Below, one piece after another: positions 1 to 64,000 of a DNA stretch of 64,000 nucleotides. This DNA is from Microcoleus sp. FACHB-1515 (GTDB lineage Bacteria > Cyanobacteriota > Cyanobacteriia > Elainellales > Elainellaceae): positions 1-64,000 of the forward strand of contig NZ_JACJPO010000019.1 in assembly GCF_014696105.1 (NCBI RefSeq), in the 5' to 3' direction. Below the pieces are notes generated by a model. That model worked only from the letters and a program-made list of their open reading frames with translations. It was not told the origin of the DNA and ran no database searches. Position numbers and translations under genes: made by a program. Each line of letters begins with the position of its first letter. The first letter of the stretch is position 1.

Positions 1-440
1 AACAAGCCGTAGCCACCGGGCGAGTGCACGCCATAGCCGTTGGTTGCCAGCGGATTGCCGCCCGTGAGCGTGAAGCCGTCGCGTCCGCTGGCAATGAGGT
101 AGATCGTGCCGCCCGCCACGATCGCGCCGAGCACCTGAGCGACGATGTAGGGCAGCAGGTCACCCGCCGGAAAGCGCTTGCCTGCCCACAGGCCGAAGGA
201 GACAGCCGGGTTGAAGTGGCCGCCTGAGACATGACCGACGGCATAAGCCATCGTCAGCACAGTCAAGCCGAACGCGAGCGAGACGCCGACCAGTCCGATG
301 CCCAAAGGGAACAGCGTGTTGTCAGCGATGGTCGCGCCATCGCTGGTGAAGGAAGCGGCGAGCACGGCGCTACCGCAGCCACCCAGGACGAGCCAAAAGG
401 TGCCAAAGAACTCAGCAATACATCGTTTAATCAGAGGCAT
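1..440 (-). CDS. aqpZ: Aquaporin Z, N-terminal part (cut by window start)
   Basis: A six-helix water channel of the MIP family in the plasma membrane. The visible 146 residues begin [20 protein letters not shown] and include the [10 protein letters not shown] helix-1 segment. The [15 protein letters not shown] segment carries the first NPA box, which lines the pore. These match the AqpZ subgroup rather than GlpF. The reading frame is open to base 1, so the second NPA box and the last helices lie outside the window. The ATG at 440 is chosen because the family-conserved N terminus begins there. The gene stands alone, with 335 bases without a gene upstream that probably hold its promoter. Family call is secure; substrate (water versus other small neutral solutes) is inferred from the family. 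Confidence 0.93.
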
Positions 441-775
441 TTCATCAACTCCGAATACAGTTAAAAAACCGTTGTTCAGCAACCGATTGGAACAACCTAA
501 TCGATCGCTGCTGTCTGAAAAAATACTTGAAAATCGTAAACTGCCCGCGATCGAAACCAGTGATATAAAAAGATTTCGTCATCTAGAACACACGCAAAAC
601 ATCTAGCCCGAACAATTGGCAAGATTCGTATTCTCAGGCTTTTTCCAGCAATTTGATCAGTAATAGTTTGAATGACGCGGTAACAAAGCTGTAAGCGGCT
701 TAAGCCTTTTTTAAGAATTGGACGACTCTCGCCGCTGTTCAACACAGAGGTTTAGGGGTGGTTTACAGTTCGTTT
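441..775. other. Intergenic region upstream of aqpZ
   Basis: No convincing gene. Short open frames on both strands have no family resemblance and overlap each other. It should hold the aqpZ promoter on the minus strand and the 3' end of the secreted-protein gene. I see no clear hairpin terminator. Confidence 0.5.
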
Positions 776-1240
776 CTAGCGCCCGATCTGATTGATGAAC
801 TGCGGACAGTATGTATGAATGGCGGCGACGTTGACGGCAGCATCAAAAGCCGCAGGCAGACCGCTTTGCACCTGAACCGATCGAATCTGCGGCAACGTAC
901 CACCGCTGCTTAGAAACGGACAAATTGTTGTGCTGTAGGCCAAAAGCTGCTGGCGATCGATCGACTCGCTGTATTCGATCGCGGCTGGACTAGCAATGTT
1001 CAAAAATGCTTCCCAAAATGCGTTCTGCGTCGGATCGGGCGGCGGCGTTTGCTGCTCTACAAGCTGCACCTGTTGCTGACAGTATTCATTCAGCGACACA
1101 AGTTGACTCGCGCTGTTGACGATCGATCGCCCACCCAATTCGCCCACGCTGCAAATTCCATACGGATCAGGCAAAATCGCTTCGGAAGCTTGCGCCTGTC
1201 CAGAAAGCAGCATGAACAGTCCAATCCACAAGAAACGCAC
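776..1240 (-). CDS. Secreted DUF732-like protein
   Basis: A predicted exported protein of 154 residues. The open frame extends upstream to 1447, but that extension is low quality. A GTG at 1240 gives a clean signal peptide: VRFLWIGLFMLLSGQAQA, with cleavage before SEA. The mature part has four cysteines. Its C-terminal half (FWEAFL...ICPFLSSGG...AAIHTYCPQF) has the pattern of DUF732-type domains: an aromatic near the start, a Cys in the middle, Ala-rich helices and a terminal YCP. The family assignment is a resemblance, not a certainty, and no function is established. It is transcribed in the same direction as crtW upstream. Confidence 0.6.
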   Translation of the reverse strand: MRFLWIGLFMLLSGQAQASEAILPDPYGICSVGELGGRSIVNSASQLVSLNEYCQQQVQLVEQQTPPPDPTQNAFWEAFLNIASPAAIEYSESIDRQQLLAYSTTICPFLSSGGTLPQIRSVQVQSGLPAAFDAAVNVAAIHTYCPQFINQIGR

Positions 1241-1491
1241 AAGATTGATTTGCTCGATTTCTATCGAATCACTGCGGCTATTTCGATGACGAATTGTCAG
1301 CAGCAGGCGAATTGCGATCGAAATCGCTGCTCGACAGGTAAAGGCTTTCGAGCGTCCAGCTTTGTGCATCTGTCGCGGTCGGCCACTCAATGGCTCGTCC
1401 TGCCTGCTTCGATCGGTTCTTGTTTTGCTGCGCCATTGTTCCTTCACCAGTTCCGAGCCTCAGCATAGAACGTTGCGGAAGGCGCTCGCCT

Positions 1492-2286
1492 CTAGCTAGA
1501 GGCACATTCGCGCTGAGAGCGGTGAACAGCGGGAAGTTGCCACCAAGGAACATGCGGAAATTCGTGATGTTCACGGTGATAGCCGAAGTGGTAGCAGGTG
1601 ATGAACGACCAGAAGGTGGGCAGTGCCGTTGTGGACGCTCGAAACGGTTCTTCGTAGCCATCTTCCGGTTCACGATGCGGGCGGTAGGTGCCGAAATAGA
1701 AAAGCTGAGCCGAGCTTGCGATCGAGGGAATTACCCAAAACAAATTCAGATTTTGCTGTGGAATATGCAGCAGTCCGTGCAGCGAATGGTAAATCGCAAC
1801 TAGACCAATGATCCGCCACCAACTCCAGTAGTTTTTCATGAAGGTGAAATACCAAGCAAAGAAATTTTTGTGATTGCCATCATGAAAATCCGGGTCGCGA
1901 TCGCTTGCGGGATGATAGTGATGCTGCCAATGGGTTCTTAACAGTTTCTTAAACGAAAATAGCGCGTAGAGCTGAAGGGCGATCGCACCAATCAGATTAT
2001 TAACTTTAGGATTCGAGTAGACAACGCCGTGCATTGCATCGTGGGCAGTGATGAACAAGCCAGTATAAAGAAACATCTGCACCAGCATTGCCAAAATAAT
2101 TGCAGCAGGCGGCATTTGTGCCACATTTGCAGTCAGCAAAAGCGTTAAACTGCCCGCCCAAATGAAGAGAATTGCCAGCGCAACGATCAAGCCTTTTGCA
2201 CCCGTTGGACGATCGACAACCGATCGATCAATTGCAGTGGCCGGAAGAGGGGGGGGAGATGAAATGGCAGTCACATTAAGCTCCAA
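1492..2286 (-). CDS. crtW: Beta-carotene ketolase CrtW
   Basis: A di-iron membrane oxygenase that introduces 4-keto groups into beta-carotene, giving echinenone and canthaxanthin. The 264-residue protein has the usual length. It carries the three histidine clusters of the CrtW/fatty-acid-desaturase superfamily: HDAMHG near residue 83, HWQHHYHP near residue 119, and HREHHEFPHVPWWQLP near the C terminus. Hydrophobic segments lie between them, beginning with LIVALAILFIWAGSLTLLL. Other carotenoid genes are not adjacent, as is common in cyanobacteria. Echinenone would supply the ligand of orange carotenoid protein, but no OCP gene is visible here. The start is the first ATG; the true start could be a few codons downstream. 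Confidence 0.93.
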   Translation of the reverse strand: MELNVTAISSPPPLPATAIDRSVVDRPTGAKGLIVALAILFIWAGSLTLLLTANVAQMPPAAIILAMLVQMFLYTGLFITAHDAMHGVVYSNPKVNNLIGAIALQLYALFSFKKLLRTHWQHHYHPASDRDPDFHDGNHKNFFAWYFTFMKNYWSWWRIIGLVAIYHSLHGLLHIPQQNLNLFWVIPSIASSAQLFYFGTYRPHREPEDGYEEPFRASTTALPTFWSFITCYHFGYHREHHEFPHVPWWQLPAVHRSQRECASS

Positions 2287-2578
2287 AAAGTCGATCGAGA
2301 CTCAAACAAGAAAAGTTGATGAATTAAATTTGCTTTTTTGAACGATGCTTATCAATTCAAACAAAGTAACTGTTTGTTAACTTTACAAAGTTTAACACTT
2401 GGTTTGCCTGTTCCGTCTCAACCATTAGCGGCAATCTTGACTTGTTTTTCAGCGCGTCACATCTGCCAAAAGCTGAAGTCTGTGTACGCGGTCACAGACG
2501 CCAAACCTCGCTTTCGGTAGAGGTTGCATCAGTGGCAATCGCCGTTCATAAAAGAAAGACTTCAAAACACGAGTAGAT

Positions 2579-3400
2579 ATGGCTCCTACAGCACTGATTA
2601 CAGGTGGTTCCCAAGGCATCGGGCGCGAAACAGCCCTGCTTTTTGCCAGCAAAGGCTACAACATTGCGATCGCAGCGCGGAACGCCGAGCGGCTCGAAGC
2701 AGCGGCCAATGAAATTCGCAGACAAGGTGTGGAAGTGCTGGCTCATCCCGCCGATACGCGCGATTTTGGGCAGGTGCGATCGCTTGTTGAAAAAGTGCAG
2801 TCGCAGTTTGGCGCGATCGATGTGCTGATCAACAACGCAGGCATCTACTGCTCTGGCCCGACCGAAGCATTTTCGCTCGATGACTGGCACACGATTCTTG
2901 ATACGAATTTGTGGGGCTACATCCACACAATTCATGCTGTTTTGCCCGCGATGATCGAGCGCGGCAAAGGAACGATTATCAACCTGAGTTCGATCGGCGG
3001 CAAAGTTCCGGTTCCCTACCTCACCGTCTATTGCACCAGCAAGTTTGCCGTTGCAGGGTTGACCGAATCGCTGCACAGCGAACTCGAACCCAAAGGCATT
3101 CACGTCGGCGGCATCTATCCCAACTTGATCAAAAGCGATTTCATGGAACGCGCTGTTTTTCGCGGCAAAGACATGGAAGATGCGAAGGCTCGTCGCGATC
3201 AGTTAAATCAAGTGCTGGCTGCTCCGATCGTCGAAAAACCAACAGATGTCGCGAAAGCCGTTTGGGAAGCGGTCGATCAGCGCAAAAAAGAAGTAATCGT
3301 CGGTTCCGCAAATGCTTCGATCGCGTCTCATCGCTTGATCCCTGGTGCGATGCAAGCGCTGTTTCGTCGCACATTTAAGCTGCAAGACAACTGGAAATAG
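2579..3400 (+). CDS. Short-chain dehydrogenase/reductase
   Basis: A classical NAD(P)-dependent SDR of 273 residues. The Rossmann nucleotide-binding motif TGGSQGIG is at residues 8-15, and IAARN after beta-2 suggests NADP preference through its Arg. The structural NNAG motif is at 85-88. The catalytic Ser lies in INLSS near 137, with Tyr151 and Lys155 in the YCTSK motif. The C-terminal 60 residues have the hydrophobic helices seen in membrane-associated SDRs acting on lipids or sterol-like compounds. The substrate cannot be read from sequence. It stands alone between crtW (divergent) and maf (convergent). Confidence 0.9.
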   Translation: MAPTALITGGSQGIGRETALLFASKGYNIAIAARNAERLEAAANEIRRQGVEVLAHPADTRDFGQVRSLVEKVQSQFGAIDVLINNAGIYCSGPTEAFSLDDWHTILDTNLWGYIHTIHAVLPAMIERGKGTIINLSSIGGKVPVPYLTVYCTSKFAVAGLTESLHSELEPKGIHVGGIYPNLIKSDFMERAVFRGKDMEDAKARRDQLNQVLAAPIVEKPTDVAKAVWEAVDQRKKEVIVGSANASIASHRLIPGAMQALFRRTFKLQDNWK

Positions 3401-3450
3401 GCCGTGCTTTTTGGGATAGAAGTTCGATCGTCCGAGCAGTTGGCACTGCT

Positions 3451-4050
3451 TTAGCGTTGCCAAAACTGCGTCACGTCGTAGCCTAATTCAGCTAGCATCT
3501 GGCGCAGCAGCGGTAGGCTGAGGCCAATCACGTTAGTGTGACAGCCTTCTAGCTTTTCCACAAATAGTCCGCCTTTGCCTTCGAGTGCGAAGCATCCAGC
3601 GCAGTTGAGCGGTTCACCTGTGGCGATGTAGGCTTCAATTTCGCGATCGCTCACATCGGCAAAATGTACCCACGTGACGCGATAGCGCACCAAGGTTTTT
3701 TGCTGCGTTTGATCGATCAGAACATGGCCTGTGTAGAGTTCGCCGACGCGCCCGCGCATGAGTTGCCAGCGGGCGATCGCCTCGCTCACATCCGCTGGCT
3801 TCCCGTGAATTTCGCCATTAAAGGCAAGAACCGAATCGCAGCCTAAAATTAGCGAATTCGATCGCGTTTGAGCAATTGCTTTTGCCTTTCCCTGCGCTAA
3901 AGTTTGCACGAGATCGGCAGCGTTGCGGCTGGTCACTTGCGATTCGTCGAAGTCGCTGGGACAAACGATCGCCTCGATTCCCACACTTTGCAGCAGGCGA
4001 CGGCGGGCAGGCGAGGCAGAAGCAAGGATGAATGGAGGAATTCGCTGCAT
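3451..4050 (-). CDS. Maf-family nucleotide pyrophosphatase
   Basis: A house-cleaning enzyme that hydrolyses non-canonical or modified nucleoside triphosphates (the Maf/HAM1-fold family, also linked to septum control in Bacillus). The start at 4050 gives [20 protein letters not shown], with the diagnostic [10 protein letters not shown] signature at the N terminus. A longer frame from 4083 adds eleven poorly conserved residues. The central [17 protein letters not shown] block is the catalytic Asp loop, and [13 protein letters not shown] is the C-terminal conserved block. The length of 199 residues is normal. The gene precedes nothing obviously related, and its stop is convergent with the SDR gene. 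Confidence 0.92.
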
Positions 4051-4112
4051 AAAGTATCGGCTGTCCGCTGTTTGATTCACCACTCAGCCCTCAGTCCTCA
4101 ATTCTCAGCTTG

Positions 4113-4706
4113 TCAAAAGACCGAGAAGGAGTCTGCGATCGTCCGCATTTTTTCCTGAAGTTTCTGCCAGCGCTGTTCGGTTGTAGAGATGTTGAAGGTG
4201 AACAGTTGGCCGCGCCGCACAACGACGCTGGCAAGATTGTGGCGAAGCTGATCCGGCAGTTTGACGGCATATTCCAGCAGGTAGTAGGTCACGTCGCCAA
4301 GCTGACGCGCTTCGGCGTTGACGAGTTCGGCTTCGCGGCCAGAGTCAGGTGGAGCGATCGCATTTTTGGACAGACGATAGCCGACTTCGCTGGGGCTGCC
4401 CAAATCTTCGAGGGTTTTGTTGTCGGGAACAGGACTAATCACAACGCTGACGTTTTCCGTTTCCTGAATCAAATCATGAAAAACAATGTCAGGACCGTCG
4501 CTGACCTGTACAGGAACCCAGCCGACCGGATAGAGAAACTGATAGCCGTCGTATTCATCGACATAGCTTTTTAGCCCGGAGGTTGCCGAGGCGCAGCTTT
4601 GTAAACTCAAACTCACCACGAGTAGAACAACGATCGCAATTCGCCTCAACATCTCTGATCCCTTCATCCGCTTACCGTTTAACATTCTCCCATCAACTGC
4701 GGTCAT
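4113..4706 (-). CDS. CyanoP (PsbP-like photosystem II lipoprotein)
   Basis: A lumenal PsbP-family protein that assists photosystem II assembly and is anchored to the thylakoid membrane by lipid. The signal segment MLRRIAIVVLLVVSLSLQSC ends in a lipobox-like LQSC. The mature domain opens with YVDEYDGYQFLYPVGWVPV, the hallmark of CyanoP/PsbP. It ends with an amphipathic helix (KLQEKMRTIADSFSVF). The first ATG, at 4706, overlaps the thrB stop as ATGA. Internal ATGs at 4667 or 4652 put the signal peptide closer to the N terminus and are at least as likely. Apparent co-transcription with thrB is noted as a finding. Confidence 0.9.
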   Translation of the reverse strand: MTAVDGRMLNGKRMKGSEMLRRIAIVVLLVVSLSLQSCASATSGLKSYVDEYDGYQFLYPVGWVPVQVSDGPDIVFHDLIQETENVSVVISPVPDNKTLEDLGSPSEVGYRLSKNAIAPPDSGREAELVNAEARQLGDVTYYLLEYAVKLPDQLRHNLASVVVRRGQLFTFNISTTEQRWQKLQEKMRTIADSFSVF

Positions 4707-5614
4707 CGCGTTGAGATTCGTGCGCCTTGGGGATCGATCGCCAAAATCTGCACCTGCGGATCAACATCGATCGATCGCCACGCTTCACGCATTGCCGCTG
4801 CCACATCCGAAGCGCGATCGCCCGACGCCAAAGCCAGCAGCGTTGGCCCCGCGCCGCTGATCACCAATCCATAAGCTCCTGCTGCAAGAGCGGCCTGCTC
4901 GATCGCGTTATAGCCGCGAATCAAAACTTTGCGGTAGGGCTGATGAATTCGGTCTTGCAGCGCACTTTTGAGCCAGTCGGCGTGATTGGTTTGCAGGCCG
5001 CGCAGCAGCAGTCCAAAATGCGCCACGTTAAAAATTGCGTCTGCACGACTGTAGGTTTGCGGCAGAACGCGGCGTGCCTCGGCAGTCGATAGCTCAAAGT
5101 TCGGACTCGCGACGATCGGCACAATCTCGAAATGCCAATCGATCGCGCAGATCGCCCAGTCCGAATTTGTCGAAGCCGCCAACTGACATCCGCCGATCAA
5201 AGCAGGCACAACGTTGTCGGGATGACCTTCGATCGCGATCGCCAGCTTCATCACTGCATCTTTTGACAATGGCGATCCGGCCAGCACGTTTGCGCCCAGC
5301 AGTCCGCCGACGATCGCCGTTGCTGAACTGCCTAAGCCTCTGGCAAGCGGAACGTTGAGCGCGATCGCAATTCGCACCGACGGCACAGGCTGATTGATTT
5401 GCTCATAGAGTTTGACAAACGATCGATAGGCAAGATTGCTTTCATCGCAAGCGACGCGATCGGCTTCCAGTCCAGTTGCGGTAATTTGCAGCGGTTCGCC
5501 TTCCGGCAGCGGCGTAAATTCAAACTCGTTATACAGCGTCAACGCCGCGCCGACGCAGTCAAATCCCGCGCCTAAATTGGCAGTCGTTGCCGGAACAATA
5601 ATCGAAGCAGTCAT
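4703..5614 (-). CDS. thrB: Homoserine kinase
   Basis: A GHMP-family kinase that phosphorylates L-homoserine to O-phosphohomoserine, the substrate of threonine synthase. The protein has 303 residues, a typical length. The N-terminal VPATTANLGAGFDCVG motif is specific to homoserine kinases. The GHMP phosphate-binding loop is PLARGLGSSATAIVGG near residues 90-105. The third GHMP motif, VISGAGPTLLAL, is near residue 250. The ATG at 5614 is the only reasonable start. The stop overlaps the longest cyanoP frame by 4 bases, which suggests one transcript on the minus strand. Confidence 0.96.
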   Translation of the reverse strand: MTASIIVPATTANLGAGFDCVGAALTLYNEFEFTPLPEGEPLQITATGLEADRVACDESNLAYRSFVKLYEQINQPVPSVRIAIALNVPLARGLGSSATAIVGGLLGANVLAGSPLSKDAVMKLAIAIEGHPDNVVPALIGGCQLAASTNSDWAICAIDWHFEIVPIVASPNFELSTAEARRVLPQTYSRADAIFNVAHFGLLLRGLQTNHADWLKSALQDRIHQPYRKVLIRGYNAIEQAALAAGAYGLVISGAGPTLLALASGDRASDVAAAMREAWRSIDVDPQVQILAIDPQGARISTR

Positions 5615-5674
5615 ACCCTTGATCTAGAAAATCGCTCAATTAGCATGGCATGAAACGCGATCGGGTGTCGGGGG

Positions 5675-6136
5675 TCAGCCGAAACGCGACAAATACTGCA
5701 AGCACTGTTCGGGAACGAGGCGCAGTTCGCCAGATAAAAATCGATCGATCGCCACCCAAACTGCGGTTTTCTTGAAGTCGCCTTCGGTAAACAAAACGCT
5801 GTCTTGTTCGTAGAGATGGCGATCGACAAAATCGCAGCGGTAAAGCTGAATGATTTCGTGGCCGGGATTGCCGTTGAAGGTGAAGATGTTTTCGATCGTG
5901 GCGAGGTAGCGAATGTTCGTGAGGGCTGCGCCAACTTCTTCCTCAAATTCGCGCTGCAATGCGACTTCACTGGTTTCACCAAACTCCACACCCCCACCCA
6001 ACGCGCGATAAAACGTTTGCTGTTTTGTGCGATCGAAGCCTTCACCGACAAACAGGCGATCGCCATCTTGAATCAAACCCAGCGCGATGACGCGGATCGA
6101 TCGCGGCGGCCAAACAGAAGCTTGTGGTTCAGTCAT
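5675..6136 (-). CDS. Nudix hydrolase
   Basis: A 153-residue Nudix protein when started at the ATG at 6136 (MTEPQASVWPPRSIRVIALG); the frame is open further to 6202, but those residues are not Nudix-like. The Nudix box is complete: a Gly, five residues, Glu, seven residues, then REFEEEVG. The catalytic Glu residues that bind metal are therefore present. Residues such as GRALGGGVEFGE-like context place it among small-molecule nucleoside diphosphate hydrolases, but the substrate is not determinable. It lies upstream of thrB in the same direction with a 60-base gap. Confidence 0.88.
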   Translation of the reverse strand: MTEPQASVWPPRSIRVIALGLIQDGDRLFVGEGFDRTKQQTFYRALGGGVEFGETSEVALQREFEEEVGAALTNIRYLATIENIFTFNGNPGHEIIQLYRCDFVDRHLYEQDSVLFTEGDFKKTAVWVAIDRFLSGELRLVPEQCLQYLSRFG

Positions 6137-6500
6137 TGCCCATTGGAAAACGATTGAGATGCAATTAGCCTGCCTCATCATCTCGTCTATCTGCAACTCC
6201 AAACAATGACGCCAAAAGTCTCTCCTAAGTGGGGTATGGCGGACTGAGGCAATCGGCTAGGTTCGAGAGGTGAGTTATCCCTGATTTTTCCCTGTCTGGT
6301 TTTTTCCTGCCTGTTGTTGTGTGTTTCCCCCGATCGAAATTTCGTCCGGCTGAGGCAAGTGATTTTCCCTGAGTCGGCGCTTAGTGTTACTCGGCTACAG
6401 GCGATCGCGCCAACTTAAAACGGCTGACAATTTGGATTGTTTGCACTCCAAAATTCTCGCCTGAAATCAACGTGCTGGGTATTTAGTTGTCACGATTTCA
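6137..6500. other. Divergent intergenic region
   Basis: This stretch separates the Nudix gene (minus) from the histidine kinase (plus), so it should hold both promoters. It contains T-rich runs and no convincing coding frame. I see no palindrome strong enough to call an operator. Confidence 0.4.
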
Positions 6501-8306
6501 ATGAAGAAATGGCTGAAAGCGCAGTTTTTGACTGTGCAAATGGGTGTTGCATTCAGTTTTGCAGCAGTGTCGCTGGTGACAATTGCCAATCGAGAATGGC
6601 AGTCTGCGATCGCGCTGGCTGCCTGCGGAGCGATCGGCCTGCTGCTAGTTTCAAGACGATTGCATCGCAGTATCGATCGCAAACAGGTGGCGATCGAACC
6701 GACCGAAAGCAATCGGTGGGAGTGGAATTTGCGCTCAGACAGTTTCGTTTGGAACCGCGCAACTCGATCGTTTGCAGGCAACTCTGAGGTGCTGCTGGAC
6801 TCGGTTCACCCAGACGATCGCGCGGTTGTTGCCGCAGCGATGCAGCAGGCCAAGCGATCGCGTCCTGGCGACACGATCGCGCAGGAATTTCGCGTCCAGC
6901 AGTCTGACGGTTCTACCTTGTGGCTGGCGGCAACAGGTCGCGTATTGAGCGGCGATCGCATTGCTGGCACGGCGATCGACATCACGCCCTACAAGCAAAC
7001 GGCGATCGAACTTCAGCAAATCAACTCCCAGCTTGAAGCGCAACTTCAACTTCGCACCGCCCAGCTTGAGCAGGCGAACGACCTGGAAACGCGCCTGAAG
7101 CGAATTAGCGACAAGGTGCGCGATTCGCTCGACGAGTCGCAAATTTTGCAAACCGTCGTGCAGGAGTTGGGCGTGGGTTTGGGCGTGCGATCGTGCAATG
7201 CCGCGCTATACGATTTGGTCGATCGCACCAGCACGATTTGCTATGAATACAATTCGACGCTGTTTCCGCTCAAAGGTCACGTCGCAAAAATGGCGAATTT
7301 TGCCGAAGTGTATGACCGTCTGCTGCAAGGCGAATACCTTCAGTTTTGCAATTTCATCGCCAATCCGATGCGCGGACATGTGGTCATGCTCGCCTGTCCG
7401 ATCGCAGACGATCGCGGTGTGCTCGGTGATTTGTGGCTGATTAACGACAAAGACTATTTGTTTCGCGATTTGGAATTGCGCTTGGTGCAGCAGGTGGCAA
7501 ACCAGTGTGCGATCGCCATTCGCCAAGCGCGTCTTTATGAAGCAGCCCAAGCGGAAGTGCGATCGCTAGAGCGAATCAACTGGCTCAAAGATGAATTTTT
7601 GAGTACCGTGTCATATGAACTTTGTGCACCTGTCGCCAATATGAAGCTGTCGATTCGGCTGCTGGAAACGGCGATCGATCAAACAGAATCCACGACAAAA
7701 ACACGCCAATATTTGCAGATTCTCAACAGCGAATGCGATCGCGAAATCCGCTTGATCAACGATTTGCTGGAATTGCAGCGGCTTGATGCGGGACGGCGAT
7801 CGCTGCTCCTGGAATCGATCGATCTGACCAGCTTGCTGCCCCAAGTGGTCGCCGCATTTCAACCCCGCGCCCGATCGCGTCAGCAGCACCTTCATCTGGA
7901 GCTTGGATCTGAAGCATTACCCGCGATCGTCACCGATCGCGTCAGTTTCGATCGCATTCTCAACGAACTGCTCACGAACGCCTGCAAGTTTTCGCCGCCC
8001 GCCGCCGAAATTGCTGTCACAGTGGAACTGACGGGCGATCGCGTCTGCTTCATCGTTTGCAACAGCGGCGTTGAAATTCCCGCTGCCGAAATGCCTCGCC
8101 TGTTTGACAAGTTCTACCGAGTTCCTCAAGGCGATCCTTGGCAGCAAGGCGGCACAGGGCTTGGCCTCGCGCTCGTCAAGCGGCTTGTCGATCTGCTTGA
8201 AGGTTCAATTCACGTTACTTCTTCATCGAATCAAACCTGCTTCATCGTTCAACTGCCAGACTTGCAGGCGCGATCGCTGCCTGCCGATGTTGCCACCTTT
8301 AGCTAA
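6501..8306 (+). CDS. Histidine kinase-like sensor lacking the phospho-acceptor His
   Basis: A 601-residue sensor protein. One or two hydrophobic segments lie at residues 10-55, followed by a PAS-like domain (about 70-165) with a DITPYKQ-type end. A short coiled coil precedes a GAF domain (about 205-345) and a second short coiled coil. The dimerisation helix and HATPase_c domain (about 465-595) follow. The H-box reads FLSTVSYELCAPVANMKL: the expected His is Tyr372, and the usual ELRTP is ELCAP. The N-box (ILNELLTNACKFS) and the GTGLGLAL lid are normal. The G1 box starts NSG (Asn521) instead of DxG. It therefore looks unable to autophosphorylate on His and may be a pseudokinase. No partner regulator is adjacent. 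Confidence 0.87.
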   Translation: MKKWLKAQFLTVQMGVAFSFAAVSLVTIANREWQSAIALAACGAIGLLLVSRRLHRSIDRKQVAIEPTESNRWEWNLRSDSFVWNRATRSFAGNSEVLLDSVHPDDRAVVAAAMQQAKRSRPGDTIAQEFRVQQSDGSTLWLAATGRVLSGDRIAGTAIDITPYKQTAIELQQINSQLEAQLQLRTAQLEQANDLETRLKRISDKVRDSLDESQILQTVVQELGVGLGVRSCNAALYDLVDRTSTICYEYNSTLFPLKGHVAKMANFAEVYDRLLQGEYLQFCNFIANPMRGHVVMLACPIADDRGVLGDLWLINDKDYLFRDLELRLVQQVANQCAIAIRQARLYEAAQAEVRSLERINWLKDEFLSTVSYELCAPVANMKLSIRLLETAIDQTESTTKTRQYLQILNSECDREIRLINDLLELQRLDAGRRSLLLESIDLTSLLPQVVAAFQPRARSRQQHLHLELGSEALPAIVTDRVSFDRILNELLTNACKFSPPAAEIAVTVELTGDRVCFIVCNSGVEIPAAEMPRLFDKFYRVPQGDPWQQGGTGLGLALVKRLVDLLEGSIHVTSSSNQTCFIVQLPDLQARSLPADVATFS

Positions 8307-8372
8307 TGCGCTTCCCCGCACTGGCTGGAACTGTATTATTTTGAATAAATCAGTATTTGGAAGCCATTCATC

Positions 8373-9131
8373 ATGTCTTTGTTTTCCTTGGTGATCCGGC
8401 CTCGCCAGTGGCTGCTGGCAATGGCGATCGCGCTGGCTGCTTTTGTTCAGGTGTGGCTGCTAGAAATGCCAAACGCGCTGGCGACGGGCGTTTACAGCTT
8501 TCCGGTCAGCGTCGATCGATCGACTTTTGTGATTGACGAAGCCGAAATTCTCAGTCGTTTGAGCGAGAACAACATCAGCGGTCAGCTCAGCAGTCTGGCG
8601 AAAAAAACAGGCAACGAAGTTCGCTTAGTCACCATCCACCGCTTGGACTACGGAGAAACGATCGACAGCTTTGCCGACCAGCTTTTTGACCAGTGGTTTC
8701 CCACGCCCGAAGCAAAAGCGCACCAAACGCTAATCGTCCTCGATGAAGTCACCAACACAACCGCCATCCGCAAAGGCGACCAGACGCCGCTGACCGACGA
8801 AATTGCCACCAGCGTTGTGCAAGAAACCATGCAGGTTCCCCTCCGCGACGGCAACAAATACAATCAGGCGTTTGCAGATGCGAGCGATCGACTGGTCGCT
8901 GTCCTGTCCGGTCAGCCTGATCCGGGACCACCGATCGTCGAGTCAAACGTGCAAACGAAAGGCACGTTCGCCACAGCGGAACAAACCAAAGCCGGAGCCA
9001 CGAACTACATCGGCTGGGTTGTTGGCCTGCTGATCGCCGCGACAATCATTCCAATGGCAACCTACTATCTCTATTTAGTTGCTCAACCTGCACCGTCCGA
9101 ACCGTCGGATTCGTCAGATTCACAAAGTTAA
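8373..9131 (+). CDS. psb32: Psb32-like TPM-domain protein (photosystem II protection)
   Basis: A 252-residue thylakoid protein. Psb32 homologues protect photosystem II from photodamage and help its recovery. The N-terminal hydrophobic segment (residues 12-35, ending near NALA) is a signal peptide. The TPM domain follows (about 50-190), with the characteristic VDEAEIL-like opening FVIDEAEILSRL and the RLVTIHRLDYG strand. A C-terminal transmembrane helix (about 213-237, YIGWVVGLLIAATIIPMATY) anchors it, followed by a Ser-rich tail. Length and layout match cyanobacterial Psb32. The gene stands alone, 66 bases after the kinase-like gene. Confidence 0.87.
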   Translation: MSLFSLVIRPRQWLLAMAIALAAFVQVWLLEMPNALATGVYSFPVSVDRSTFVIDEAEILSRLSENNISGQLSSLAKKTGNEVRLVTIHRLDYGETIDSFADQLFDQWFPTPEAKAHQTLIVLDEVTNTTAIRKGDQTPLTDEIATSVVQETMQVPLRDGNKYNQAFADASDRLVAVLSGQPDPGPPIVESNVQTKGTFATAEQTKAGATNYIGWVVGLLIAATIIPMATYYLYLVAQPAPSEPSDSSDSQS

Positions 9132-9186
9132 ACAGCTATCCTTCATCCTCATTCCTTCTCCTCAAGAAAGAAGCGGATCAAAAGTC

Positions 9187-9207
9187 CCTCTCCCACCGGG
9201 AGAGGGA
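9187..9207. repeat. CCCTCTCCC/GGGAGAGGG hairpin repeat
   Basis: Two perfect 9-base arms are separated by ACC, followed by a G-rich GAGGGTGAGGG tail. Similar short palindromes with the same core are scattered through many bacterial genomes (known from memory, not checked). It sits 55 bases downstream of psb32, where it could stop or stabilise the transcript. Confidence 0.6.
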
Positions 9208-9404
9208 TTGAGGGTGAGGGCAAGACTGGCGGAAAAGCGATCGCCTCTCCATCAATAATTTTTGGTTAATTTCAACATTAAAAGATTTGTTAAATAGAAC
9301 ACGGAATTCGGATTTTATTGGTTTTCAAGCTTCTCACCTCTGAAAGAGGCGGGTAGTTCGATCGAATTTATCTGGTTTCCCTGCTGTTGCGCGATCGAAT
9401 TTTG

Positions 9405-9421
9405 GTTAGTATAACTATAAC
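9405..9421. promoter_or_regulatory. Candidate NrtR operator upstream of pncB
   Basis: A 17-base AT-rich imperfect palindrome with outer arms GTTA and TAAC. It contains the overlapping inverted repeat TAGT-ATA-ACTA. It lies 24 bases ahead of the pncB ATG. NrtR regulators bind AT-rich palindromes ahead of NAD genes and the nrtR gene is in this operon, so autoregulation is likely. The exact cyanobacterial consensus was not available for comparison. Confidence 0.5.
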
Positions 9422-9444
9422 TACCTCACATTTGGTGCGCGGCA

Positions 9445-10788
9445 ATGGCACTCGACGTTTCTTCGTCCGACTACAGCCTCTTGACCGATCTCTATGAACT
9501 GACGATGGCTGCTTGCTATGCAGGCGAACAAATTGACCAGCGCCGCGCCAGCTTTGAACTTTTTGTGCGCCGTCTGCCCGATCGCTACGGCTATCTCATT
9601 GCAATGGGACTGGCTCAGGCGCTGGAGTATCTAGAAGCGTTGCGCTTTAGCGAGACGCAAATTCAGCAGCTACAGGCAACCGGAATTTTCGATCGCGCTC
9701 CGGCTGCTTTCTGGGAACTGCTGCAAACGGGACGATTCACCGGAGACGTTTGGGCAGTCCCCGAAGGTACACCAATTTTTGCCAACGAGCCGCTGCTGCG
9801 AATTGAAGCTCCGCTGTGGCAGGCGCAAATCGTTGAAACCTATTTGCTCAACACGCTCAACTATCAAACCTTGGTGGCAACGCGATCGGCCAGACTGCGC
9901 GATACAGCAGGCGATCGTGCTACCCTGCTCGAATTCGGGACGCGCCGCGCCTTCAGTCCGCAAGCCTCACTTTGGGCAGCCCGCGCCAGCCTTGCCGCCG
10001 GACTTGATGCCACGTCCAACGTCCTCGCCGCCCTGCAACTCGGCCAGAAACCGAGCGGCACAATGGCACATGCTCTCGTCATGGCGCTGGGCGCGATCGA
10101 AGGCAGCGAAGACGAAGCATTCACCGCCTTTCACCGCTACTTTCCCGGTGCGCCTTTGCTGATCGACACCTACGATGCGATCGCCGCCGCCCAACGACTG
10201 CGCGATCGCGTTCGATCGGGTGAAATGCAGCTTACAGGTGTCCGACTCGACTCTGGCGATCTCGTCTCCCAGTCGCAACAGGTGCGCGAACTGCTGCCAG
10301 ACATCACGATTTTTGCGAGTGGCGATCTCGATGAGTACGAAATCGATCGCCTCCAAAAATCTGGAGCATCGATCGACGGCTACGGACTCGGAACGCGCTT
10401 GGTTACGGGAACTCCCGTCAATGGCGTTTACAAACTAGTCGAAATCGACGGCATTCCCACGTTCAAAGCCGCCAGCGGCAAAGCCACGTATCCCGGTCGC
10501 AAGCAGATTTTTCGATCGAGCCGAGGCGATCGCTTAGGCTTAGCCGACGAATCCCCGCAGTCCGACGAACAACCGCTTCTCCAGCTTGTCATGCGCGAGG
10601 GTAATCGCATCAATCCGCCCGAATCGCTCCAGTCGATCGCCCGCCGCACTCGTCAAAACGTTCTTCACCTGCCCGAATCGGTTCGCCACATTCACGACCC
10701 GATCGATCGCTCCCCTCAACTTTCCACCGCTCTACTAGCGTTGACCGACCAAGCGCAACGCCGCCTCCACAAACTGCAAGCCGTTTAA
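9445..10788 (+). CDS. pncB: Nicotinate phosphoribosyltransferase
   Basis: Converts nicotinate, PRPP and ATP to nicotinate mononucleotide, the salvage entry into NAD. The protein has 447 residues. The N-terminal block LLTDLYELTMAACY is diagnostic of the family. LLEFGTRRAFSPQASLWAAR (about 155-175) contains the conserved FGxRR motif. TGVRLDSGDL (about 267-276) is the NAPRTase ribose-phosphate-binding block. It opens the NAD operon: nadD follows after 3 bases. A candidate NrtR operator sits just upstream. Confidence 0.95.
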   Translation: MALDVSSSDYSLLTDLYELTMAACYAGEQIDQRRASFELFVRRLPDRYGYLIAMGLAQALEYLEALRFSETQIQQLQATGIFDRAPAAFWELLQTGRFTGDVWAVPEGTPIFANEPLLRIEAPLWQAQIVETYLLNTLNYQTLVATRSARLRDTAGDRATLLEFGTRRAFSPQASLWAARASLAAGLDATSNVLAALQLGQKPSGTMAHALVMALGAIEGSEDEAFTAFHRYFPGAPLLIDTYDAIAAAQRLRDRVRSGEMQLTGVRLDSGDLVSQSQQVRELLPDITIFASGDLDEYEIDRLQKSGASIDGYGLGTRLVTGTPVNGVYKLVEIDGIPTFKAASGKATYPGRKQIFRSSRGDRLGLADESPQSDEQPLLQLVMREGNRINPPESLQSIARRTRQNVLHLPESVRHIHDPIDRSPQLSTALLALTDQAQRRLHKLQAV

Positions 10789-10791
10789 CCC

Positions 10792-11388
10792 ATGACCTCG
10801 ATCGCCCTCTTCGGAACCAGTGCCGACCCGCCCACGACCGGACACCAGCAGATTCTTAGCTGGCTGGCCGATCATTACGATCGCGTTTTCGTCTGGGCAT
10901 CCAACAATCCGTTTAAGTCGCACCAAACGCCCTTAGAGCATCGCGCCACCATGCTGCGATTGCTCGTTGAAGAAATCGATCCGCCCTGTGAAAATGTGCA
11001 GTTTCGGCAGGAGTTGAGCAGTCCAAGATCGATCGTCACGATCGAGTTGGCTCGCCAGCTTTATCCCAATGCCGAATTTACCTTTGTCATTGGCTCGGAT
11101 CTCGTCGCGCAACTGCCAAGCTGGTATCGAATTGCCGATGTGGTTCAAGCCGTGAAGCTGCTGGTGATCCCGCGTCCGGGTCATGGCATCACCGAGACGG
11201 ATCTGAAAGAATTAAAGGAAATGGGGGCGGATGTGGCGATCGCCAACCTGACCGGACTGCCCGTCTCCTCCACCACCTATCGGCAGGTGCATGACCCGCA
11301 TCTGCTCACCGCCCGCATCGAAGACTATATTCACCGAGAACGCCTTTATTCATGCCGGGACGCAATGCCAAAAATACCGACGCGGTAG
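10792..11388 (+). CDS. nadD: Nicotinate-nucleotide adenylyltransferase
   Basis: Adenylylates nicotinate mononucleotide to nicotinate adenine dinucleotide. The protein has 198 residues. The nucleotidyltransferase signature is GTSADPPTTGHQQIL near the N terminus, where TTGH is the (H/T)xGH motif. A late conserved block, GLPVSSTTYRQ, corresponds to the ISSTxIR region. GSDLVAQLPSW is the family's GxD..xxxxxW block. It begins 3 bases after pncB and its end overlaps nrtR by 37 bases, so the genes are surely co-transcribed and probably translationally coupled. Confidence 0.95.
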   Translation: MTSIALFGTSADPPTTGHQQILSWLADHYDRVFVWASNNPFKSHQTPLEHRATMLRLLVEEIDPPCENVQFRQELSSPRSIVTIELARQLYPNAEFTFVIGSDLVAQLPSWYRIADVVQAVKLLVIPRPGHGITETDLKELKEMGADVAIANLTGLPVSSTTYRQVHDPHLLTARIEDYIHRERLYSCRDAMPKIPTR

Positions 11389-12095
11389 CGCCACGAGCCT
11401 TGGCCGATTTCAAAGTCGGTGTCGATAACGTGATTTTCTCGCTCGACACCGACCAAAATCGCCTGCTCGTCCTGCTCGTGATGCGGCAAGATGAACCGTA
11501 TCTCGGCCAGTGGAGCCTACCGGGAACCTTGGTGCGGCAGGGCGAATCGCTCGAAGATGCCGCCTACCGCGTTCTAGCGGAAAAAATTCGCGTCAAAAAT
11601 CTGTATCTAGAACAGCTTTATACGTTCGGTGGGCCAGAGCGCGATCCGCGAGAATCGCCCGATCGCTTCGGTGTCCGCTATCTCTCCGTCAGCTATTTCG
11701 CCCTCGTCCGCTTTGTCGAAGCCGAACTCGTCGCCGTCGGATTAACGGGGATCGCTTGGTATCCGCTCAAAGATGTGCCGAAACTCGCGTTCGATCACAA
11801 CCAAATTCTCGAATATGGCTATCGCCGTTTACGCAACAAATTAGAGTACAGCCCGATCGCTTTTGAAGTCCTCCCCGAACTCTTCACCTTGAGCGATCTC
11901 TATCAGCTTTACACCACCGTTCTAGGCGAAAATTTCTCTGATTACTCCAACTTCCGCGCCCGCCTTCTAAAGCTCGGTTTCTTGAGCGACACAGGCATCA
12001 AAGCCTCTCGTGGTGCAGGTCGTCCCGCCAGCCTTTACCGCTTCGATGCCGAAGCGTTCGCGCCCTTTAAAGATAAACCGCTGGTGTTTATTTAA
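11352..12095 (+). CDS. nrtR: NrtR, Nudix-related NAD regulator
   Basis: A transcriptional repressor of NAD genes with an N-terminal Nudix-like effector domain and a C-terminal winged helix. The protein has 247 residues. The Nudix domain covers about 17-150. Its box reads GESLEDAAYRVLAEKIRV, so the catalytic REUxEE core is degraded (RVLAEK); it should bind an ADP-ribose-like ligand but not hydrolyse it. The C-terminal domain (about 165-245) includes LSDLYQLYTTVLG, SNFRARLLKLGFL and RPASLYRF, typical of NrtR. Its position between nadD and nadE matches the known cyanobacterial NrtR regulon. Confidence 0.92.
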   Translation: MPGRNAKNTDAVAPRALADFKVGVDNVIFSLDTDQNRLLVLLVMRQDEPYLGQWSLPGTLVRQGESLEDAAYRVLAEKIRVKNLYLEQLYTFGGPERDPRESPDRFGVRYLSVSYFALVRFVEAELVAVGLTGIAWYPLKDVPKLAFDHNQILEYGYRRLRNKLEYSPIAFEVLPELFTLSDLYQLYTTVLGENFSDYSNFRARLLKLGFLSDTGIKASRGAGRPASLYRFDAEAFAPFKDKPLVFI

Positions 12096-12179
12096 ACGAT
12101 GAAAATTAAGGAAGAACACAAGGGAAAGCTGTATGAATCAAGATAATGGCGATCGAGCCTCACCCCAGGAATTGTAATC

Positions 12180-12959
12180 ATGAGCAACAAAGGTCAATTC
12201 AACTCAGCCCGACTTGCAGTTTTGATTGATGCGGACAATGCCAACCCTGATTTGATTGAACCTTTGCTGAAAGAAGTTGCAACCTATGGAATTGCTCATG
12301 TTAAAAGAATTTATGGAGATTGGACGACTCCGCAGCTTGGCAAATGGAAGGAGAACCTGAATAAATATGCAATTCAACCAATACAGCAATTTGGATATAC
12401 GAAAGGAAAAAATGCAACAGACAGCGCAATGATTATCGATGCGATGGATTTACTTTATACTCAAAATTTTGATGGCTTCTGTATTGTTTCAAGCGACAGC
12501 GATTTCACTCGACTAGCAAGTCGAATTCGCGAATCTGGCTTGATTGTTTACGGTTTTGGCGACAAGGAGAAGACACCGCAAGCATTTATCAGTGCTTGTG
12601 ATAAATTCATCTACACAGAGATTCTAGAGCGACCAGACAGTATCAGCAAAACTCAATTACCTAGCAGCAATGCCAAGGAGGGCGGTCTGAAGGAGTCTTT
12701 AGAACCCAAAAACGGCCAAAAGACAAAGGAAAACCAGGAATTGATTCGCCTCCTCAAAGATGCTTATGAAGCATCTCCGGCAGAAGATGGATGGGCAAAT
12801 TTGGGATTACTGGGACATAATTTGCAAAAAATATCTCCATCATTTGATTCTAGAAACTACGGATACAAGCGACTTGGACTAGCAAATTTAGTGCGAGCAG
12901 TTGAAATCTTTGAGGTGAAGGACACCTCAAAAGGAACACAGATAAGGTTAAAGACTTAA
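12180..12959 (+). CDS. NYN-domain putative ribonuclease with C-terminal OST-HTH/LOTUS domain
   Basis: A 259-residue protein with two domains. The N-terminal NYN (PIN-like) domain, about 10-150, starts with LAVLIDADNANPD. It carries further acidic residues in TDSAMIIDAMDLL and in the VSSDSDFTRLASRIRESG block. These Asp positions form the metal-binding nuclease site of LabA/MARF1-type proteins. A polar linker (about 155-185) leads to an OST-HTH/LOTUS domain, about 186-258, with SFDSRNYGYKRLGLANLV, a fold that binds RNA. It begins 84 bases after nrtR and ends 2 bases before nadE. The gene is visibly AT-richer than its neighbours and contains no HIP1 site, which suggests later acquisition. RNase activity and targets are inferred. 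Confidence 0.87.
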   Translation: MSNKGQFNSARLAVLIDADNANPDLIEPLLKEVATYGIAHVKRIYGDWTTPQLGKWKENLNKYAIQPIQQFGYTKGKNATDSAMIIDAMDLLYTQNFDGFCIVSSDSDFTRLASRIRESGLIVYGFGDKEKTPQAFISACDKFIYTEILERPDSISKTQLPSSNAKEGGLKESLEPKNGQKTKENQELIRLLKDAYEASPAEDGWANLGLLGHNLQKISPSFDSRNYGYKRLGLANLVRAVEIFEVKDTSKGTQIRLKT

Positions 12960-12961
12960 GT

Positions 12962-14695
12962 ATGCAAATTGCGATCGCCCAACTCAACCCCACTATTGGC
13001 AACCTTGCCACCAACGCTCAGCAAATCCTCGATGCTGCCAATTCTGCTCACGCCCAAGGTGCAGAATTATTGCTCACAACTGAACTATCGCTGTGTGGCT
13101 ATCCGCCTCGCGATTTGCTGATGCAGCCCAGCTTTATTTCAGCGATGAATGTGGAGCTTGAGAAGCTAGCGCGATCGCTCCCTGCCAATCTCGCCGTTTT
13201 AGTGGGAACTGTGACACCAAATGAGCGATCGGTCGAGCTTGGCGGCAAACCATTGTTTAACAGCACAGCGCTTTTACAGCACGGTAAAATTCAGCAAATT
13301 TTCCACAAGCGACTATTGCCAACCTACGATGTTTTTGATGAAGACCGCTACTTTGAACCGAGCTTGCAGAGCAGCGAATTTGAGCTAAACGGTGTGCGAA
13401 TTGGCGTGACGATTTGCGAAGATTTGTGGAACGATGAACAGTTTTGGGGTAAGCGGAATTATCGCGAAAATCCGATCGCAGATCTCGCTCGTCAAGGCGT
13501 TGATCTCGTTGTCAATCTATCAGCCTCGCCTTACAGTCAAGGCAAGCAAAAACTGCGAGAAGCGATGCTGCAACACGCCGCCCGACGCTATGAATTACCG
13601 ATTCTGTACGCGAATCAGGTTGGCGGAAATGATGATCTAATCTTTGATGGCAATAGTGTGGGGTTCGATCGCGCTGGCAATCTTGTTTGTCGATCGAAAT
13701 CCTTCGCTTCAGATTTAACTATTGTCGAATTTGCAGGTGATTTGCTGCCCGGATCGATCGCACCTCAGCCGGAAGAAATCGATGCAGAAATTTGGGCGGC
13801 ACTCGTCTTAGGCGTACAGGATTATGCTCGAAAATGCGGCTTTTCAAAAGTCGTAATCGGATTAAGTGGCGGAATTGATTCGGCGTTGGTGGCGGCGATC
13901 GCAACAGCCGCTTTAGGACACGAAAATGTCTTCGGAATCTTGATGCCGTCGCCTTATAGTTCCGAGCATTCGATTACCGATGCGCTGAAGCTGGCGGAGA
14001 ATTTGGGAATTGCAACGCAAACTTTGGCGATCGCGCCGATGATGCAGGCGTTCGATCAAACGCTGGCAAACTTGTTTGAAAACACCGACTTTGGCTTAGC
14101 GGAAGAAAATTTGCAGTCGCGCATTCGCGGCACGTTGCTGATGTCAATTTCCAATAAATTTGGACATTTGCTGCTTTCAACAGGCAACAAATCCGAAATG
14201 GCAGTCGGCTACTGTACGCTGTATGGCGACATGAATGGCGGGCTGGCGGCGATCGCAGACGTGCCCAAAACGCGAGTTTATGCCCTCTGTCGCTGGCTGA
14301 ATCGGACGATGGCAACACCACCGATCCCCGAAAACGTCCTCATCAAGCCGCCCAGTGCCGAACTCAAACCGGGACAGGTCGATCAAGATTCGCTGCCGCC
14401 TTACGATGTGCTGGATGACATTCTCGATCGCTTTTTGCATCAGCACCAGTCGCCGGATGCGATCGCCCAGTCCGGCCACGATCCCGATACGGTAAATTGG
14501 GTGATTAAACTGGTGACGCGATCGGAGTTCAAACGCAAGCAGGCTCCTCCGGGCTTGAAAATTACCGATCGCGCCTTCGGAACCGGATGGCGAATGCCGA
14601 TCGCAAGTCGATGGCTGGCAAAAGGCGATTCTGAAGCTGCCGTTTCGCCTGCTTTGACCGAAGCAATGGTGATCAATGTGAAAGCACCAACTTGA
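12962..14695 (+). CDS. nadE: Glutamine-dependent NAD+ synthetase
   Basis: Amidates nicotinate adenine dinucleotide to NAD using glutamine. The protein has 577 residues, the glutamine-dependent length. The N-terminal nitrilase-like glutaminase domain (about 1-270) holds the Glu-Lys-Cys triad: Glu in TTELSLCGYPPRDLL, Lys in HKRLLPTYDVFDEDRYF, and Cys in VTICEDLWND. The C-terminal synthetase domain carries the PP-loop GLSGGIDSALVAAIA near residue 300 and the STGNKSE block. It is the last gene of the NAD operon. Its stop lies 1 base from the stop of the convergent prenyltransferase gene. Confidence 0.96.
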   Translation: MQIAIAQLNPTIGNLATNAQQILDAANSAHAQGAELLLTTELSLCGYPPRDLLMQPSFISAMNVELEKLARSLPANLAVLVGTVTPNERSVELGGKPLFNSTALLQHGKIQQIFHKRLLPTYDVFDEDRYFEPSLQSSEFELNGVRIGVTICEDLWNDEQFWGKRNYRENPIADLARQGVDLVVNLSASPYSQGKQKLREAMLQHAARRYELPILYANQVGGNDDLIFDGNSVGFDRAGNLVCRSKSFASDLTIVEFAGDLLPGSIAPQPEEIDAEIWAALVLGVQDYARKCGFSKVVIGLSGGIDSALVAAIATAALGHENVFGILMPSPYSSEHSITDALKLAENLGIATQTLAIAPMMQAFDQTLANLFENTDFGLAEENLQSRIRGTLLMSISNKFGHLLLSTGNKSEMAVGYCTLYGDMNGGLAAIADVPKTRVYALCRWLNRTMATPPIPENVLIKPPSAELKPGQVDQDSLPPYDVLDDILDRFLHQHQSPDAIAQSGHDPDTVNWVIKLVTRSEFKRKQAPPGLKITDRAFGTGWRMPIASRWLAKGDSEAAVSPALTEAMVINVKAPT

Positions 14696-14696
14696 G

Positions 14697-15572
14697 CTAG
14701 AAGCAGCCTGCGATCATGCCCGCCAGCAGCACAAACCCGATCCAGACATTTTGGCGGAAGATGCGACCATAAATTGAATGGTGCGGCTTGTGCGGACGCA
14801 GTTCCCAGTAGTGATATGCCCAAGCGATCGCCGCGCCCACCAGCGTCAACCAAAACACCCAGTTCAACCCTAATCCATAGCCGATCAAGCCCAGCAAAAT
14901 CACCGTTCCGGCAAAGAACAGAGCGACCGCATTAGCCGCTTGATTCCCGAAAAACAAAGCGCTCGATCGCACTCCCAAGCGGCGATCGTCCTCGCGATCG
15001 GACATCGCATAGACGGTATCAAAGCCCAACGTCCACAGCACCGTTGCGCCCCACAGCACCCAGGTTGCAGGTTCCAAATTTCCCGTGACGGCACTCCAGC
15101 TAATCAAAACGGCGAAACCCCACGCGATCGACAGCACCAGTTGCGGCACAGGAAAGACGCGCTTTGCCGCCGGATAAAAAATGATGAACGGCACAGCCGC
15201 CACGCAGAGCCAATAGCTAAGCGGATTCAGGTAGGCCGCAAGTACCCAGGCGCAGAGGAAGGAAATCAGGGCGATGACCACACCGATTTGGACGGAGAGC
15301 GATCGCGCCGCCAGTGGGCGATTTCGCGTCCGTTTCACTTTCGGATCGATGTTGCGATCCCACAAGTCATTCACGACGCAGCCCGCCGCGCTGGTTGCCA
15401 GCGTTCCCAGGACGATCACGCCGACAAGCGGTAACGGTGGCGTTCCGCGTGCGGCGAGGAAGACTGCCCACAGTGCGGGGATCATCAGAATCAGGCGACC
15501 TGCGGGCTTGTCCCAGCGCAGGAGGCGCAGCACAATCAGCCAAGTAGGTTCCTGTCGCGGTTCGGTTCGCAT
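14697..15572 (-). CDS. plqA: 4-hydroxybenzoate prenyl(solanesyl)transferase
   Basis: A UbiA-family membrane prenyltransferase that attaches a polyprenyl tail to 4-hydroxybenzoate, an early step in cyanobacterial plastoquinone synthesis. The protein has 291 residues and about eight or nine membrane segments. The first Asp-rich motif is NDLWDRNIDPKVKRT near residues 67-81. The second is YAMSDREDDRRLGVRS near residues 189-204. These bind the prenyl diphosphate through magnesium. The substrate assignment follows closest family resemblance (Slr0926-type); the symbol is used on that basis. It is convergent with nadE. Confidence 0.88.
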   Translation of the reverse strand: MRTEPRQEPTWLIVLRLLRWDKPAGRLILMIPALWAVFLAARGTPPLPLVGVIVLGTLATSAAGCVVNDLWDRNIDPKVKRTRNRPLAARSLSVQIGVVIALISFLCAWVLAAYLNPLSYWLCVAAVPFIIFYPAAKRVFPVPQLVLSIAWGFAVLISWSAVTGNLEPATWVLWGATVLWTLGFDTVYAMSDREDDRRLGVRSSALFFGNQAANAVALFFAGTVILLGLIGYGLGLNWVFWLTLVGAAIAWAYHYWELRPHKPHHSIYGRIFRQNVWIGFVLLAGMIAGCF

Positions 15573-15712
15573 AGCGGGCGATCGAAGTAAAGATTGATGA
15601 AGGCTTGTCCTCTAGGATATCGCTTTGCGAAGCGCGATTTGGGGATCGATCGAGGCAATGCGATATTGTTGATTTTGAGCGTCAGAAGATGTCTAAAGCG
15701 AGAAGCCAACCG

Positions 15713-15979
15713 ATGCCCTGGTTTGTCAAGATTGAAAAAGGCGTAGTCGATAAAGCAACGTTTGACCAGTCCGTGCCTGCTCACAAAGCCTATGTGCGAT
15801 CGCTGATCGAACAAGGCCATCGTGCCAAGTCCGGCTACTGGGCAGAATTTGGCGGCGGAATGCTGCTATTTTGGGCGGATTCGTTGCAGCAAGCTCAGGC
15901 GATCGTCCTGCAAGACCCGCTGATTCAAAACGGCTGCGTCAAATATGAACTACACGAATGGCGTGTTGTCGTTGAATAG
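15713..15979 (+). CDS. YciI-like protein
   Basis: An 88-residue protein of the YciI/ferredoxin-like dimeric alpha-beta barrel family. The frame is open upstream to 15605, but the family-like sequence starts at MPWFVKIEKGVVDK. An ATG at 15689 is the alternative. Conserved elements are the H in PAHKAYVRSLIEQG, the SGYWAEFGGGMLLFWADS strand pair and the DPLIQNGCVKYELHEW end. The family is related to muconolactone isomerase-like folds, and the reaction is unknown. The gene lies just upstream of smpB in the same direction, with a 37-base gap. Confidence 0.8.
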   Translation: MPWFVKIEKGVVDKATFDQSVPAHKAYVRSLIEQGHRAKSGYWAEFGGGMLLFWADSLQQAQAIVLQDPLIQNGCVKYELHEWRVVVE

Positions 15980-16016
15980 TTTCTCTTTGTATCTTTTTGA
16001 GATTAAATAACAGCTT

Positions 16017-16481
16017 ATGAGTGAAAGTGACGGCTATAAGATTGTTAGCGATAACCGCCAAGCTCGATTTCTCTACGAGATTTTAGAAACCTATGAAGCC
16101 GGAATTGAACTGCGCGGGACAGAGGTGAAATCAATTCGTCAAGGTAAAGTGAATTTGCGCGATGGATACGCTTTGATTCGCAATGGGGAAGCGTGGCTGC
16201 ACAACGTTCACATCTCGCCGCACGAAAGCGCCAGCCAAGTTTTCAATCACGACCCGCGCCGGACACGCCGCTTGCTGCTGCACAATCAGGAAATCCGCAA
16301 ACTAATTGGTCAAGTTGAGCAAAAAGGCTTAACGCTGATTCCTTTGAAGCTGTATCTCAAGCGCGGCTGGCTGAAAGTGACGATCGGTTTAGCGCGAGGT
16401 AAAAAGCTGCACGACAAGCGCGAAGACCTGAAGCGCAAACAGGAAAAACGCGAGATCGATCGCGCCGTCAAGAACTTCTAA
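16017..16481 (+). CDS. smpB: SsrA-binding protein SmpB
   Basis: Binds tmRNA and delivers it to stalled ribosomes in trans-translation. The protein has 154 residues, a normal length. The N-terminal block ends with [21 protein letters not shown], and the [14 protein letters not shown] strand follows; both are signatures of SmpB. The C-terminal basic tail ([20 protein letters not shown]) enters the ribosomal decoding site in known structures. I found no tmRNA gene in the window. Confidence 0.97.
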
Positions 16482-16511
16482 AGGCACGATCGATCTGAAT
16501 CAAAAATTAAT

Positions 16512-16802
16512 TTATTTGCCCTGTTGATCGTCTCTCAAGCTGATGTTGCCGTCGCCTTGTTCGGTATCAATTGGATAGCCACTTGCGGCATTTTGCGAAG
16601 CAGCATTCGGATTCGATTTGCGATCAGGAGAAGCATTTGTGGCAGCAGGATTGGAGTCAATCGGCTCGATAATATCTTGTTCGGTCAAAGCGGCTTCGGC
16701 ATCGAGCATTGCGCTTCCGCCCGCATATTGCGAGGTTTGCGTTTCGGCTTTGGCATCGATCGCCGCTTGACTCGGCTTCGATTGTGCGTCGGGATTCGTC
16801 AT
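16512..16802 (-). CDS. Small acidic, low-complexity hypothetical protein
   Basis: A 96-residue frame rich in Ala, Asp, Gln, Ser and Pro with no hydrophobic segment. It is likely to be intrinsically disordered. I do not recognise a family. It fills a gap between smpB (convergent) and holA, and its codon pattern looks like its neighbours', including CGATCG motifs. No clear ribosome binding site is visible upstream of the ATG at 16802. It may be real, but the evidence is only the open frame and its location. Confidence 0.45.
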   Translation of the reverse strand: MTNPDAQSKPSQAAIDAKAETQTSQYAGGSAMLDAEAALTEQDIIEPIDSNPAATNASPDRKSNPNAASQNAASGYPIDTEQGDGNISLRDDQQGK

Positions 16803-16895
16803 GATTTTAAACTGTGAATTTTATCGTCTATTTCGATCGTGGCGATCGCTTTTCGACAATTCACGAATCCACAGATAGATCATCGAAAAGATAAA

Positions 16896-17879
16896 TCATT
16901 GAAACAGCGCACACAGTTCGATCGCTTTCGTCTGCATCAGGGCAACAGGTTCGGCTCCGCGCTTGAGGCCAAATTCCAGATCGAGCAGCAGCGGCAAGGT
17001 TTGCAAGAGGCGATCGAGCCGCACCGAGCGAACTTCCTGCTGAAGAAAATAGATGCGCTTGGGATTGGCAATTTCGGCAGCTTTGGCGATCGTCCGTTCG
17101 TCGCGTTCGCCCGATTCGATCAGCAGCTTCAGCCACAGCCACAGGCGAAACTGAGTTACCAGCGTTGCCACAATTCGCAGCGGTGCTTCATTTTGGCGAA
17201 ACAAATCGTCAATCAGTCCCAGAGCGCGAGCCGTGTCGCCCTGCCGAATCGCGGTGGCAAGCTGCAAACTGCTTTGCGTGGAAGTGGTGACAAGCTGAGC
17301 GATCGCTGCCCCGTCGATCGCCTTTTGCGTCGCCATCTGATAGAGCTTAAGCTTTTCGAGTTCGGTGTAAAGCTGGCGCGACTGGTTGCCGACCGCTTCC
17401 ACCAAGCGATCGAGTCCGTCGCCAGTCAGCTTCACGCCCACTTCCTGTGCCGCCTGCCGCGCCTGCTGCATCAGCAAATCCGTTTTCCAAGGCGGGATCT
17501 GAGCAAATTCGCGAATTTCCAGGGCGTGCTGTTGCAGCAGTTTAGTAGATTTAATGCGTCCATCCGGCTTATTGGCAGTCGTCAGCAGCAGCACCGTCGA
17601 TTCGGGGATCGCGGGCAGGGTGCGATCGAGTTCCGTCAGCAAATCTTCCGGGCAGCGCTGGCAGATAGTTGTATCGGCTAGCCACACAAAGCGACTGCCT
17701 GCGCCAAATGGAGCGGTCATTGCTTGGTTCAGGGCTTGGCGAACTGGATCGGGTTGGTCGGGCGCAATTTTCTCAAAGTTGAAGCTTGCCCAGTCGGGAT
17801 CGAGGACTCGATCGCGCAGCACGGTCACGGCTCGACTCAGCGCAAAATCATCGTCGCCCCAGTAAAGGTAAACGGGCAT
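16896..17879 (-). CDS. holA: DNA polymerase III subunit delta
   Basis: The clamp-loader subunit that opens the beta sliding clamp. The protein has 327 residues. The N terminus MPVYLYWGDDDFALSRAV is the typical HolA start. An AAA+-like domain, without a working Walker A as usual for delta, covers about 1-210 (with FVWLADTTICQ and TVLLLTTANKPDGRIKS). The C-terminal collar domain (about 215-325) includes ARALGLIDDLFRQNEAPLRI and ends with a helix rich in Leu. The gene is on its own on the minus strand. Confidence 0.92.
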   Translation of the reverse strand: MPVYLYWGDDDFALSRAVTVLRDRVLDPDWASFNFEKIAPDQPDPVRQALNQAMTAPFGAGSRFVWLADTTICQRCPEDLLTELDRTLPAIPESTVLLLTTANKPDGRIKSTKLLQQHALEIREFAQIPPWKTDLLMQQARQAAQEVGVKLTGDGLDRLVEAVGNQSRQLYTELEKLKLYQMATQKAIDGAAIAQLVTTSTQSSLQLATAIRQGDTARALGLIDDLFRQNEAPLRIVATLVTQFRLWLWLKLLIESGERDERTIAKAAEIANPKRIYFLQQEVRSVRLDRLLQTLPLLLDLEFGLKRGAEPVALMQTKAIELCALFQ

Positions 17880-17944
17880 CCTGGTAAACTAATGCAGGGA
17901 TTTCTGGACTGGTTCTGGATCTTGCACTCGCGGCGGCGATGCCC

Positions 17945-17991
17945 TGAATTCAAATTCGGGCTAAAAGCTCAAGTCTGTTGCAACAGACTCA
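17945..17991 (+). repeat. Dispersed 47-bp repeat, copy A
   Basis: It has the shared half TGAA...TTCGGGCTAAAAGC followed by a hairpin with arms GTCTGTT and AACAGAC. It aligns without gaps to copies at 21531, 33187 and 33243 (minus). It lies upstream of the 2H phosphoesterase gene. Confidence 0.75.
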
Positions 17992-18062
17992 AAGCCAAAT
18001 CAGCCGGAAGTCATCACCCCTTTCAATGGGTTTTGGCTTCCAGACAGGAAATTGATTTCCTG
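17992..18062. repeat. Hairpin-rich extension of repeat copy A
   Basis: AAGCCAAA at 17992 pairs with TTTGGCTT near 18032, enclosing ACCCC...GGGT. A perfect 18-base palindrome follows at 18045-18062, with arms CAGGAAAT and ATTTCCTG around TG. Together with copy A this forms a block of nested hairpins in the gap between holA and the 2H gene. It is probably part of the same mobile or REP-like element. Confidence 0.6.
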
Positions 18063-18166
18063 GCTTGAGTTGCAAGATCTTAGCCATAGTAGCGCGACAC
18101 AGCACCCGCCGAAAATTCCCGCTACAGTAAGGATCGAGCAATCACTTTGGTTAAGGACGGGCAGCG

Positions 18167-18949
18167 ATGGACGATACCTATTCGGCGTATGTGAATCGCG
18201 TGGCGCGGCTGACGCTGCCGGATGCCTACCAGTCGCAGGTGCAGCATCTCCAAACTTCCCCGAAGTTTCAGCGGCAGGCCGACGGCAAGGTTGCGACCGT
18301 GCCGTTTCCGGGCTATTCGGTGATCACGCCGCCTCTAAGCGATGATCCCGAAAATGCCGAATACTATCAGGCATTGGCTGACCTTCAGCGGCAAGTGTGC
18401 GATCGCCTCCCTGCCGATCTGGTGATCCCCTTGCCGCCCGACAGCTTTCACATGACGCTGGCCGATCTAATTTGGGATAGCGCCTTTCGTCACGCGATCG
18501 AAAACCCGGATTTTGAGCAGCAGTTGCGCGATCGAATTGCCGAAAGTTTTCAGCAGTGCCAACCGCAACTTGCCGGAGGCCCGCCGATCTACTGGCAAAC
18601 CTTAGGACTGATCCTCATGCCCAGAGCGATCGGCGTTTGCCTCGCGCCCAAAGACGAAGCCGCCTACAGCCGCATTTTGCAGCTTCGCCGCGCCATCTAC
18701 CAAAACCAAGAGCTGATCGGCCTGGGAATCGAGCAGCAATATCACTTCACCGCGCATGTAACGCTGGGCTACTTCGGGACGGTTCCCGACGATCGATCGA
18801 CGATCAGCGACACGCTCAACGACCTGACGCACGAGTGGATCGAAAGCAATTCACCGCAGTCACTTTGGGTGCATCGCGCTGAACTGCGGAAGTTTGAAGA
18901 TATGACACGCTACGATCGACAACCGGACTGGCCGAGGCTGGAGTTTTGA
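18167..18949 (+). CDS. 2H phosphoesterase-like protein (DUF1868 type)
   Basis: A 260-residue protein with the two His-x-Thr motifs of the 2H phosphodiesterase/RNA ligase superfamily: SFHMTLADL near residue 88 and TAHVTLGYF near residue 200. The N-terminal FPGYSVITPP and the length match DUF1868-type members. Relatives act on 2',3'-cyclic phosphates or related esters, but the substrate here is unknown. It is coupled to cobH: the stop TGA overlaps the TTG start of cobH as TTGA. That suggests a shared transcript, though a functional link to cobalamin is only a guess. Confidence 0.82.
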   Translation: MDDTYSAYVNRVARLTLPDAYQSQVQHLQTSPKFQRQADGKVATVPFPGYSVITPPLSDDPENAEYYQALADLQRQVCDRLPADLVIPLPPDSFHMTLADLIWDSAFRHAIENPDFEQQLRDRIAESFQQCQPQLAGGPPIYWQTLGLILMPRAIGVCLAPKDEAAYSRILQLRRAIYQNQELIGLGIEQQYHFTAHVTLGYFGTVPDDRSTISDTLNDLTHEWIESNSPQSLWVHRAELRKFEDMTRYDRQPDWPRLEF

Positions 18950-19575
18950 GCGAATCGCCGCTGCATCATCCGATTCTAAAGCAAAGTTTTGCCGCGATCG
19001 ATCGCGAAATTGGCTCCCACCATTTCACGCCCGCCGAATATGCGATCGTCCGGCGCATCATCCACAGCACAGCGGATTTTGAGTTTAAGCATCTGCTGCG
19101 CTTCAGTCCCAGTGCGATCGACTCGGCCATTGCTGCCCTGCAAGCCCAAACGCCGATCGTCGTGGACGTGAGCATGGTGGCGCAGGGAATCGGGTCGATG
19201 GTGCAAAAAACCTTTGGCAATCCGGTGATGGCGGCGATCGATCGTGCCCCCAAAGCGCTTCCTGGCAAAACGCGCACCGAAACTGGCCTACTCGACTGCT
19301 GGCGCGAATTTCCACAGGCGGTTTATGTGATTGGTAATGCGCCGACTGCGCTGTTGGCTTTGTGCGAACAGATGGCACAGGCAGAAATTAAGCCGCCGAT
19401 CGTGATTGGTGCGCCTGTCGGGTTTATTGCGGTTGTGGAGTCGAAAGCGGCACTGGCAGACATTTCGGTTCCACAAATTCGCGTCGAAGGGCGCAAAGGC
19501 GGCTCTCCGGTGGCGGCGGCGATCGTCAATGCGCTACTTGTTTTAGCCTGGGAACAAACGTCGCTGAAACTTTAG
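18946..19575 (+). CDS. cobH: Precorrin-8X methylmutase
   Basis: Moves the C-11 methyl group to C-12 of precorrin-8X (or its cobalt form), giving hydrogenobyrinate or cobyrinate in corrin synthesis. The protein has 209 residues. The catalytic His40 lies in RRIIHSTADFEF, the family hallmark. Other conserved blocks are IVVDVSMVAQGI, VYVIGNAPTALLAL, PPIVIGAPVGFI and GRKGGSPVAAAIVNALL. The start is a TTG overlapping the stop of the preceding 2H gene. No other corrin genes are near, as is common in cyanobacteria, where they are scattered. Confidence 0.94.
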   Translation: MSESPLHHPILKQSFAAIDREIGSHHFTPAEYAIVRRIIHSTADFEFKHLLRFSPSAIDSAIAALQAQTPIVVDVSMVAQGIGSMVQKTFGNPVMAAIDRAPKALPGKTRTETGLLDCWREFPQAVYVIGNAPTALLALCEQMAQAEIKPPIVIGAPVGFIAVVESKAALADISVPQIRVEGRKGGSPVAAAIVNALLVLAWEQTSLKL

Positions 19576-19957
19576 AATTCAGTGGTTTTCAAGCTTCATC
19601 ATTTACTATTACGAATTGCATCTTTCCTTACTAAGATTTCATCGTTTGCTCTTTCATCGATCAAAACTCATCTTTATAGTAGATAGAGTAGGCAGTTGAA
19701 GCCTTGGCAATATTGCGTGAATCCGCGATCGCAATTTTGCCTTGTTTCGTTCTTGCTTGCTCAATAATTCCTGATTATCCAAATTGCTTTTGTGCTGTGG
19801 CGATCGCTGTACATTCGTGTCCCGATTGCGATTGTCGCCTGCTGCTATTGCTGTTTCGATCGGGCTGCTGTTTTCAGCGGCTTGAAATGTTTTTCGTTCG
19901 ATTTTAACTGCTTAATTAACCTTTCGTCTCGTCCTCTTTGTAAAGTCGATCGCCATC
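19576..19957. other. Intergenic region upstream of the invertase gene
   Basis: It is T-rich and holds the promoter region of the GH100 gene. A 67-codon frame (19704-19907) lacks any family resemblance and looks like a shadow. I see no clear operator or riboswitch. Confidence 0.4.
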
Positions 19958-21367
19958 ATGAAATCAGAAGACATTCTCGTCAAAGAAGCCTGGAATTTGC
20001 TCGAAGCCTCGATGGTTTATTACCAGGATCGTCCGGTTGGAACAGTTGCCGCTCGCGATCTCAGCGTTGATGCACTCAACTATGACCAGTGCTTTGTGCG
20101 CGATTTTGTTTCTTCTGCGCTGCTCTTTTTGATTCATGGAAAATCCGAGATTGTCCGTGATTTTCTAATTGAAACGTTGGCACTGCAAAGCAACGACAAG
20201 CAAATGGACTGCTTCAATGCTGGACGTGGCTTGATGCCTGCCAGTTTCAAGGTAGAAAGTTGGGACGGCAAACAATCACTAACCGCAGACTTTGGTGAGC
20301 ACGCGATCGGGCGTGTGACTCCGGTTGATTCTTGCCTTTGGTGGCTGATTCTGCTGCGAGCTTATGTGAAAGCCACAGGCGATATTGCCCTCGCGCATCG
20401 ATCGGAATTTCAAGAAGGAATTGTGTTAATTCTCAAACTTTGTTTGGCCGATCGCTTTGATATGTACCCGACCATGCTTGTTCCTGATGGCGCATTTATG
20501 ATCGATCGCCGCATGGGAGTCGCCGGACATCCGCTCGAAATTCAAGCTTTGTTTTATGCCGCTTTGCGATCGGCTCGCGAACTTTTGAAACCCGGACGAC
20601 AAGGCGATATTTACACACAAGTCCTCGGCTATCGTCTCAGCACGTTGAACTATCACATTCGCGAATATTACTGGCTTGACCTAAAGCGATTAAACGACAT
20701 TTATCGCTATCAAGGTGAAGAATTTGGCGCAAGCGCGGTGAATAAATTCAACATCTATCCCGATTCAATTCCGTATTGGCTCACTGAATGGATGCCGGAA
20801 CAAGGCGGCTATCTCGCTGGAAATCTTGGTCCTGCCATGATGGATTTTCGTTTCTTCACACTGGGGAATTTAATGGCAGTAATCGCCTCACTTGCCAGTC
20901 CGAAAGAATCGCGATCGATCATGGATTTGATCGAACAGCGCTGGCAGGATTTGGTTGGCTATATGCCGATGAAAATTTGCTTTCCAGCAGTGGCGGATCT
21001 GGAGTGGAAAATTCTGACGGGCTGCGATCCTAAAAATGTGCCTTGGTCTTATCACAACGGTGGCAACTGGCCTGTTCTGCTGTGGACATTGGCCGCAGTT
21101 GCACAGAAAACCAATCGCCCAGAACTCGGCTGGAATGCTTTAGAAATTGCGGCGCGGCGGCTGAGTGAAGATGAATGGCCGGAATATTATGACGGGCGCA
21201 ATGGTCGTTTGGTCGGCAAGGCATCGCGGAAGTATCAAACCTGGACGATCGCTGGATTTCTGTTAGCGAAAGAATTCATGGAACACCCTGAACATCTCAA
21301 TTTAATTGCGTTTGATGAAGATTCAGATCTAACTGCCATGCTCGCTTTAGCGCAGGAATGGAGTTAA
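19958..21367 (+). CDS. Neutral/alkaline invertase, GH100 family
   Basis: Hydrolyses sucrose to glucose and fructose in the cytoplasm. The protein has 469 residues, the length of cyanobacterial and plant neutral invertases without an organelle targeting extension. Signatures include [11 protein letters not shown] near residue 45 (containing an acidic catalytic region), [37 protein letters not shown] and [20 protein letters not shown]. There is no signal peptide. It stands alone, with a hairpin terminator just downstream. In cyanobacteria this enzyme recovers carbon from sucrose made as osmolyte. Confidence 0.93.
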
Positions 21368-21382
21368 AACGTTCAAACTGAA

Positions 21383-21419
21383 AAGGCAGAAGTCGTGTTG
21401 CCTCTGCCTTGAATTTTTT
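21383..21419 (+). terminator. Terminator after the invertase gene
   Basis: Arms AAGGCAGA and TCTGCCTT enclose 12 bases, followed by GAATTTTTTG. It lies 15 bases after the stop codon. Confidence 0.8.
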
Positions 21420-21530
21420 GCAACTCATCAATAGTTCTCTTCAATTAAACCTACCGAAACTCAGAGTTGCCCGCGCAGCGGACGGCTCTGGGTTTCACAA
21501 TTTTAGATTGCAAGATAGCGGCAGAAGCCG

Positions 21531-21577
21531 TGAACTCAAGTTCCGGCTGAAAGCGCAAACCCATTCAAATGGGTTGG
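21531..21577 (+). repeat. Dispersed 47-bp repeat, copy B
   Basis: It shares TGAA...TTCCGGCTGAAAGC with copies A and C, followed by a hairpin with arms AACCCATT and AATGGGTT. It is in the gap between the invertase gene and the small HTH gene. Confidence 0.75.
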
Positions 21578-21730
21578 TTTAACGCTATGCTTTGCGGAGC
21601 AGAATCCGAGTGAGGCCAACGTTGGCGATCGCCGCTGTGTGGTTTAGTTGTTCAGGCTGTGGAGTTGTGCACCTGCCTGGATGAGCTTGTTGTCACAATA
21701 GTTCTACGCCCTACAATAGATTAGAACGCG

Positions 21731-21751
21731 GCTATACCAGAAGGTTATAGC
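21731..21751. promoter_or_regulatory. Palindrome upstream of the HTH-kinase pair
   Basis: Arms GCTATA-CC and GG-TTATAGC surround AGAA, about 30 bases ahead of the HTH gene start. It could be an operator for the HTH protein itself or a small RNA hairpin. The only evidence is the symmetry and position. Confidence 0.4.
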
Positions 21752-21779
21752 GAGTGATGCAGTTTAACGGTTGTGTTCT

Positions 21780-22019
21780 ATGTCTGCGACTGAACAGTCC
21801 GAGCTTGCCGCGCTGCTGCGGGAAATGCAATCGCGGCTGGAACTGTCGCAAGTCAATGCTGAAAAAATTAAGGTTCTCTTTCAAAGTGTGAATGGTTGGA
21901 AGAACGGACGCACTAAACCTTTACCAGTTGCTTTGAAGCAGACTAAACAGTTGCCGCATCAAATAAGAGTGCAGGGCGAAAACCTGCTTGCTCAGTATTT
22001 TGGGAAGCCGCAGCGATGA
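21780..22019 (+). CDS. Small degenerate XRE-type HTH protein
   Basis: A 79-residue protein started at the ATG at 21780 (MSATEQSELAALLREM); a GTG 9 bases upstream is possible. The middle section, RLELSQVNAEKIKVLFQSVN, followed by GWKNGRTKPLP, recalls the XRE helix-turn-helix (LSQ...FQSVNRWENG). Helix 2 appears one residue short and the usual Arg and Glu are replaced by Gly and Lys, so DNA binding may be weakened. Its last codons overlap the start of the large hybrid kinase as ATGA. Similar HTH genes or domains next to hybrid kinases occur in cyanobacteria, to my knowledge. Confidence 0.75.
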   Translation: MSATEQSELAALLREMQSRLELSQVNAEKIKVLFQSVNGWKNGRTKPLPVALKQTKQLPHQIRVQGENLLAQYFGKPQR

Positions 22020-25000
22020 CAGGTTCAGCACAGGGCAAGGCGACCCCCAATATTTTTGGGGGCGGTGGCGAAATGGGTGAGTTGATGCGATCGACCGATT
22101 GGAGTCAAACACCCGTCGGATCAGTGCAGTCTTGGTCACAAAGTCTCAAATCATTGGTCAAGACCTTGCTCACCTCGCGCTATCCAATGGTGTTGACTTG
22201 GGGAGCAGCGTTCACGCAGTTTTACAACGATGCCTACTCGCAGTTGATCGGTGACAAACACCCCGCAGCCTTGGGAACCGACATTCGGGAAACGCTGGCG
22301 GAAGCGTGGGACACCCTTGGGCCAATGATTCAGCGCGTCATGGCAACCGGAGTTGCAAACTGGACAGAGGCGCTGCTGCTGGTTTTGGAACGTGCAGGCT
22401 ATCGAGAAGAATCGTACTTCAGCGTCTCCCACGCTCCAGCCGAAGATGACGATGGACAAATTGTCGGAATGCTAGCGGTGTGTAGCGAAGTGACGCAGCA
22501 AGTTTTGGGAGAGCGGCGACTTCGACTGCTGCGCGATCTGGCGTCGAAAGCAGGTGAAATGCGCAGTGTGCAAGATACCTGCCAAGATTTGATGGCAGCG
22601 ATCGCCGCTCATCCTCTAGATGTGCCGTTTGCGCTGCTTTATCTGCGAGACTCGGACGGCAAAACGCTCACCCTGCAAGGAGCGGTGGGCTTGGCAGCAG
22701 ACGAACAACTTTGCCCTCATTCTGTCAATTTAGCGACGAGTCATCAGCTTTGGTCTTTTGCTCCAGTTGCATCTGGTGAAACGATTCTTGTGGAGGAATT
22801 CGATCGCCAGATGACTGTACCGGGAGGACCTTGGAACGAGCCAGTTCACACGGCTTTGATGATGCCGATCGCATCTTCTGGTCAAACTGCTCCTTTGGGT
22901 GTGCTGGTCGCTGGAGTCAACCCCAATCGGGCATTAGACGAAGGATATCGATCGTTCTACGAATTACTCGTCGGACAGGTTTCTGTTTCCATCCGCAATG
23001 CTCAGGCGTATGAGGAAGAGCGGCGACGCGCCGAAATGTTGGCCGAACTCGATCGCGCCAAAACTGCCTTCTTTTCTAACATCAGCCACGAGTTTCGCAC
23101 GCCCTTGACCTTGATGCTCAATCCGCTGGAGGAGATGCTGCAAGGCGATCGCCTGCCCAGCGTTGAACGATCGCAAATTGCCGTCGCCTATCGCAACGCC
23201 CTCCGCTTGCTCAAGCTGGTCAACACGCTGCTCGACTTCTCACGAATTGAAGCCGGGCGCACGCAGGCACGCTTGGAACCCATCGATCTCGTAGCCTACA
23301 CGAGCGAACTGGCAAGTTTGTTTCAATCGACCATTGAGCAGGCAGGATTGCAGTTCACGGTGGACTGTCCGCCCTTGCCCGAACGGATTGATGTCGATCG
23401 CGAAATGTGGGAAAAGATCGTCCTCAATCTGCTTTCAAATGCATTTAAGTTCACGTTTGCAGGCGAGATTGCCGTTTCGCTTTGTCCAATTGGCGATCAG
23501 GTCGAGCTGAGCGTGCGCGATACGGGCACGGGCGTTCCGGCTGAGGAAATTCCCCGCTTGTTTGAACGGTTTCATCGGGTTGAAGGCACACGCGGACGCA
23601 CGTTTGAAGGCACAGGCATCGGGCTATCGCTGGTGCAGGAACTCGTTCATCTGCATGGGGGAACGATCGCTGTTGAAAGCAGGTTGGGTGAGGGCAGCAC
23701 GTTTCGCGTGCGGTTGCCGATGAAGATAGCGTCGGCTGAAAGCGATCGCCATACTGCTAGCTCGACTCAACCCGCTGACAGCGCAACGTCCTATGTTCAA
23801 GAAGCATCAGGCTGGCTGCCTGCAAATGCGCCCTCAGCGCAATCGGCTCAACGCTCATCAGCGGCTCGAATTTTCTTGGTGGACGACAACGCTGACATGC
23901 GGAACTATCTGCACCGCATCTTGAGCGAGTGCTATCAGGTCGAAGTGTTTAGTGAAGGAACAGCCGCGCTCAACGCTGCTCGCACCTCGGTTCCAGATTT
24001 AGTCCTCAGCGATGTGATGATGCCGGGGATGGATGGCTTCGAGTTGCTCAGGCAGCTACGCCGCGATCCTCAAACCTGCGAAATTCCCATTTTGCTGCTG
24101 TCGGCGCGGGCGGGAGAAGAATCGGCAGTTGAAGGACTGAACGCGGGAGCCGATGATTACCTTGTGAAGCCGTTTAGTACCCGTGAACTGCTGGCGCGAG
24201 TTGCCTCGAATGTGGAACTGGGGCGATCGCGGCGGGCGACAGCGCGGCGACGTATCGATCAGGTGTTGGCCTCTGTTCCCGATTTGATCTACACGTTTGA
24301 TCTATCTGGACGCTTCACCTACGTCAATCAGCCGCTGCTCGATCTGTGGCAGAAAACTTATGCAGAAGCGATCGGCAAAACGCTGTTTGAACTGGACTAT
24401 CCGCCAGAATTAGCCGCTCGACTGCATCAACAGATTCAACAGGTAATCGCCACAGGTCAATCTTTGCGCGACGAAACGCCCTACACTAGCGGGTTCGAGA
24501 CCAGAGCATACGAATATATTTTTGTGCCGCTGTTGAATGCAGAGGGCGCAGTCGAAGCGGTTGCCGGAGTTGGACGCGACATTACCGATCGCAAACAAAC
24601 AGAAGCCGCGCTGCGCCAAAGCGAAGAACGGTTTCGGACTTTGATTAGCGCCAGTTCAAACGTGCTGTATCGCATGAGTGCGGACTGGCGCGAACTGCAA
24701 GAACTGCGGGGCGGCAATTTCATTGCCGACACACCTGAACCGAGCCGCGACTGGCTGCAAAAATACATTCATCCCGATGACCATGAGCGGGTGTTAGCGG
24801 CCATTGATTCTGCCATTCAAACCAAAAGTTTGTTCGAGCTAGAACATCGCGTCCGCCAAGTCGATGGCACATTCGGCTGGACTTATTCCCGCGCTGTTCC
24901 TTTACTCGACAGTGCAGGTGAAATTATTGAATGGTTTGGTGAGGCGAATGACATCACCGTTGCGAAGCACCTCGAAGAGGGTCGCAAACGCATCGAGCAA

Positions 25001-26182
25001 GAGCGCGAACAAATTTTGCAGCGTGAACAAACTGCTCGCGAAGCCGCTGAACGAGCCAACCAAATCAAAGATGAGTTTCTAGCCGTCTTGTCACACGAGT
25101 TGAGAACGCCCCTAAATCCAATTTTGGGCTGGTCTCGGCTGCTTCGCAGCGGCAAGCTGGACGCAGAAAAATCGGCTCAGGCTGCCGAAATTATTGAGCG
25201 CAACACCAAACTTCAGGTGCAACTGATTGAAGACTTGCTCGATATTTCCCGAATTTTGCGCGGCAAGCTGAGCCTCAATCTCATTCCAGTGAACCTCAAG
25301 GTTGCGATCAATCCCGCGATCGAAACGGTGCGCTTGGCGATCGATGCTAAAGCGATCGCCTTGCAAACGCAGTTCGACTCGGTTGGACAGGTGAAAGGCG
25401 ATGTGGCGCGACTCCAGCAGGTCGTGTGGAATCTCGTCTCGAATGCAGTGAAGTTCACGCCGCCCAAAGGCAAAATCACCGTCACGCTCACTCAGGTTGG
25501 TTCAGATGCACAAATTCAGGTAATCGACACAGGCAAAGGCATTCACCCTGATTTTTTGCCGTATGTCTTCGAGCATTTTCGGCAAGAAGATGGCGCAACC
25601 ACGCGCAAGTTTGGCGGGCTGGGCTTGGGACTGGCGATCGCGCGGCAAATTGTCGAACTGCACGGCGGCACGATTCAAGCCGAAAGTGCAGGCGAAGACC
25701 AAGGCGCAACCTTTACGGTCAAATTGCCGCTGCTGGAAGATGCAGGCGCAGCAGCAGAAAGGAAGGAAACTCAACATTCACTGACATCTTCGCATTCACC
25801 GCTCAAAAACCTTCGAGTGCTAGTGGTGGATGATGAAATGGATACTCGTGAGCTAACAGCGTTTGTTTTAGAACAGGCGGGCGCGATCGTAACGGCTGTG
25901 CCTTCCGCGATCGCTGCTCTGAATGTTTTTGTTCAGTCTCCGCCTGATGTTCTTGTCAGCGACATTGGAATGCCCGACATGGACGGCTATGAACTGATGC
26001 GCCAGCTTCGGCATCGGCAAGGCGATCGCGTTCCGGCAGTTGCTCTGACGGCTTATGCTGGAGAAATCAATCAGCAACAGGCGATCGCTGCCGGATTCCA
26101 CATTCACCTGTCGAAACCAATTGAGCCAGAGCAACTGATCGGTGCAATTTGTACGCTATGCGATCGTTCTGCTCATGCTTGA
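22016..26182 (+). CDS. Double hybrid sensor histidine kinase/response regulator
   Basis: A 1388-residue soluble signalling protein with two kinase modules in one chain. Order: PAS-like domain (about 20-165), GAF (about 170-330), HisKA with FFSNISHEFRTPL (about 352), and HATPase_c (about 460-570, GTGIGLSLV). A receiver follows (about 625-745, phospho-Asp in VLSDVMMPGMDGFELL), then two PAS domains (about 760-1000) and a coiled coil. The second module is HisKA with FLAVLSHELRTPL (about 1025), HATPase_c (about 1140-1250, GLGLGLAIA) and a final receiver (about 1268-1385, VSDIGMPDMDGYEL). All His and Asp acceptors are present. It starts by ATGA overlap with the HTH gene. There is no transmembrane helix, so the signal is probably cytoplasmic. 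Confidence 0.92.
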   Translation: MTGSAQGKATPNIFGGGGEMGELMRSTDWSQTPVGSVQSWSQSLKSLVKTLLTSRYPMVLTWGAAFTQFYNDAYSQLIGDKHPAALGTDIRETLAEAWDTLGPMIQRVMATGVANWTEALLLVLERAGYREESYFSVSHAPAEDDDGQIVGMLAVCSEVTQQVLGERRLRLLRDLASKAGEMRSVQDTCQDLMAAIAAHPLDVPFALLYLRDSDGKTLTLQGAVGLAADEQLCPHSVNLATSHQLWSFAPVASGETILVEEFDRQMTVPGGPWNEPVHTALMMPIASSGQTAPLGVLVAGVNPNRALDEGYRSFYELLVGQVSVSIRNAQAYEEERRRAEMLAELDRAKTAFFSNISHEFRTPLTLMLNPLEEMLQGDRLPSVERSQIAVAYRNALRLLKLVNTLLDFSRIEAGRTQARLEPIDLVAYTSELASLFQSTIEQAGLQFTVDCPPLPERIDVDREMWEKIVLNLLSNAFKFTFAGEIAVSLCPIGDQVELSVRDTGTGVPAEEIPRLFERFHRVEGTRGRTFEGTGIGLSLVQELVHLHGGTIAVESRLGEGSTFRVRLPMKIASAESDRHTASSTQPADSATSYVQEASGWLPANAPSAQSAQRSSAARIFLVDDNADMRNYLHRILSECYQVEVFSEGTAALNAARTSVPDLVLSDVMMPGMDGFELLRQLRRDPQTCEIPILLLSARAGEESAVEGLNAGADDYLVKPFSTRELLARVASNVELGRSRRATARRRIDQVLASVPDLIYTFDLSGRFTYVNQPLLDLWQKTYAEAIGKTLFELDYPPELAARLHQQIQQVIATGQSLRDETPYTSGFETRAYEYIFVPLLNAEGAVEAVAGVGRDITDRKQTEAALRQSEERFRTLISASSNVLYRMSADWRELQELRGGNFIADTPEPSRDWLQKYIHPDDHERVLAAIDSAIQTKSLFELEHRVRQVDGTFGWTYSRAVPLLDSAGEIIEWFGEANDITVAKHLEEGRKRIEQEREQILQREQTAREAAERANQIKDEFLAVLSHELRTPLNPILGWSRLLRSGKLDAEKSAQAAEIIERNTKLQVQLIEDLLDISRILRGKLSLNLIPVNLKVAINPAIETVRLAIDAKAIALQTQFDSVGQVKGDVARLQQVVWNLVSNAVKFTPPKGKITVTLTQVGSDAQIQVIDTGKGIHPDFLPYVFEHFRQEDGATTRKFGGLGLGLAIARQIVELHGGTIQAESAGEDQGATFTVKLPLLEDAGAAAERKETQHSLTSSHSPLKNLRVLVVDDEMDTRELTAFVLEQAGAIVTAVPSAIAALNVFVQSPPDVLVSDIGMPDMDGYELMRQLRHRQGDRVPAVALTAYAGEINQQQAIAAGFHIHLSKPIEPEQLIGAICTLCDRSAHA

Positions 26183-26219
26183 GGGCGATCGCAGCAACAA
26201 ACAACAAAATTGATCGCCC
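26183..26219. terminator. Hairpin between convergent genes
   Basis: GGGCGATC and GATCGCCC arms enclose about 21 bases in the 39-base gap between the hybrid kinase and the lipase-like gene. No T-tract follows on either side, so termination is uncertain. Confidence 0.35.
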
Positions 26220-26221
26220 CA

Positions 26222-26920
26222 CTACTGAAGATAGTTTGCCCACTGCTGCACGGCACTGGCCGAACCGTACCAGGTTTTTCCCGGACGAGGTGAATGGAGT
26301 ACGCCATCGAGCGTAATGTTTTCTGCACCTTCGAGATGGGCAGCTTCGATCGGCGTGATGCCGTCGCCCCAAGTTGCGCCTTGCCCGATCGTCAGTTCAT
26401 AGCTGCTGTAGGCAAACCACGAGCCGAGTTTGCGCTGTCCAAAAATCGCTTTGCCCGCTACGCAAACATAGCGCACAGTGGGATGAAACGCGCCCGGATA
26501 ATTGTTTTTGACAAAATCGAGGTTGCGCTTTGTCCAGCGTTCGCGGCTGACATGCGGCGTTCCCAGCGTCACCAGCGTTGCCACAGACGGATGCGCCTTC
26601 CACAAGGTCACTTTGCCCGCATCGGTCGGATGCACTTCGTAAGCCACCTCCCCCAAATAGATGCGCGAAATCCATCCGCCCGCCGAATGTCCCACCAAGT
26701 TGATGCGATCGCTTCCCGTCTCCCGCATCACCTGCTTCACTGTCTCATCGAGCAGTTGCAAAATTGGCAGCATCGATCGCCCGCCCACAGTGGGAAACCA
26801 AGTCTTCCGCAAGAGTGGAACGGTTTTCACGCAGAAGCCAAGCGATTCGAGCGATCGTTCCATCTCGCCATAAGCGATCGCACCAGCCAAATATCCAGGC
26901 AAAATCACAACAGGCAGCAT
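26222..26920 (-). CDS. Lipase/esterase of the alpha/beta hydrolase fold
   Basis: A 232-residue hydrolase. The start MLPVVILPGYLAG has the HG-like oxyanion region typical of lipases (here LPGY). The nucleophile elbow is VGHSAGGW near residue 98. The likely acid is Asp in TWGDGITP and the base His in DGVLHSPR. There is no signal peptide, so it is probably cytoplasmic or membrane-peripheral. The substrate (galactolipid, triacylglycerol or other ester) is not shown by the sequence. It and the next hydrolase gene lie in the same direction. Confidence 0.85.
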   Translation of the reverse strand: MLPVVILPGYLAGAIAYGEMERSLESLGFCVKTVPLLRKTWFPTVGGRSMLPILQLLDETVKQVMRETGSDRINLVGHSAGGWISRIYLGEVAYEVHPTDAGKVTLWKAHPSVATLVTLGTPHVSRERWTKRNLDFVKNNYPGAFHPTVRYVCVAGKAIFGQRKLGSWFAYSSYELTIGQGATWGDGITPIEAAHLEGAENITLDGVLHSPRPGKTWYGSASAVQQWANYLQ

Positions 26921-27027
26921 GAGGGAGAGAGGTTAGGAGTAAACGAAGCGAGTTCAAAGTTCCCCAAATTGGGGGATTTAGGGGACGAAAAGATGACGCA
27001 ATCCGCGATTAACTTCATTTCAAATTA

Positions 27028-27918
27028 TCAGAAATTGGCTGAATACTTGCGATCGAGCCATTCTAAAATTAATCGATTCACCAAAGTCGGATTTTCATCA
27101 TGGGGGCAATGTCCGGCATTCGGAATTGAAGTAAATTCAACCGATTCCCCTGACAAATCTTGATAGATTTTTGCGCCGGAAATCGGTGTCCAAGGATCAG
27201 CCTCGCCCCACAAAATCAGCATCGGTGCGTGAATTTTTGGCAGCAGTTCTGTCGGTTTTGGCCCTGGTGGAGCGGTGAGAATCGAGGCGAAGACTTTTTG
27301 CGCTCCGGGGTCGCAAGACGGCTCGTAGAGCAGATCGACGAGTTCATCGGTGACGGCGGTGCGATCGCGATATACCTGCATCAAGGTTTTGCGAATGCGC
27401 GGCTTTTGCCTTACCAAATTAAACAAAAAGGGACCAAATCTTTCTGAGCCGACCAGTTTCACAAACGTTCCCATCACGACGCGCAACGGCAGCGTTAGCT
27501 CGTCAGGTCGGTGGTTAAGTCCGCCTGCGGCATTGAGCAAAATGCCGCCTCGCGACAGGTCAGGATGATTGGCAAGCATCATCATGCTCAGCAGTGCGCC
27601 GATCGAATTGCCGACAAAAATTGCAGGTTCTTTTACCAGCGCGGCGCAAAAATCCGTCAGCAGTTCTTCCCAAACCTCGACGCTGTAGTCGATCGCAGGC
27701 TTGTCGGAACTGCCGAAGCCGAGCAGATCGATCGCAAAGACGCGGTAGCCACCTGAGGCCAAAACCGGAATATTTTGTCGCCAGTGGCCGATCGAGGCTC
27801 CAAAGCCGTGAATTAAAATTAAGGGAATGCCGCTGCCCTGCACGGTGTAGCAGATGCGGTGTCCCTGCCAGTTCCAAAAGGATTTCGTCAGCGTGCGGGG
27901 TAATTGCTCGGTTGTCAC
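27028..27918 (-). CDS. Alpha/beta hydrolase, pheophytinase-like subgroup
   Basis: A 296-residue hydrolase. WNWQGHRICYTVQG leads to LILIHGFGASIGHWRQNIPVL, with the oxyanion HG motif, and FAIDLLGFGSSDKP. The nucleophile elbow is VGNSIGAL near residue 110. The acid is probably Asp in LWGEADPWTP and the base His in AGHCPHDENP. GNSIG elbows with this N-terminal block are seen in plant pheophytinase/chlorophyll dephytylase and their cyanobacterial relatives. A role in chlorophyll phytol removal is possible but unproven. Confidence 0.85.
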   Translation of the reverse strand: MTTEQLPRTLTKSFWNWQGHRICYTVQGSGIPLILIHGFGASIGHWRQNIPVLASGGYRVFAIDLLGFGSSDKPAIDYSVEVWEELLTDFCAALVKEPAIFVGNSIGALLSMMMLANHPDLSRGGILLNAAGGLNHRPDELTLPLRVVMGTFVKLVGSERFGPFLFNLVRQKPRIRKTLMQVYRDRTAVTDELVDLLYEPSCDPGAQKVFASILTAPPGPKPTELLPKIHAPMLILWGEADPWTPISGAKIYQDLSGESVEFTSIPNAGHCPHDENPTLVNRLILEWLDRKYSANF

Positions 27919-27973
27919 AGGTCGAATTTAATTAAGTTTCTTTAACTATGTGTATCACAAGCGGGAGCGAAAA

Positions 27974-28675
27974 ATGGTTGCAGCGCTAGAGCAAAAAACG
28001 ACTGACCAGCTTAAGCAAGAACTGCTTGAACTGGTGCGCGATCGAGACAGTCAGCCGTTGGGCAAAAAAGTTGCCTTTGCCAAAACTGAACTGATGCCTT
28101 GGTTTGAAGAACTGAGTCGCCGCAATCCGTTTCCGAATGCGATCGATCAAATTGATTTAGTCGTCGGCGTTTGGTCGCCCGTTTGGTCAACCATTCCGTT
28201 TCAAGACACATTTCCCGGACGCATCTATGAGCAGTCCTATCAAATTTTTGCAAATAACGGCTACTACGCAAATATGGCTCGCTATGCACCGGGAAGTAAG
28301 CTGCCGTTTCTGAAGCAATTTACCGAAAAGTTGGTGGCGTATGACTTCATGATTTTGCAGAGATTTGAAGTTCAAAACAATCAGTGGTTCATTCAAAATG
28401 TTGGAATTCAACAGGGATTTCGGGTGAATCTTGCGCCGTTGACGATCGAAAAAGCCCAAGCCTGGTTTGAATCTGCCGTGAAAAAGCTTGCCAATCGACC
28501 TGTGAAGCCGGATTTTGAAAAGCTTGATCAAAGCACGGCGAAAAAGTACGAAAAAATCTTTGAAGCCACACCGCAATTAGAGCATTTGTATATCGATCGA
28601 GATTTTCGACTGGTGAAAACGCAGCGGGAAGCGAAACAGCGACCGTCCTATACGATCGCCGTTCGCAAACGCTAA
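27974..28675 (+). CDS. PAP/fibrillin-family protein
   Basis: A 233-residue protein of the plastid-lipid-associated (fibrillin) type. The start at 27974 gives MVAALEQKTTDQLKQELLEL; a frame extending to 27950 adds eight residues. Conserved blocks are LDxVVGVWSPVWSTIPFQD-like sequence near residue 70 and PGRIYEQSYQIFANNGYYAN near residue 90. The C-terminal half ends LYIDRDFRLVKTQRE. Fibrillins sit at thylakoid membranes or lipid bodies and are linked to prenyl-quinone and photoprotection. It is divergent from the hydrolase gene. Its stop overlaps by 4 bases with the convergent glycosyltransferase gene. Confidence 0.78.
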   Translation: MVAALEQKTTDQLKQELLELVRDRDSQPLGKKVAFAKTELMPWFEELSRRNPFPNAIDQIDLVVGVWSPVWSTIPFQDTFPGRIYEQSYQIFANNGYYANMARYAPGSKLPFLKQFTEKLVAYDFMILQRFEVQNNQWFIQNVGIQQGFRVNLAPLTIEKAQAWFESAVKKLANRPVKPDFEKLDQSTAKKYEKIFEATPQLEHLYIDRDFRLVKTQREAKQRPSYTIAVRKR

Positions 28676-29814
28676 ACCCAACTTCTCAGATAGGCGTGCT
28701 GCTGCTGCATCACTTGGCGATAAAGTTCTTCAAGCTGAGTGATGTTGTTGCTCAACGTGTAGCGATCGAGTACTCTTTGCCGTGCCTTGCGACCCAACAG
28801 CGTCGTCATCTCTGGATGATCTCGGAACAGCGGCAATAAGGTTTGAAGCTGCATTGCGACTCGGTGCGTATGCATCATCACGCCCGCTCCGGCTTCGAGG
28901 ACTTCTCCATCGGCTCCGGCATCGGTGGCGAGGCAGGCGACACCGCAGGCCATCGCTTCCAGCAAAGAGAGCGACAAACCTTCGACCAGCGAAGGCAGGA
29001 TAAACACATCTGCGCCGCGCAAAATTTCGACTCGGCGCTGTTCATCGGCCACAAAGCCGAGCCACAAGATGTTGTGTTCGTCGCCGTAAGTGGCTTTGAG
29101 GATGGGTGCAAGCGGGCCATTGCCGACGATCGCCAGTTTGCTGCTCGCGCCCATATCCGCATGTTTCCACGCCTTCAGCAGCGACTCAACGTTTTTCTCC
29201 GTTGCGATCCGACCTTGGTAGACGAATAGGCGATCGGCTTCCAGTTCCGTCTTGATGCGCGACAAACCGGGCGAATATTTTTCGACATCGACGCCGTTGG
29301 GGATCACGACGACTTGCGGTGCGGGAACGCCCAAGCGAATCAGCAGATCGCGCTGGACATGTGAGAAAACAATGACGCGATCGTAATTCGCCAAAAACGG
29401 CGCATAAAGCTGATACATCAGGTGTTGCGTTCCTGATGTCAGGTTGCGGCGTTTGCGATCGAAGGGCGGGTGAAATGTTGCAATCAGCGGCAGCGAAAGC
29501 TCCTGACAAATTTCTGGCAAGAGAAAATCGAGCGGTGAAAGGGTCAGGGAGGCGTGAACGATGTCGGGCTTAAGGCGTTCGAGCGCTTTGGCGAGTACCT
29601 TGCTCGATTTAAATGTGGGGATCGTGTAGATCTGCGATTTGTAGAGGCAGGGGATCGACACTTCGTGCGGCTCGGAAATTTCCTCGGAATCTTCTGGGGC
29701 GAAATGTAAGAAGCTGACCTGATAGCCACGATCGAGCAAGGCATTAGTGACTTCTCGACCGTAAGTAACGTTGCCACAGAAGGGAGATTTTTTCCCAAGC
29801 CACGCGATATGCAT
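28672..29814 (-). CDS. Glycosyltransferase family 4
   Basis: A 380-residue retaining GT-B glycosyltransferase. The N-terminal Rossmann domain starts MHIAWLGKKSPFCGNVTYGR. The second domain has VIPNGVDVEKYSPG and VYQGRIATEKNVESLL. The donor-binding EX7E motif is in LPSLVEGLSLSLLEAMACGV. No membrane segment is present. The product (lipid, exopolysaccharide or cell-wall sugar) cannot be told from sequence. The gene stands alone; an AT-rich promoter region separates it from the MFS gene. Confidence 0.9.
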   Translation of the reverse strand: MHIAWLGKKSPFCGNVTYGREVTNALLDRGYQVSFLHFAPEDSEEISEPHEVSIPCLYKSQIYTIPTFKSSKVLAKALERLKPDIVHASLTLSPLDFLLPEICQELSLPLIATFHPPFDRKRRNLTSGTQHLMYQLYAPFLANYDRVIVFSHVQRDLLIRLGVPAPQVVVIPNGVDVEKYSPGLSRIKTELEADRLFVYQGRIATEKNVESLLKAWKHADMGASSKLAIVGNGPLAPILKATYGDEHNILWLGFVADEQRRVEILRGADVFILPSLVEGLSLSLLEAMACGVACLATDAGADGEVLEAGAGVMMHTHRVAMQLQTLLPLFRDHPEMTTLLGRKARQRVLDRYTLSNNITQLEELYRQVMQQQHAYLRSWV

Positions 29815-29882
29815 TTAAGTCCGGTATTTTAGCGTTTTGAAAGATTAATCTAACATAAAGGATTTTAGGGGCATCTCGTCAA

Positions 29883-31436
29883 TTAAGATACTGTTTTTGA
29901 TTGAGCTTCGCGAGAAATCGTCCAGGTGAGTGCGCCACCTGCGATCGTCAAAGTCGCCAAAATCAGCAGCACAATTCGCAGTCCCAAGAACGTTTCTGCC
30001 ACACCTGCGAGGGCGAGGGGCAAACTGAGCGCAATATTAATCGCGTTATTTTGCAGGCCAAACACCTTGCCGCGCATTTCTTCCGGCGTTTCTTCCTGAA
30101 TCGTGGTTTGCATTGGGACACCCACGATCGCCGCACAGCAGCCCAACACGACCAGCAAGCCCAACGTCGGCCAAAGCTGATGCGTAAAGATTGACATGCC
30201 GCCCAGCGCACCTGCCATGCCGATCGATCCTGCTAAGGCCAGTTGCGCCCGACTGAAGCGCTGTCCAAACTGTCCGACCAGCGTTGCACCGATCGCCATG
30301 CCAACGCCGCCTGCCGCCAGCAAAAAGCCAAACTGTGACGACTTCAAAGCAGGCATCACTTCCGCCAAACGCACCGCAAGCACGGCCAAGGCTGCGAAGA
30401 TCGAAAACAAAATGACAAGCTGAATCAAGGCGGCTCGGACGCGCCCCTGTTCGCCCAAGTAGCGCACTCCATCGCGGATGTTGTCCCACACCTTCGGCGG
30501 CTCTTGCTCGGCTAGCTCGGCCAAATCAATTTTTTCTCGCGTCTGCATGGCGATCAAAATAATTCCGGCGATCGCATAGCTAAAGCCGACCAGCAATTCT
30601 TTCCCGATATTTAGCCCGCCGCCCAAGTGAGCTACGAGCGAATCGGCGATCGCCAGAAGCGGCTCACCGACCGCAAAGCCGATGATCACCGAGGCCATCA
30701 TCGTGGTGGTGTAGAGCGAGTTGGCGGAAAGCAGGTGACGGCGATCGACAATCAAAGGAATCGCGGCTTGTTCTGCTGGCGCGAAGAACTGCGTCAGCGT
30801 GGAAACGAGAAACGTAATTGCCAGCAGCATTCCGAAGCCGATCGGCAGCGTTCCCAGCGGCGACCAGCCCTGCGTAATCCACAGGAGCGGCGGCAGGATG
30901 AGGACAAGGCCGCCGCGCAGTAAGTTCGTCGCAACGAGAACGGCTTTTTTCGGCCAGTGATCAACGTAGACTCCGGCGATCGAACCGAACAAAACGGCGG
31001 GAATCGTAAACGCGATCATGATCGAGGAGACCCAGCCGGAGATCGGCTGTCCCGCTGTTTGGAAGCGGTTGTCGATCAGCATGATCATCAGCACGAGATA
31101 GACCTTATCGGCCAGTTGCGAGAAGACCTGCCCGCCCCAAAGTGCGAGGAAATTCAAGTTGCGGAGGACAGGCAAGAAGCCTGCTTGAAATTCTTCGATC
31201 GGATGGTCTTCGCCCTCAGGTTGGGCGATTTCTTCGGCAATTTCTTCGACCAGTTCCGAAATCGCTTCGAGCGCTTCGACCATATCGCCGCCCGGAAAGG
31301 TGAGCGGTTCCGGCAAAGAGCGCGGCAGGTCGCTTTTCCTTGGCGTTGGCTGGCTGGGAGACAAGCCGTTTTCTGCTCCGGCTGGGCTGAGTCGGGGCAG
31401 GCGATTTTCAAGATCAAACTCGAATCTTGGGGTCAT
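29883..31436 (-). CDS. MFS transporter
   Basis: A 517-residue membrane transporter. A soluble Pro- and Glu-rich extension of about 85 residues, with DMVEALEAISELVEEIAEEI helix, precedes the twelve hydrophobic segments (from FLALWGGQVFSQLADKVYLV). VYVDHWPKKAVLVATNLLRGG is the MFS loop 2-3 signature, similar to the DHA/EntS-type exporters. The substrate is unknown. It is 9 bases downstream of recO and very likely in its operon, with deoC ahead of both. Confidence 0.88.
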   Translation of the reverse strand: MTPRFEFDLENRLPRLSPAGAENGLSPSQPTPRKSDLPRSLPEPLTFPGGDMVEALEAISELVEEIAEEIAQPEGEDHPIEEFQAGFLPVLRNLNFLALWGGQVFSQLADKVYLVLMIMLIDNRFQTAGQPISGWVSSIMIAFTIPAVLFGSIAGVYVDHWPKKAVLVATNLLRGGLVLILPPLLWITQGWSPLGTLPIGFGMLLAITFLVSTLTQFFAPAEQAAIPLIVDRRHLLSANSLYTTTMMASVIIGFAVGEPLLAIADSLVAHLGGGLNIGKELLVGFSYAIAGIILIAMQTREKIDLAELAEQEPPKVWDNIRDGVRYLGEQGRVRAALIQLVILFSIFAALAVLAVRLAEVMPALKSSQFGFLLAAGGVGMAIGATLVGQFGQRFSRAQLALAGSIGMAGALGGMSIFTHQLWPTLGLLVVLGCCAAIVGVPMQTTIQEETPEEMRGKVFGLQNNAINIALSLPLALAGVAETFLGLRIVLLILATLTIAGGALTWTISREAQSKTVS

Positions 31437-31445
31437 GGCGATCGA

Positions 31446-32333
31446 CTAAACGAGGATTTCAACAGGAGTAAAGCAGGCATCAAGCAGAGTCGCCGATCGA
31501 ATCGGTTTCTCAAAATAAAATTCGGCGCAGTAGCGCAAAATCTGCTCGATCGTGTGCCAAGCAGGATCGCTCGGTTCGGGCAAATCGTCGGGGGCAAAGG
31601 CATCTTGGACGGGGCGATCGGCTAGATGTTGCAGCAGTCCGAGTTCCCAAGCGTCAAGCTGAAGCCGCAGTTCCGTTGGCTTGGCAGTCGCCCCATAGGA
31701 ACCACTCGACTCCGCCACCCGCGTCGATTCTTCAGCAGGTGAACTGGTATCTGGCGGTAGCTGCTGCATCGCTTCTAGCGTCACGGTTCCGCCTGCGGCT
31801 ACGCTGAAACCAACGCGCCATTCGCGATGGGCGAAACTGGGGATCAGCGGCACTTGCGTCACGCAGCAGTGATGAACTTGGGGCGCAACTCCGGCCAAGG
31901 CAAGCAGTTGAAAAGCGGCTTGCGTCAGGAAGGGCAGCACTTGGGCGGAAGGTAGCTGCTCAAGCTGACGCAGATTGTCGCACAGCAGAACGAAGAGTTC
32001 TTCCTGCGGCTGATCGCTAAGCGCCTGATAGAGCGCGAGTTCGGCAAGGTACTGGCTGGCCGTTAGCTTGGTGAGGTCTTGGCTGAGCGCGGTGAACGAT
32101 TCGATCGATTCCGCCTGCGTAATCTTATCGAGGTTGCGACCTTTGACGATCAGCAAATTGTTGACGACAAACAGGCCGCTGCGTCCGCGCAAACTCGAAT
32201 CGTGCTTGCGCGATCCGGGCGCGATCGCCCGCAGCAAGCCATACTCGCGAGTCAAAACGGTCAGCAGTCGATCGGACTCGCCAAACGGCATTCCTTTGAG
32301 GTTTATTCCAGTGGCCTTGTAGGTTCCGCTCAT
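31446..32333 (-). CDS. recO: DNA repair protein RecO
   Basis: Loads RecA on SSB-coated single-stranded DNA in the RecFOR pathway. The protein has 295 residues. The OB-fold N terminus reads YKATGINLKGMPFGESDRLLTVLTREYGLLRAIAPGSRK, of which the GESDRLLTVLTREYGL block is diagnostic. A helical C-terminal domain follows. A Pro/Ser/Glu-rich insert occurs near residues 195-215 and the zinc-finger cysteines are only partly present (HHCCVTQ). It lies between deoC and the MFS gene on the minus strand. Confidence 0.93.
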   Translation of the reverse strand: MSGTYKATGINLKGMPFGESDRLLTVLTREYGLLRAIAPGSRKHDSSLRGRSGLFVVNNLLIVKGRNLDKITQAESIESFTALSQDLTKLTASQYLAELALYQALSDQPQEELFVLLCDNLRQLEQLPSAQVLPFLTQAAFQLLALAGVAPQVHHCCVTQVPLIPSFAHREWRVGFSVAAGGTVTLEAMQQLPPDTSSPAEESTRVAESSGSYGATAKPTELRLQLDAWELGLLQHLADRPVQDAFAPDDLPEPSDPAWHTIEQILRYCAEFYFEKPIRSATLLDACFTPVEILV

Positions 32334-32420
32334 GATTGCCAGCGTGACGCGATCGCACGGTTACTTTTATTAACCGATCGACTCAGTAAGCTTTACCTCG
32401 GTAAAAGGTAAGACTCCAAG

Positions 32421-33101
32421 CTATTCCTTTTCCAGGGTATCGCGCTGGCGCACCAAATCGGGGCCGCGAGAAGTTCCTAATCGAGTCGCACCCGCCAAAA
32501 TCAAGTCGATCGCCTGCTGTGCAGTGCGGATTCCCCCCGCTGCCTTGATCCCGACGCGATCGCGTGAGAGTTCCTTTAATAGGCGGACATCTTCAACGGT
32601 TGCGCCGCCCTGCCAGCCCGTGCTGGTCTTGAGAAAGGCAACGCCCGCATCGAGACAAACCTCTGTTGCTAGCCGCTTTTCCGGTTCAGTCAGCAACGAC
32701 ATTTCCAGAATTGCCTTGACGGGCACTCCGGTCGCCTCGACGATCTCGGCCAGTTCTCGATTCAGTTCGGTTGTGCGCTCAGTCTTGAGCCATCCCAGGT
32801 TGATCACGACATCAAGTTCGGCTGCGCCATTTTCGACGGCTTCTTGCGCTTCGTAGCGCTTGACGGCGGGCGTAGTTGCTCCGGTCGGAAATCCGATCAC
32901 CGTGCAAACTTTTGGAGACTTGTTGTTGAGCAGTTCAACCGCTTGCCGGACGTGAATCGGGTAGACGCAAACCGTCGCGAACTGAAAGCGATCGGCTTCT
33001 TCACAAACCCGAATCACCTGATCGCTGGTTGCGGCAGGATGGAGCAAAGCGTGATCGATAAATGGAGCTAAATCAATTTCTTCTGCGGAATGAATTGCCA
33101 T
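32421..33101 (-). CDS. deoC: Deoxyribose-phosphate aldolase
   Basis: Cleaves 2-deoxyribose 5-phosphate to glyceraldehyde 3-phosphate and acetaldehyde. The start at 33101 gives [20 protein letters not shown] (226 residues); the frame extends to 33128. The Schiff-base Lys is in [13 protein letters not shown] near residue 157, and the second Lys is in [10 protein letters not shown] near residue 186. [14 protein letters not shown] is a further hallmark. It appears to head the operon deoC-recO-MFS. Confidence 0.95.
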
Positions 33102-33186
33102 CAATAAAACCTCGATCGCGCCTTTCAATTTTTAGCAGAAAGTGACCAAGAAAAATTAGAACTATTTCAGCTTTGCGATCGCGCCT

Positions 33187-33233
33187 TGAACGAAGATTCA
33201 GGCTGAAAGCAAAAAACTATTAAAACAGGTTGA
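33187..33233 (+). repeat. Dispersed 47-bp repeat, copy C1
   Basis: It aligns to copies A and B over TGAA...TTCAGGCTGAAAGC, but its hairpin arms (AACTATT and AACAGGTT) pair poorly. It is the left arm of a roughly 105-base inverted repeat with copy C2. Confidence 0.7.
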
Positions 33234-33242
33234 GTTCAAAAT

Positions 33243-33290
33243 CCAAGTTTGTTTTAACAAACTTTCGCTTTTAGCTCGAACTTTCGTTCA
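33243..33290 (-). repeat. Dispersed 47-bp repeat, copy C2
   Basis: The same repeat on the minus strand, with TGAA...TTCGAGCTAAAAGC and hairpin arms GTTTGTT and AACAAAC. It faces copy C1, 9 bases away, in the gap between deoC and the manganese catalase gene. Confidence 0.75.
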
Positions 33291-33302
33291 GAGCAGCCCC
33301 GC

Positions 33303-33333
33303 AAAAAGAAAAAGCAGCCTATCAAGACTGCTT
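33303..33333 (-). terminator. Terminator after the manganese catalase gene
   Basis: On the minus strand GAAGCAG and CTGCTTT arms enclose about 10 bases and are followed by a T-rich tail (TTTCTTTTTGC). It lies 87 bases past the catalase stop. Confidence 0.75.
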
Positions 33334-33419
33334 CATGACGGTGAAAAGTCAAACTTCTCTCAAAATTCGAGGTAATTCCGCAGCCTGCGGAGTGAATTCT
33401 ACACGCTGCGGATAATGCG

Positions 33420-34385
33420 TTACTTGGAGTCGCCCGGAGTGATGCGATCGATCACTTCGGCCACTTTATCGACCACATTCGACTGGCCTGGCTTGTTGGT
33501 CGAAGTCATTTGAGCGGCGGGCGTTTTGGGCGTTCCATGCAGGCGGGGATCAGGCTGCGGCGGTTCGGGTTGCGGGCCGATCGGTTCCGGATCCGAGATG
33601 TAGGTGAATTCGCCTTTGCCATCCATTGACTGACCTTTTGCCCAGCGGCCTTCAGCGCTTTCCGTACCCTTGGAGTGGTTCCAGAACTGGTAGGCATACT
33701 CGTTCTTCCCATATTCATAGGCGATGTTGGGAGTTACGACTTCCTCAAAGCCGTCGTCCTTGAGGTTTTCGATCGCCGCAAGCCATTGATTTTGGTGCAT
33801 CGTATCGCGAGCGATCATAAAGCTCAGGTGGTCTCTCACGCCCGGATCGTCTGACATCTCATACATGCGGACGGCTTGAATGAGACCTTGGGACTCGGCA
33901 TGAAGATTCGATCGAAAATCTGCCAGCAGGTTGCCGCTCGCGATGATGTAGCGACCGTTCCAAGCATAGCCCACGCTGTCTTCCGGCATCGCGCCGCCAC
34001 CGGAGACGATCGTATGCTTCGGACTCATCGCGGCTGCCATGATGTCCATCATCGTGTCAGTCGGCTTGCTGCCGCCCATCACCGCACCGACGATCGGATC
34101 CTTGGTGACGGCTTCTTCTTGCAGCTTGATCGGGGCTTTATCGAGCAGATGGGCGACCATCGTGGCGAGCATCTCGACGTGACCGATTTCCTCAGTCCCA
34201 ATGTCAAGCAGCATATCGCGATACTTGGCGGGACCTCGGCAGTTCCAGCCCTGAAACAGGTACTGCATCATCACAGTCATTTCACCCATCGGCCCGCCGA
34301 TTAGCTCTTGCAGCTTCTTGGCATAAACCGGATCGGGATTCGTGGGTGGAGTGAAATACTGTAGCCGTTTTTCGTGATAGAACAT
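33420..34385 (-). CDS. Manganese catalase
   Basis: A di-manganese catalase that dismutates hydrogen peroxide. The start at 34385 gives MFYHEKRLQYFTPPTNPDPV, the family N terminus, with an AAGGAA ribosome site upstream; a frame extending to 34466 adds 27 unlikely residues. The protein has 321 residues. Metal-site residues are in GEMTVMMQYLFQGW (about 38), GTEEIGHVEMLATM (about 70-80, Glu-Glu-His) and the NLHAESQGLIQAVRMYEMSDD (about 163) and ARDTMHQNQWLAAI blocks. A Pro-rich C-terminal tail of about 55 residues follows the catalytic bundle. It stands alone with its own terminator. Confidence 0.94.
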   Translation of the reverse strand: MFYHEKRLQYFTPPTNPDPVYAKKLQELIGGPMGEMTVMMQYLFQGWNCRGPAKYRDMLLDIGTEEIGHVEMLATMVAHLLDKAPIKLQEEAVTKDPIVGAVMGGSKPTDTMMDIMAAAMSPKHTIVSGGGAMPEDSVGYAWNGRYIIASGNLLADFRSNLHAESQGLIQAVRMYEMSDDPGVRDHLSFMIARDTMHQNQWLAAIENLKDDGFEEVVTPNIAYEYGKNEYAYQFWNHSKGTESAEGRWAKGQSMDGKGEFTYISDPEPIGPQPEPPQPDPRLHGTPKTPAAQMTSTNKPGQSNVVDKVAEVIDRITPGDSK

Positions 34386-34823
34386 GAGAAATTCCTTAAT
34401 TAAAATCGTTGCAGTTGTTAAGAGATCAGCGCAAAAAATGTTTTCTCGAAACTGAGATGATGACACTTGATAGTTGTGTCATTACTCTTCTCAGGTAACT
34501 ACTTTGAAATCTTCTGTACCTCAGTCTTTAGAAAGGTCACAATACACTCAGCAGACATAAGCATATTTCTCTACCTCTTGAGTTATGTTCTGAGAGATAC
34601 ATTAAAACTTTTCATCATAAAATCTGTCAGCAATTCAACTGCTTATTCAGCTTCGATCGCGATCGAATGCGTCCGCTTGCAGTGGGAAAGACCGCTGTGA
34701 AATCGCGCAGCCGCAAAGCTCGTTTCCAACACTTGAGCGGCTTCAACCTAAAAAGGTCTTGCCCTATTCACCGGAACGGAGCAAGACCTTTTTGGAGACA
34801 AATTGTAGGGAGAAGTCGATCGC
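34386..34823. other. Intergenic region between the catalase and HD genes
   Basis: It holds the catalase promoter region (minus strand) and the HD-gene terminator. A 77-codon plus-strand frame at 34467 resembles no family. No gene is supported. Confidence 0.45.
34750..34793 (-). terminator. Strong hairpin terminator after the HD-domain gene
   Basis: AAAAAGGTCTTGC and GCAAGACCTTTTT form a 13-base perfect stem around 18 bases. A- and T-runs at both ends would allow termination in both directions. It lies 30 bases past the HD-gene stop on the minus strand. Confidence 0.85.
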
Positions 34824-35684
34824 TCAGTTCGCCAAACTTCCCGCAATTTTCGATAGCTCGTCGTTGTGTTCAACCACAAACACATTCGAGTAGAGATTGG
34901 CAATTACCTGTTGGCCTTGCTGCGTCAATCTTAGATAGCGCAGGGCGTGCTGCACGTAGGGATAAACGCCGCCCCAATAGAATTTAGGATAGTTGCGGCG
35001 CAAATCGTCAGGATTTTTGTAGCCGAGTGCTTTGTTGACGCCTGTTTCTTCAAATTCGTAAAACAGGGCGCTAATCTTCTTCAGATAGCGAGGATCGCTG
35101 AGCTGTCCGATCAGGTCAGAAGCGCGAATTAAACCGGGATATTCGATCGTGTCTTGGTGGTCGCCTTCTTTGGGAACCGGAAAGCGCGTTAGCTCGATGT
35201 TGCGGATGATCTGCTTTGAGTCGATCAGGGGATGACCGCCAAAGCGCTCATTGATGAACAGCTTAGCGCGATCGACATGGTAGGGCGTCAAGGCGGCATC
35301 TGACGCTCCGGGCGGCAAAGGAATCATGTCATCGTCCTGTCCAGTGGCGTACCAGCCGTCTCGGTCTTTGCGGCAAACGCCTTTCACATAGCCAATGTCG
35401 TGACAGACGAGCGAAATGATGAAGTGCAGCCAGTCTTCGCTGGTGACGCCGCCTTCGCGAATGTGGCGACCGCGCAAAATTTCCTGGCCGACCAGCGTCA
35501 CCAAAATCGAATGCTCGACGTTGTGGTAGAGGGCGTCACTGTTGGCGATGTTTTCCAGCGCCATGCTGCCCACCCAGCCAATGATGTCTTCATAGTCAGA
35601 GTTCAGCCCGCCATAGGTGCGGCGATAGCCTTCCTTAAGCTGGGCGACAAAGTGGTCGATGAGCAGTTCAGTGGCGTTAAACAT
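34824..35684 (-). CDS. HD-domain metalloprotein (Npun_R2479-like)
   Basis: A 286-residue protein with an HD-type metal-binding core. NSDALYHNVEHSILVTLVGQE (about 48-68) supplies the first His residues, and LHFIISLVCHDIGYVKG (about 86-102) the HD pair. ELTRFPVPKEGDHQDT and IRASDLIGQLSDPRYL supply the later His and Asp. It matches a cyanobacterial family annotated only as an HD-domain metalloprotein; its substrate is unknown. HD proteins of this size are often nucleotide or cyclic-nucleotide phosphohydrolases. It stands alone with a strong terminator. Confidence 0.82.
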   Translation of the reverse strand: MFNATELLIDHFVAQLKEGYRRTYGGLNSDYEDIIGWVGSMALENIANSDALYHNVEHSILVTLVGQEILRGRHIREGGVTSEDWLHFIISLVCHDIGYVKGVCRKDRDGWYATGQDDDMIPLPPGASDAALTPYHVDRAKLFINERFGGHPLIDSKQIIRNIELTRFPVPKEGDHQDTIEYPGLIRASDLIGQLSDPRYLKKISALFYEFEETGVNKALGYKNPDDLRRNYPKFYWGGVYPYVQHALRYLRLTQQGQQVIANLYSNVFVVEHNDELSKIAGSLAN

Positions 35685-36189
35685 CTGACACTTGCAGGTA
35701 GAGATTTGCGATGACAGGATGTGGCCTAAAGCTTAACCGAGATTGACACTCGCGAGTGAGCGTATCTAGCTCACCTATCCATAAATACTAAGGCCGCCTC
35801 TGGCTGTTGCCTGTTCTATGCTACCGAATTTTCCCGTTCTGCGGGGAAAGCCAACAGTGGTCACAGGGCAGGAGTGGCTGCTTGTGGTTTGTGCGATCGC
35901 TCCAACCAAAGCAAATCTCGTGCTGATGCTGTCACCCTTGACACAGCCTAAGATCAACGCGATTGCGGCAGGGGGCAAGGTTTGAACTGCTCAGCAGGAT
36001 GCGTCGAATGAAGGCGATCGCCAGATGGACTCCACATAGACGATCGCCACTGGGTTTCAGAAGCTTTTTCAATACTGTGAATTGAACGAAATGGTGCAAA
36101 GGCGATCGCTGCACTTGAAAGGTGTAGCGATCGCAAGGTGTTCCAAAACGGCATCGCGCAGCTTGTGCAACGGCTTCGCCCAATCGAAC
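35685..36189. other. HIP1-dense gene-free region
   Basis: Four GCGATCGC octamers lie within about 250 bases (35890-36135). Short frames on both strands have no family resemblance. It may be a decayed gene or a spacer. See the finding. Confidence 0.4.
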
Positions 36190-36468
36190 CTATTCCAATG
36201 CCAAATAGCGCACCAGCAGGCTGATCACATCACCGGGATCAGGCACGATGTTCAGTGGTGCATCGAGTTCGAGCGGCATGGCCCACTCGATCGCCTGCGC
36301 GTATCCGGCCTGCTCTAAGCGGCGCGTCGTGAATTGAACAATCTGCGGTGTGCCAATCAGAATGTGCTTGATCGGCGTGCGCTTGTCGCCCGGAGGTCGA
36401 GTGGTTGAGCGAATTTGCGGCGTGGGCAAATCGTTCCGCTCTGAGGCGGAATGATCAGAAGTGTTCAT
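36190..36468 (-). CDS. Small conserved cyanobacterial protein
   Basis: A 92-residue protein with the start at 36468 (MNTSDHSASERND); the frame extends to 36504. A disordered N terminus leads to the conserved-looking segment IKHILIGTPQIVQFTTRRLE, then AGYAQAIEWAMPLELDAP and a Leu-rich end. I recall similar uncharacterised proteins in other cyanobacteria, with the same IKHILIGTP block, but know no function. It has a potential hairpin in its 5' leader. Confidence 0.72.
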   Translation of the reverse strand: MNTSDHSASERNDLPTPQIRSTTRPPGDKRTPIKHILIGTPQIVQFTTRRLEQAGYAQAIEWAMPLELDAPLNIVPDPGDVISLLVRYLALE

Positions 36469-36992
36469 GAGTTTTCCTTGTGTTTGGTGGATAGGAAAAC
36501 CCAAAAGCCTAGCCGCCCCGACGCAAGACGCAGCAATCGAGACGGCTAGGAGGGTATGATCCCAGTTAGCCTATCAACTGCCAGTATCAGTTTGGTGGGT
36601 CAGCGGCTCGAAGTCTGTTCGCACCAGCTTCGGGTCGCGTGGCTAGACCTTGGGTCTAAGCGATCGGTCTTTGCTGTCATTTAGCAGCATTAGCAAAAGA
36701 CCTTAGCGGATTTGCTTGGGGATGTCAATAGGGCGAGTTTGAAGATTTTCGGGGCTACATCCACCCCGACTGCTGTGCAAAAAAATATTGCGATCGCTTC
36801 ATTTTCTTGCATCGATCGCACAGCGGTTCGGGGCAGCAGTTCATGCAAAAAGGTCGATCGCCTTGTGGGGATTTGTGTAGAAACAAAAATGTAATTACTT
36901 GATCTAACATAAATTCCTAACGTGCATTAGGTGACGAATAAAATGCAATTTACTTCAATAAAGATCAAGCTTCTAAAAAGGAAATTGATGTT
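36469..36992. other. Structured gene-free region (possible RNA gene)
   Basis: It has several hairpins: 36508-36550, TAGACC/GGTCTA at 36644-36658, and GGTCTTTGCT pairing with AGCAAAAGACC at 36667-36702. No known RNA family (tmRNA, RNase P, SRP or 6S) is recognisable by its conserved core. The part after 36720 has nothing obvious beyond the amidase promoter region. Confidence 0.35.
36508..36550. promoter_or_regulatory. Long hairpin in the leader of the small gene
   Basis: CCTAGCCG and CGGCTAGG arms enclose about 27 bases, about 40 bases ahead of the small conserved gene on the minus strand. On the minus strand it is followed by CTTTTGGGTTTT, so it could act as an attenuator or terminator. Confidence 0.4.
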
Positions 36993-37565
36993 ATGAGAAC
37001 TTCGTCATTACGTCTTTTGCAAGACCCTACTGTTGTCGTTTTAGCTGCGGGGCATGGTGGCAGTGATTCAGGAGCCGTTAACCTACCTCATAAAGAGCGC
37101 GATCAAGCAATTGCGATCGTTGATCAAACTGCTGATCTGCTGCGATCGCAGGGCATTGAGGTAGAAATTGCTCCGCACAGTGAAGATACAGAGAAATCAA
37201 TTCAATGGGTCAACAGAAACTTTGGCTTTGGCGATGCTTGGGTATTGGAAGTACATCGTGATTCGGCTTCTGGATTGAGTTCGGATGATGCTTCACGTCG
37301 CTGTGGAATCTACTACGGCACTTCTGAAAGCAGCAAAGATGTTGGCAAATTCGTTCGTAATGCCTATATTTTGAACGGCGCTCATCCGAATTCATGGGCG
37401 CGACCTGATACTGCATCTCGGTTTGGTAGGCTCGGCTGGATTCGCCAAACTCGGCCAGTTGCTCATTTGCTAGAGCTAGGTTTTATGCAGGGAAAAAACG
37501 ACGATGCTCACCTAAGCTGGCTGGCGAAAATTGCATCTGCGGTCATTTTTGATGCTTTTACCTAA
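36993..37565 (+). CDS. N-acetylmuramoyl-L-alanine amidase-like protein without signal peptide
   Basis: A 190-residue amidase_3-type zinc hydrolase that would cut the amide between muramic acid and the peptide stem. Zinc ligands are recognisable: His in LAAGHGGSDSGAV (about 20), Glu in NLPHKERDQA (about 36), and His in EVHRDSAS (about 88). The catalytic Glu is in LLELGFMQG (about 165). The usual SxHxNA strand reads VHRDSA, and there is no secretion signal or binding repeat. It is therefore either cytoplasmic or exported by another route, as with endolysins or secreted effectors. It stands alone. Confidence 0.78.
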   Translation: MRTSSLRLLQDPTVVVLAAGHGGSDSGAVNLPHKERDQAIAIVDQTADLLRSQGIEVEIAPHSEDTEKSIQWVNRNFGFGDAWVLEVHRDSASGLSSDDASRRCGIYYGTSESSKDVGKFVRNAYILNGAHPNSWARPDTASRFGRLGWIRQTRPVAHLLELGFMQGKNDDAHLSWLAKIASAVIFDAFT

Positions 37566-37790
37566 TGCGCTTTTCAGTCGTTCATAAACTGCTCTATCGC
37601 TCGATTCTGCTGTAGCGATCGTGTTGGTGGCAGACGGCATCGCGTTTTGAGGAGACAAAACTAACTGCCACCGCTGAACACAATTGCAGCGCAACTGTAG
37701 TGTCGTTTGATATTCGATCGCTCTCGCTTACCGTAACCATTTCGCTGCTTTCCAACTAAGCTAAAAGCAGCGTTTTCCCTCGTGCCAACC

Positions 37791-38873
37791 ATGATCGAAC
37801 CCGTTGCGGCAGCGTTTGAGCGGCAAGACTATAAGCTGGCGGCCAAGCTGCTCAAACCGCTGTGGCAGCAATTTCCTGAAGATCCGACGGTGCAGCTTTA
37901 TGTGGCGCGGCTGCAAGAAGCGATCGGCAAATTTGACCAAGCCGATCGCCTCTATCGACAACTGCTGCGCGACACCACCAATCCAAAAATTGCGATGCAG
38001 GCAAGGCAGGGATTGCAGCAGATTGAAGCAGCACAACAGGAGCGCAGGCAGCAGGCGATCGCGCAGGCCACCGCTGACTCAGACGATCGCGCCGCTGGTG
38101 TTTTGGTGATTGAGCCGATCGCCGGAGCAGCGCGAGCAGAAGCGGTGCGGAACTTCGCCAAAATTATGCGGCTAGATGCGTATACGGCCAATCTTCAGCT
38201 TCCCAGTCGGCACTGGCGGTTGTATCGGACAGGAGCGATCGGGGAACTGCGCGTGTATGGCGAAGAATTGCAGCGCGGCGGCATTGCAAGTTTTTGGTGG
38301 GCGATCGAGCAGATCGAGCAAATTCGCGTGTTTCGTGTGCAGTATTTGCAGTCGGTTTCGCCGCCGACCGTTGTTTGCCTAGATGAAAACGGTCAGCTTG
38401 GAGCGCTGAAGTTCGACTGGCAGGAAGTGCAGCAGCGCGTTGAAGGCAGGCTACCGATTTTTGAAGATGTTGTGGACTTAGATTTGCACAAAAAGCTTCA
38501 GCGCAAAGAGCAAATCCGAGACTACGCGCAGTTTTGCGATTTGCATTTGACTCGGCGCAATTTGATCTTGCGATTTGGCGACAGCAGCTATCAGTTTCAG
38601 CAAGGCGTGGTTTTTGCCGCTGAGGATCAGCCTGCCAAAATCACCATTCGCCGCAGTTGGAATCAGATGATTGGCTATTTTCAGTCGCAACTGCCCGCCG
38701 TACCTTTGTCCTCCAGCTTCACGCCATTTGCCGAAACTGCGCTGGAGCATTTGAATTTGTTGAGTGCATTTCCGGCGCATATCGATTTGTTCCGCAAAGC
38801 GCCGACCGAGTGGGATCGCGCGTTTCAGCTTTATAGCGGACTGGCGTTTCTGCAAAAAAAGGGCACGGTTTGA
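37791..38873 (+). CDS. TPR-containing cyanobacterial protein
   Basis: A 360-residue protein. Two tetratricopeptide-like repeats occupy about 1-75 (AFERQDYKLAAKLLKPLWQQ and GKFDQADRLYRQLL). A Gln/Ala-rich helix leads to a domain of about 270 residues with mostly beta predicted content (HWRLYRTGAIGELRVYGEEL). I do not recognise this domain, although similar proteins exist in cyanobacteria. A GTG at 37782 is an alternative start. No membrane segment is present. It stands alone. Confidence 0.75.
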   Translation: MIEPVAAAFERQDYKLAAKLLKPLWQQFPEDPTVQLYVARLQEAIGKFDQADRLYRQLLRDTTNPKIAMQARQGLQQIEAAQQERRQQAIAQATADSDDRAAGVLVIEPIAGAARAEAVRNFAKIMRLDAYTANLQLPSRHWRLYRTGAIGELRVYGEELQRGGIASFWWAIEQIEQIRVFRVQYLQSVSPPTVVCLDENGQLGALKFDWQEVQQRVEGRLPIFEDVVDLDLHKKLQRKEQIRDYAQFCDLHLTRRNLILRFGDSSYQFQQGVVFAAEDQPAKITIRRSWNQMIGYFQSQLPAVPLSSSFTPFAETALEHLNLLSAFPAHIDLFRKAPTEWDRAFQLYSGLAFLQKKGTV

Positions 38874-38912
38874 GCCGCACCCTCGATCGCCTTTTGAACA
38901 AATGATTTTGAT

Positions 38913-39446
38913 CTAGTTGGTTTTTACCTGTTTTGCCATATCGCGGAAATAGTTGAGACTTGGACCCGGACGCCGCCGTCCATTGGTACTCATGCCCACC
39001 AAATATTTCGGGGCGAAGGTTTGCTCTGCTGAAGGTTGCACCACACCAACCGGAACGGCTGCGGGAGCCGACTCAGACAATTGTTCCACCTTGCCATTCT
39101 CGATCTTGGCAACTTGAACTTTGGGCTTGGGTGCAGGTGCTTCCGCTTTGGCAGCAGGCTTGGCAGCCTCGGCTTTCGCAGGCGGCGCGGCAGAAACAGG
39201 CTGCACTGGTGGTTCTACTTTCGGTTCTACTTTTGGTTCTGCTTTGGCCGCAGGCGCGGGCTGTGCGGGTGCGGCAGCTTTGGCAGGCGAAGCAGCGGGA
39301 AGGGTGGCGGCAGTCTCTTCTTTCGCTTCTTCCATTTCCATGAAATATTCTGACTTTTTACCCAAACCGATTAGCCCACCCAAGAAGCCGAAGATGCCTC
39401 CTAGAAAAGCTAGAGTGCCGCCGAGCAGCTTTTTGACAAGACCCAT
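38913..39446 (-). CDS. Membrane-anchored Ala/Pro-rich cyanobacterial protein
   Basis: A 177-residue protein. A glycine-rich hydrophobic helix (LLGGTLAFLGGIFGFLGGLI) near the N terminus is followed by GKKSEYFMEMEEAKEE. A long low-complexity linker of Ala, Pro and Lys (about 47-125) includes repeated EPKVEPKVEP. The C terminus FAPKYLVGMSTNGRRRPGPS, then LNYFRDMAKQVK, looks conserved. Its layout suggests a membrane tether with a short docking motif at the far end. Function unknown; I recall related proteins in other cyanobacteria. Confidence 0.75.
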   Translation of the reverse strand: MGLVKKLLGGTLAFLGGIFGFLGGLIGLGKKSEYFMEMEEAKEETAATLPAASPAKAAAPAQPAPAAKAEPKVEPKVEPPVQPVSAAPPAKAEAAKPAAKAEAPAPKPKVQVAKIENGKVEQLSESAPAAVPVGVVQPSAEQTFAPKYLVGMSTNGRRRPGPSLNYFRDMAKQVKTN

Positions 39447-39861
39447 TACGACGATCGCTCCCTCAAAATAAATCTCAAATTAGTGCTGATAGGTTTTTGC
39501 AACTCACCGCAAAAAACTCGATCGCTCACAAGAACCCAGATAACTATAGTAACCGAACGGCGATTCGTTTCCTTCTGTTCGTTTTCAAGATTTAGAAATG
39601 CCGATCAGTGGTGCGGCTTCCTCCTTGCTTACGGGGTTGGGGAGGATCAAGCGTCTGGAAACACGCCCTAGCCTCTACTGGCTCGGAAATCGAAGTAATC
39701 CTAAAGGCGATCGATCTGTTTCCCAATCGAACCACAGAAAATCAAAACATGCGATCGACAATTAACCCGCAAGGCTTAAAATGGCTCAATCGAATTTCCG
39801 GGCTGATCATCCTAGCATTTGGCCTGATCTCCCTATCTCCCTGGCACTGGCAAATCGAAGC
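39447..39861. other. Divergent intergenic region with a 31-bp repeat
   Basis: It holds both promoters and one copy of the 31-base repeat (39659-39689). A short plus frame (39608-39865) is not convincing. Confidence 0.45.
39659..39689 (+). repeat. 31-bp exact repeat, copy 1
   Basis: It is identical over 31 bases to 53673-53703 and has a small internal inverted repeat AGCC-TCTACT-GGCT. Four further upstream bases (TCTG) also match. It lies about 170 bases ahead of the M23 peptidase start. Confidence 0.8.
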
Positions 39862-41022
39862 ATGATCCATCGATCGACTGGGCATCCTACCGCACTCAAA
39901 TCAGTCTTCCTCGCCGTTCTGCTCGCGATCGGCCTTTGGCTAACGCAAATGGCGATCGCTCCCGCCCAATCGATAGATGACTTGCGCCAGCAGCAGCAGC
40001 AAATCGAACAGCAGCGATCGACCCTCAACCAAGAGCAAACTCGCCTGCGCGGAATGGAATCCGCCGCCACCGCGCAACTTGGCGGACTGCAAGACACAAT
40101 TCAATTCACCGCTGCCCAAATTGCCCAGCAGCAAGCGAAACTCCAATCCGCCACCGCGCAGCTTCAGAAATTGCAAGCAGATCTGGCGATCGCTGAGAAA
40201 AGCTACGAAGACCGCCAAATTGCCACCGTTGCCCGCCTGCGCTTTATGCAGCGACAGCAAAGCACACGCGGCTGGGCTGTTCTGCTGCAAAGCCGCGATC
40301 TCAACGAATTTCTCGATCGCCGCTGGCAGCTCAAGCGCGTTTATCAAGCCGATCGCGAAATTCTCACCAATCTGCAAGCTGCCGCTGATGCGATCGAGCG
40401 ACAGCAGCAGCAGATTGAAGACCAAAAAAACCAAATTGACTTGCTGACAGTGGAACTGCAAGCGCAGCAGTCACAATTCCAAGCGCAGGCCGAAACACAG
40501 CAGCAGTTGATCGATCGCCTCCGCCAAGATCGTCGCGCCCTCGAAGCTGCCCAAACTCAGCTTGAGCACGATTCCGAAAATCTTGGCATTTTAATTCGCC
40601 AGCGGCTCGCGATCGCCGCCAACCGCAACGTGCGCGGAACCGGAAAATTCGCGTTTCCCAGCGATGGCCCGATTACGAGCGGATTCGGAATGCGCGTGCA
40701 TCCGATTTTGGGCTACCGCCGCCTTCACGCCGGAATTGACTTTGGCGGAGCTTATGGCAGCCCGATTCGCGCAGCAGATGCGGGAACCGTAATTTTTGCG
40801 GGCTGGTACGGCGGCTATGGCAAAGCCGTAATTGTTTCGCACGGCGACGGACTGACCACGCTCTACGGCCACGCCAGCACCATCTACGTTTCCGAAGGCC
40901 AAATCGTTCAGCGCGGCCAAACGATCGCCGCGCTTGGCTCAACAGGATTTTCAACTGGCCCACATTTGCATTTTGAAGTGCGTCAAGCCGGAGAACCAAT
41001 TGATCCCCAGCAGTATTTATAG
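39862..41022 (+). CDS. Peptidoglycan M23 metallopeptidase with coiled coil (EnvC-like)
   Basis: A 386-residue exported protein; the start at 39862 gives MIHRSTGHPTALKSVFLAVL, with a signal peptide ending near APAQS. The coiled coil (about 35-245) is Gln-rich. The LytM domain follows (about 265-380): FGMRVHPILGYRRLHAGIDF holds the first His and Asp zinc ligands, and GPHLHFEVRQAG the catalytic HxH. Both are intact, so it may cut peptidoglycan itself or activate amidases, as EnvC does with a degenerate site. An amidase-like gene lies 2.5 kb upstream. The frame extends to 39781 but the signal peptide favours 39862. Confidence 0.92.
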   Translation: MIHRSTGHPTALKSVFLAVLLAIGLWLTQMAIAPAQSIDDLRQQQQQIEQQRSTLNQEQTRLRGMESAATAQLGGLQDTIQFTAAQIAQQQAKLQSATAQLQKLQADLAIAEKSYEDRQIATVARLRFMQRQQSTRGWAVLLQSRDLNEFLDRRWQLKRVYQADREILTNLQAAADAIERQQQQIEDQKNQIDLLTVELQAQQSQFQAQAETQQQLIDRLRQDRRALEAAQTQLEHDSENLGILIRQRLAIAANRNVRGTGKFAFPSDGPITSGFGMRVHPILGYRRLHAGIDFGGAYGSPIRAADAGTVIFAGWYGGYGKAVIVSHGDGLTTLYGHASTIYVSEGQIVQRGQTIAALGSTGFSTGPHLHFEVRQAGEPIDPQQYL

Positions 41023-41381
41023 ATACGTTGCCTCACCGGAGTTTATGCGTATAATGGATGCTTCCGATCGATCGCGAAGACGTAAGCAATCATGTCAATC
41101 AGGACGCTGCGCGATTTGTTTGACTACGATAAGAGAAATAAGGTTAGTCTTTAACATTAAGAGATTTAAGCGATCGAATTTTCGTGTATGTTTCCTAGCA
41201 GCAGTGTGACGTTTGGCCGCTGTTCACGCAAGCTCACAACTGAGCAGACCGCTCGCGAAGGGTCGATCGATGCCTGATGCTCGCTGATTAGACGATGAGA
41301 AAATGACCTTTTATGTGTTTCATTGCAGGCCATTACTTTCGTCCACTTTGTCATGAAAGGGTGCGATAAAGGGTAGGAGAA
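41023..41381. other. Intergenic region upstream of the 459-aa gene
   Basis: No gene is supported; short frames on the minus strand look like noise. An AGGAG ribosome site stands ahead of the next ATG. Confidence 0.4.
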
Positions 41382-42761
41382 ATGACAGACCGCCAGCCGC
41401 TCAACAAGAAGCGATCGCCGCAAAGTATCGCCCATGCCCAAGAAACAGTCTATAGCTTCCTATTAAAAATTGTGCAGCAATGGCCGCCAGAAGATGTGTT
41501 GACCGAATTTCGTCATCTATTTATTGAACATGCGGAAACAGCCAGTTCAACCATTCTGCCTGCGCTCTATGAAATCGTTTTTTCCAATCAAGAATTGGAA
41601 TTTCGTCACACGCTCAAACGCTCCTGCTACATCTTAATCAACAACTGGGAACTATCGCGCAGCCACCAAGCAATTCAAGCACTCATCAAGCTATTTGCAG
41701 ACTCTACTTTAGATAAACCCACAATATCGCCAACGCTCAAGCGGATGCGCGTCTGGGTGAAAAACTTCATCAGCAGCAGTGATTTTCAAGAACTCCGGCT
41801 GTTTGCAATGCGCTATGAAGAGCGCAATCGCCACTGGAGCGATCGCTATGTTTCCTATCTTTTAGTTCCGCAATATATCGACCTCAACAATCCGATCGAG
41901 CAGCGAGAAGCCGCCAAAATGCTTTCGCATAACTTGAAGGAGAAATTCAAGTTTGAGCTGGCGCTATATACGGCGCACAGCCAGCCTGCGATCGAAACGC
42001 CTGAACCGTCCGCACCCAAAAATCCAACCCTGCTGGGTGATGAAGGGCTGCGATTGATCAAGGCGATCGTGGCACGACGCGGTTTGTTTAGCCACACCAA
42101 CCTCGCCAATATTTTTTTGAAGCAAACGCAAAACCTCAGCTACCGCGACTTCAAAAAAGCTCTACAAAAATATTTGATCTTTTCTGTTGAAAACCACGAA
42201 TTTGTCGAAGCGCTCAATCATCAGCTTGCCGAAAAGCTAACGACGCTTTATGCAGCCCATGACGATCGATCGATCGATGATGCTTTGCTGTTGCGTACCA
42301 CCAACCGCGTCATTGAATTTCTCACTACAGAAGATCATCACGAACCCTCGTCGCTGTTTGTCCTGCTGCTTTCTCGCGGCACGCCGCTGACGCTTGTGGT
42401 GGTGTTGCTGAAGCTAATTTTGATTTGTCGCTATGCCCGCACGCACCTTGACGCCCGCATCGCCGAACTAATCAAGTACTATCAGGAATTTCCGCAAGAA
42501 GAATGCCAGTGGGTCGTCAGTTTTTTCGAGATTTTTAACATCACAATGACGATCTATGCAGAAAACATCGAGTACAACTTGGTGAGCATGAGCAACGGCC
42601 TCAAGCATTCCAACGGCAATGTAGACCGCAACTTAGAAACCTATCGCATCTTCTCGCAACTAAAGCAAGATGCCGCCAGCGAACCGGATTTGGCCGAGAT
42701 TGAAACAGTCCTGGAAGAAGATGAACCCGAAATTGCGATCGACGAAATGATTTCAAGCTGA
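41382..42761 (+). CDS. Conserved cyanobacterial protein of unknown function
   Basis: A 459-residue protein with a clean AGGAG ribosome site 6 bases ahead of the ATG. It is mainly helical, with repeated HEAT/ARM-like segments (LPALYEIVFSNQELEFRHTL, HQAIQALIKLFADS). A Pro-rich break near residue 205 splits it into two halves. A hydrophobic helix near 335-355 (LTLVVVLLKLILICRYART) may be a membrane or core helix. The C terminus is acidic (EIETVLEEDEPEIAIDEM). I recognise no enzyme motif. I recall similar proteins in other cyanobacteria, without known function. It is convergent with the ferredoxin gene. Confidence 0.78.
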   Translation: MTDRQPLNKKRSPQSIAHAQETVYSFLLKIVQQWPPEDVLTEFRHLFIEHAETASSTILPALYEIVFSNQELEFRHTLKRSCYILINNWELSRSHQAIQALIKLFADSTLDKPTISPTLKRMRVWVKNFISSSDFQELRLFAMRYEERNRHWSDRYVSYLLVPQYIDLNNPIEQREAAKMLSHNLKEKFKFELALYTAHSQPAIETPEPSAPKNPTLLGDEGLRLIKAIVARRGLFSHTNLANIFLKQTQNLSYRDFKKALQKYLIFSVENHEFVEALNHQLAEKLTTLYAAHDDRSIDDALLLRTTNRVIEFLTTEDHHEPSSLFVLLLSRGTPLTLVVVLLKLILICRYARTHLDARIAELIKYYQEFPQEECQWVVSFFEIFNITMTIYAENIEYNLVSMSNGLKHSNGNVDRNLETYRIFSQLKQDAASEPDLAEIETVLEEDEPEIAIDEMISS

Positions 42762-42768
42762 TCGGCCT

Positions 42769-43083
42769 TCATCTCGCCGCAAATGGATTGTGATACAGTC
42801 CAGCTTGACTTTCATGACCCACTTCAAACTGACAGTCGCTTTGCGCCGTTGCAATGCACAGCAGCACATAGCCCGCTGCTGCCTGAGTGGGTTTGAGCGC
42901 AACGGCAAGCGGCTGATCGACTTTGCCACTGAGCAGCCGTGCCGCGCAGGTGATGCAGGCTCCATAGCGACAGCCGACGGGCAATCGCAATCCGGCAGCC
43001 TCGATCGCCTCCAGAATAAATTGACCTTCGGCAACTTCGATCGCCAAATTGCGATTGACTAGTTCAATGCGGTAGTGTTTCAT
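42769..43083 (-). CDS. 2Fe-2S ferredoxin-type protein
   Basis: A 104-residue plant-type ferredoxin fold. The start at 43083 gives MKHYRIELVNRNLAIEVAEG. Cluster cysteines are in LPVGCRYGACITCAARLLSG (Cys-x4-Cys-x2-Cys) and VLLCIATAQSD near residue 82. It is 17 bases downstream of the SBP56 gene in the same direction, which suggests an electron carrier for that enzyme. The frame extends to 43110 and would then overlap the SBP56 stop. Confidence 0.88.
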   Translation of the reverse strand: MKHYRIELVNRNLAIEVAEGQFILEAIEAAGLRLPVGCRYGACITCAARLLSGKVDQPLAVALKPTQAAAGYVLLCIATAQSDCQFEVGHESQAGLYHNPFAAR

Positions 43084-43100
43084 TCGTTGAGATGCGATCG

Positions 43101-44465
43101 CTACACCCAAATATCCGATGTGCAGTCGCCACCGGGATAGCGCATTTCGTGAGCGCGAGCCGCACCTTTCGGTTCCGCGCCAAAATCAACAAAGAAATCG
43201 GGATTGACGCTCAAACCGCCATTCTCCGTGTCGCAATTAATTTGCAGCATATAGGAACCCGACTGCGCCATGTCCGGATAAAACTGATTGTCCCAAGTGC
43301 TAAACAGCGAATTGGTCACATACAGCCGCTTGCCATCGAGACTCAGTTGCAGCATTTGTGGCCCACCGCTAATTTTGTGGCCGTTCACCTCCGTCGCTTT
43401 GCCCAGCAAGCCGCCCACGTAAACCTGTCCGGTAAGCTTGGGATGTTGCGGATCGGTGATGTCGTACTGACGCAGATCGCCGTGCAGCCAGTTGGAGAAA
43501 TAGAGCCAGCGATCGTCCAGCGAAATCAGCAAATCGGTGATCAGTGAGGGCAGCGGCACAGGAAAGCCTTCCAGATCGACTGCGGGCACATCGATGATTT
43601 TCTCGACTTGCCAATGACCGTTGGGCTTGTGCCAGTGGATGATGTTGCTGCTCAAAGCGGCGCCAACGAAGCCGTGCGTACTTTCGGGATTGTGGTGAAA
43701 GCGAATTTCCAGCGGAATCAGGCCATCTTCGCCCAGATCGATCGACTGGAGAATTTCGCGTTTTTCCCAATCCCAAAAATGCACCTGCTGACCGTAGTTG
43801 CCCGCCGTCACATCATTCAGGTCAAAACCAGGGTAAAAGGTTTTCGGTGCGCCCCATTCGCTGCTGACCATGACGTTGTGGCGCGGCTGATACCAAAAGT
43901 CATAGTTATATTTCATTGCGGAATTTGGTTCGCGATCCCAGCGTCCGGCAATGTCGAAATTTTCATCGAGCAGCAAAAATCCACCGGGGCCGTTGCCTGC
44001 ACCATCGCCCAGCATCGAGATCATGATCTGCCCGTCTGCAAGGCAGTGAACCGTGTGCGGTGCGGTGAGATTTGTTTTTGCCTTAATTTCTTCTGGATCA
44101 ATGACTTTGTGGATTTTCGGTGCTTTCGCTTCTCCGACATCGACAATGTAGAGGCGGCTCGATCGAATCCCCGGAATGACCAAAAAGCGGCGCGATCGCG
44201 TCGGGTCGTCGTGGCAAGAGCTACAGGCATTCCAGCCAAAGTGGTGCAGTTCATCGCCGATGTAGGGCATTTCTAGCCGATGAATCACCTGCGAATAAGT
44301 GGGTGAAGCGGGGTCAACATCGATCGTTGCCAGATAGTCGGGCTGCTGAATGCCCGTTCCGGTGTAGAGCGCGATCGAATACAGCAGTTTTTCGCGATCG
44401 GCTTGCATTGCCGCTTGGGGTGTGGCGTATCCGGGGCCACAGCAGGCGTGATCCGAGGATGTCAT
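43101..44465 (-). CDS. Selenium-binding protein SBP56 / methanethiol oxidase family
   Basis: A 454-residue beta-propeller protein. Family members include methanethiol oxidase (methanethiol to formaldehyde, hydrogen sulfide and peroxide) and selenium-binding proteins. [14 protein letters not shown] supplies the N-terminal Cys pair, and [14 protein letters not shown] the conserved His and CxxC. His-rich blocks such as [19 protein letters not shown] and [16 protein letters not shown] follow and are likely metal ligands. [17 protein letters not shown] and HQISGGPQ-like blocks complete the propeller. The ferredoxin gene follows. The reaction in cyanobacteria is not settled. Confidence 0.93.
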
Positions 44466-44555
44466 AGCGCGGACTCAAAGGAAGGTCACTTTTGAGTGTA
44501 GAAGCAACTCCGATTTCTCGATCGATAAAGTGTACTTTTCTTAAGAATCCAGCGG

Positions 44556-45275
44556 CTACAAATCCGGTTCAATTCCTGCCGCTCTAAGCTGCGCGATCAG
44601 CCGTTCCACGCGATCGCGTTCCTGTGCCAACCGCTCTTGTTCCTGTGCAACTCGTTCAGTTCCCCACAGCAGCAACTCGCCCGATTCATCCCACCAGCGC
44701 AACCAGCCACCCGATCGATTTTCGCGACTGCCCTGCCAAATGCCCAAAAACAAGTTCATTTCGGCAATCCAGAAGCGCCCCTGACTATCCGGCGGTTGCA
44801 GCTTGTAGCGCTTCGATTCGTCTAGACGGTAAACTTCGATCGCGTTTGTCTGCGGGTCGAACAGCACGTAGGTTGGCACTTTGAGAATTTGTTCGTAGAA
44901 AAACCATTTTCCGGGCGGATAGGTCGGCTTGATTGAATATTCGTCGCCCTCGGTATTCGAGAGGAATTCCATGACGACGATCGGCAAATCGCCCTGAAGC
45001 TGCGGCGTGTAGCTGCGCTGCACTTCGTCACGCGCCACGCGAATCGACGGCACATAGCCCCAGTCGGGTGCTTTGACGACGATGCGATCGTCCAGCGTGG
45101 CACAGATGCCGTAGTTCGTCATCACGAGCGCTTCAGGCGGCAACTTGTCCGCTAGGTCCAAGCTTTCCGTCAGCGCGGCAGCAATCAGCGGCTGATTGAT
45201 ATTGTCCACAGGCGATCGATCAAGTTCATAATCGTCCGGTAGCTTTTCCCAGGTAATTCGCACGGTCGCCACCAT
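44556..45275 (-). CDS. Uma2-family endonuclease-like protein (DUF820)
   Basis: A 239-residue protein with the Uma2/DUF820 restriction-endonuclease-like fold, common and multicopy in cyanobacteria. LPIVVMEFLSNTEGDEYS (about 94-111) and KVPTYVLFDPQTNAIEVYRL (about 131-150) are the family's PD-(D/E)XK-type strands; the usual ExK pattern is not perfect. The C terminus is a coiled coil (ERVAQEQERLAQERDRVERL). No biological role is established for the family. It stands alone. Confidence 0.88.
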   Translation of the reverse strand: MVATVRITWEKLPDDYELDRSPVDNINQPLIAAALTESLDLADKLPPEALVMTNYGICATLDDRIVVKAPDWGYVPSIRVARDEVQRSYTPQLQGDLPIVVMEFLSNTEGDEYSIKPTYPPGKWFFYEQILKVPTYVLFDPQTNAIEVYRLDESKRYKLQPPDSQGRFWIAEMNLFLGIWQGSRENRSGGWLRWWDESGELLLWGTERVAQEQERLAQERDRVERLIAQLRAAGIEPDL

Positions 45276-45392
45276 TGTTCAGCCTCAACGCGAACTGAGC
45301 TTAATTGTAGAGTCGATCGAGGCGCCCCGATACGGTATCGCCCTGCCGCCAATTTCCGCACAATAGAAAGAGCCGTTATTCCCTGGATTTCG

Positions 45393-45881
45393 ATGAATTC
45401 GATCGCCCCTACACTTCTTGCCACCAACGATTTTGTCATCACCTTTGCACCACTGTCGATCGAGGAAGTGTATCGCCTCGCAGACGATGGCGCAAACGGA
45501 GCGATCGTGCTGATGAGCGGCATGGTACGCAACCAAACAGACGGTCGGCCAGTGGTTGCGCTCGAATATCAAGCCTATGAGCCGATGGCGATCGAAGTGT
45601 TCAAGCAAATCGCCGCCCAAATTCGCCAAACCTGGACAGATGTAACTCGCGTCGTGATTCATCACCGGACGGGACGCTTGGGAATTGGCGAAATTAGCGT
45701 CCTCGTTGCGGTTGGCTGTCCGCATCGAGCAGAAGCGTTTGCCGCCTGTCAGTTTGCGATCGATACGCTCAAGCACACCGCTCCTATCTGGAAAAAGGAG
45801 TGGTATAGCGAGCAAGAAGGTAAGTTGTCCAGTAGCTGGGTAAGCATTGGCGCTTGTGAGCAACCAGGAGAAGATTGTTGA
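45393..45881 (+). CDS. moaE: Molybdopterin synthase catalytic subunit MoaE
   Basis: Large subunit of molybdopterin synthase, which adds sulfur from MoaD thiocarboxylate to precursor Z. The protein has 162 residues. GAIVLMSGMVRNQTDGRPVV matches the family N-terminal block. HRTGRLGIGEISVLVAVGCP is the central block, and the catalytic Lys lies in LKHTAPIWKKEWY. A small tail follows. No moaD or other molybdenum-cofactor gene is visible in the window. Confidence 0.94.
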   Translation: MNSIAPTLLATNDFVITFAPLSIEEVYRLADDGANGAIVLMSGMVRNQTDGRPVVALEYQAYEPMAIEVFKQIAAQIRQTWTDVTRVVIHHRTGRLGIGEISVLVAVGCPHRAEAFAACQFAIDTLKHTAPIWKKEWYSEQEGKLSSSWVSIGACEQPGEDC

Positions 45882-45963
45882 AGTCTCAGAGCCGATCGCT
45901 ACGCCTGCGTTTTTTTTGGGGAACAGGCCGAAGATTCGGCGGCACTCGACCAGCAAAATCGCT

Positions 45964-46428
45964 TCATTCTTGGACGGTGAGCGTATACTCGATGCGCGTG
46001 TCGGCCTCAAACGACCCGACCCAAATTCGGTATTCTCCGGCACTCCAGTCGGCATCTTGCACTGCTGCATTGAGGTTTGTGCGGCTGATGTCGTCTCCGC
46101 AGCGAATCGAGTTGCCGGGACCGCGCACCAGCAGCGTTGTGTCGCTCTCGCTGCTCACCTGCAAACTCAGGCGTGGCAGATCGCGCTGAAGCACCAAAAC
46201 GTGATCGGGCGTGGAGTCTGCAAATCCAACACAGAGATTTCCAGCCGGATCGCGATTGGCGATCGAGGCCAGCGAAACCGAACCTTGCGTAAAGCCCTGT
46301 ACTCGCTCTGAACCAAATCCGGGTGCAAGCTCGATCGTGCCAAAGTTGGCAGACTGCGCCCAAACAGGCAGCATCCCCAGCCCGATCGCCACACCGCTGC
46401 ACAAACTCAACATCGATCGCCACACCAT
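45964..46428 (-). CDS. Exported protein of unknown function
   Basis: A 154-residue protein; the start at 46428 gives MVWRSMLSLCSGVAIGLGML, with a signal peptide ending PVWAQS. The mature part is beta-rich and has two Cys (GNLCVGFADS, IRCGDDISR). The end DWSAGEYRIWVGSFE, then ADTRIEYTLTVQE, resembles the C-terminal strands of small pre-peptidase or C-type carbohydrate-binding-like domains. I do not assign a family. The frame extends to 46509 and would overlap the kinase stop as ATGA. The protein is periplasmic by prediction. Confidence 0.7.
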   Translation of the reverse strand: MVWRSMLSLCSGVAIGLGMLPVWAQSANFGTIELAPGFGSERVQGFTQGSVSLASIANRDPAGNLCVGFADSTPDHVLVLQRDLPRLSLQVSSESDTTLLVRGPGNSIRCGDDISRTNLNAAVQDADWSAGEYRIWVGSFEADTRIEYTLTVQE

Positions 46429-46505
46429 GATCACAACTCCTCGCCAGCTTGCCTTTCTCCATTTTTGCGTAGCGATCGATCGCCCGGCAATTTTGAGCCT
46501 GAGCA

Positions 46506-48917
46506 TCAAAAATCTTTGCGAACAACTTGCGCGATCGCCTGAGCAAGCTGAACCGGATCAATTGGTTTGGCAAGGTGCTGAACGAATCCGGCAGCAAGGA
46601 CTTTCTGGCGGTCTTCTGCTTTTGCCAAAGCAGTCACGGCCACAACCGGAATCTGAGTGGTGGACTGAATCGATCGCATCAGCGCATAGCCGTCTGCGTC
46701 CGGCATGGCAATGTCGCTGATGATCACATCGGGCTGCAACGAAGTCAGCAAATGCAGCGCTTCATCCACCGAAGCCGCCGCCGCCAAGTTCGCGCCGTAC
46801 TGCTCTAAAGCCGCCACCAGCATATCGCGGCTATCCATTTCGTCATCCACAACGAGAATTTTTAAGCCGTTGAGAATCGAGAGATCGATCGCGGACTGCG
46901 GATTTCGCCTCGCTGGAGCGATACGGTGCGGCTGGTGCATTGAACGAACGATCGGCAATTCAACGCTAAAAGTGGTGCCCTGCCCTTCGCCCGCACTGGT
47001 GACTTCCACCGTGCCGCCATGCAGTTCGACCAGATTGCGGACGATCGCCAAGCCCAACCCCAGCCCGCTTTGTGCCTTGGTTGTGCTGTGCTGCGCCTGC
47101 CGGAAGCGATCGAACACAAACGGCAAAAAGTCGGGATGAATGCCAATGCCTGTGTCGGAAATGGTCAGACGAGCAGTGGGAGTAGCAAAGTTGCCCGCTG
47201 CCACCAGTCGCACTGTGACCCGCCCGCCGTTTGGCGTGAACTTGATTGCATTTGAGAGCAAGTTGGTGATCACCTGCTGGAGGCGATCGCGATCGCCCAC
47301 GCTTTCAACCGCATCCGCCAGATCAGTTGCAATTTGAATTTGTTTGCTGTCAGCGGCAGGGTGGATGGCGTCGATCGCGGCTGTGAGCAGGTTGGTGAGA
47401 TTGACCGGATAGTGCTGTAGCTTAATTTTGCCGCGAATGATGCGCGAGACATCGAGCAAATCGTCGATCAGTTGGCTTTGGGCTTGAGCGTTGCGATCGA
47501 TCACTTCCAGAGCGCGATCGATCGTGGCTGAATCATAAGAACGGGAGCGCAGCAGTTTTGCCCAGCCGAGGATGGCGTTGAGCGGCGATCGCAGTTCGTG
47601 AGAGACGATCGCCAGAAATTCATCTTTGGTGCGGCTGGCGGTTTCGGCTTGGCGGCGGGCTTCTTGTTCGCGACGCAAAAGCTGTTCGCGCTCTTGGGCG
47701 GCGACTTTTTGGCGCGTGATGTCTTGCGCTGTCCCGATCACCTGACGGGCACTGCCCCTTGCAAAACTGCGGCCTTTAGCGGCGATCCAGCGGATGCTGC
47801 CGTTCGGCCACAGCAGGCGATATTCGATGTCATATTCGCCGCCATCTGCGATCGCTTGGGCGAGAGCCGCTTCGACACGCAGGCGATCGTCGGGATGAAG
47901 GCGATCGATCACCTGTCGGTGCGACACATCCTCAGCTTGTGCAAAACCAAACAGCGTTTTGCATTCGTCGCTCAGTTCAAGCTGCTTGCGATCCGGTTGC
48001 CAGCACCACAAACCCAAGTTGGCGGCTGTGGTTGCCAGTCGCACCTGCGCTTCGCTCGCTTGCAGTTGCGCTTCCAGCCGTTTGCGAGTCGTGATATCGA
48101 CATACACGCCAATGCAGCCCCAGACGTTGCCCTGCGGATCGCGCAGTGGCGTTGCGCTGCTGAGCAGATCGATCGCCTCGCCGTTCGATCGCACAAGCTG
48201 AAGCTCGATGTCGCGAATAGTCACGTTCTGCTGGCAGGCCATTGCCATCGGCAGGTCAGAAGCCGAAATTTCTTGATTGTTCTGGAAGGCTCGAAACGGA
48301 ACTTCGGCGGCGGGAATGCCATGCTGTGAAGCGTTTGCATTCACGTTCAGGCCAAGCATCTGCTGCAAATGCGCGTTGAGCCGCAAAACGCGACAGGCTG
48401 GATCGGTGGCGATCGCAATGCCAACCGGAGCCGCATCAAGCAGCGTTTGCAGTTCGGTCAAGCACTGCTCTAGCTCGCCACTCAAGCGATCGCCAGAAGC
48501 GGGGCGGTGGGCGATCGGAAATGTGACAACCGAAAACGTGACAACAGCAGCATCCGGCGACCGCTGCAAATTGAGAAACAGCGGCTCGGCCTGCACTGCC
48601 AGCCACACCAGATCGCCATCTGGCCGATAAAATCCTAAAGTCGCCTCGGTCGATCGACCCGTTCGCAATGCCTGAAAAGCCGGGGTGTCTAGGAGCGCGA
48701 CGCGATCGCCTTGCAGATTGATGATTTGCCAGGGTGGTTGCGCGGGGCAGAGCATTTGCTGAAGCGTCACGCCCAAGATTTGCTCAGCCGCAGCGTTGCA
48801 GGCCAAAATGCCGCCGCTCGCGCTGTGCAGCACCATTGCCACAGTATGCTGCTTACCATGTTGCTCCACCTGTGGGGCTGAAGCAAGCGGAAACGGCATT
48901 CTCACATCATCGGCCAT
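46506..48917 (-). CDS. Hybrid sensor histidine kinase with three PAS-like domains
   Basis: An 803-residue soluble kinase. Three PAS-like domains cover about 20-130, 150-275 and 285-400. HisKA follows, with FLAIVSHELRSPLNAILGWA near 432 and the acceptor His intact. HATPase_c lies about 545-655 (NLLSNAIKFTPNGG, GLGLGLAIV). A C-terminal receiver covers about 685-800, with the phospho-Asp in VIISDIAMPDADGYAL. It resembles the second half of the large hybrid kinase at 22 kb, so both probably come from one expanded family. The small exported-protein gene follows in the same direction. Confidence 0.93.
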   Translation of the reverse strand: MADDVRMPFPLASAPQVEQHGKQHTVAMVLHSASGGILACNAAAEQILGVTLQQMLCPAQPPWQIINLQGDRVALLDTPAFQALRTGRSTEATLGFYRPDGDLVWLAVQAEPLFLNLQRSPDAAVVTFSVVTFPIAHRPASGDRLSGELEQCLTELQTLLDAAPVGIAIATDPACRVLRLNAHLQQMLGLNVNANASQHGIPAAEVPFRAFQNNQEISASDLPMAMACQQNVTIRDIELQLVRSNGEAIDLLSSATPLRDPQGNVWGCIGVYVDITTRKRLEAQLQASEAQVRLATTAANLGLWCWQPDRKQLELSDECKTLFGFAQAEDVSHRQVIDRLHPDDRLRVEAALAQAIADGGEYDIEYRLLWPNGSIRWIAAKGRSFARGSARQVIGTAQDITRQKVAAQEREQLLRREQEARRQAETASRTKDEFLAIVSHELRSPLNAILGWAKLLRSRSYDSATIDRALEVIDRNAQAQSQLIDDLLDVSRIIRGKIKLQHYPVNLTNLLTAAIDAIHPAADSKQIQIATDLADAVESVGDRDRLQQVITNLLSNAIKFTPNGGRVTVRLVAAGNFATPTARLTISDTGIGIHPDFLPFVFDRFRQAQHSTTKAQSGLGLGLAIVRNLVELHGGTVEVTSAGEGQGTTFSVELPIVRSMHQPHRIAPARRNPQSAIDLSILNGLKILVVDDEMDSRDMLVAALEQYGANLAAAASVDEALHLLTSLQPDVIISDIAMPDADGYALMRSIQSTTQIPVVAVTALAKAEDRQKVLAAGFVQHLAKPIDPVQLAQAIAQVVRKDF

Positions 48918-49323
48918 AAATTTTCAGTCCGTCGAATTCGCAAACAGTCAAGCCGCAGAACGGCGAAGATTATGTTAGAACGGTCGGCACTTTTCGAGGC
49001 GGGTCGTAGAAAGAGCTGAGCGCAGCAGAGAGACTGTCGATCGCAAACCTCGCGCTGATTGAATCGATCGAGAACCTCAGGCTTTCATTCTAAAGGCAGG
49101 TGACAAGCCGTCTGCCTGTCTTGATGTTTTCTTCAGAATTACTTCAGCTTTTGGTCTGTCATTTGGCTGGACTTCCAGGCCGAAGCGGTCGTGAACTGGG
49201 CAGAGGCAAGTCGGAATTTGACAAAATTCACTTTTTTCTATCTGTGGAGAGGCAGATGTTCTTGTCAAAATCTGGATAGAATCACTGATATTTCTATTTT
49301 TGGCAGTCAAGCCGTTTAGCGAA
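48918..49323. other. Divergent intergenic region
   Basis: It separates the hybrid kinase (minus) from the ATP-grasp gene (plus) and holds both promoters. No gene is supported. Confidence 0.4.
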
Positions 49324-50928
49324 ATGCAAAGTCTGACCGCTTCTTCATCGACCTCAGTTGAATTTGATCAGGCTGTGCAGTTTCGACTGCTTCAATCGCA
49401 ACTGCGCGATCGCTGGCAGTCGATCGAACAGTTCGATCACAGCGACTGCGACATTATTGTGATTCCGTCTTTGACGCTTGATCAGCAAGAACTCAAGAAG
49501 ATCAAAGGCGTGAACTATTATGAAGAACGGCTTTTATTTTCGCTGATTCGGTTGGGCAACCCCAACACGCGATTGGTCTATGTCACCTCGCAGCCCATTC
49601 ATCCCAGCGTCATCGAATATTACCTTCAGCTTTTGCCGGGAATTCCGTTTTCGCACGCTCGCGATCGCCTCCTGCTGCTGTGTGTTCACGACAATTCCTC
49701 GCGTCCCTTAACCGAAAAGATTCTGGAGCGTCCACGACTGGTCGATCGCATCCGCAAAGCCGTTCGACCCACTCAAGCCTACATGACCTGCTTCAACTCG
49801 ACTGCGATCGAGCGGGAACTATCGGTCAAGCTGGGAATTCCGCTGCTGGCCGTTGATCCTGACCTGCTGTATTGGGGAACCAAAAGCGGCAGCCGCCAGA
49901 TTTTTGCCGAGTGCAATGTGCCGCATCCTGACGGCAGTCCGCTGACTCACTCGATCGAGGATCTCGCCGTTGCTGCCAGCGAACTGTGGGAGCGCAATCC
50001 CGACCTGAAGCGGATGGTGATTAAGCTCAACGAAGGCTTTTCGGGTCAGGGAAATGCGCTGCTCGATCTACGTCCGATCGCCCATGCCGCTCCGGACAAA
50101 GCATCGAGTGCCGAACGGATTGCGATTCTGACCGATCGCTTCTACCACCTCAGCTTTCAGTCGGAGTGGGAAACCTGGGATAATTTCAGCCTGCAAATTC
50201 CCGGCCTGGGCGCGATCGCAGAAGCGTTTGTGGAAGGCGAAGAGAAGCGATCGCCCAGTGTGCAAGGTCGAATTACTCCGGATGGCGAAGTTGAAATTCT
50301 CTCCACCCACGATCAGATTTTGGGCGGTCCCGATGGACAAATTTTCCTCGGCTGCAATTTTCCTGCTGATGAAGCGTATCGCGTTCGTATTCAAGAATGG
50401 GGACGGCGCGTCGGCCAAAATCTCGCGGACAAAGGCGCACTTGAACGATTTGGCGTCGATTTTATTGCCGTTAAATGTGAGCGGAACGGACGCGAAGATT
50501 GGGACTTGCAGGCGATCGAAATTAACCTGCGAAAAGGCGGCACAACGCATCCATTCATGACGCTGAAATTGCTCACAGGCGGACGTTACGATGCGACAAC
50601 AGGCTTGTTCTACAGTCAGCAAGGAACGCCCAAGTTCTACATGGCTTCGGACAATCTGCACAAAGACCGCTATCGCGGTTTGCTGCCGAATGACCTGATG
50701 GATATCATCGCCCATCATCGCCTGCACTTTAACAGCACATCCGAAACTGGAACGGTGTTTCATCTAATGGGTTGCCTGTCCGAATTTGGCAAACTGGGAC
50801 TCACCAGCATCGGCAATTCGCCGCAGCAAGCCGAGGACATTTACAATCGCGTCATTCATGCTCTAGACGAAGAAACGCGCACCTCACACGTCAATGCCGA
50901 GCCGATTATTTGGAACGGACAGAGCTAA
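49324..50928 (+). CDS. PGM1-related ATP-grasp peptide ligase
   Basis: A 534-residue protein of the ATP-grasp superfamily resembling PGM1, the ligase that joins amino acids in pheganomycin synthesis. The start at 49324 gives MQSLTASSSTS; a TTG at 49300 is open. The N-terminal half (about 20-200) is a preATP-grasp region. MVIKLNEGFSGQGNALLD (about 240) is the ATP-binding lysine and glycine loop. The C-terminal part has AIEINLRKGGTTHPF (about 405-420), with the metal-binding Glu and Asn. The end AHHRLHFNSTSETGTVFHLM is family-like. No peptide precursor or modifying gene lies next to it. The substrate is unknown. Confidence 0.83.
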   Translation: MQSLTASSSTSVEFDQAVQFRLLQSQLRDRWQSIEQFDHSDCDIIVIPSLTLDQQELKKIKGVNYYEERLLFSLIRLGNPNTRLVYVTSQPIHPSVIEYYLQLLPGIPFSHARDRLLLLCVHDNSSRPLTEKILERPRLVDRIRKAVRPTQAYMTCFNSTAIERELSVKLGIPLLAVDPDLLYWGTKSGSRQIFAECNVPHPDGSPLTHSIEDLAVAASELWERNPDLKRMVIKLNEGFSGQGNALLDLRPIAHAAPDKASSAERIAILTDRFYHLSFQSEWETWDNFSLQIPGLGAIAEAFVEGEEKRSPSVQGRITPDGEVEILSTHDQILGGPDGQIFLGCNFPADEAYRVRIQEWGRRVGQNLADKGALERFGVDFIAVKCERNGREDWDLQAIEINLRKGGTTHPFMTLKLLTGGRYDATTGLFYSQQGTPKFYMASDNLHKDRYRGLLPNDLMDIIAHHRLHFNSTSETGTVFHLMGCLSEFGKLGLTSIGNSPQQAEDIYNRVIHALDEETRTSHVNAEPIIWNGQS

Positions 50929-51137
50929 TTTGCAGCAAAGGATTAGCTGTAAAGCTCTAACTCAGGTTAGGTGAACCAAATTTGTATCGGATTCACCATA
51001 AGAGGAAAGCTCGATCTTTGAGTTCAAATTCGATCGCTTGCCCTGTAAGCAATTGCAGCGTTCAGCGGTTTGCTTTGACTTGGGATTAGGAACATAAAAT
51101 TGCAAAACTAATCAGAATTTTCACATCAGGAGAACAC

Positions 51138-52181
51138 ATGGTTGCAACTTTAGACGACACAAAGCGAATGGCAATCGCCCAAAAGCTCGCTGATATTCGT
51201 GCTTTTCAAAATCTGTTGATTAAAAACGATCAGCTTTTGATTTCGGAATGCCAAGATCAAGACATTCGCGATCGCCTACAGAACATGCTGGAGGACGATC
51301 AAAAGAATTTAGGTATTCTTGAAACTGTGATCGTGCAGTATGGGGTTCAGTCGGAGCCGCATCCTTCGACACCGCAAATCATCGAGCAATACGATCGCTT
51401 GATGTCGAGCGCAGACATGACTTTCTATCGCAAACTGGTTCAGCATGAACTGATCAAGCATGGTCAGGCAATGGCGGGCATTTTGATTCACAAAGCCGCC
51501 CAAAAAGTTGGAGCCGACATTGAAGTGGCGATCGCTCCGCTCAACACCGTCAACTTTGAAAATCGCGCTCACCAAGAACAGCTAAAAGGAATGCTGGAAC
51601 TGGCTGGCGTGCGCGAACTAACCGGACAAGATGCCGATCAAGGACTGTGGGCACGAGTGCAAGACGCAGTTGCTGCGATTAGCGGCGTTGCGGGCAGCGT
51701 GATTACGCAAAACAGCGACAAGCAAGACATGAACATCCAAACGCTGATTCGTTTGGATCACAACAAGGTGAACACGATCTTCACGGAAATTGGCAACACC
51801 AAAGATCCGCAAAAGCTGCAAGAATACTTCGGCCAGCTTTACAAAGATCTGCTCGCTCACGCTCAAGCTGAAGAGGAAATTGTCTATTCGCGCATTCGTC
51901 CGTTCTACGGTGAAGAAAACACCCAAGAACTGTATGATGAACAGGCCGAATGGCGTCCGATGCTTGACGAAATTAAAGCGATCGATCCCGCTTCTTCCCC
52001 TGACGAATTCCGCTCAAAGGTCAAAGATTTGATGGATCACGTCGGCGATCACATTCGTCAAGAAGAAAGCACAATGTTCGCTGCGATCGACAACAATTGC
52101 AGCAGTGAACAGAAAGAGCAAATGGCAAGCGAATTCAAGCAGGTGAAGGTCAAAGTTCAAGAAGAAATGGCTGCTAAGTAA
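51138..52181 (+). CDS. Hemerythrin-domain protein with helical N-terminal domain
   Basis: A 347-residue protein. The N-terminal half (about 1-165) is all helical, with the acidic and His residues of a ferritin-like bundle. The C-terminal half (about 200-340) is a hemerythrin domain. Iron ligands are visible as His in LIRLDHNKVNTIF, His and Glu in LLAHAQAEEEIVY, and His residues in DHVGDHIRQEES. Such proteins bind di-iron and react with oxygen or nitric oxide, or store iron. A perfect terminator follows, so the gene is a single unit. Confidence 0.88.
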   Translation: MVATLDDTKRMAIAQKLADIRAFQNLLIKNDQLLISECQDQDIRDRLQNMLEDDQKNLGILETVIVQYGVQSEPHPSTPQIIEQYDRLMSSADMTFYRKLVQHELIKHGQAMAGILIHKAAQKVGADIEVAIAPLNTVNFENRAHQEQLKGMLELAGVRELTGQDADQGLWARVQDAVAAISGVAGSVITQNSDKQDMNIQTLIRLDHNKVNTIFTEIGNTKDPQKLQEYFGQLYKDLLAHAQAEEEIVYSRIRPFYGEENTQELYDEQAEWRPMLDEIKAIDPASSPDEFRSKVKDLMDHVGDHIRQEESTMFAAIDNNCSSEQKEQMASEFKQVKVKVQEEMAAK

Positions 52182-52206
52182 TCGCCATCCACTGAATTAA
52201 ACGCAG

Positions 52207-52237
52207 GCTCGATCGCACCGTGCGATCGAGCTTTTTT
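52207..52237 (+). terminator. Perfect hairpin terminator after the hemerythrin gene
   Basis: GCTCGATCGCA and TGCGATCGAGC arms (11 bases) around CCG are followed by TTTTTT. It lies 25 bases past the stop codon and contains HIP1-like CGATCG in both arms. Confidence 0.93.
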
Positions 52238-52318
52238 CTGTCATTGGGCAGGGGCTGCATCAGGCAAAAATTTCTACGATCGATATGTTTATATCCTGTT
52301 TATTTCACCCCAATTAAT

Positions 52319-53476
52319 ATGAGCTTCCTTTCGATCGAAGAACTCAAAGAACTGGTTGAACAGCCGCAAGGGTTGTGCGTGTCGATCTACATGCCAACGG
52401 TGCTGCTTGGTTCAGAAACTCAGCAAAATACTGTCCGCTTCAAAAATCTGATTCGACAGGCAGAAGCAGAATTAGAAAAATATGAATCGCGTCCGACTGA
52501 TGCAGGCAATCTTCTTCAGCCCGCGATGGATTTGGATGAAGATGAATTTTGGCAGCACCAGGACGCGGGTTTAGCATTGTTCATCTCAGAAGGATTCTTC
52601 CGCTACTACCGTCTGCCGATCGAAACGATTGAACTGGTGGTTGTGAGCGATCGCTTTCATCTCAAACCGTTAATTCCGCTGTTAAGTGAAGACGATCGCT
52701 TCTACATTCTCACGCTTGGTCAGCGTGATGTGCGGCTGTTAGAAGGCAACCGCTACGGCATGACTCGCGAAATCGAAATTGAAGGCTTGCCGAAAAGCAT
52801 GGATGACGCCTTGCAGTATGATGAAACGGCAAAAGATGAGCAGCGTAGACAGGGTGGCGGTGCAGGTCGTGCAGCCTTGCAGGGCGGTGGTTCCTATCAC
52901 GGGCAGGGCGGCGAGCGCGAAAACGTCAAGGAAGATTTGCTGCAATATTTCCAGCTAGTGGATAAAGCGCTGCACGACTTTTTCCGCAATCGCCGTGCCC
53001 CGCTGGTTCTCGCAGGCGTGAGCTATCTGCTGCCGATCTATCAGGAGGCCAACACCTACAATTTCATTGTGGAAGAAGGAATTCAACACAGCACCAAGGA
53101 GCAAACGGCGCAAGAACTTCATGCCGAAGCTTGGGCGATCGTTGAGCCGCAGTTTGAAGAACAAAAACAAAAAGCGATCGATTACTATCACGAATCGATC
53201 GCCGCTGGCAAAGGTTCAAACGACTTAAACGAAGTGATTCAAGGTGCATTTTATGGCCGAGTTGAGCAGCTATTTGTTCCGGTCGGCGTGCAGAAATGGG
53301 GACATTTTGATCCGGAAGCAATGGAACTGGAAATGCACGACGACGCTCAACCAGGCGACGAAGATCTGCTGAATGCAGCCGCCGTTCAAACACTGTTTCA
53401 CGGCGGAATTGTCTATGCCGTTGAGCCGGAAAAAGTACCCGATGATGCTCCGGTTGCTGCTGTATTCCGCTACTAG
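52319..53476 (+). CDS. baeRF-type protein (eRF1-like fold)
   Basis: A 385-residue protein of the bacterial archaeo-eukaryotic release factor group. The start at 52319 gives MSFLSIEELKELVEQPQGLC; the frame extends to 52220, into the upstream terminator, and that part is not coding. The first domain (about 1-125) includes CVSIYMPTVLLGSETQQN. The second carries a Gly-rich loop, AALQGGGSYHGQGGE (about 182-196), in place of the GGQ loop of true release factors. It is then followed by VKEDLLQYFQLVDKALHDFF. The third domain ends GGIVYAVEPEKVP. A role in ribosome or tRNA turnover under stress is inferred from the fold. Confidence 0.82.
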   Translation: MSFLSIEELKELVEQPQGLCVSIYMPTVLLGSETQQNTVRFKNLIRQAEAELEKYESRPTDAGNLLQPAMDLDEDEFWQHQDAGLALFISEGFFRYYRLPIETIELVVVSDRFHLKPLIPLLSEDDRFYILTLGQRDVRLLEGNRYGMTREIEIEGLPKSMDDALQYDETAKDEQRRQGGGAGRAALQGGGSYHGQGGERENVKEDLLQYFQLVDKALHDFFRNRRAPLVLAGVSYLLPIYQEANTYNFIVEEGIQHSTKEQTAQELHAEAWAIVEPQFEEQKQKAIDYYHESIAAGKGSNDLNEVIQGAFYGRVEQLFVPVGVQKWGHFDPEAMELEMHDDAQPGDEDLLNAAAVQTLFHGGIVYAVEPEKVPDDAPVAAVFRY

Positions 53477-53566
53477 TGAACCTGCAATTTCTGTGCTGAC
53501 AAATTGCATTTTACCGATCAGGAAGACGCCTCTATTCCTATGAGTTCAATTCCTGCGCTTGGATTC

Positions 53567-53590
53567 ATCGAGGGTCGATCGACCCTCGAT
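53567..53590. terminator. 24-bp perfect palindrome, possible terminator
   Basis: ATCGAGGGTCGA is followed directly by its inverse TCGACCCTCGAT, then GTTATTTTCCC. It lies 90 bases after the baeRF gene and may end its transcript. It could also be a protein-binding site. Confidence 0.45.
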
Positions 53591-53672
53591 GTTATTTTCC
53601 CAAGGCCAATCCCGACCCTTTTAATCGCCTTCAGCAGCCAAATTGTTCTCAGTCCACTCCTGGAGCTTCTGA

Positions 53673-53703
53673 AAACACGCCCTAGCCTCTACTGGCTCGG
53701 AAA
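53673..53703 (+). repeat. 31-bp exact repeat, copy 2
   Basis: It is identical over 31 bases to 39659-39689, in the same orientation. It lies between the baeRF gene and the 3' end of the MBL gene. Confidence 0.8.
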
Positions 53704-53776
53704 CTCAAAAGTAGTATCAACGGCGACGCTGTCCGCAGGAATCGCTCGTTCACAAAAAGCAATCCAACCTCGATCG

Positions 53777-54553
53777 CTAACTTCGCTTCGACAATCCAAC
53801 CTCAGCTGGACACCCCGGAACTCGCCGCATCGCCTGATACTCGGCAATAATCTCTTGATACCGCTTCCGCCCAAACATCGCATAGTGACCGGGATACACC
53901 GCCTCAACCGACAGCTTTTGCAGGCGATCGTAAGTCTCCAAATAAGTCGGAATATGACTGCAATGCAGTTCATCCAACAGTTCACCGTCGTAGATCACAT
54001 CCCCAGAAAACAATGCTTGCGATCGCGGTTCATACAGCCCAATACAGCCCGGAGAATGTCCCGGTAGGTGCAGCACTTCAAAGGCGCGATCGCCCAAGTC
54101 CAGCACATCTCCTTCCTGCAAAACCTGCGTCGGTTCTGCCGCCATCATGGTATATTCCGCCACTGTAAACCCTGCATACGGTAGCTGCTCAAAATGTTCT
54201 TGCAGCACCCAGCCTTGAGCAGGCGTACACAACGCCTCGTAGTCATCACCCGATCGCAGCGCCTCCGCCTCTGCCGCATGAATCGCACGATGCTCAAACT
54301 CGTGCATTCCCGCCGCATGATCGAAATGAATATGTGACGCGATCGCCAGCAGCGGCTTGTCGATCAAGCTGGCGATATGCTGGCGCAAACTCATGACACC
54401 AAGCCCCGTATCGATCAGCAGATCGCGATCGCGCCCTTTGATTAGCCACAGATTCGCTCGATTGAACCAGTAGTAATGTGGCTCCGTGATCAAGTAAAGA
54501 TCGTCGGAGATCTTTTGCGTCAAAAACCAGCTTTCGCAAACGGAAGGAGACAT
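53777..54553 (-). CDS. MBL-fold metallo-hydrolase
   Basis: A 258-residue metallo-beta-lactamase-fold hydrolase. The start at 54553 gives MSPSVCESWF; the frame extends to 54592. The HxHxDH metal motif is in IASHIHFDHAAGM near residue 89. HLPGHSPGCIGLYE near residue 179 supplies the third His ligand, and LFSGDVIYDGE the bridging Asp. YPGHYAMFGRK near 238 holds the last His. The NLWLIKGRDRDLLIDTGLG strand is typical. Substrate unknown (glyoxalase II-like, lactonase-like or other). Confidence 0.88.
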   Translation of the reverse strand: MSPSVCESWFLTQKISDDLYLITEPHYYWFNRANLWLIKGRDRDLLIDTGLGVMSLRQHIASLIDKPLLAIASHIHFDHAAGMHEFEHRAIHAAEAEALRSGDDYEALCTPAQGWVLQEHFEQLPYAGFTVAEYTMMAAEPTQVLQEGDVLDLGDRAFEVLHLPGHSPGCIGLYEPRSQALFSGDVIYDGELLDELHCSHIPTYLETYDRLQKLSVEAVYPGHYAMFGRKRYQEIIAEYQAMRRVPGCPAEVGLSKRS

Positions 54554-54647
54554 TGGCCTGTCAAAATGAAATCGCAGCACACTGCCAATCATCCGATCAT
54601 TCGATCGCCTTTTGAAACCGATGTCATGAATTGCTCACGATCGCACT

Positions 54648-55958
54648 TCATTCCACCTGCGTTAGCTGCGCTTGCGGCACAACCAGCACTTTATCAACGC
54701 GATTTCCATCCATGTCTACGACTTCAAAGCGGACATTCTCCCAGTCAAAATGGTCAGTCGCGGTGGGAATTCGACCCAACTGCGTGACAATGAAGCCGCC
54801 CAACGTTTGATAGTTGCCGCGCTCTTCTCCCGGCAGTTCTTCCAGTTCAAAAATTTCTTTGAGCTTGTCGATCGGCAACATGCCATCGAGCAGCCACGAG
54901 CCATCATCGCGCTGAACCGCAGGTGATTCGTGAGGGCGATCGGCAAACGGCACATCCCCAATGATCACTTCCATGACATCGTTCAGCGTGACAACGCCCT
55001 GCAACACGCCGTATTCATCGACAACCAGCGCAATATGCGTACTCGACTGCTTAAACAGTTCCAGCACCTTCAAGGCATGTGTACCTTCAGGAATGTAGAG
55101 CGGCTGACGCAGCATCGTCGTTAGGTCAAACGATTCGCCTGCCAAACTGCGAGCTAATAGATCCGTGACATGCACCACGCCCAAAACCGTATCAAGATTG
55201 TCCTGGCAAACCGGAAAGCGACTGTGGCGACTTTCCATCATCTTGTGGCGATTCACCTCAGCCGGATCGTTCAAATCCAGCCAAACAACATCGAGTCGTG
55301 GCGTCATCAACGCCACCACGCGCTGATCCGCGAGTCGAAAGACACGCTCGACCATATCTTGCTCGGCCACTTCAAACGTGCCCGCCTCCGCACCCTGCCG
55401 CACCATCACCTTGATTTCTTCTTCAGTCACGAGCGGTTCATCTGAGGGACGGTTTGCGCCCAGCAGCGTCAAAACCAGATCCGTCGAAGTTGTCAAAAAG
55501 CGAATCACCGGATTGGCGAGCGAAGTGACCCAGTGCATCGGTACAGAAACGTTCGCCGCAATGCGCTCAGGATTATTCAAGGCGAGCCGTTTGGGAACCA
55601 GTTCGCCCAAGATCAAAGAAAGATAAGTGGTCAGCAGTACCACCAGCCCAACCCCGGCTACTTGGCTATACGGAGCGAGAACGGGAATTTGGGCGATCGA
55701 CTCTGCGATCGGATCGGACAAAGCTGCCCCGCCAAACACCCCGGTCAAAACGCCAATTAAGGTAATGCCGACCTGAACGGCAGAAAGAAACTGATTGGGT
55801 GAATTCGCCAGCTTGAGGGCTGCCCGCGCTTTGTTATCTCCTCGCTCGGCCAATTCAACTAAGCGCGTTTTTCGGGCAGACACGACTGCCATTTCTGCCA
55901 TTGAAAATAAACCGCTGGCAATAATCAAAAGCAGAACGACGGTGACTTTAAAGGCCAT
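54648..55958 (-). CDS. CNNM/CBS-domain membrane protein (hemolysin C/CorC family)
   Basis: A 436-residue inner-membrane protein implicated in divalent cation transport. The N-terminal CNNM domain (about 1-190) has three or four membrane segments, including LLLIIASGLFSMAEMAVVSA and ILGELVPKRLALNNPE. Two CBS domains follow (about 210-330), with VALMTPRLDVVWLDLND and HIALVVDEYGVLQGVVTLND. A C-terminal transporter-associated domain (about 355-436) ends the protein. The common name hemolysin is historical; a pore-forming role is not implied. It stands alone on the minus strand. Confidence 0.93.
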   Translation of the reverse strand: MAFKVTVVLLLIIASGLFSMAEMAVVSARKTRLVELAERGDNKARAALKLANSPNQFLSAVQVGITLIGVLTGVFGGAALSDPIAESIAQIPVLAPYSQVAGVGLVVLLTTYLSLILGELVPKRLALNNPERIAANVSVPMHWVTSLANPVIRFLTTSTDLVLTLLGANRPSDEPLVTEEEIKVMVRQGAEAGTFEVAEQDMVERVFRLADQRVVALMTPRLDVVWLDLNDPAEVNRHKMMESRHSRFPVCQDNLDTVLGVVHVTDLLARSLAGESFDLTTMLRQPLYIPEGTHALKVLELFKQSSTHIALVVDEYGVLQGVVTLNDVMEVIIGDVPFADRPHESPAVQRDDGSWLLDGMLPIDKLKEIFELEELPGEERGNYQTLGGFIVTQLGRIPTATDHFDWENVRFEVVDMDGNRVDKVLVVPQAQLTQVE

Positions 55959-56186
55959 AGATGACGGATGGATGCCTCACGAATCGATGCAGCCTGTGTA
56001 AGTTTGCTGGAAACTGCAAGGCCGATATACAAGAAGGTAGCATTCTCAACCGATTGCGATCGCATCAATCTCCCAACGTTCTGCCATCGATCGCTCTAGT
56101 GAGACCTATCCGAAGAAAGAAGACCGATCGCCCAAAGCGGGTTAGGGTTCCCTTTGTAGACAATTCTTAAAACTTAGGAAAAACAC

Positions 56187-56906
56187 GTGGTTCCTATACG
56201 TGACGATAATCCGACGCAGACAACTCCCTATGTCACTTATGCGCTAATTGTTATCAATATTGCCGTCTTTATTTATGAATTAAGTTTGGCTGGTCCGTCG
56301 CTGGAAGCGTTTTTGCGCGATTGGGCGGTTGTGCCACGAGAGCTAACGGCGTCACTGGGCGGACAAACGATCGTGCAGGGGCCGCCCGAACTGCTAACGC
56401 TGATTACCTCGCAATTTCTGCACGGCGGCTTTCTGCATGTCGGCGGCAACATGCTCTATCTGTGGATTTTTGGCAACAACGTGGAAGACCGCATGGGGCA
56501 TGTGCGCTTCACGGTTTTCTATTTGCTGTGTGGTGTGTTGGCATCGCTGGCACAGTGGTATTTCTCGCAAGGGTCGAACATTCCCTCACTGGGAGCGAGT
56601 GGCGCGATCGCTGGCGTCATGGGCGCTTACTTCCTCAAATTTCCAGGCACAAAAATTTTGACCTTGCTGCCGCTGGGGTTTTTGCTGCTGCCAATTCGGA
56701 TTCCGGCGATCTTCTTTTTGGGCATTTGGTTTGCTCAGCAAGCGCTCTACGGTTTAGCCAGCCTGCAAGCTCCCACCAACATCGGCATGGAAAGCGGCGG
56801 CGTGGCATATTGGGCACACGCGGGCGGCTTTGTGTTTGGCGCACTTTTGGCTCCCTTATTTGGAATGCTGAGCAAGCCTCGCGATCCGTATTCGGGCTAT
56901 CGCTAA
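56187..56906 (+). CDS. Rhomboid-family intramembrane serine protease
   Basis: A 239-residue protein with six or seven membrane helices. It starts at GTG 56187, 8 bases after an AGGAA site. The catalytic Ser is in PSLGASGAIAGVMGAYFLKF, near residue 136, and the His in AYWAHAGGFVFGALLAP. HGGFLHVGGNMLYLWIFG is the conserved helix-2 block. A nine-base-stem terminator follows. The substrates are unknown. Confidence 0.93.
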   Translation: MVPIRDDNPTQTTPYVTYALIVINIAVFIYELSLAGPSLEAFLRDWAVVPRELTASLGGQTIVQGPPELLTLITSQFLHGGFLHVGGNMLYLWIFGNNVEDRMGHVRFTVFYLLCGVLASLAQWYFSQGSNIPSLGASGAIAGVMGAYFLKFPGTKILTLLPLGFLLLPIRIPAIFFLGIWFAQQALYGLASLQAPTNIGMESGGVAYWAHAGGFVFGALLAPLFGMLSKPRDPYSGYR

Positions 56907-56927
56907 GTCAATTTTTCAACGAAGAAG

Positions 56928-56959
56928 CCAGCGTTGATTCACATCGACGCTGGTTTTTT
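56928..56959 (+). terminator. Terminator after the rhomboid gene
   Basis: CCAGCGT and ACGCTGG arms (with GAT/ATC extending the stem) are followed by TTTTTT. It lies 22 bases past the stop codon. Confidence 0.88.
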
Positions 56960-57105
56960 CATGGGTGGCGATCGTCAGCCATTGTTAACAAACGTAATTT
57001 GCGTTCCCCAAAAATTCGACAATAGAAGCATACACAATGCTTTCAAGCAGCAGCAGGCGCGATCGATCGACATGGCCTGACTGCCAAAAAGGGGGAATTT
57101 TAGCT

Positions 57106-60078
57106 GTGGTTTTACAAGTCTCGCAACAAACCTACGAAACGCAAACGCAAGCGATCGCCAAAGAATTATTGGCCGCGACGAAGGAGAAGCGATCGTTTCT
57201 CGCTCAAATGCGCGATCAGATGCGCTGGGATGACAAGCTTTTGGCCTGGACGATGAACAATCCGGGCTTGCGCGTCCAGATGTTTCGCTTCATCGATTGC
57301 CTGCCCGCCCTGAAAAGTAAGGCTGAGATCGCTCGCCACATGCAGGAATATTTGGGCGATCCCTCGGTGGAACTGCCTGCTGCCATGAAGGGACTGCTGA
57401 ACTTCACCAATCCCGACTCGATGCCTGGACAGGTCGCTGCAACGACGGTTTCGAGCGCGGTTGAAGCCTTGGCACATAAGTACATCGCGGGCGAAAACAT
57501 CCAGCAGGTGATCAAGACGATCGAACAGCTACGTCGTCAAAAAATGACCTTTACGGTTGATCTGCTCGGTGAAGCCGTAATCACCGAAGCCGAAGCGCTT
57601 TCGTATCTGAATCGCTATCTGGAACTGATGCAGCAGCTAACCGAAGCATCAAAATCCTGGTCGCGTGTGCCGCAAATTGACGATGCGGGCGGGGAATCTT
57701 TGCCGAGCGTACAGGTTTCCGTCAAGCTGACGGCGTTCTACTCGCAGTTCGATCCGCTGGATGCGGCAGGCAGTGAAGAGCGGGTGAGCGATCGCATCCG
57801 CACCCTGCTTCGTCGCGCTCGTGAACTGGGTGCTGCCGTGCATTTCGACATGGAGCAGTACGCCTACAAAGACATTACGATCGCCATCCTCAAGAAAATC
57901 TTGACCGAGCCGGAGTTTCGCGATCGCACCGATATCGGCGTGACGCTGCAAGCCTATTTGAAAGATACCGAAGCCGATTTGCGCGGCTGGATCGACTGGG
58001 CAAAACAGCGCGGCGTGCCGATCACGATTCGACTGGTGAAAGGTGCGTATTGGGATCAAGAAACGATCAAGGCGATTCAAAAAGATTGGGAACTTCCGGT
58101 TTTTTCGGAAAAATCCTCGACCGATGCCAACTTCGAGCGGCTAACCGAAATTCTGCTGGAGAACAACGAATATCTGTATGCGGCGATCGGGTCGCACAAC
58201 GTCCGGTCACACGCCCACGCGATCGCCATTGCCGAAACGCTCAACATTCCGCGCCGCCGCTTTGAACTGCAAGTGCTGTACGGCATGGGCGATAAGTTGG
58301 CGAGAGCGCTGGTCGATCGCGGCTATCGTGTCCGAGTTTACTGTCCGTATGGCGAACTGATTCCGGGAATGTCCTACCTGATTCGCCGCCTGCTGGAAAA
58401 TACGGCCAACAGTTCGTTCTTGAAGCAAAATCTGGAAGACCGACCGATCGATGAACTCCTCGCCCCGCCCGTGATGGAATCGGAAGAATTGAAAATCAAA
58501 AATCATTCGGAATTTCACAACGCTGCCGATACGGATTACGCCGTGTTGGAAGTTCGCGATCGCGCTCTTGCCGCCTTTCAAACCGTTCGTGATCAGTTGG
58601 GTAAAACCTACCGTCCGCTGATCAATGGCGAATCGGTGAATACCGTCGAGACGATCGATTCGGTCAATCCTTCTAATTTCAGTGAAGTCGTCGGGCGAAT
58701 TGGGCTGATTAGCGTTGAGCAGGCGGATGAGGCGATCGCCGCCGCAAAAGCTGCCTTCCCCGCTTGGCGAGATACTCCGGCCACAGAAAGGGCAAACGTG
58801 CTGCGTCGTACAGCCGAAATCATGGAAGAGCGGCGGGCGGAACTGTGCGCTTGGATTGTGCTGGAAGTCGGGAAGCCGTTGAAGGAAGCGGATGGGGAAG
58901 TGTCGGAGGCGATCGACTTTTGCAACTATTACGCGGACGAGATGGAACGGCTCGATCGAGGTCACGCCTACGATTTGCCGGGAGAAACGAACCGCTACCG
59001 CTACTATCCGCGTGGCGTTGCGGTTGTGATTTCCCCCTGGAATTTCCCCTTAGCAATTCCCCTAGGCATGACCGTCGCCTCGCTGGTGACGGGCAACTGT
59101 ACGCTGTTGAAACCTGCGGAAACTTCGTCCGTCATTGCCGCGAAAATTGCCGAAATTCTGGTTGCGGCAGGCATTCCCAAAGGCGTGTTTCAGTTCGTTC
59201 CCGGCTGGGGTCACACCGTTGGAGCGCACATGGTCAAGCATCCGGACGTTCACATGATCACGTTCACGGGTTCGCAAGAAGTCGGCTGTCGCATTTATGC
59301 CGAAGCTGCGATTTTGCAACCGGGACAGAAGCACCTCAAGCGCGTCGTGGCCGAGATGGGCGGCAAAAATGCGATCGTCGTCGATGAAAGTGCCGATCTC
59401 GATCAGGCCGTTCAAGGCGTCGTACAGTCGGCTTTTGGCTACAGCGGCCAAAAATGTTCCGCCTGCTCTCGCGTGATCGTGCTAGAGCCAATCTACGAAG
59501 CGTTCGTGGCACGACTGGTGGAGGCAGCGCGATCGCTCAACGTCGGAGAAGCCGACAATCCCAGTACGCAAATTGGTCCCGTGATCGATGGTGACGCCCA
59601 AGCCCGCATCCGTGAATTCATCGCCAAAGGCAAAGCTGAAGCGACCTGTGCGATCGAAATTCCCGTTGCCGATCACGGCTACTACGTTGAACCGACGATC
59701 TTTACGGATGTGCCGCCAGATGCCGCGATCGCCCAGCAGGAAATCTTTGGTCCCGTTCTTTCGGTGATGCGGGCGAAGAATTTTGACGAAGCGATCGCGC
59801 TTGCCAACAGAACGCCCTTTGCTCTGACAGGCGGATTGTTCTCGCGCACCCCGTCCCACATCGATCGGGCGCAAGCGGAGTTTGAAGTCGGAAACTTGTA
59901 TATCAACCGGGGAATTACGGGGGCGATCGTCGCTCGTCAGCCGTTCGGTGGCTTCAAGCTGTCGGGCGTCGGCTCGAAGGCAGGTGGTCCCGACTATCTG
60001 CTGCAATTCCTTGAACCGCGTGTCGTGACGGAAAACGTGCAGCGTCAGGGCTTCGCGCCGATCGAAGGCGTCGAATAG
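57106..60078 (+). CDS. pruA: Bifunctional proline dehydrogenase / glutamate-semialdehyde dehydrogenase
   Basis: A 990-residue enzyme that oxidises proline to glutamate in two steps. The start is GTG 57106 with a GGGGG ribosome site; a frame extending to 57037 is unlikely. The FAD-binding proline dehydrogenase barrel covers about 100-460; RLVKGAYWDQE and VYCPYGELIPGMSYLIRRLL are typical. The aldehyde dehydrogenase part covers about 490-985. ISPWNFPLAIPLGM is the NAD-binding region, VAEMGGKNAIVV holds the general-base Glu, and SGQKCSACSR holds the catalytic Cys. No DNA-binding domain is present, unlike enterobacterial PutA. A terminator follows. Confidence 0.95.
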   Translation: MVLQVSQQTYETQTQAIAKELLAATKEKRSFLAQMRDQMRWDDKLLAWTMNNPGLRVQMFRFIDCLPALKSKAEIARHMQEYLGDPSVELPAAMKGLLNFTNPDSMPGQVAATTVSSAVEALAHKYIAGENIQQVIKTIEQLRRQKMTFTVDLLGEAVITEAEALSYLNRYLELMQQLTEASKSWSRVPQIDDAGGESLPSVQVSVKLTAFYSQFDPLDAAGSEERVSDRIRTLLRRARELGAAVHFDMEQYAYKDITIAILKKILTEPEFRDRTDIGVTLQAYLKDTEADLRGWIDWAKQRGVPITIRLVKGAYWDQETIKAIQKDWELPVFSEKSSTDANFERLTEILLENNEYLYAAIGSHNVRSHAHAIAIAETLNIPRRRFELQVLYGMGDKLARALVDRGYRVRVYCPYGELIPGMSYLIRRLLENTANSSFLKQNLEDRPIDELLAPPVMESEELKIKNHSEFHNAADTDYAVLEVRDRALAAFQTVRDQLGKTYRPLINGESVNTVETIDSVNPSNFSEVVGRIGLISVEQADEAIAAAKAAFPAWRDTPATERANVLRRTAEIMEERRAELCAWIVLEVGKPLKEADGEVSEAIDFCNYYADEMERLDRGHAYDLPGETNRYRYYPRGVAVVISPWNFPLAIPLGMTVASLVTGNCTLLKPAETSSVIAAKIAEILVAAGIPKGVFQFVPGWGHTVGAHMVKHPDVHMITFTGSQEVGCRIYAEAAILQPGQKHLKRVVAEMGGKNAIVVDESADLDQAVQGVVQSAFGYSGQKCSACSRVIVLEPIYEAFVARLVEAARSLNVGEADNPSTQIGPVIDGDAQARIREFIAKGKAEATCAIEIPVADHGYYVEPTIFTDVPPDAAIAQQEIFGPVLSVMRAKNFDEAIALANRTPFALTGGLFSRTPSHIDRAQAEFEVGNLYINRGITGAIVARQPFGGFKLSGVGSKAGGPDYLLQFLEPRVVTENVQRQGFAPIEGVE

Positions 60079-60082
60079 TCGT

Positions 60083-60121
60083 AATTGAGGGTGGGGCGAC
60101 CTACCCTCAATTGAAATTTTG
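60083..60121 (+). terminator. Terminator after pruA
   Basis: AATTGAGGGT and ACCCTCAATT arms (10 bases) around 10 bases are followed by GAAATTTTG. It lies 5 bases past the stop codon. Confidence 0.9.
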
Positions 60122-60141
60122 TTGGGTTCGATCGAATTGCC

Positions 60142-60795
60142 ATGTCAACCACGCTCAACGCTCGAAATTTAACGCTTGCAGATGTGCATCGACTGCTGAA
60201 TTTTCAAATGCAGACGGATGGAAAATTGACATCTGAATTGTCTTTAGAACCACTGACTGAGGCAGAACAGCAGGAATTGATTTGCATTCGCGATGACTTT
60301 CAGCCTTACATTGCTGCCGGAAAAATGTCTGAAGGCATTGTCAAAGCGCTAACGGTTTTTCCGCTATTGCGGCTGGCTGGATTCTATCGTTCTCCGATTC
60401 AACTGAGCATTGAAGAAGGAATCGATGCTATTTGCATTGACACTGAAGATACAAAAGTGACAGGCCGGATGGACATTTTGGCGATTAATCATGTTGAAAG
60501 AACCAGTCCGCTATTTTGGATTCTTGTGATTGAAGCCAAAGAAGGACTATCAAACGTATGGGCAGGATTGCCGCAACTACTTACCTACACTTACAAAAGC
60601 CTTGATCATCAATCTTCCGTTTGGGGACTGGCAACCAATGGATTAAACTATCAATTTGTTCAAGTTCAAGCGGGAAATCCTGCGATCTATCGACTGATGC
60701 CACTGCTCAATTTGATTGAATCAGACCATCTTTTGCAGCTACTTCAAGTTCTCAAAGCAATCCACAATCTGAACTTTTCGACAGGTGATTCGTAA
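60142..60795 (+). CDS. PD-(D/E)XK nuclease-like protein
   Basis: A 217-residue protein. TGRMDILAI and LFWILVIEAKEGLSN (about 110-143) have the Asp-x-Glu-x-Lys pattern of PD-(D/E)XK nucleases and resemble type I restriction R-subunit N termini. The rest is helical at the start (LTEAEQQELICIRDDFQPYI) and ends Leu-rich. No methylase or specificity gene is adjacent. The gene is AT-richer than its neighbours and has no HIP1 site, which suggests transfer. The stop overlaps the start of the small membrane protein gene as TAATG. Confidence 0.75.
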   Translation: MSTTLNARNLTLADVHRLLNFQMQTDGKLTSELSLEPLTEAEQQELICIRDDFQPYIAAGKMSEGIVKALTVFPLLRLAGFYRSPIQLSIEEGIDAICIDTEDTKVTGRMDILAINHVERTSPLFWILVIEAKEGLSNVWAGLPQLLTYTYKSLDHQSSVWGLATNGLNYQFVQVQAGNPAIYRLMPLLNLIESDHLLQLLQVLKAIHNLNFSTGDS

Positions 60796-61001
60796 TGGAA
60801 CTGGTCTTGCTCCTCGGCGCGATCGTCATCACCGCGATCGTCTTCTCCTTCCTCGTCAAAGTTGTGCGAGCCGCGATCGGAACCGCGATTATGATCGCCG
60901 CGATCGTCCTCATCCTGCAAATCCTCGGAATTGGCACGGGCGACCTGTGGCAAGCCGTCAGCAGCCTGTGGCAAAGTTTGCGGAATGCGATCGGATGGTA
61001 G
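60795..61001 (+). CDS. Small membrane protein
   Basis: A 68-residue protein with one or two hydrophobic helices (LVLLLGAIVITAIVFSFLVK and IGTAIMIAAIVLILQILGIG). A short amphipathic tail follows (LWQAVSSLWQSLRNAIGW). It begins at the last base of the preceding stop codon, so it could be translated by termination-reinitiation. Its codon pattern is HIP1-rich, unlike the preceding gene. I recognise no family. It may be a real small protein; a minus-strand frame across the same bases is less likely. Confidence 0.6.
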   Translation: MELVLLLGAIVITAIVFSFLVKVVRAAIGTAIMIAAIVLILQILGIGTGDLWQAVSSLWQSLRNAIGW

Positions 61002-61033
61002 AGGTCGGGCGGCGGGCGGCGGCCACCCCCGTA

Positions 61034-61055
61034 GAGACGCGAGATCTCGCGTCTC
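61034..61055. repeat. 22-bp perfect palindrome (GAGACGCGAGA/TCTCGCGTCTC)
   Basis: A loopless 22-base palindrome between two convergent genes, flanked on the left by GTA. Close relatives of this element recur in other cyanobacterial genomes, as far as I recall. It may be a bidirectional terminator or a mobile palindromic repeat. Confidence 0.65.
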
Positions 61056-61077
61056 CTCCCTCCCCAAAAATTCGCGT

Positions 61078-61563
61078 CTAACCTCGATCGCCCCCACCCG
61101 CCAGCCGCGCTAAGGCATCCTTCACAGCAGACGGCAACTGCCGCATAATCTTCCCCTTCTCCCGATCGATCGCCACCAATGTCACCTGCGCCGTAATGTA
61201 AAGCTCCTGGGCATCCGGCGACTGAATCTGATAGTCCCAAACGATCCGCACCCCTTCACTCTGCGTCATCCGCGTCTTCACGATCGCCGCCATCCCCATT
61301 TGAACCGGACGATGATAGCGAATCGACAGTTCAACCACAGGCAACTCACAGCCAAGCGCGACCAAATCCACAAAGCTGACGCCGATCGATCGCAAACATT
61401 CCATCCGCGCCTCTTCCATCCAGGCCACGTATGTACCATGCCAAACAACTCCGGCATAGTCGGTGTGATGCGGCTGAGCGCGAACCGGATATTCAAACCA
61501 AGACTCGCTCAACAGGGTCGGAAGATTTTGAATTGCTTCAGTGGGGGGAAGTTGGGGTTGCAT
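61078..61563 (-). CDS. Acyl-CoA thioesterase, 4HBT family
   Basis: A 161-residue hotdog-fold thioesterase. The start at 61563 gives MQPQLPPTEAIQNLP, preceded by a GGAGG ribosome site; an ATG at 61578 is the alternative, and the frame reaches 61647. The catalytic block is PHHTDYAGVVWHGTYVAWME, with the Asp and Tyr-Gly typical of the 4-hydroxybenzoyl-CoA thioesterase family. VELSIRYHRPVQMGM and AQVTLVAIDREKGK follow. A cyanobacterial relative cleaves dihydroxynaphthoyl-CoA in phylloquinone synthesis, so that role is possible but not shown. Confidence 0.88.
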   Translation of the reverse strand: MQPQLPPTEAIQNLPTLLSESWFEYPVRAQPHHTDYAGVVWHGTYVAWMEEARMECLRSIGVSFVDLVALGCELPVVELSIRYHRPVQMGMAAIVKTRMTQSEGVRIVWDYQIQSPDAQELYITAQVTLVAIDREKGKIMRQLPSAVKDALARLAGGGDRG

Positions 61564-61906
61564 CGATCGCGCCTCCATCGCGTAAAACTCAAGAGCAGTT
61601 TCTAAATTAATCTTTACACAACTAAATTCATATTTCTTCAGAAACAAACCTGATGTTTCTCAGTTTATTTTACACATTCAATTTTACGAACTGTTTCGCC
61701 GTAAAGATGAATGTTGAACCCGCCGATCGACCAGCAAATTCAACGTATAATTTCTCAGTGTAAGGATTGATTGAAAACTGCAATTGTTGAAGTGATTAAC
61801 GTAAAGAATCATGAACAACAGTTGCGATTTTGTTTGGGCGATCGTCCAAGCAAAACATTAATTTCCAAATCCATCGCTGACGCCCAAACAAAGCAGTGAG
61901 ACAAAG
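61564..61906. other. Divergent intergenic region upstream of usp
   Basis: It is AT-rich and holds the promoters of the thioesterase (minus) and the stress-protein gene (plus). No gene is supported. Confidence 0.4.
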
Positions 61907-62755
61907 ATGATAGAAAAAATTTTGGTGGCAGTTGCCGGAGCCGGACAAGCTGAGCAAATGCTCAAAGCCCTAATGGAAATTCCCTCCATTGCTCAAGCCC
62001 ACGTGACGATTTTACACGTCGTTCCTTCACAAGTTTCGGCCACCGCAATGGCGCAGAAATTAGAAGAAGGCGGCAAAATCATGGCAACCGCGATCGAAAC
62101 CCTGGCACTCGATCCAAATCGATCGACCGCCATGCTGCGCGAAGGCGACCCCAAAGATATCGTCTGCCGCGTTGCCGAAGAAATCGACGCCGACCTGATC
62201 ATCATGGGTTCACGCGGCCTCAAGCGCCTGCAATCAATTCTAGAAAATTCCGTCAGCCAGTACGTGTTTCAGCTTGCCTCACGCCCCATGCTGCTGGTCA
62301 AAGATGACATCTACGTCAAAAAAATTAACCGAATCATGGTGGCGATGGACAAATCTGAATCGGCACAGGAAGCGCTGAAACTGGCGATCGCTTTCTTACG
62401 CGACATCAAAGGCGGCGAACTCGTCTTGGTGCACACCAACCCTGAGATGAAGCAAAAAGCCGGAGAAATTCCCACCGATCCTAACCAAGATCCCGTTCTG
62501 ATTCCTGCCGCGACGGAAGCCAAAAAGCAAGGCATCAAGTACAAATGCATCGCCCCGACTGGAAAACCCGGTGAGCGCATCTGTCAGGTGGCCGAAGAAA
62601 TGAACGTCGATTTGCTGATGCTTGGTTCGCCCGAACGCCGCCCGACCGTCGCGAGAGGACTGCCGGATCTCGATCGCCTGCTTGGACAATCGCTCTCTGA
62701 CTACGTGCGCGTTTATGCAAACTGTCCCGTCATGCTGGTGAGGAACGAAGCGTGA
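61907..62755 (+). CDS. Tandem universal stress protein
   Basis: A 282-residue protein with two UspA domains (about 1-135 and 140-282). Each starts with a beta strand (MIEKILVAVAG, INRIMVAMDKSESAQ). The ATP-binding loop is IIMGSRGLKRLQSILENSVS in the first. In the second it is LMLGSPERRP, followed by GQSLSDYVRVYANCPVMLV. The second-domain loop is longer than usual. Its stop overlaps the GTG start of the methyltransferase as GTGA, so the two are probably translationally coupled. Confidence 0.92.
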   Translation: MIEKILVAVAGAGQAEQMLKALMEIPSIAQAHVTILHVVPSQVSATAMAQKLEEGGKIMATAIETLALDPNRSTAMLREGDPKDIVCRVAEEIDADLIIMGSRGLKRLQSILENSVSQYVFQLASRPMLLVKDDIYVKKINRIMVAMDKSESAQEALKLAIAFLRDIKGGELVLVHTNPEMKQKAGEIPTDPNQDPVLIPAATEAKKQGIKYKCIAPTGKPGERICQVAEEMNVDLLMLGSPERRPTVARGLPDLDRLLGQSLSDYVRVYANCPVMLVRNEA

Positions 62756-63702
62756 CGCACGAGGAGTCAGAGCCACCCAAAGCACTGGCTCCCCGCAATC
62801 GCACCGTTCAGCTTAGCGAAACGGAACGCCAGCACTATCGATCGCGCCTGCTCCACCTCGATCGCCCTGCCGAAGTCGAAGAACTGCTCGATCGCACGAT
62901 CTGTCAGGATTTATTTACCGTTCTCGATCAACTGCCCACGAATTTCGTCGATCTGCTCTTTCTCGATCCGCCCTACAACCTCAACAAGCTTTTCCATCAG
63001 CAGCAGGTGAAGCGGCGATCGCTCTCCGACTATGCAGACTGGCTCGATTCCTGGCTTTCTCGCCTGCTGCCCTGCCTGAAACCAACCGCCTCCATTTATC
63101 TTTGTGGCGACTGGCAATCTTCACCCGCCTTGTATGAAGTTGCCAGTCGCTATTTTTTTGTTCGCAACCGGATTACCTGGGAGCGCGAAAAAGGTCGGGG
63201 TGCGCGATCGAACTGGAAAAATTGTTCTGAGGATATTTGGTTTTGCACGGTTTCTCAAGAATATGATTTCGACGCTGAAGCGGTTCGCTTGTGTCGTCGC
63301 GTTCGTGCGCCCTACACCGATGCCGCAGGTGAACCAAAAGACTGGCAGCGCAGCGATCGCGGTAACTTCCGTCTCACCGCCGCCTCAAACCTGTGGACAG
63401 ACCTGACTGTGCCGTTCTGGTCGATGCCCGAAAATACGAATCACCCGACGCAAAAGCCGGAGAAGCTGCTGGCAAAAATTATTCTGGCAAGCTGCCCGAT
63501 CGCAGGCGTTGTTCTCGATCCATTCTTGGGATCGGGAACCACTTCAGTTGTGGCAAAAAAGCTCGATCGCCACTTTGTCGGCATTGAAATTGAAGAATAT
63601 TACGCCTGTCTTGCCGAAAAGCGGCTGGAAATTGCTGTAGACCATCGACAGATTCAAGGCTGGCGCGATCGCGTTTTCTGGGAACGCAACAGCCACCCTT
63701 GA
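62752..63702 (+). CDS. Orphan site-specific DNA methyltransferase
   Basis: A 316-residue amino-methyltransferase of the beta type, with the catalytic motif first and the SAM-binding motif last. DLLFLDPPYNLNKLF (about 67-81) is motif IV. NTNHPTQKPEKLL (about 225-237) and VLDPFLGSGTTSVVAKKL (about 252-269) are motifs near the SAM site, followed by FVGIEIEEYYACLAEKRL. DPPY suggests N6-adenine or N4-cytosine methylation. No restriction enzyme is adjacent. Proteins of this type are part of the core methylation set in many cyanobacteria, to my knowledge. The start is GTG overlapping the usp stop. Confidence 0.9.
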   Translation: MTHEESEPPKALAPRNRTVQLSETERQHYRSRLLHLDRPAEVEELLDRTICQDLFTVLDQLPTNFVDLLFLDPPYNLNKLFHQQQVKRRSLSDYADWLDSWLSRLLPCLKPTASIYLCGDWQSSPALYEVASRYFFVRNRITWEREKGRGARSNWKNCSEDIWFCTVSQEYDFDAEAVRLCRRVRAPYTDAAGEPKDWQRSDRGNFRLTAASNLWTDLTVPFWSMPENTNHPTQKPEKLLAKIILASCPIAGVVLDPFLGSGTTSVVAKKLDRHFVGIEIEEYYACLAEKRLEIAVDHRQIQGWRDRVFWERNSHP

Positions 63703-63741
63703 AGCGCGATCGAAATCTTGACGATGAAATTGAAAAAAGAC

Positions 63742-63771
63742 TGGACAACCGATACTACAGCGTGTAGTATC
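63742..63771 (+). promoter_or_regulatory. Promoter overlapped by an operator-like palindrome
   Basis: A -35-like TGGACA at 63742 is followed after 17 bases by a -10-like TAGTAT at 63765. The -10 lies in a 21-base palindrome (63751-63771) with perfect 9-base arms GATACTACA and TGTAGTATC around GCG. The TACTACA/TGTAGTA arms resemble operators of BlaI/MecI-type repressors, though with one more spacer base. A repressor bound here would block the promoter. Confidence 0.6.
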
Positions 63772-63822
63772 GTAAACAAGATAAATTCTCAGACATTCTC
63801 GCCTCAAAGGGTTTCGCCTTCA

Positions 63823-64000
63823 ATGACACGCACCCTCTTCCACCTCTGCCTCAGCGATCGGCCAAGCCAGCCCCTCACGGGTTGGTATTTACCGACGCTG
63901 TTTGTCGTGGGTGAAGGGCGTGGTTTTGCGATGCCCAATCATTCAATTGGCGCGATCGCCCTGCGGTCAGAGGCCATCAAAGATAGCGATCGATCAACTC
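63823..64000 (+). CDS. Start of an unidentified gene (cut by window end)
   Basis: The frame opens with ATG 63823 (MTRTLFHLCLSDRPSQPLTG) and runs open for 59 codons to the window end. I do not recognise a family; MTRTLFHL alone recalls the start of small VOC-fold proteins, but the rest does not follow. It lies 52 bases after the palindrome-covered promoter, which is the main support for a gene here. Minus-strand frames in this stretch are short. Confidence 0.35.
   Translation, partial: MTRTLFHLCLSDRPSQPLTGWYLPTLFVVGEGRGFAMPNHSIGAIALRSEAIKDSDRST

Follow-up and report, generated by a model that had tools for sequence, protein, structure and literature searches.

Introduction

The Caulobacter crescentus protein DivL carries a tyrosine, Tyr550, where a histidine kinase has its phospho-acceptor histidine, and has neither kinase nor phosphatase activity, yet it signals; its binding partner is DivK~P, and CckA is under its control (PMC4211667). 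The arginine three positions after the acceptor (H+3), R553, is required for the binding of DivK, and the tyrosine is conserved among the alphaproteobacterial homologues of DivL (PMC4211667).

Here we describe a protein from the cyanobacterium Microcoleus sp. FACHB-1515 with a tyrosine at the same place. It is encoded at positions 6501-8306 of the window, that is, of the whole stretch of 64,000 nucleotides analysed (contig NZ_JACJPO010000019.1), which comes from one draft genome assembly of 5.8 Mb in 96 contigs. In common with DivL (PDB 4q20) the protein has the acceptor-position tyrosine, a PAS-containing sensor and the HisKA-HATPase_c fold; phmmer matches the two with an E-value of 4e-16, and the cyanobacterial protein is, like DivL, predicted to be without kinase or phosphatase activity. 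By analogy, DivL would be its best precedent. However, there are clear differences, in that DivL keeps its docking arginine (R553) whereas Cys375 takes this place in our protein, the arginine and the H+4 threonine both being lost, and in that a non-histidine acceptor is conserved among DivL orthologues whereas here the tyrosine is private to one lineage, the related proteins L007 and L038 having histidine. RetS of Pseudomonas (6dk7/6dk8), a kinase that works through binding to another kinase and can serve as a model of partner control, also matches in sequence (E 1e-10), but differs from our protein in keeping its histidine and carrying receiver domains.

Closer to hand is a cyanobacterial GAF-HisKA-HATPase_c subfamily (L007, L038, L073, L074 and others), whose members share with the protein the GAF, DHp and CA domains, 43-56% identity and a G1 box of N-x-G type. 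The acceptor is histidine in all sampled members except our protein and a glutamine paralogue (L204/L209). The N-terminal sensor also differs, consisting of two segments and one PAS domain in our protein and including several PAS domains in L007 and L038.

Domain structure and catalytic boxes

The features of the gene, all on the forward strand, are as follows.

6501-8306, forward: open reading frame of 601 amino acids, a PAS-GAF-HisKA-HATPase_c pseudo-histidine kinase (open frame, Pfam domains)
6525-6662, forward: two hydrophobic stretches, residues ~9-29 and ~33-54, a likely membrane anchor (Kyte-Doolittle)
6765-6947, forward: PAS_3 domain, residues 89-149 (Pfam PF08447, E 5e-9)
7134-7520, forward: GAF domain, residues 212-340, more conserved than any other part (Pfam PF01590, E 1e-7)
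7587-7793, forward: HisKA or DHp domain, residues 363-431 (Pfam PF00512, E 1.8e-9)
7608-7631, forward: degenerate H-box VSYELCAP (DNA GTG TCA TAT GAA CTT TGT GCA CCT)
7935-8261, forward: HATPase_c or CA domain, residues 479-587 (Pfam PF02518, E 2e-24)
7956-7991, forward: N-box ILNELLTNACKF, intact, the subfamily form being ILAELLNNACKY (homologue alignment)
8061-8081, forward: G1 box NSGVEIP, its Asn being the subfamily norm (homologue alignment)
8148-8174, forward: G2 box GGTGLGLAL, intact (sequence)

The hydrophobic stretches are those in which 19-residue Kyte-Doolittle windows, beginning at residues 9-11 and 33-36, exceed 1.7. Both HisKA and HATPase_c score above the Pfam cut-off, which gives the protein the fold of a HisKA sensor kinase. 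The GC3 of the gene, 0.61, is close to that of the neighbouring genes, and no response regulator lies beside it in the window.

Within the H-box, Tyr372 (TAT, 7614-7616) stands where the acceptor histidine is expected, Cys375 (TGT, 7623-7625) replaces the arginine at H+3 and Ala376 (GCA, 7626-7628) the threonine at H+4, while the glutamate at H+1 is intact. These readings, taken from the codons and from an alignment of 33 homologues, are exactly those of the initial annotation. A misalignment of the Tyr372 position was considered and dropped, as 33 of 33 homologues align histidine in that column. With tyrosine in place of the acceptor we do not class the protein with the active kinases, and with alanine at H+4 it lacks the threonine or asparagine of the HisKA phosphatase motif E/DxxT/N; by its sequence it falls among the pseudo-histidine kinases, which have the kinase fold without at least one catalytic residue. 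Each of the three changes is a single transition from the canonical codon (CAT>TAT, CGT>TGT and ACA>GCA). An error of sequencing or assembly in the H-box might be suspected with a single draft assembly in 96 contigs, but would have to produce three separate transitions of one base each inside a span of 15 bases without disturbing the reading frame; because of this, and because the gene is otherwise intact, we consider an error very unlikely.

The N, G1, F and G2 boxes agree with the subfamily consensus. The initial annotation had noted as a further departure that the G1 box starts with Asn521, but nearly all histidine-bearing homologues also have asparagine here (as NSG, NTG, NFG or NQA), and we have dropped this residue as a mark of decay. 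The description as a likely pseudokinase, with the acceptor missing and the ATP-binding boxes present, is well supported by these motifs.

Could the protein retain a catalytic activity of another kind? One reading is that, with no kinase step, it dephosphorylates or sequesters a response regulator. The acceptor histidine is not strictly required for HisKA phosphatase activity (PMC12632262), and the response-regulator-docking helix outside the H-box is similar to that of L007 and L038. However, the catalytic H+4 threonine of the ExxT motif is here alanine, a change that abolishes the activity across a kinome and is the standard phosphatase-dead mutation of HisKA kinases (PMC11502775), and the H+3 arginine is gone as well. 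We therefore regard this reading as improbable, and a phosphatase acting on another kinase as the least likely of the roles that had been offered for the protein; of the others, it may be a scaffold or an inhibitor. A second reading is that the protein still works as a kinase, with Tyr372 or some other residue as the phosphorylated site, so that a histidine kinase fold would have given rise to a tyrosine kinase. The ATP-binding boxes and the H+1 glutamate are intact, but the loss of arginine and threonine would be unneeded for a mere swap of acceptor, and DivL, with tyrosine at the same place, does not autophosphorylate (PMC4211667). We give this reading hardly any credence.

Derivation of the acceptor loss

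The homologue set consists of the 33 closest sequences (43-56% identity) from 36 genomes of the family and from the genome contig collection; an order-level search covered the same 36 genomes as the family-level search, and no relative above 56% identity was found in this material. Histidine is present in 33 of 33, in a box of the form FL(S/N)T(V/T)SHELR(T/S)P, and the tyrosine, cysteine and alanine of our protein stand at positions that are invariant or nearly so. No Tyr-bearing orthologue was found among the family genomes, in the contig collection or by a pattern search of 386 cyanobacterial genomes. In that search a DNA pattern for boxes of the FLSTVSYEL type gave 6 matches, the gene itself and 5 that are non-kinases by translation, which is no more than a backward-pattern control gave, so these genomes hold no other Tyr version of this H-box. 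The pattern has full sensitivity for the FLSTVSxEL of the subfamily, but catches only 7 of the ~100 kinases in the genome, and is thus silent on tyrosine in other subfamilies.

In a maximum-likelihood tree of 52 sequences the protein is sister, with support of 97/98, to L007, which comes from a different genus in the family, and L038, from a cyanobacterial MAG. Both read HELRTP, and it follows from this grouping that the loss of the acceptor is derived and private to the lineage. The initial annotation had asked whether tyrosine is conserved in orthologues, which the 33 homologues answer in the negative, and had held that histidine throughout the closest lineage would refute the pseudokinase reading. 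Taken literally the sisters do all bear histidine, but this shows a recent, private loss and is no proof of kinase activity.

It had further been suggested that selection keeps the fold, and here the evidence is divided. Identity to L007 and L038 is 71-73% in GAF, 62-64% in DHp and 47-51% in CA. Conservation reaches 95% or more of the homologues in 92 columns, and the protein differs in 7 of them (L359I, H372Y, R375C, W445L, L483F, Y497F and T498S), of which none falls among the 34 columns of the sensor (GAF) and linker and all fall among the 58 of the DHp/CA output module (p 0.04). We infer that 7 of 92 is far below what drift would produce on a branch with a length of 0.55 changes per site. 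Against this, that branch, measured from the shared node, is 1.4-1.7 times as long as those of the sisters (0.40 and 0.32), and Tajima's test bears out the faster rate with most outgroups (chi2 1.4-14.5, depending on the outgroup). Changes unique to the protein, compared with those unique to each sister, number 14 against 10 and 7 in GAF, 16 against 5 and 2 in DHp and 25 against 12 and 8 in CA, although this contrast between sensor and output is not significant alone (p 0.10-0.19) and that of GAF with DHp is suggestive only (p 0.10).

The faster branch and the departures confined to the output module fit a young pseudo-kinase that keeps its sensor, but they also fit early decay, which is the main rival explanation. 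According to this, the acceptor was lost from a redundant sensor kinase whose output module is now under relaxation and which currently serves no function. The three catalytic-box changes, the faster branch and the excess of unique DHp changes over both sisters count in its favour. However, 601 codons without a stop, a normal GC3, the intact state of the other catalytic boxes and a conserved GAF domain are less easily reconciled with it, and the sensor/output difference is, as stated, not significant alone. We consider decay possible, though on balance doubtful.

The locus in a sister species

The same-genus sister species G019 carries the downstream neighbour of the kinase gene, with a protein 92% identical, and its homology to the window begins abruptly at position 8330, 24 bases past the kinase stop (8306). 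Upstream of this point the G019 contig (C333) carries a SAF/dehydrogenase-like gene and, on the reverse strand, a small gene, both unrelated to the window. The abrupt start and the unrelated genes together point to a rearrangement or insertion breakpoint at 8306-8330. The thrB side, upstream in the window, maps to another G019 contig, which ends in that region. No positional orthologue of the kinase is readable in G019, the assembly being 82% complete with a contig end at the locus. For the decay explanation it is relevant that unrelated genes lie directly upstream of the neighbouring gene in G019, the kinase not having been kept at that place, and that a scan of the genome contig collection gave 5 loci, none above 55% identity, and no close relative.

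Other acceptor-less kinases in the genome

A survey of HisKA domains in the genome gave 94 readable boxes, with histidine in 89, glutamine in 4 and tyrosine in 1. Bacteria-wide, 0.9% of HisKA domains are without histidine (PMC12632262); against this figure 5 of 94 is a high proportion (p 0.002), with the reservation that kinases sharing a genome do not count as independent and that the two surveys differ in method.

One of the four glutamine proteins is the paralogue of the same subfamily (C30:82085-83947, forward strand; locus L204:2086-3951), 43% identical to our protein. Its box, VSQALRSP, has glutamine for histidine and alanine for the H+1 glutamate, G019 has the same box, and dN/dS between the two counterparts is 0.089. 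The identical box and the low dN/dS indicate that this subfamily retains a member without the acceptor, and that such members can be functional.

A second is a DICT-HisKA-HATPase_c kinase (C15:86501-87868, forward strand; locus L205:2002-3369; orthologues L231-L280). Every near-complete genome of the family has it (27 of 27), as do 53 of the 116 genomes sampled from the cyanobacterial class. The acceptor in the 50 orthologues read is glutamine in 46, leucine in 3 and histidine in 1, and the orthologues keep the H+1 glutamate (or glutamine) and the H+4 threonine. Judged by these motifs, this family is deeply conserved without an acceptor and is perhaps a dedicated phosphatase or a pseudo-kinase. 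We know of no description of a DICT-HisKA-HATPase_c family with a glutamine acceptor, and a literature search found none.

The remaining two are a kinase at C48:125810-127342 (forward strand; locus L206:1811-3343), with the box HMTQELRTP and a degenerate HATPase_c below the cut-off, and one at C63:2092-3435 (reverse strand; locus L207), with the box NIAQKFRTP and an N-terminal receiver domain, which adjoins a hybrid kinase.

Proposed mechanism

As the alignment and the tree show, this PAS-GAF sensor kinase of a large cyanobacterial subfamily, with its likely membrane anchor, has lost its acceptor histidine, H+3 arginine and H+4 threonine on its own lineage. Without the acceptor there is, by established chemistry, no histidine autophosphorylation and no phosphate for a response regulator, and since the H+4 threonine is lost the ExxT phosphatase activity is probably absent too. 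The dimerisation helices and all ATP-binding boxes remain, so that what is left is probably a dimeric, ATP-binding, membrane-anchored sensor. We propose that it most likely acts without catalysis. It would read a signal through its GAF and PAS domains, switch conformation with bound ATP, and damp or tune a histidine-bearing pathway, either as a partner of a paralogous kinase or by retaining a response regulator. It would thus work in a DivL-like way, without requiring the docking contacts of DivL. The cysteine at H+3 may weaken canonical docking of a response regulator, and as the arginine lost there is the one that DivL needs for DivK, a partnership with a sibling kinase is no less likely than the sensing of a response regulator. 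Possible partners are the histidine-bearing subfamily paralogues at C32:49456-50709 and C39:68714-69967 of the same genome.

Our best explanation is therefore an acceptor-less regulator that acts without catalysis in the manner of DivL, and we hold the chances that this is right to be evenly balanced. The full-length open reading frame of 601 codons and its normal GC3 support a function; the lack of a Tyr orthologue in the searches above, the fast branch, as expected also of early decay, and the lack of an adjacent response regulator count against it. A bolder proposal, which we make only tentatively and think rather unlikely, is that the large kinomes of cyanobacteria keep a pool of histidine kinases that are catalytically silent and serve to tune active paralogues. 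The present protein would be a young recruit to this pool, having lost acceptor, arginine and phosphatase threonine together, and would work only through ATP-dependent heterodimers with a sibling kinase under GAF/PAS control.

Significance

To our knowledge, few pseudo-histidine kinases beyond DivL have been studied, and the protein described here is a further one, apparently private to its lineage. By the survey, kinases without the acceptor appear to be several times as frequent in this genome (5 of 94) as across bacteria (0.9%), and a non-histidine acceptor seems to have persisted in one DICT-domain family through much of the cyanobacteria; this family is more deserving of a study of its own than the kinase at 6501-8306. 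The value of the latter is that a young silent case stands in a subfamily of active kinases, alongside paralogues that are active and an independent glutamine paralogue that is conserved; this makes the loss of catalysis observable, and the same genome allows one to ask if the silent form controls its sibling kinases.
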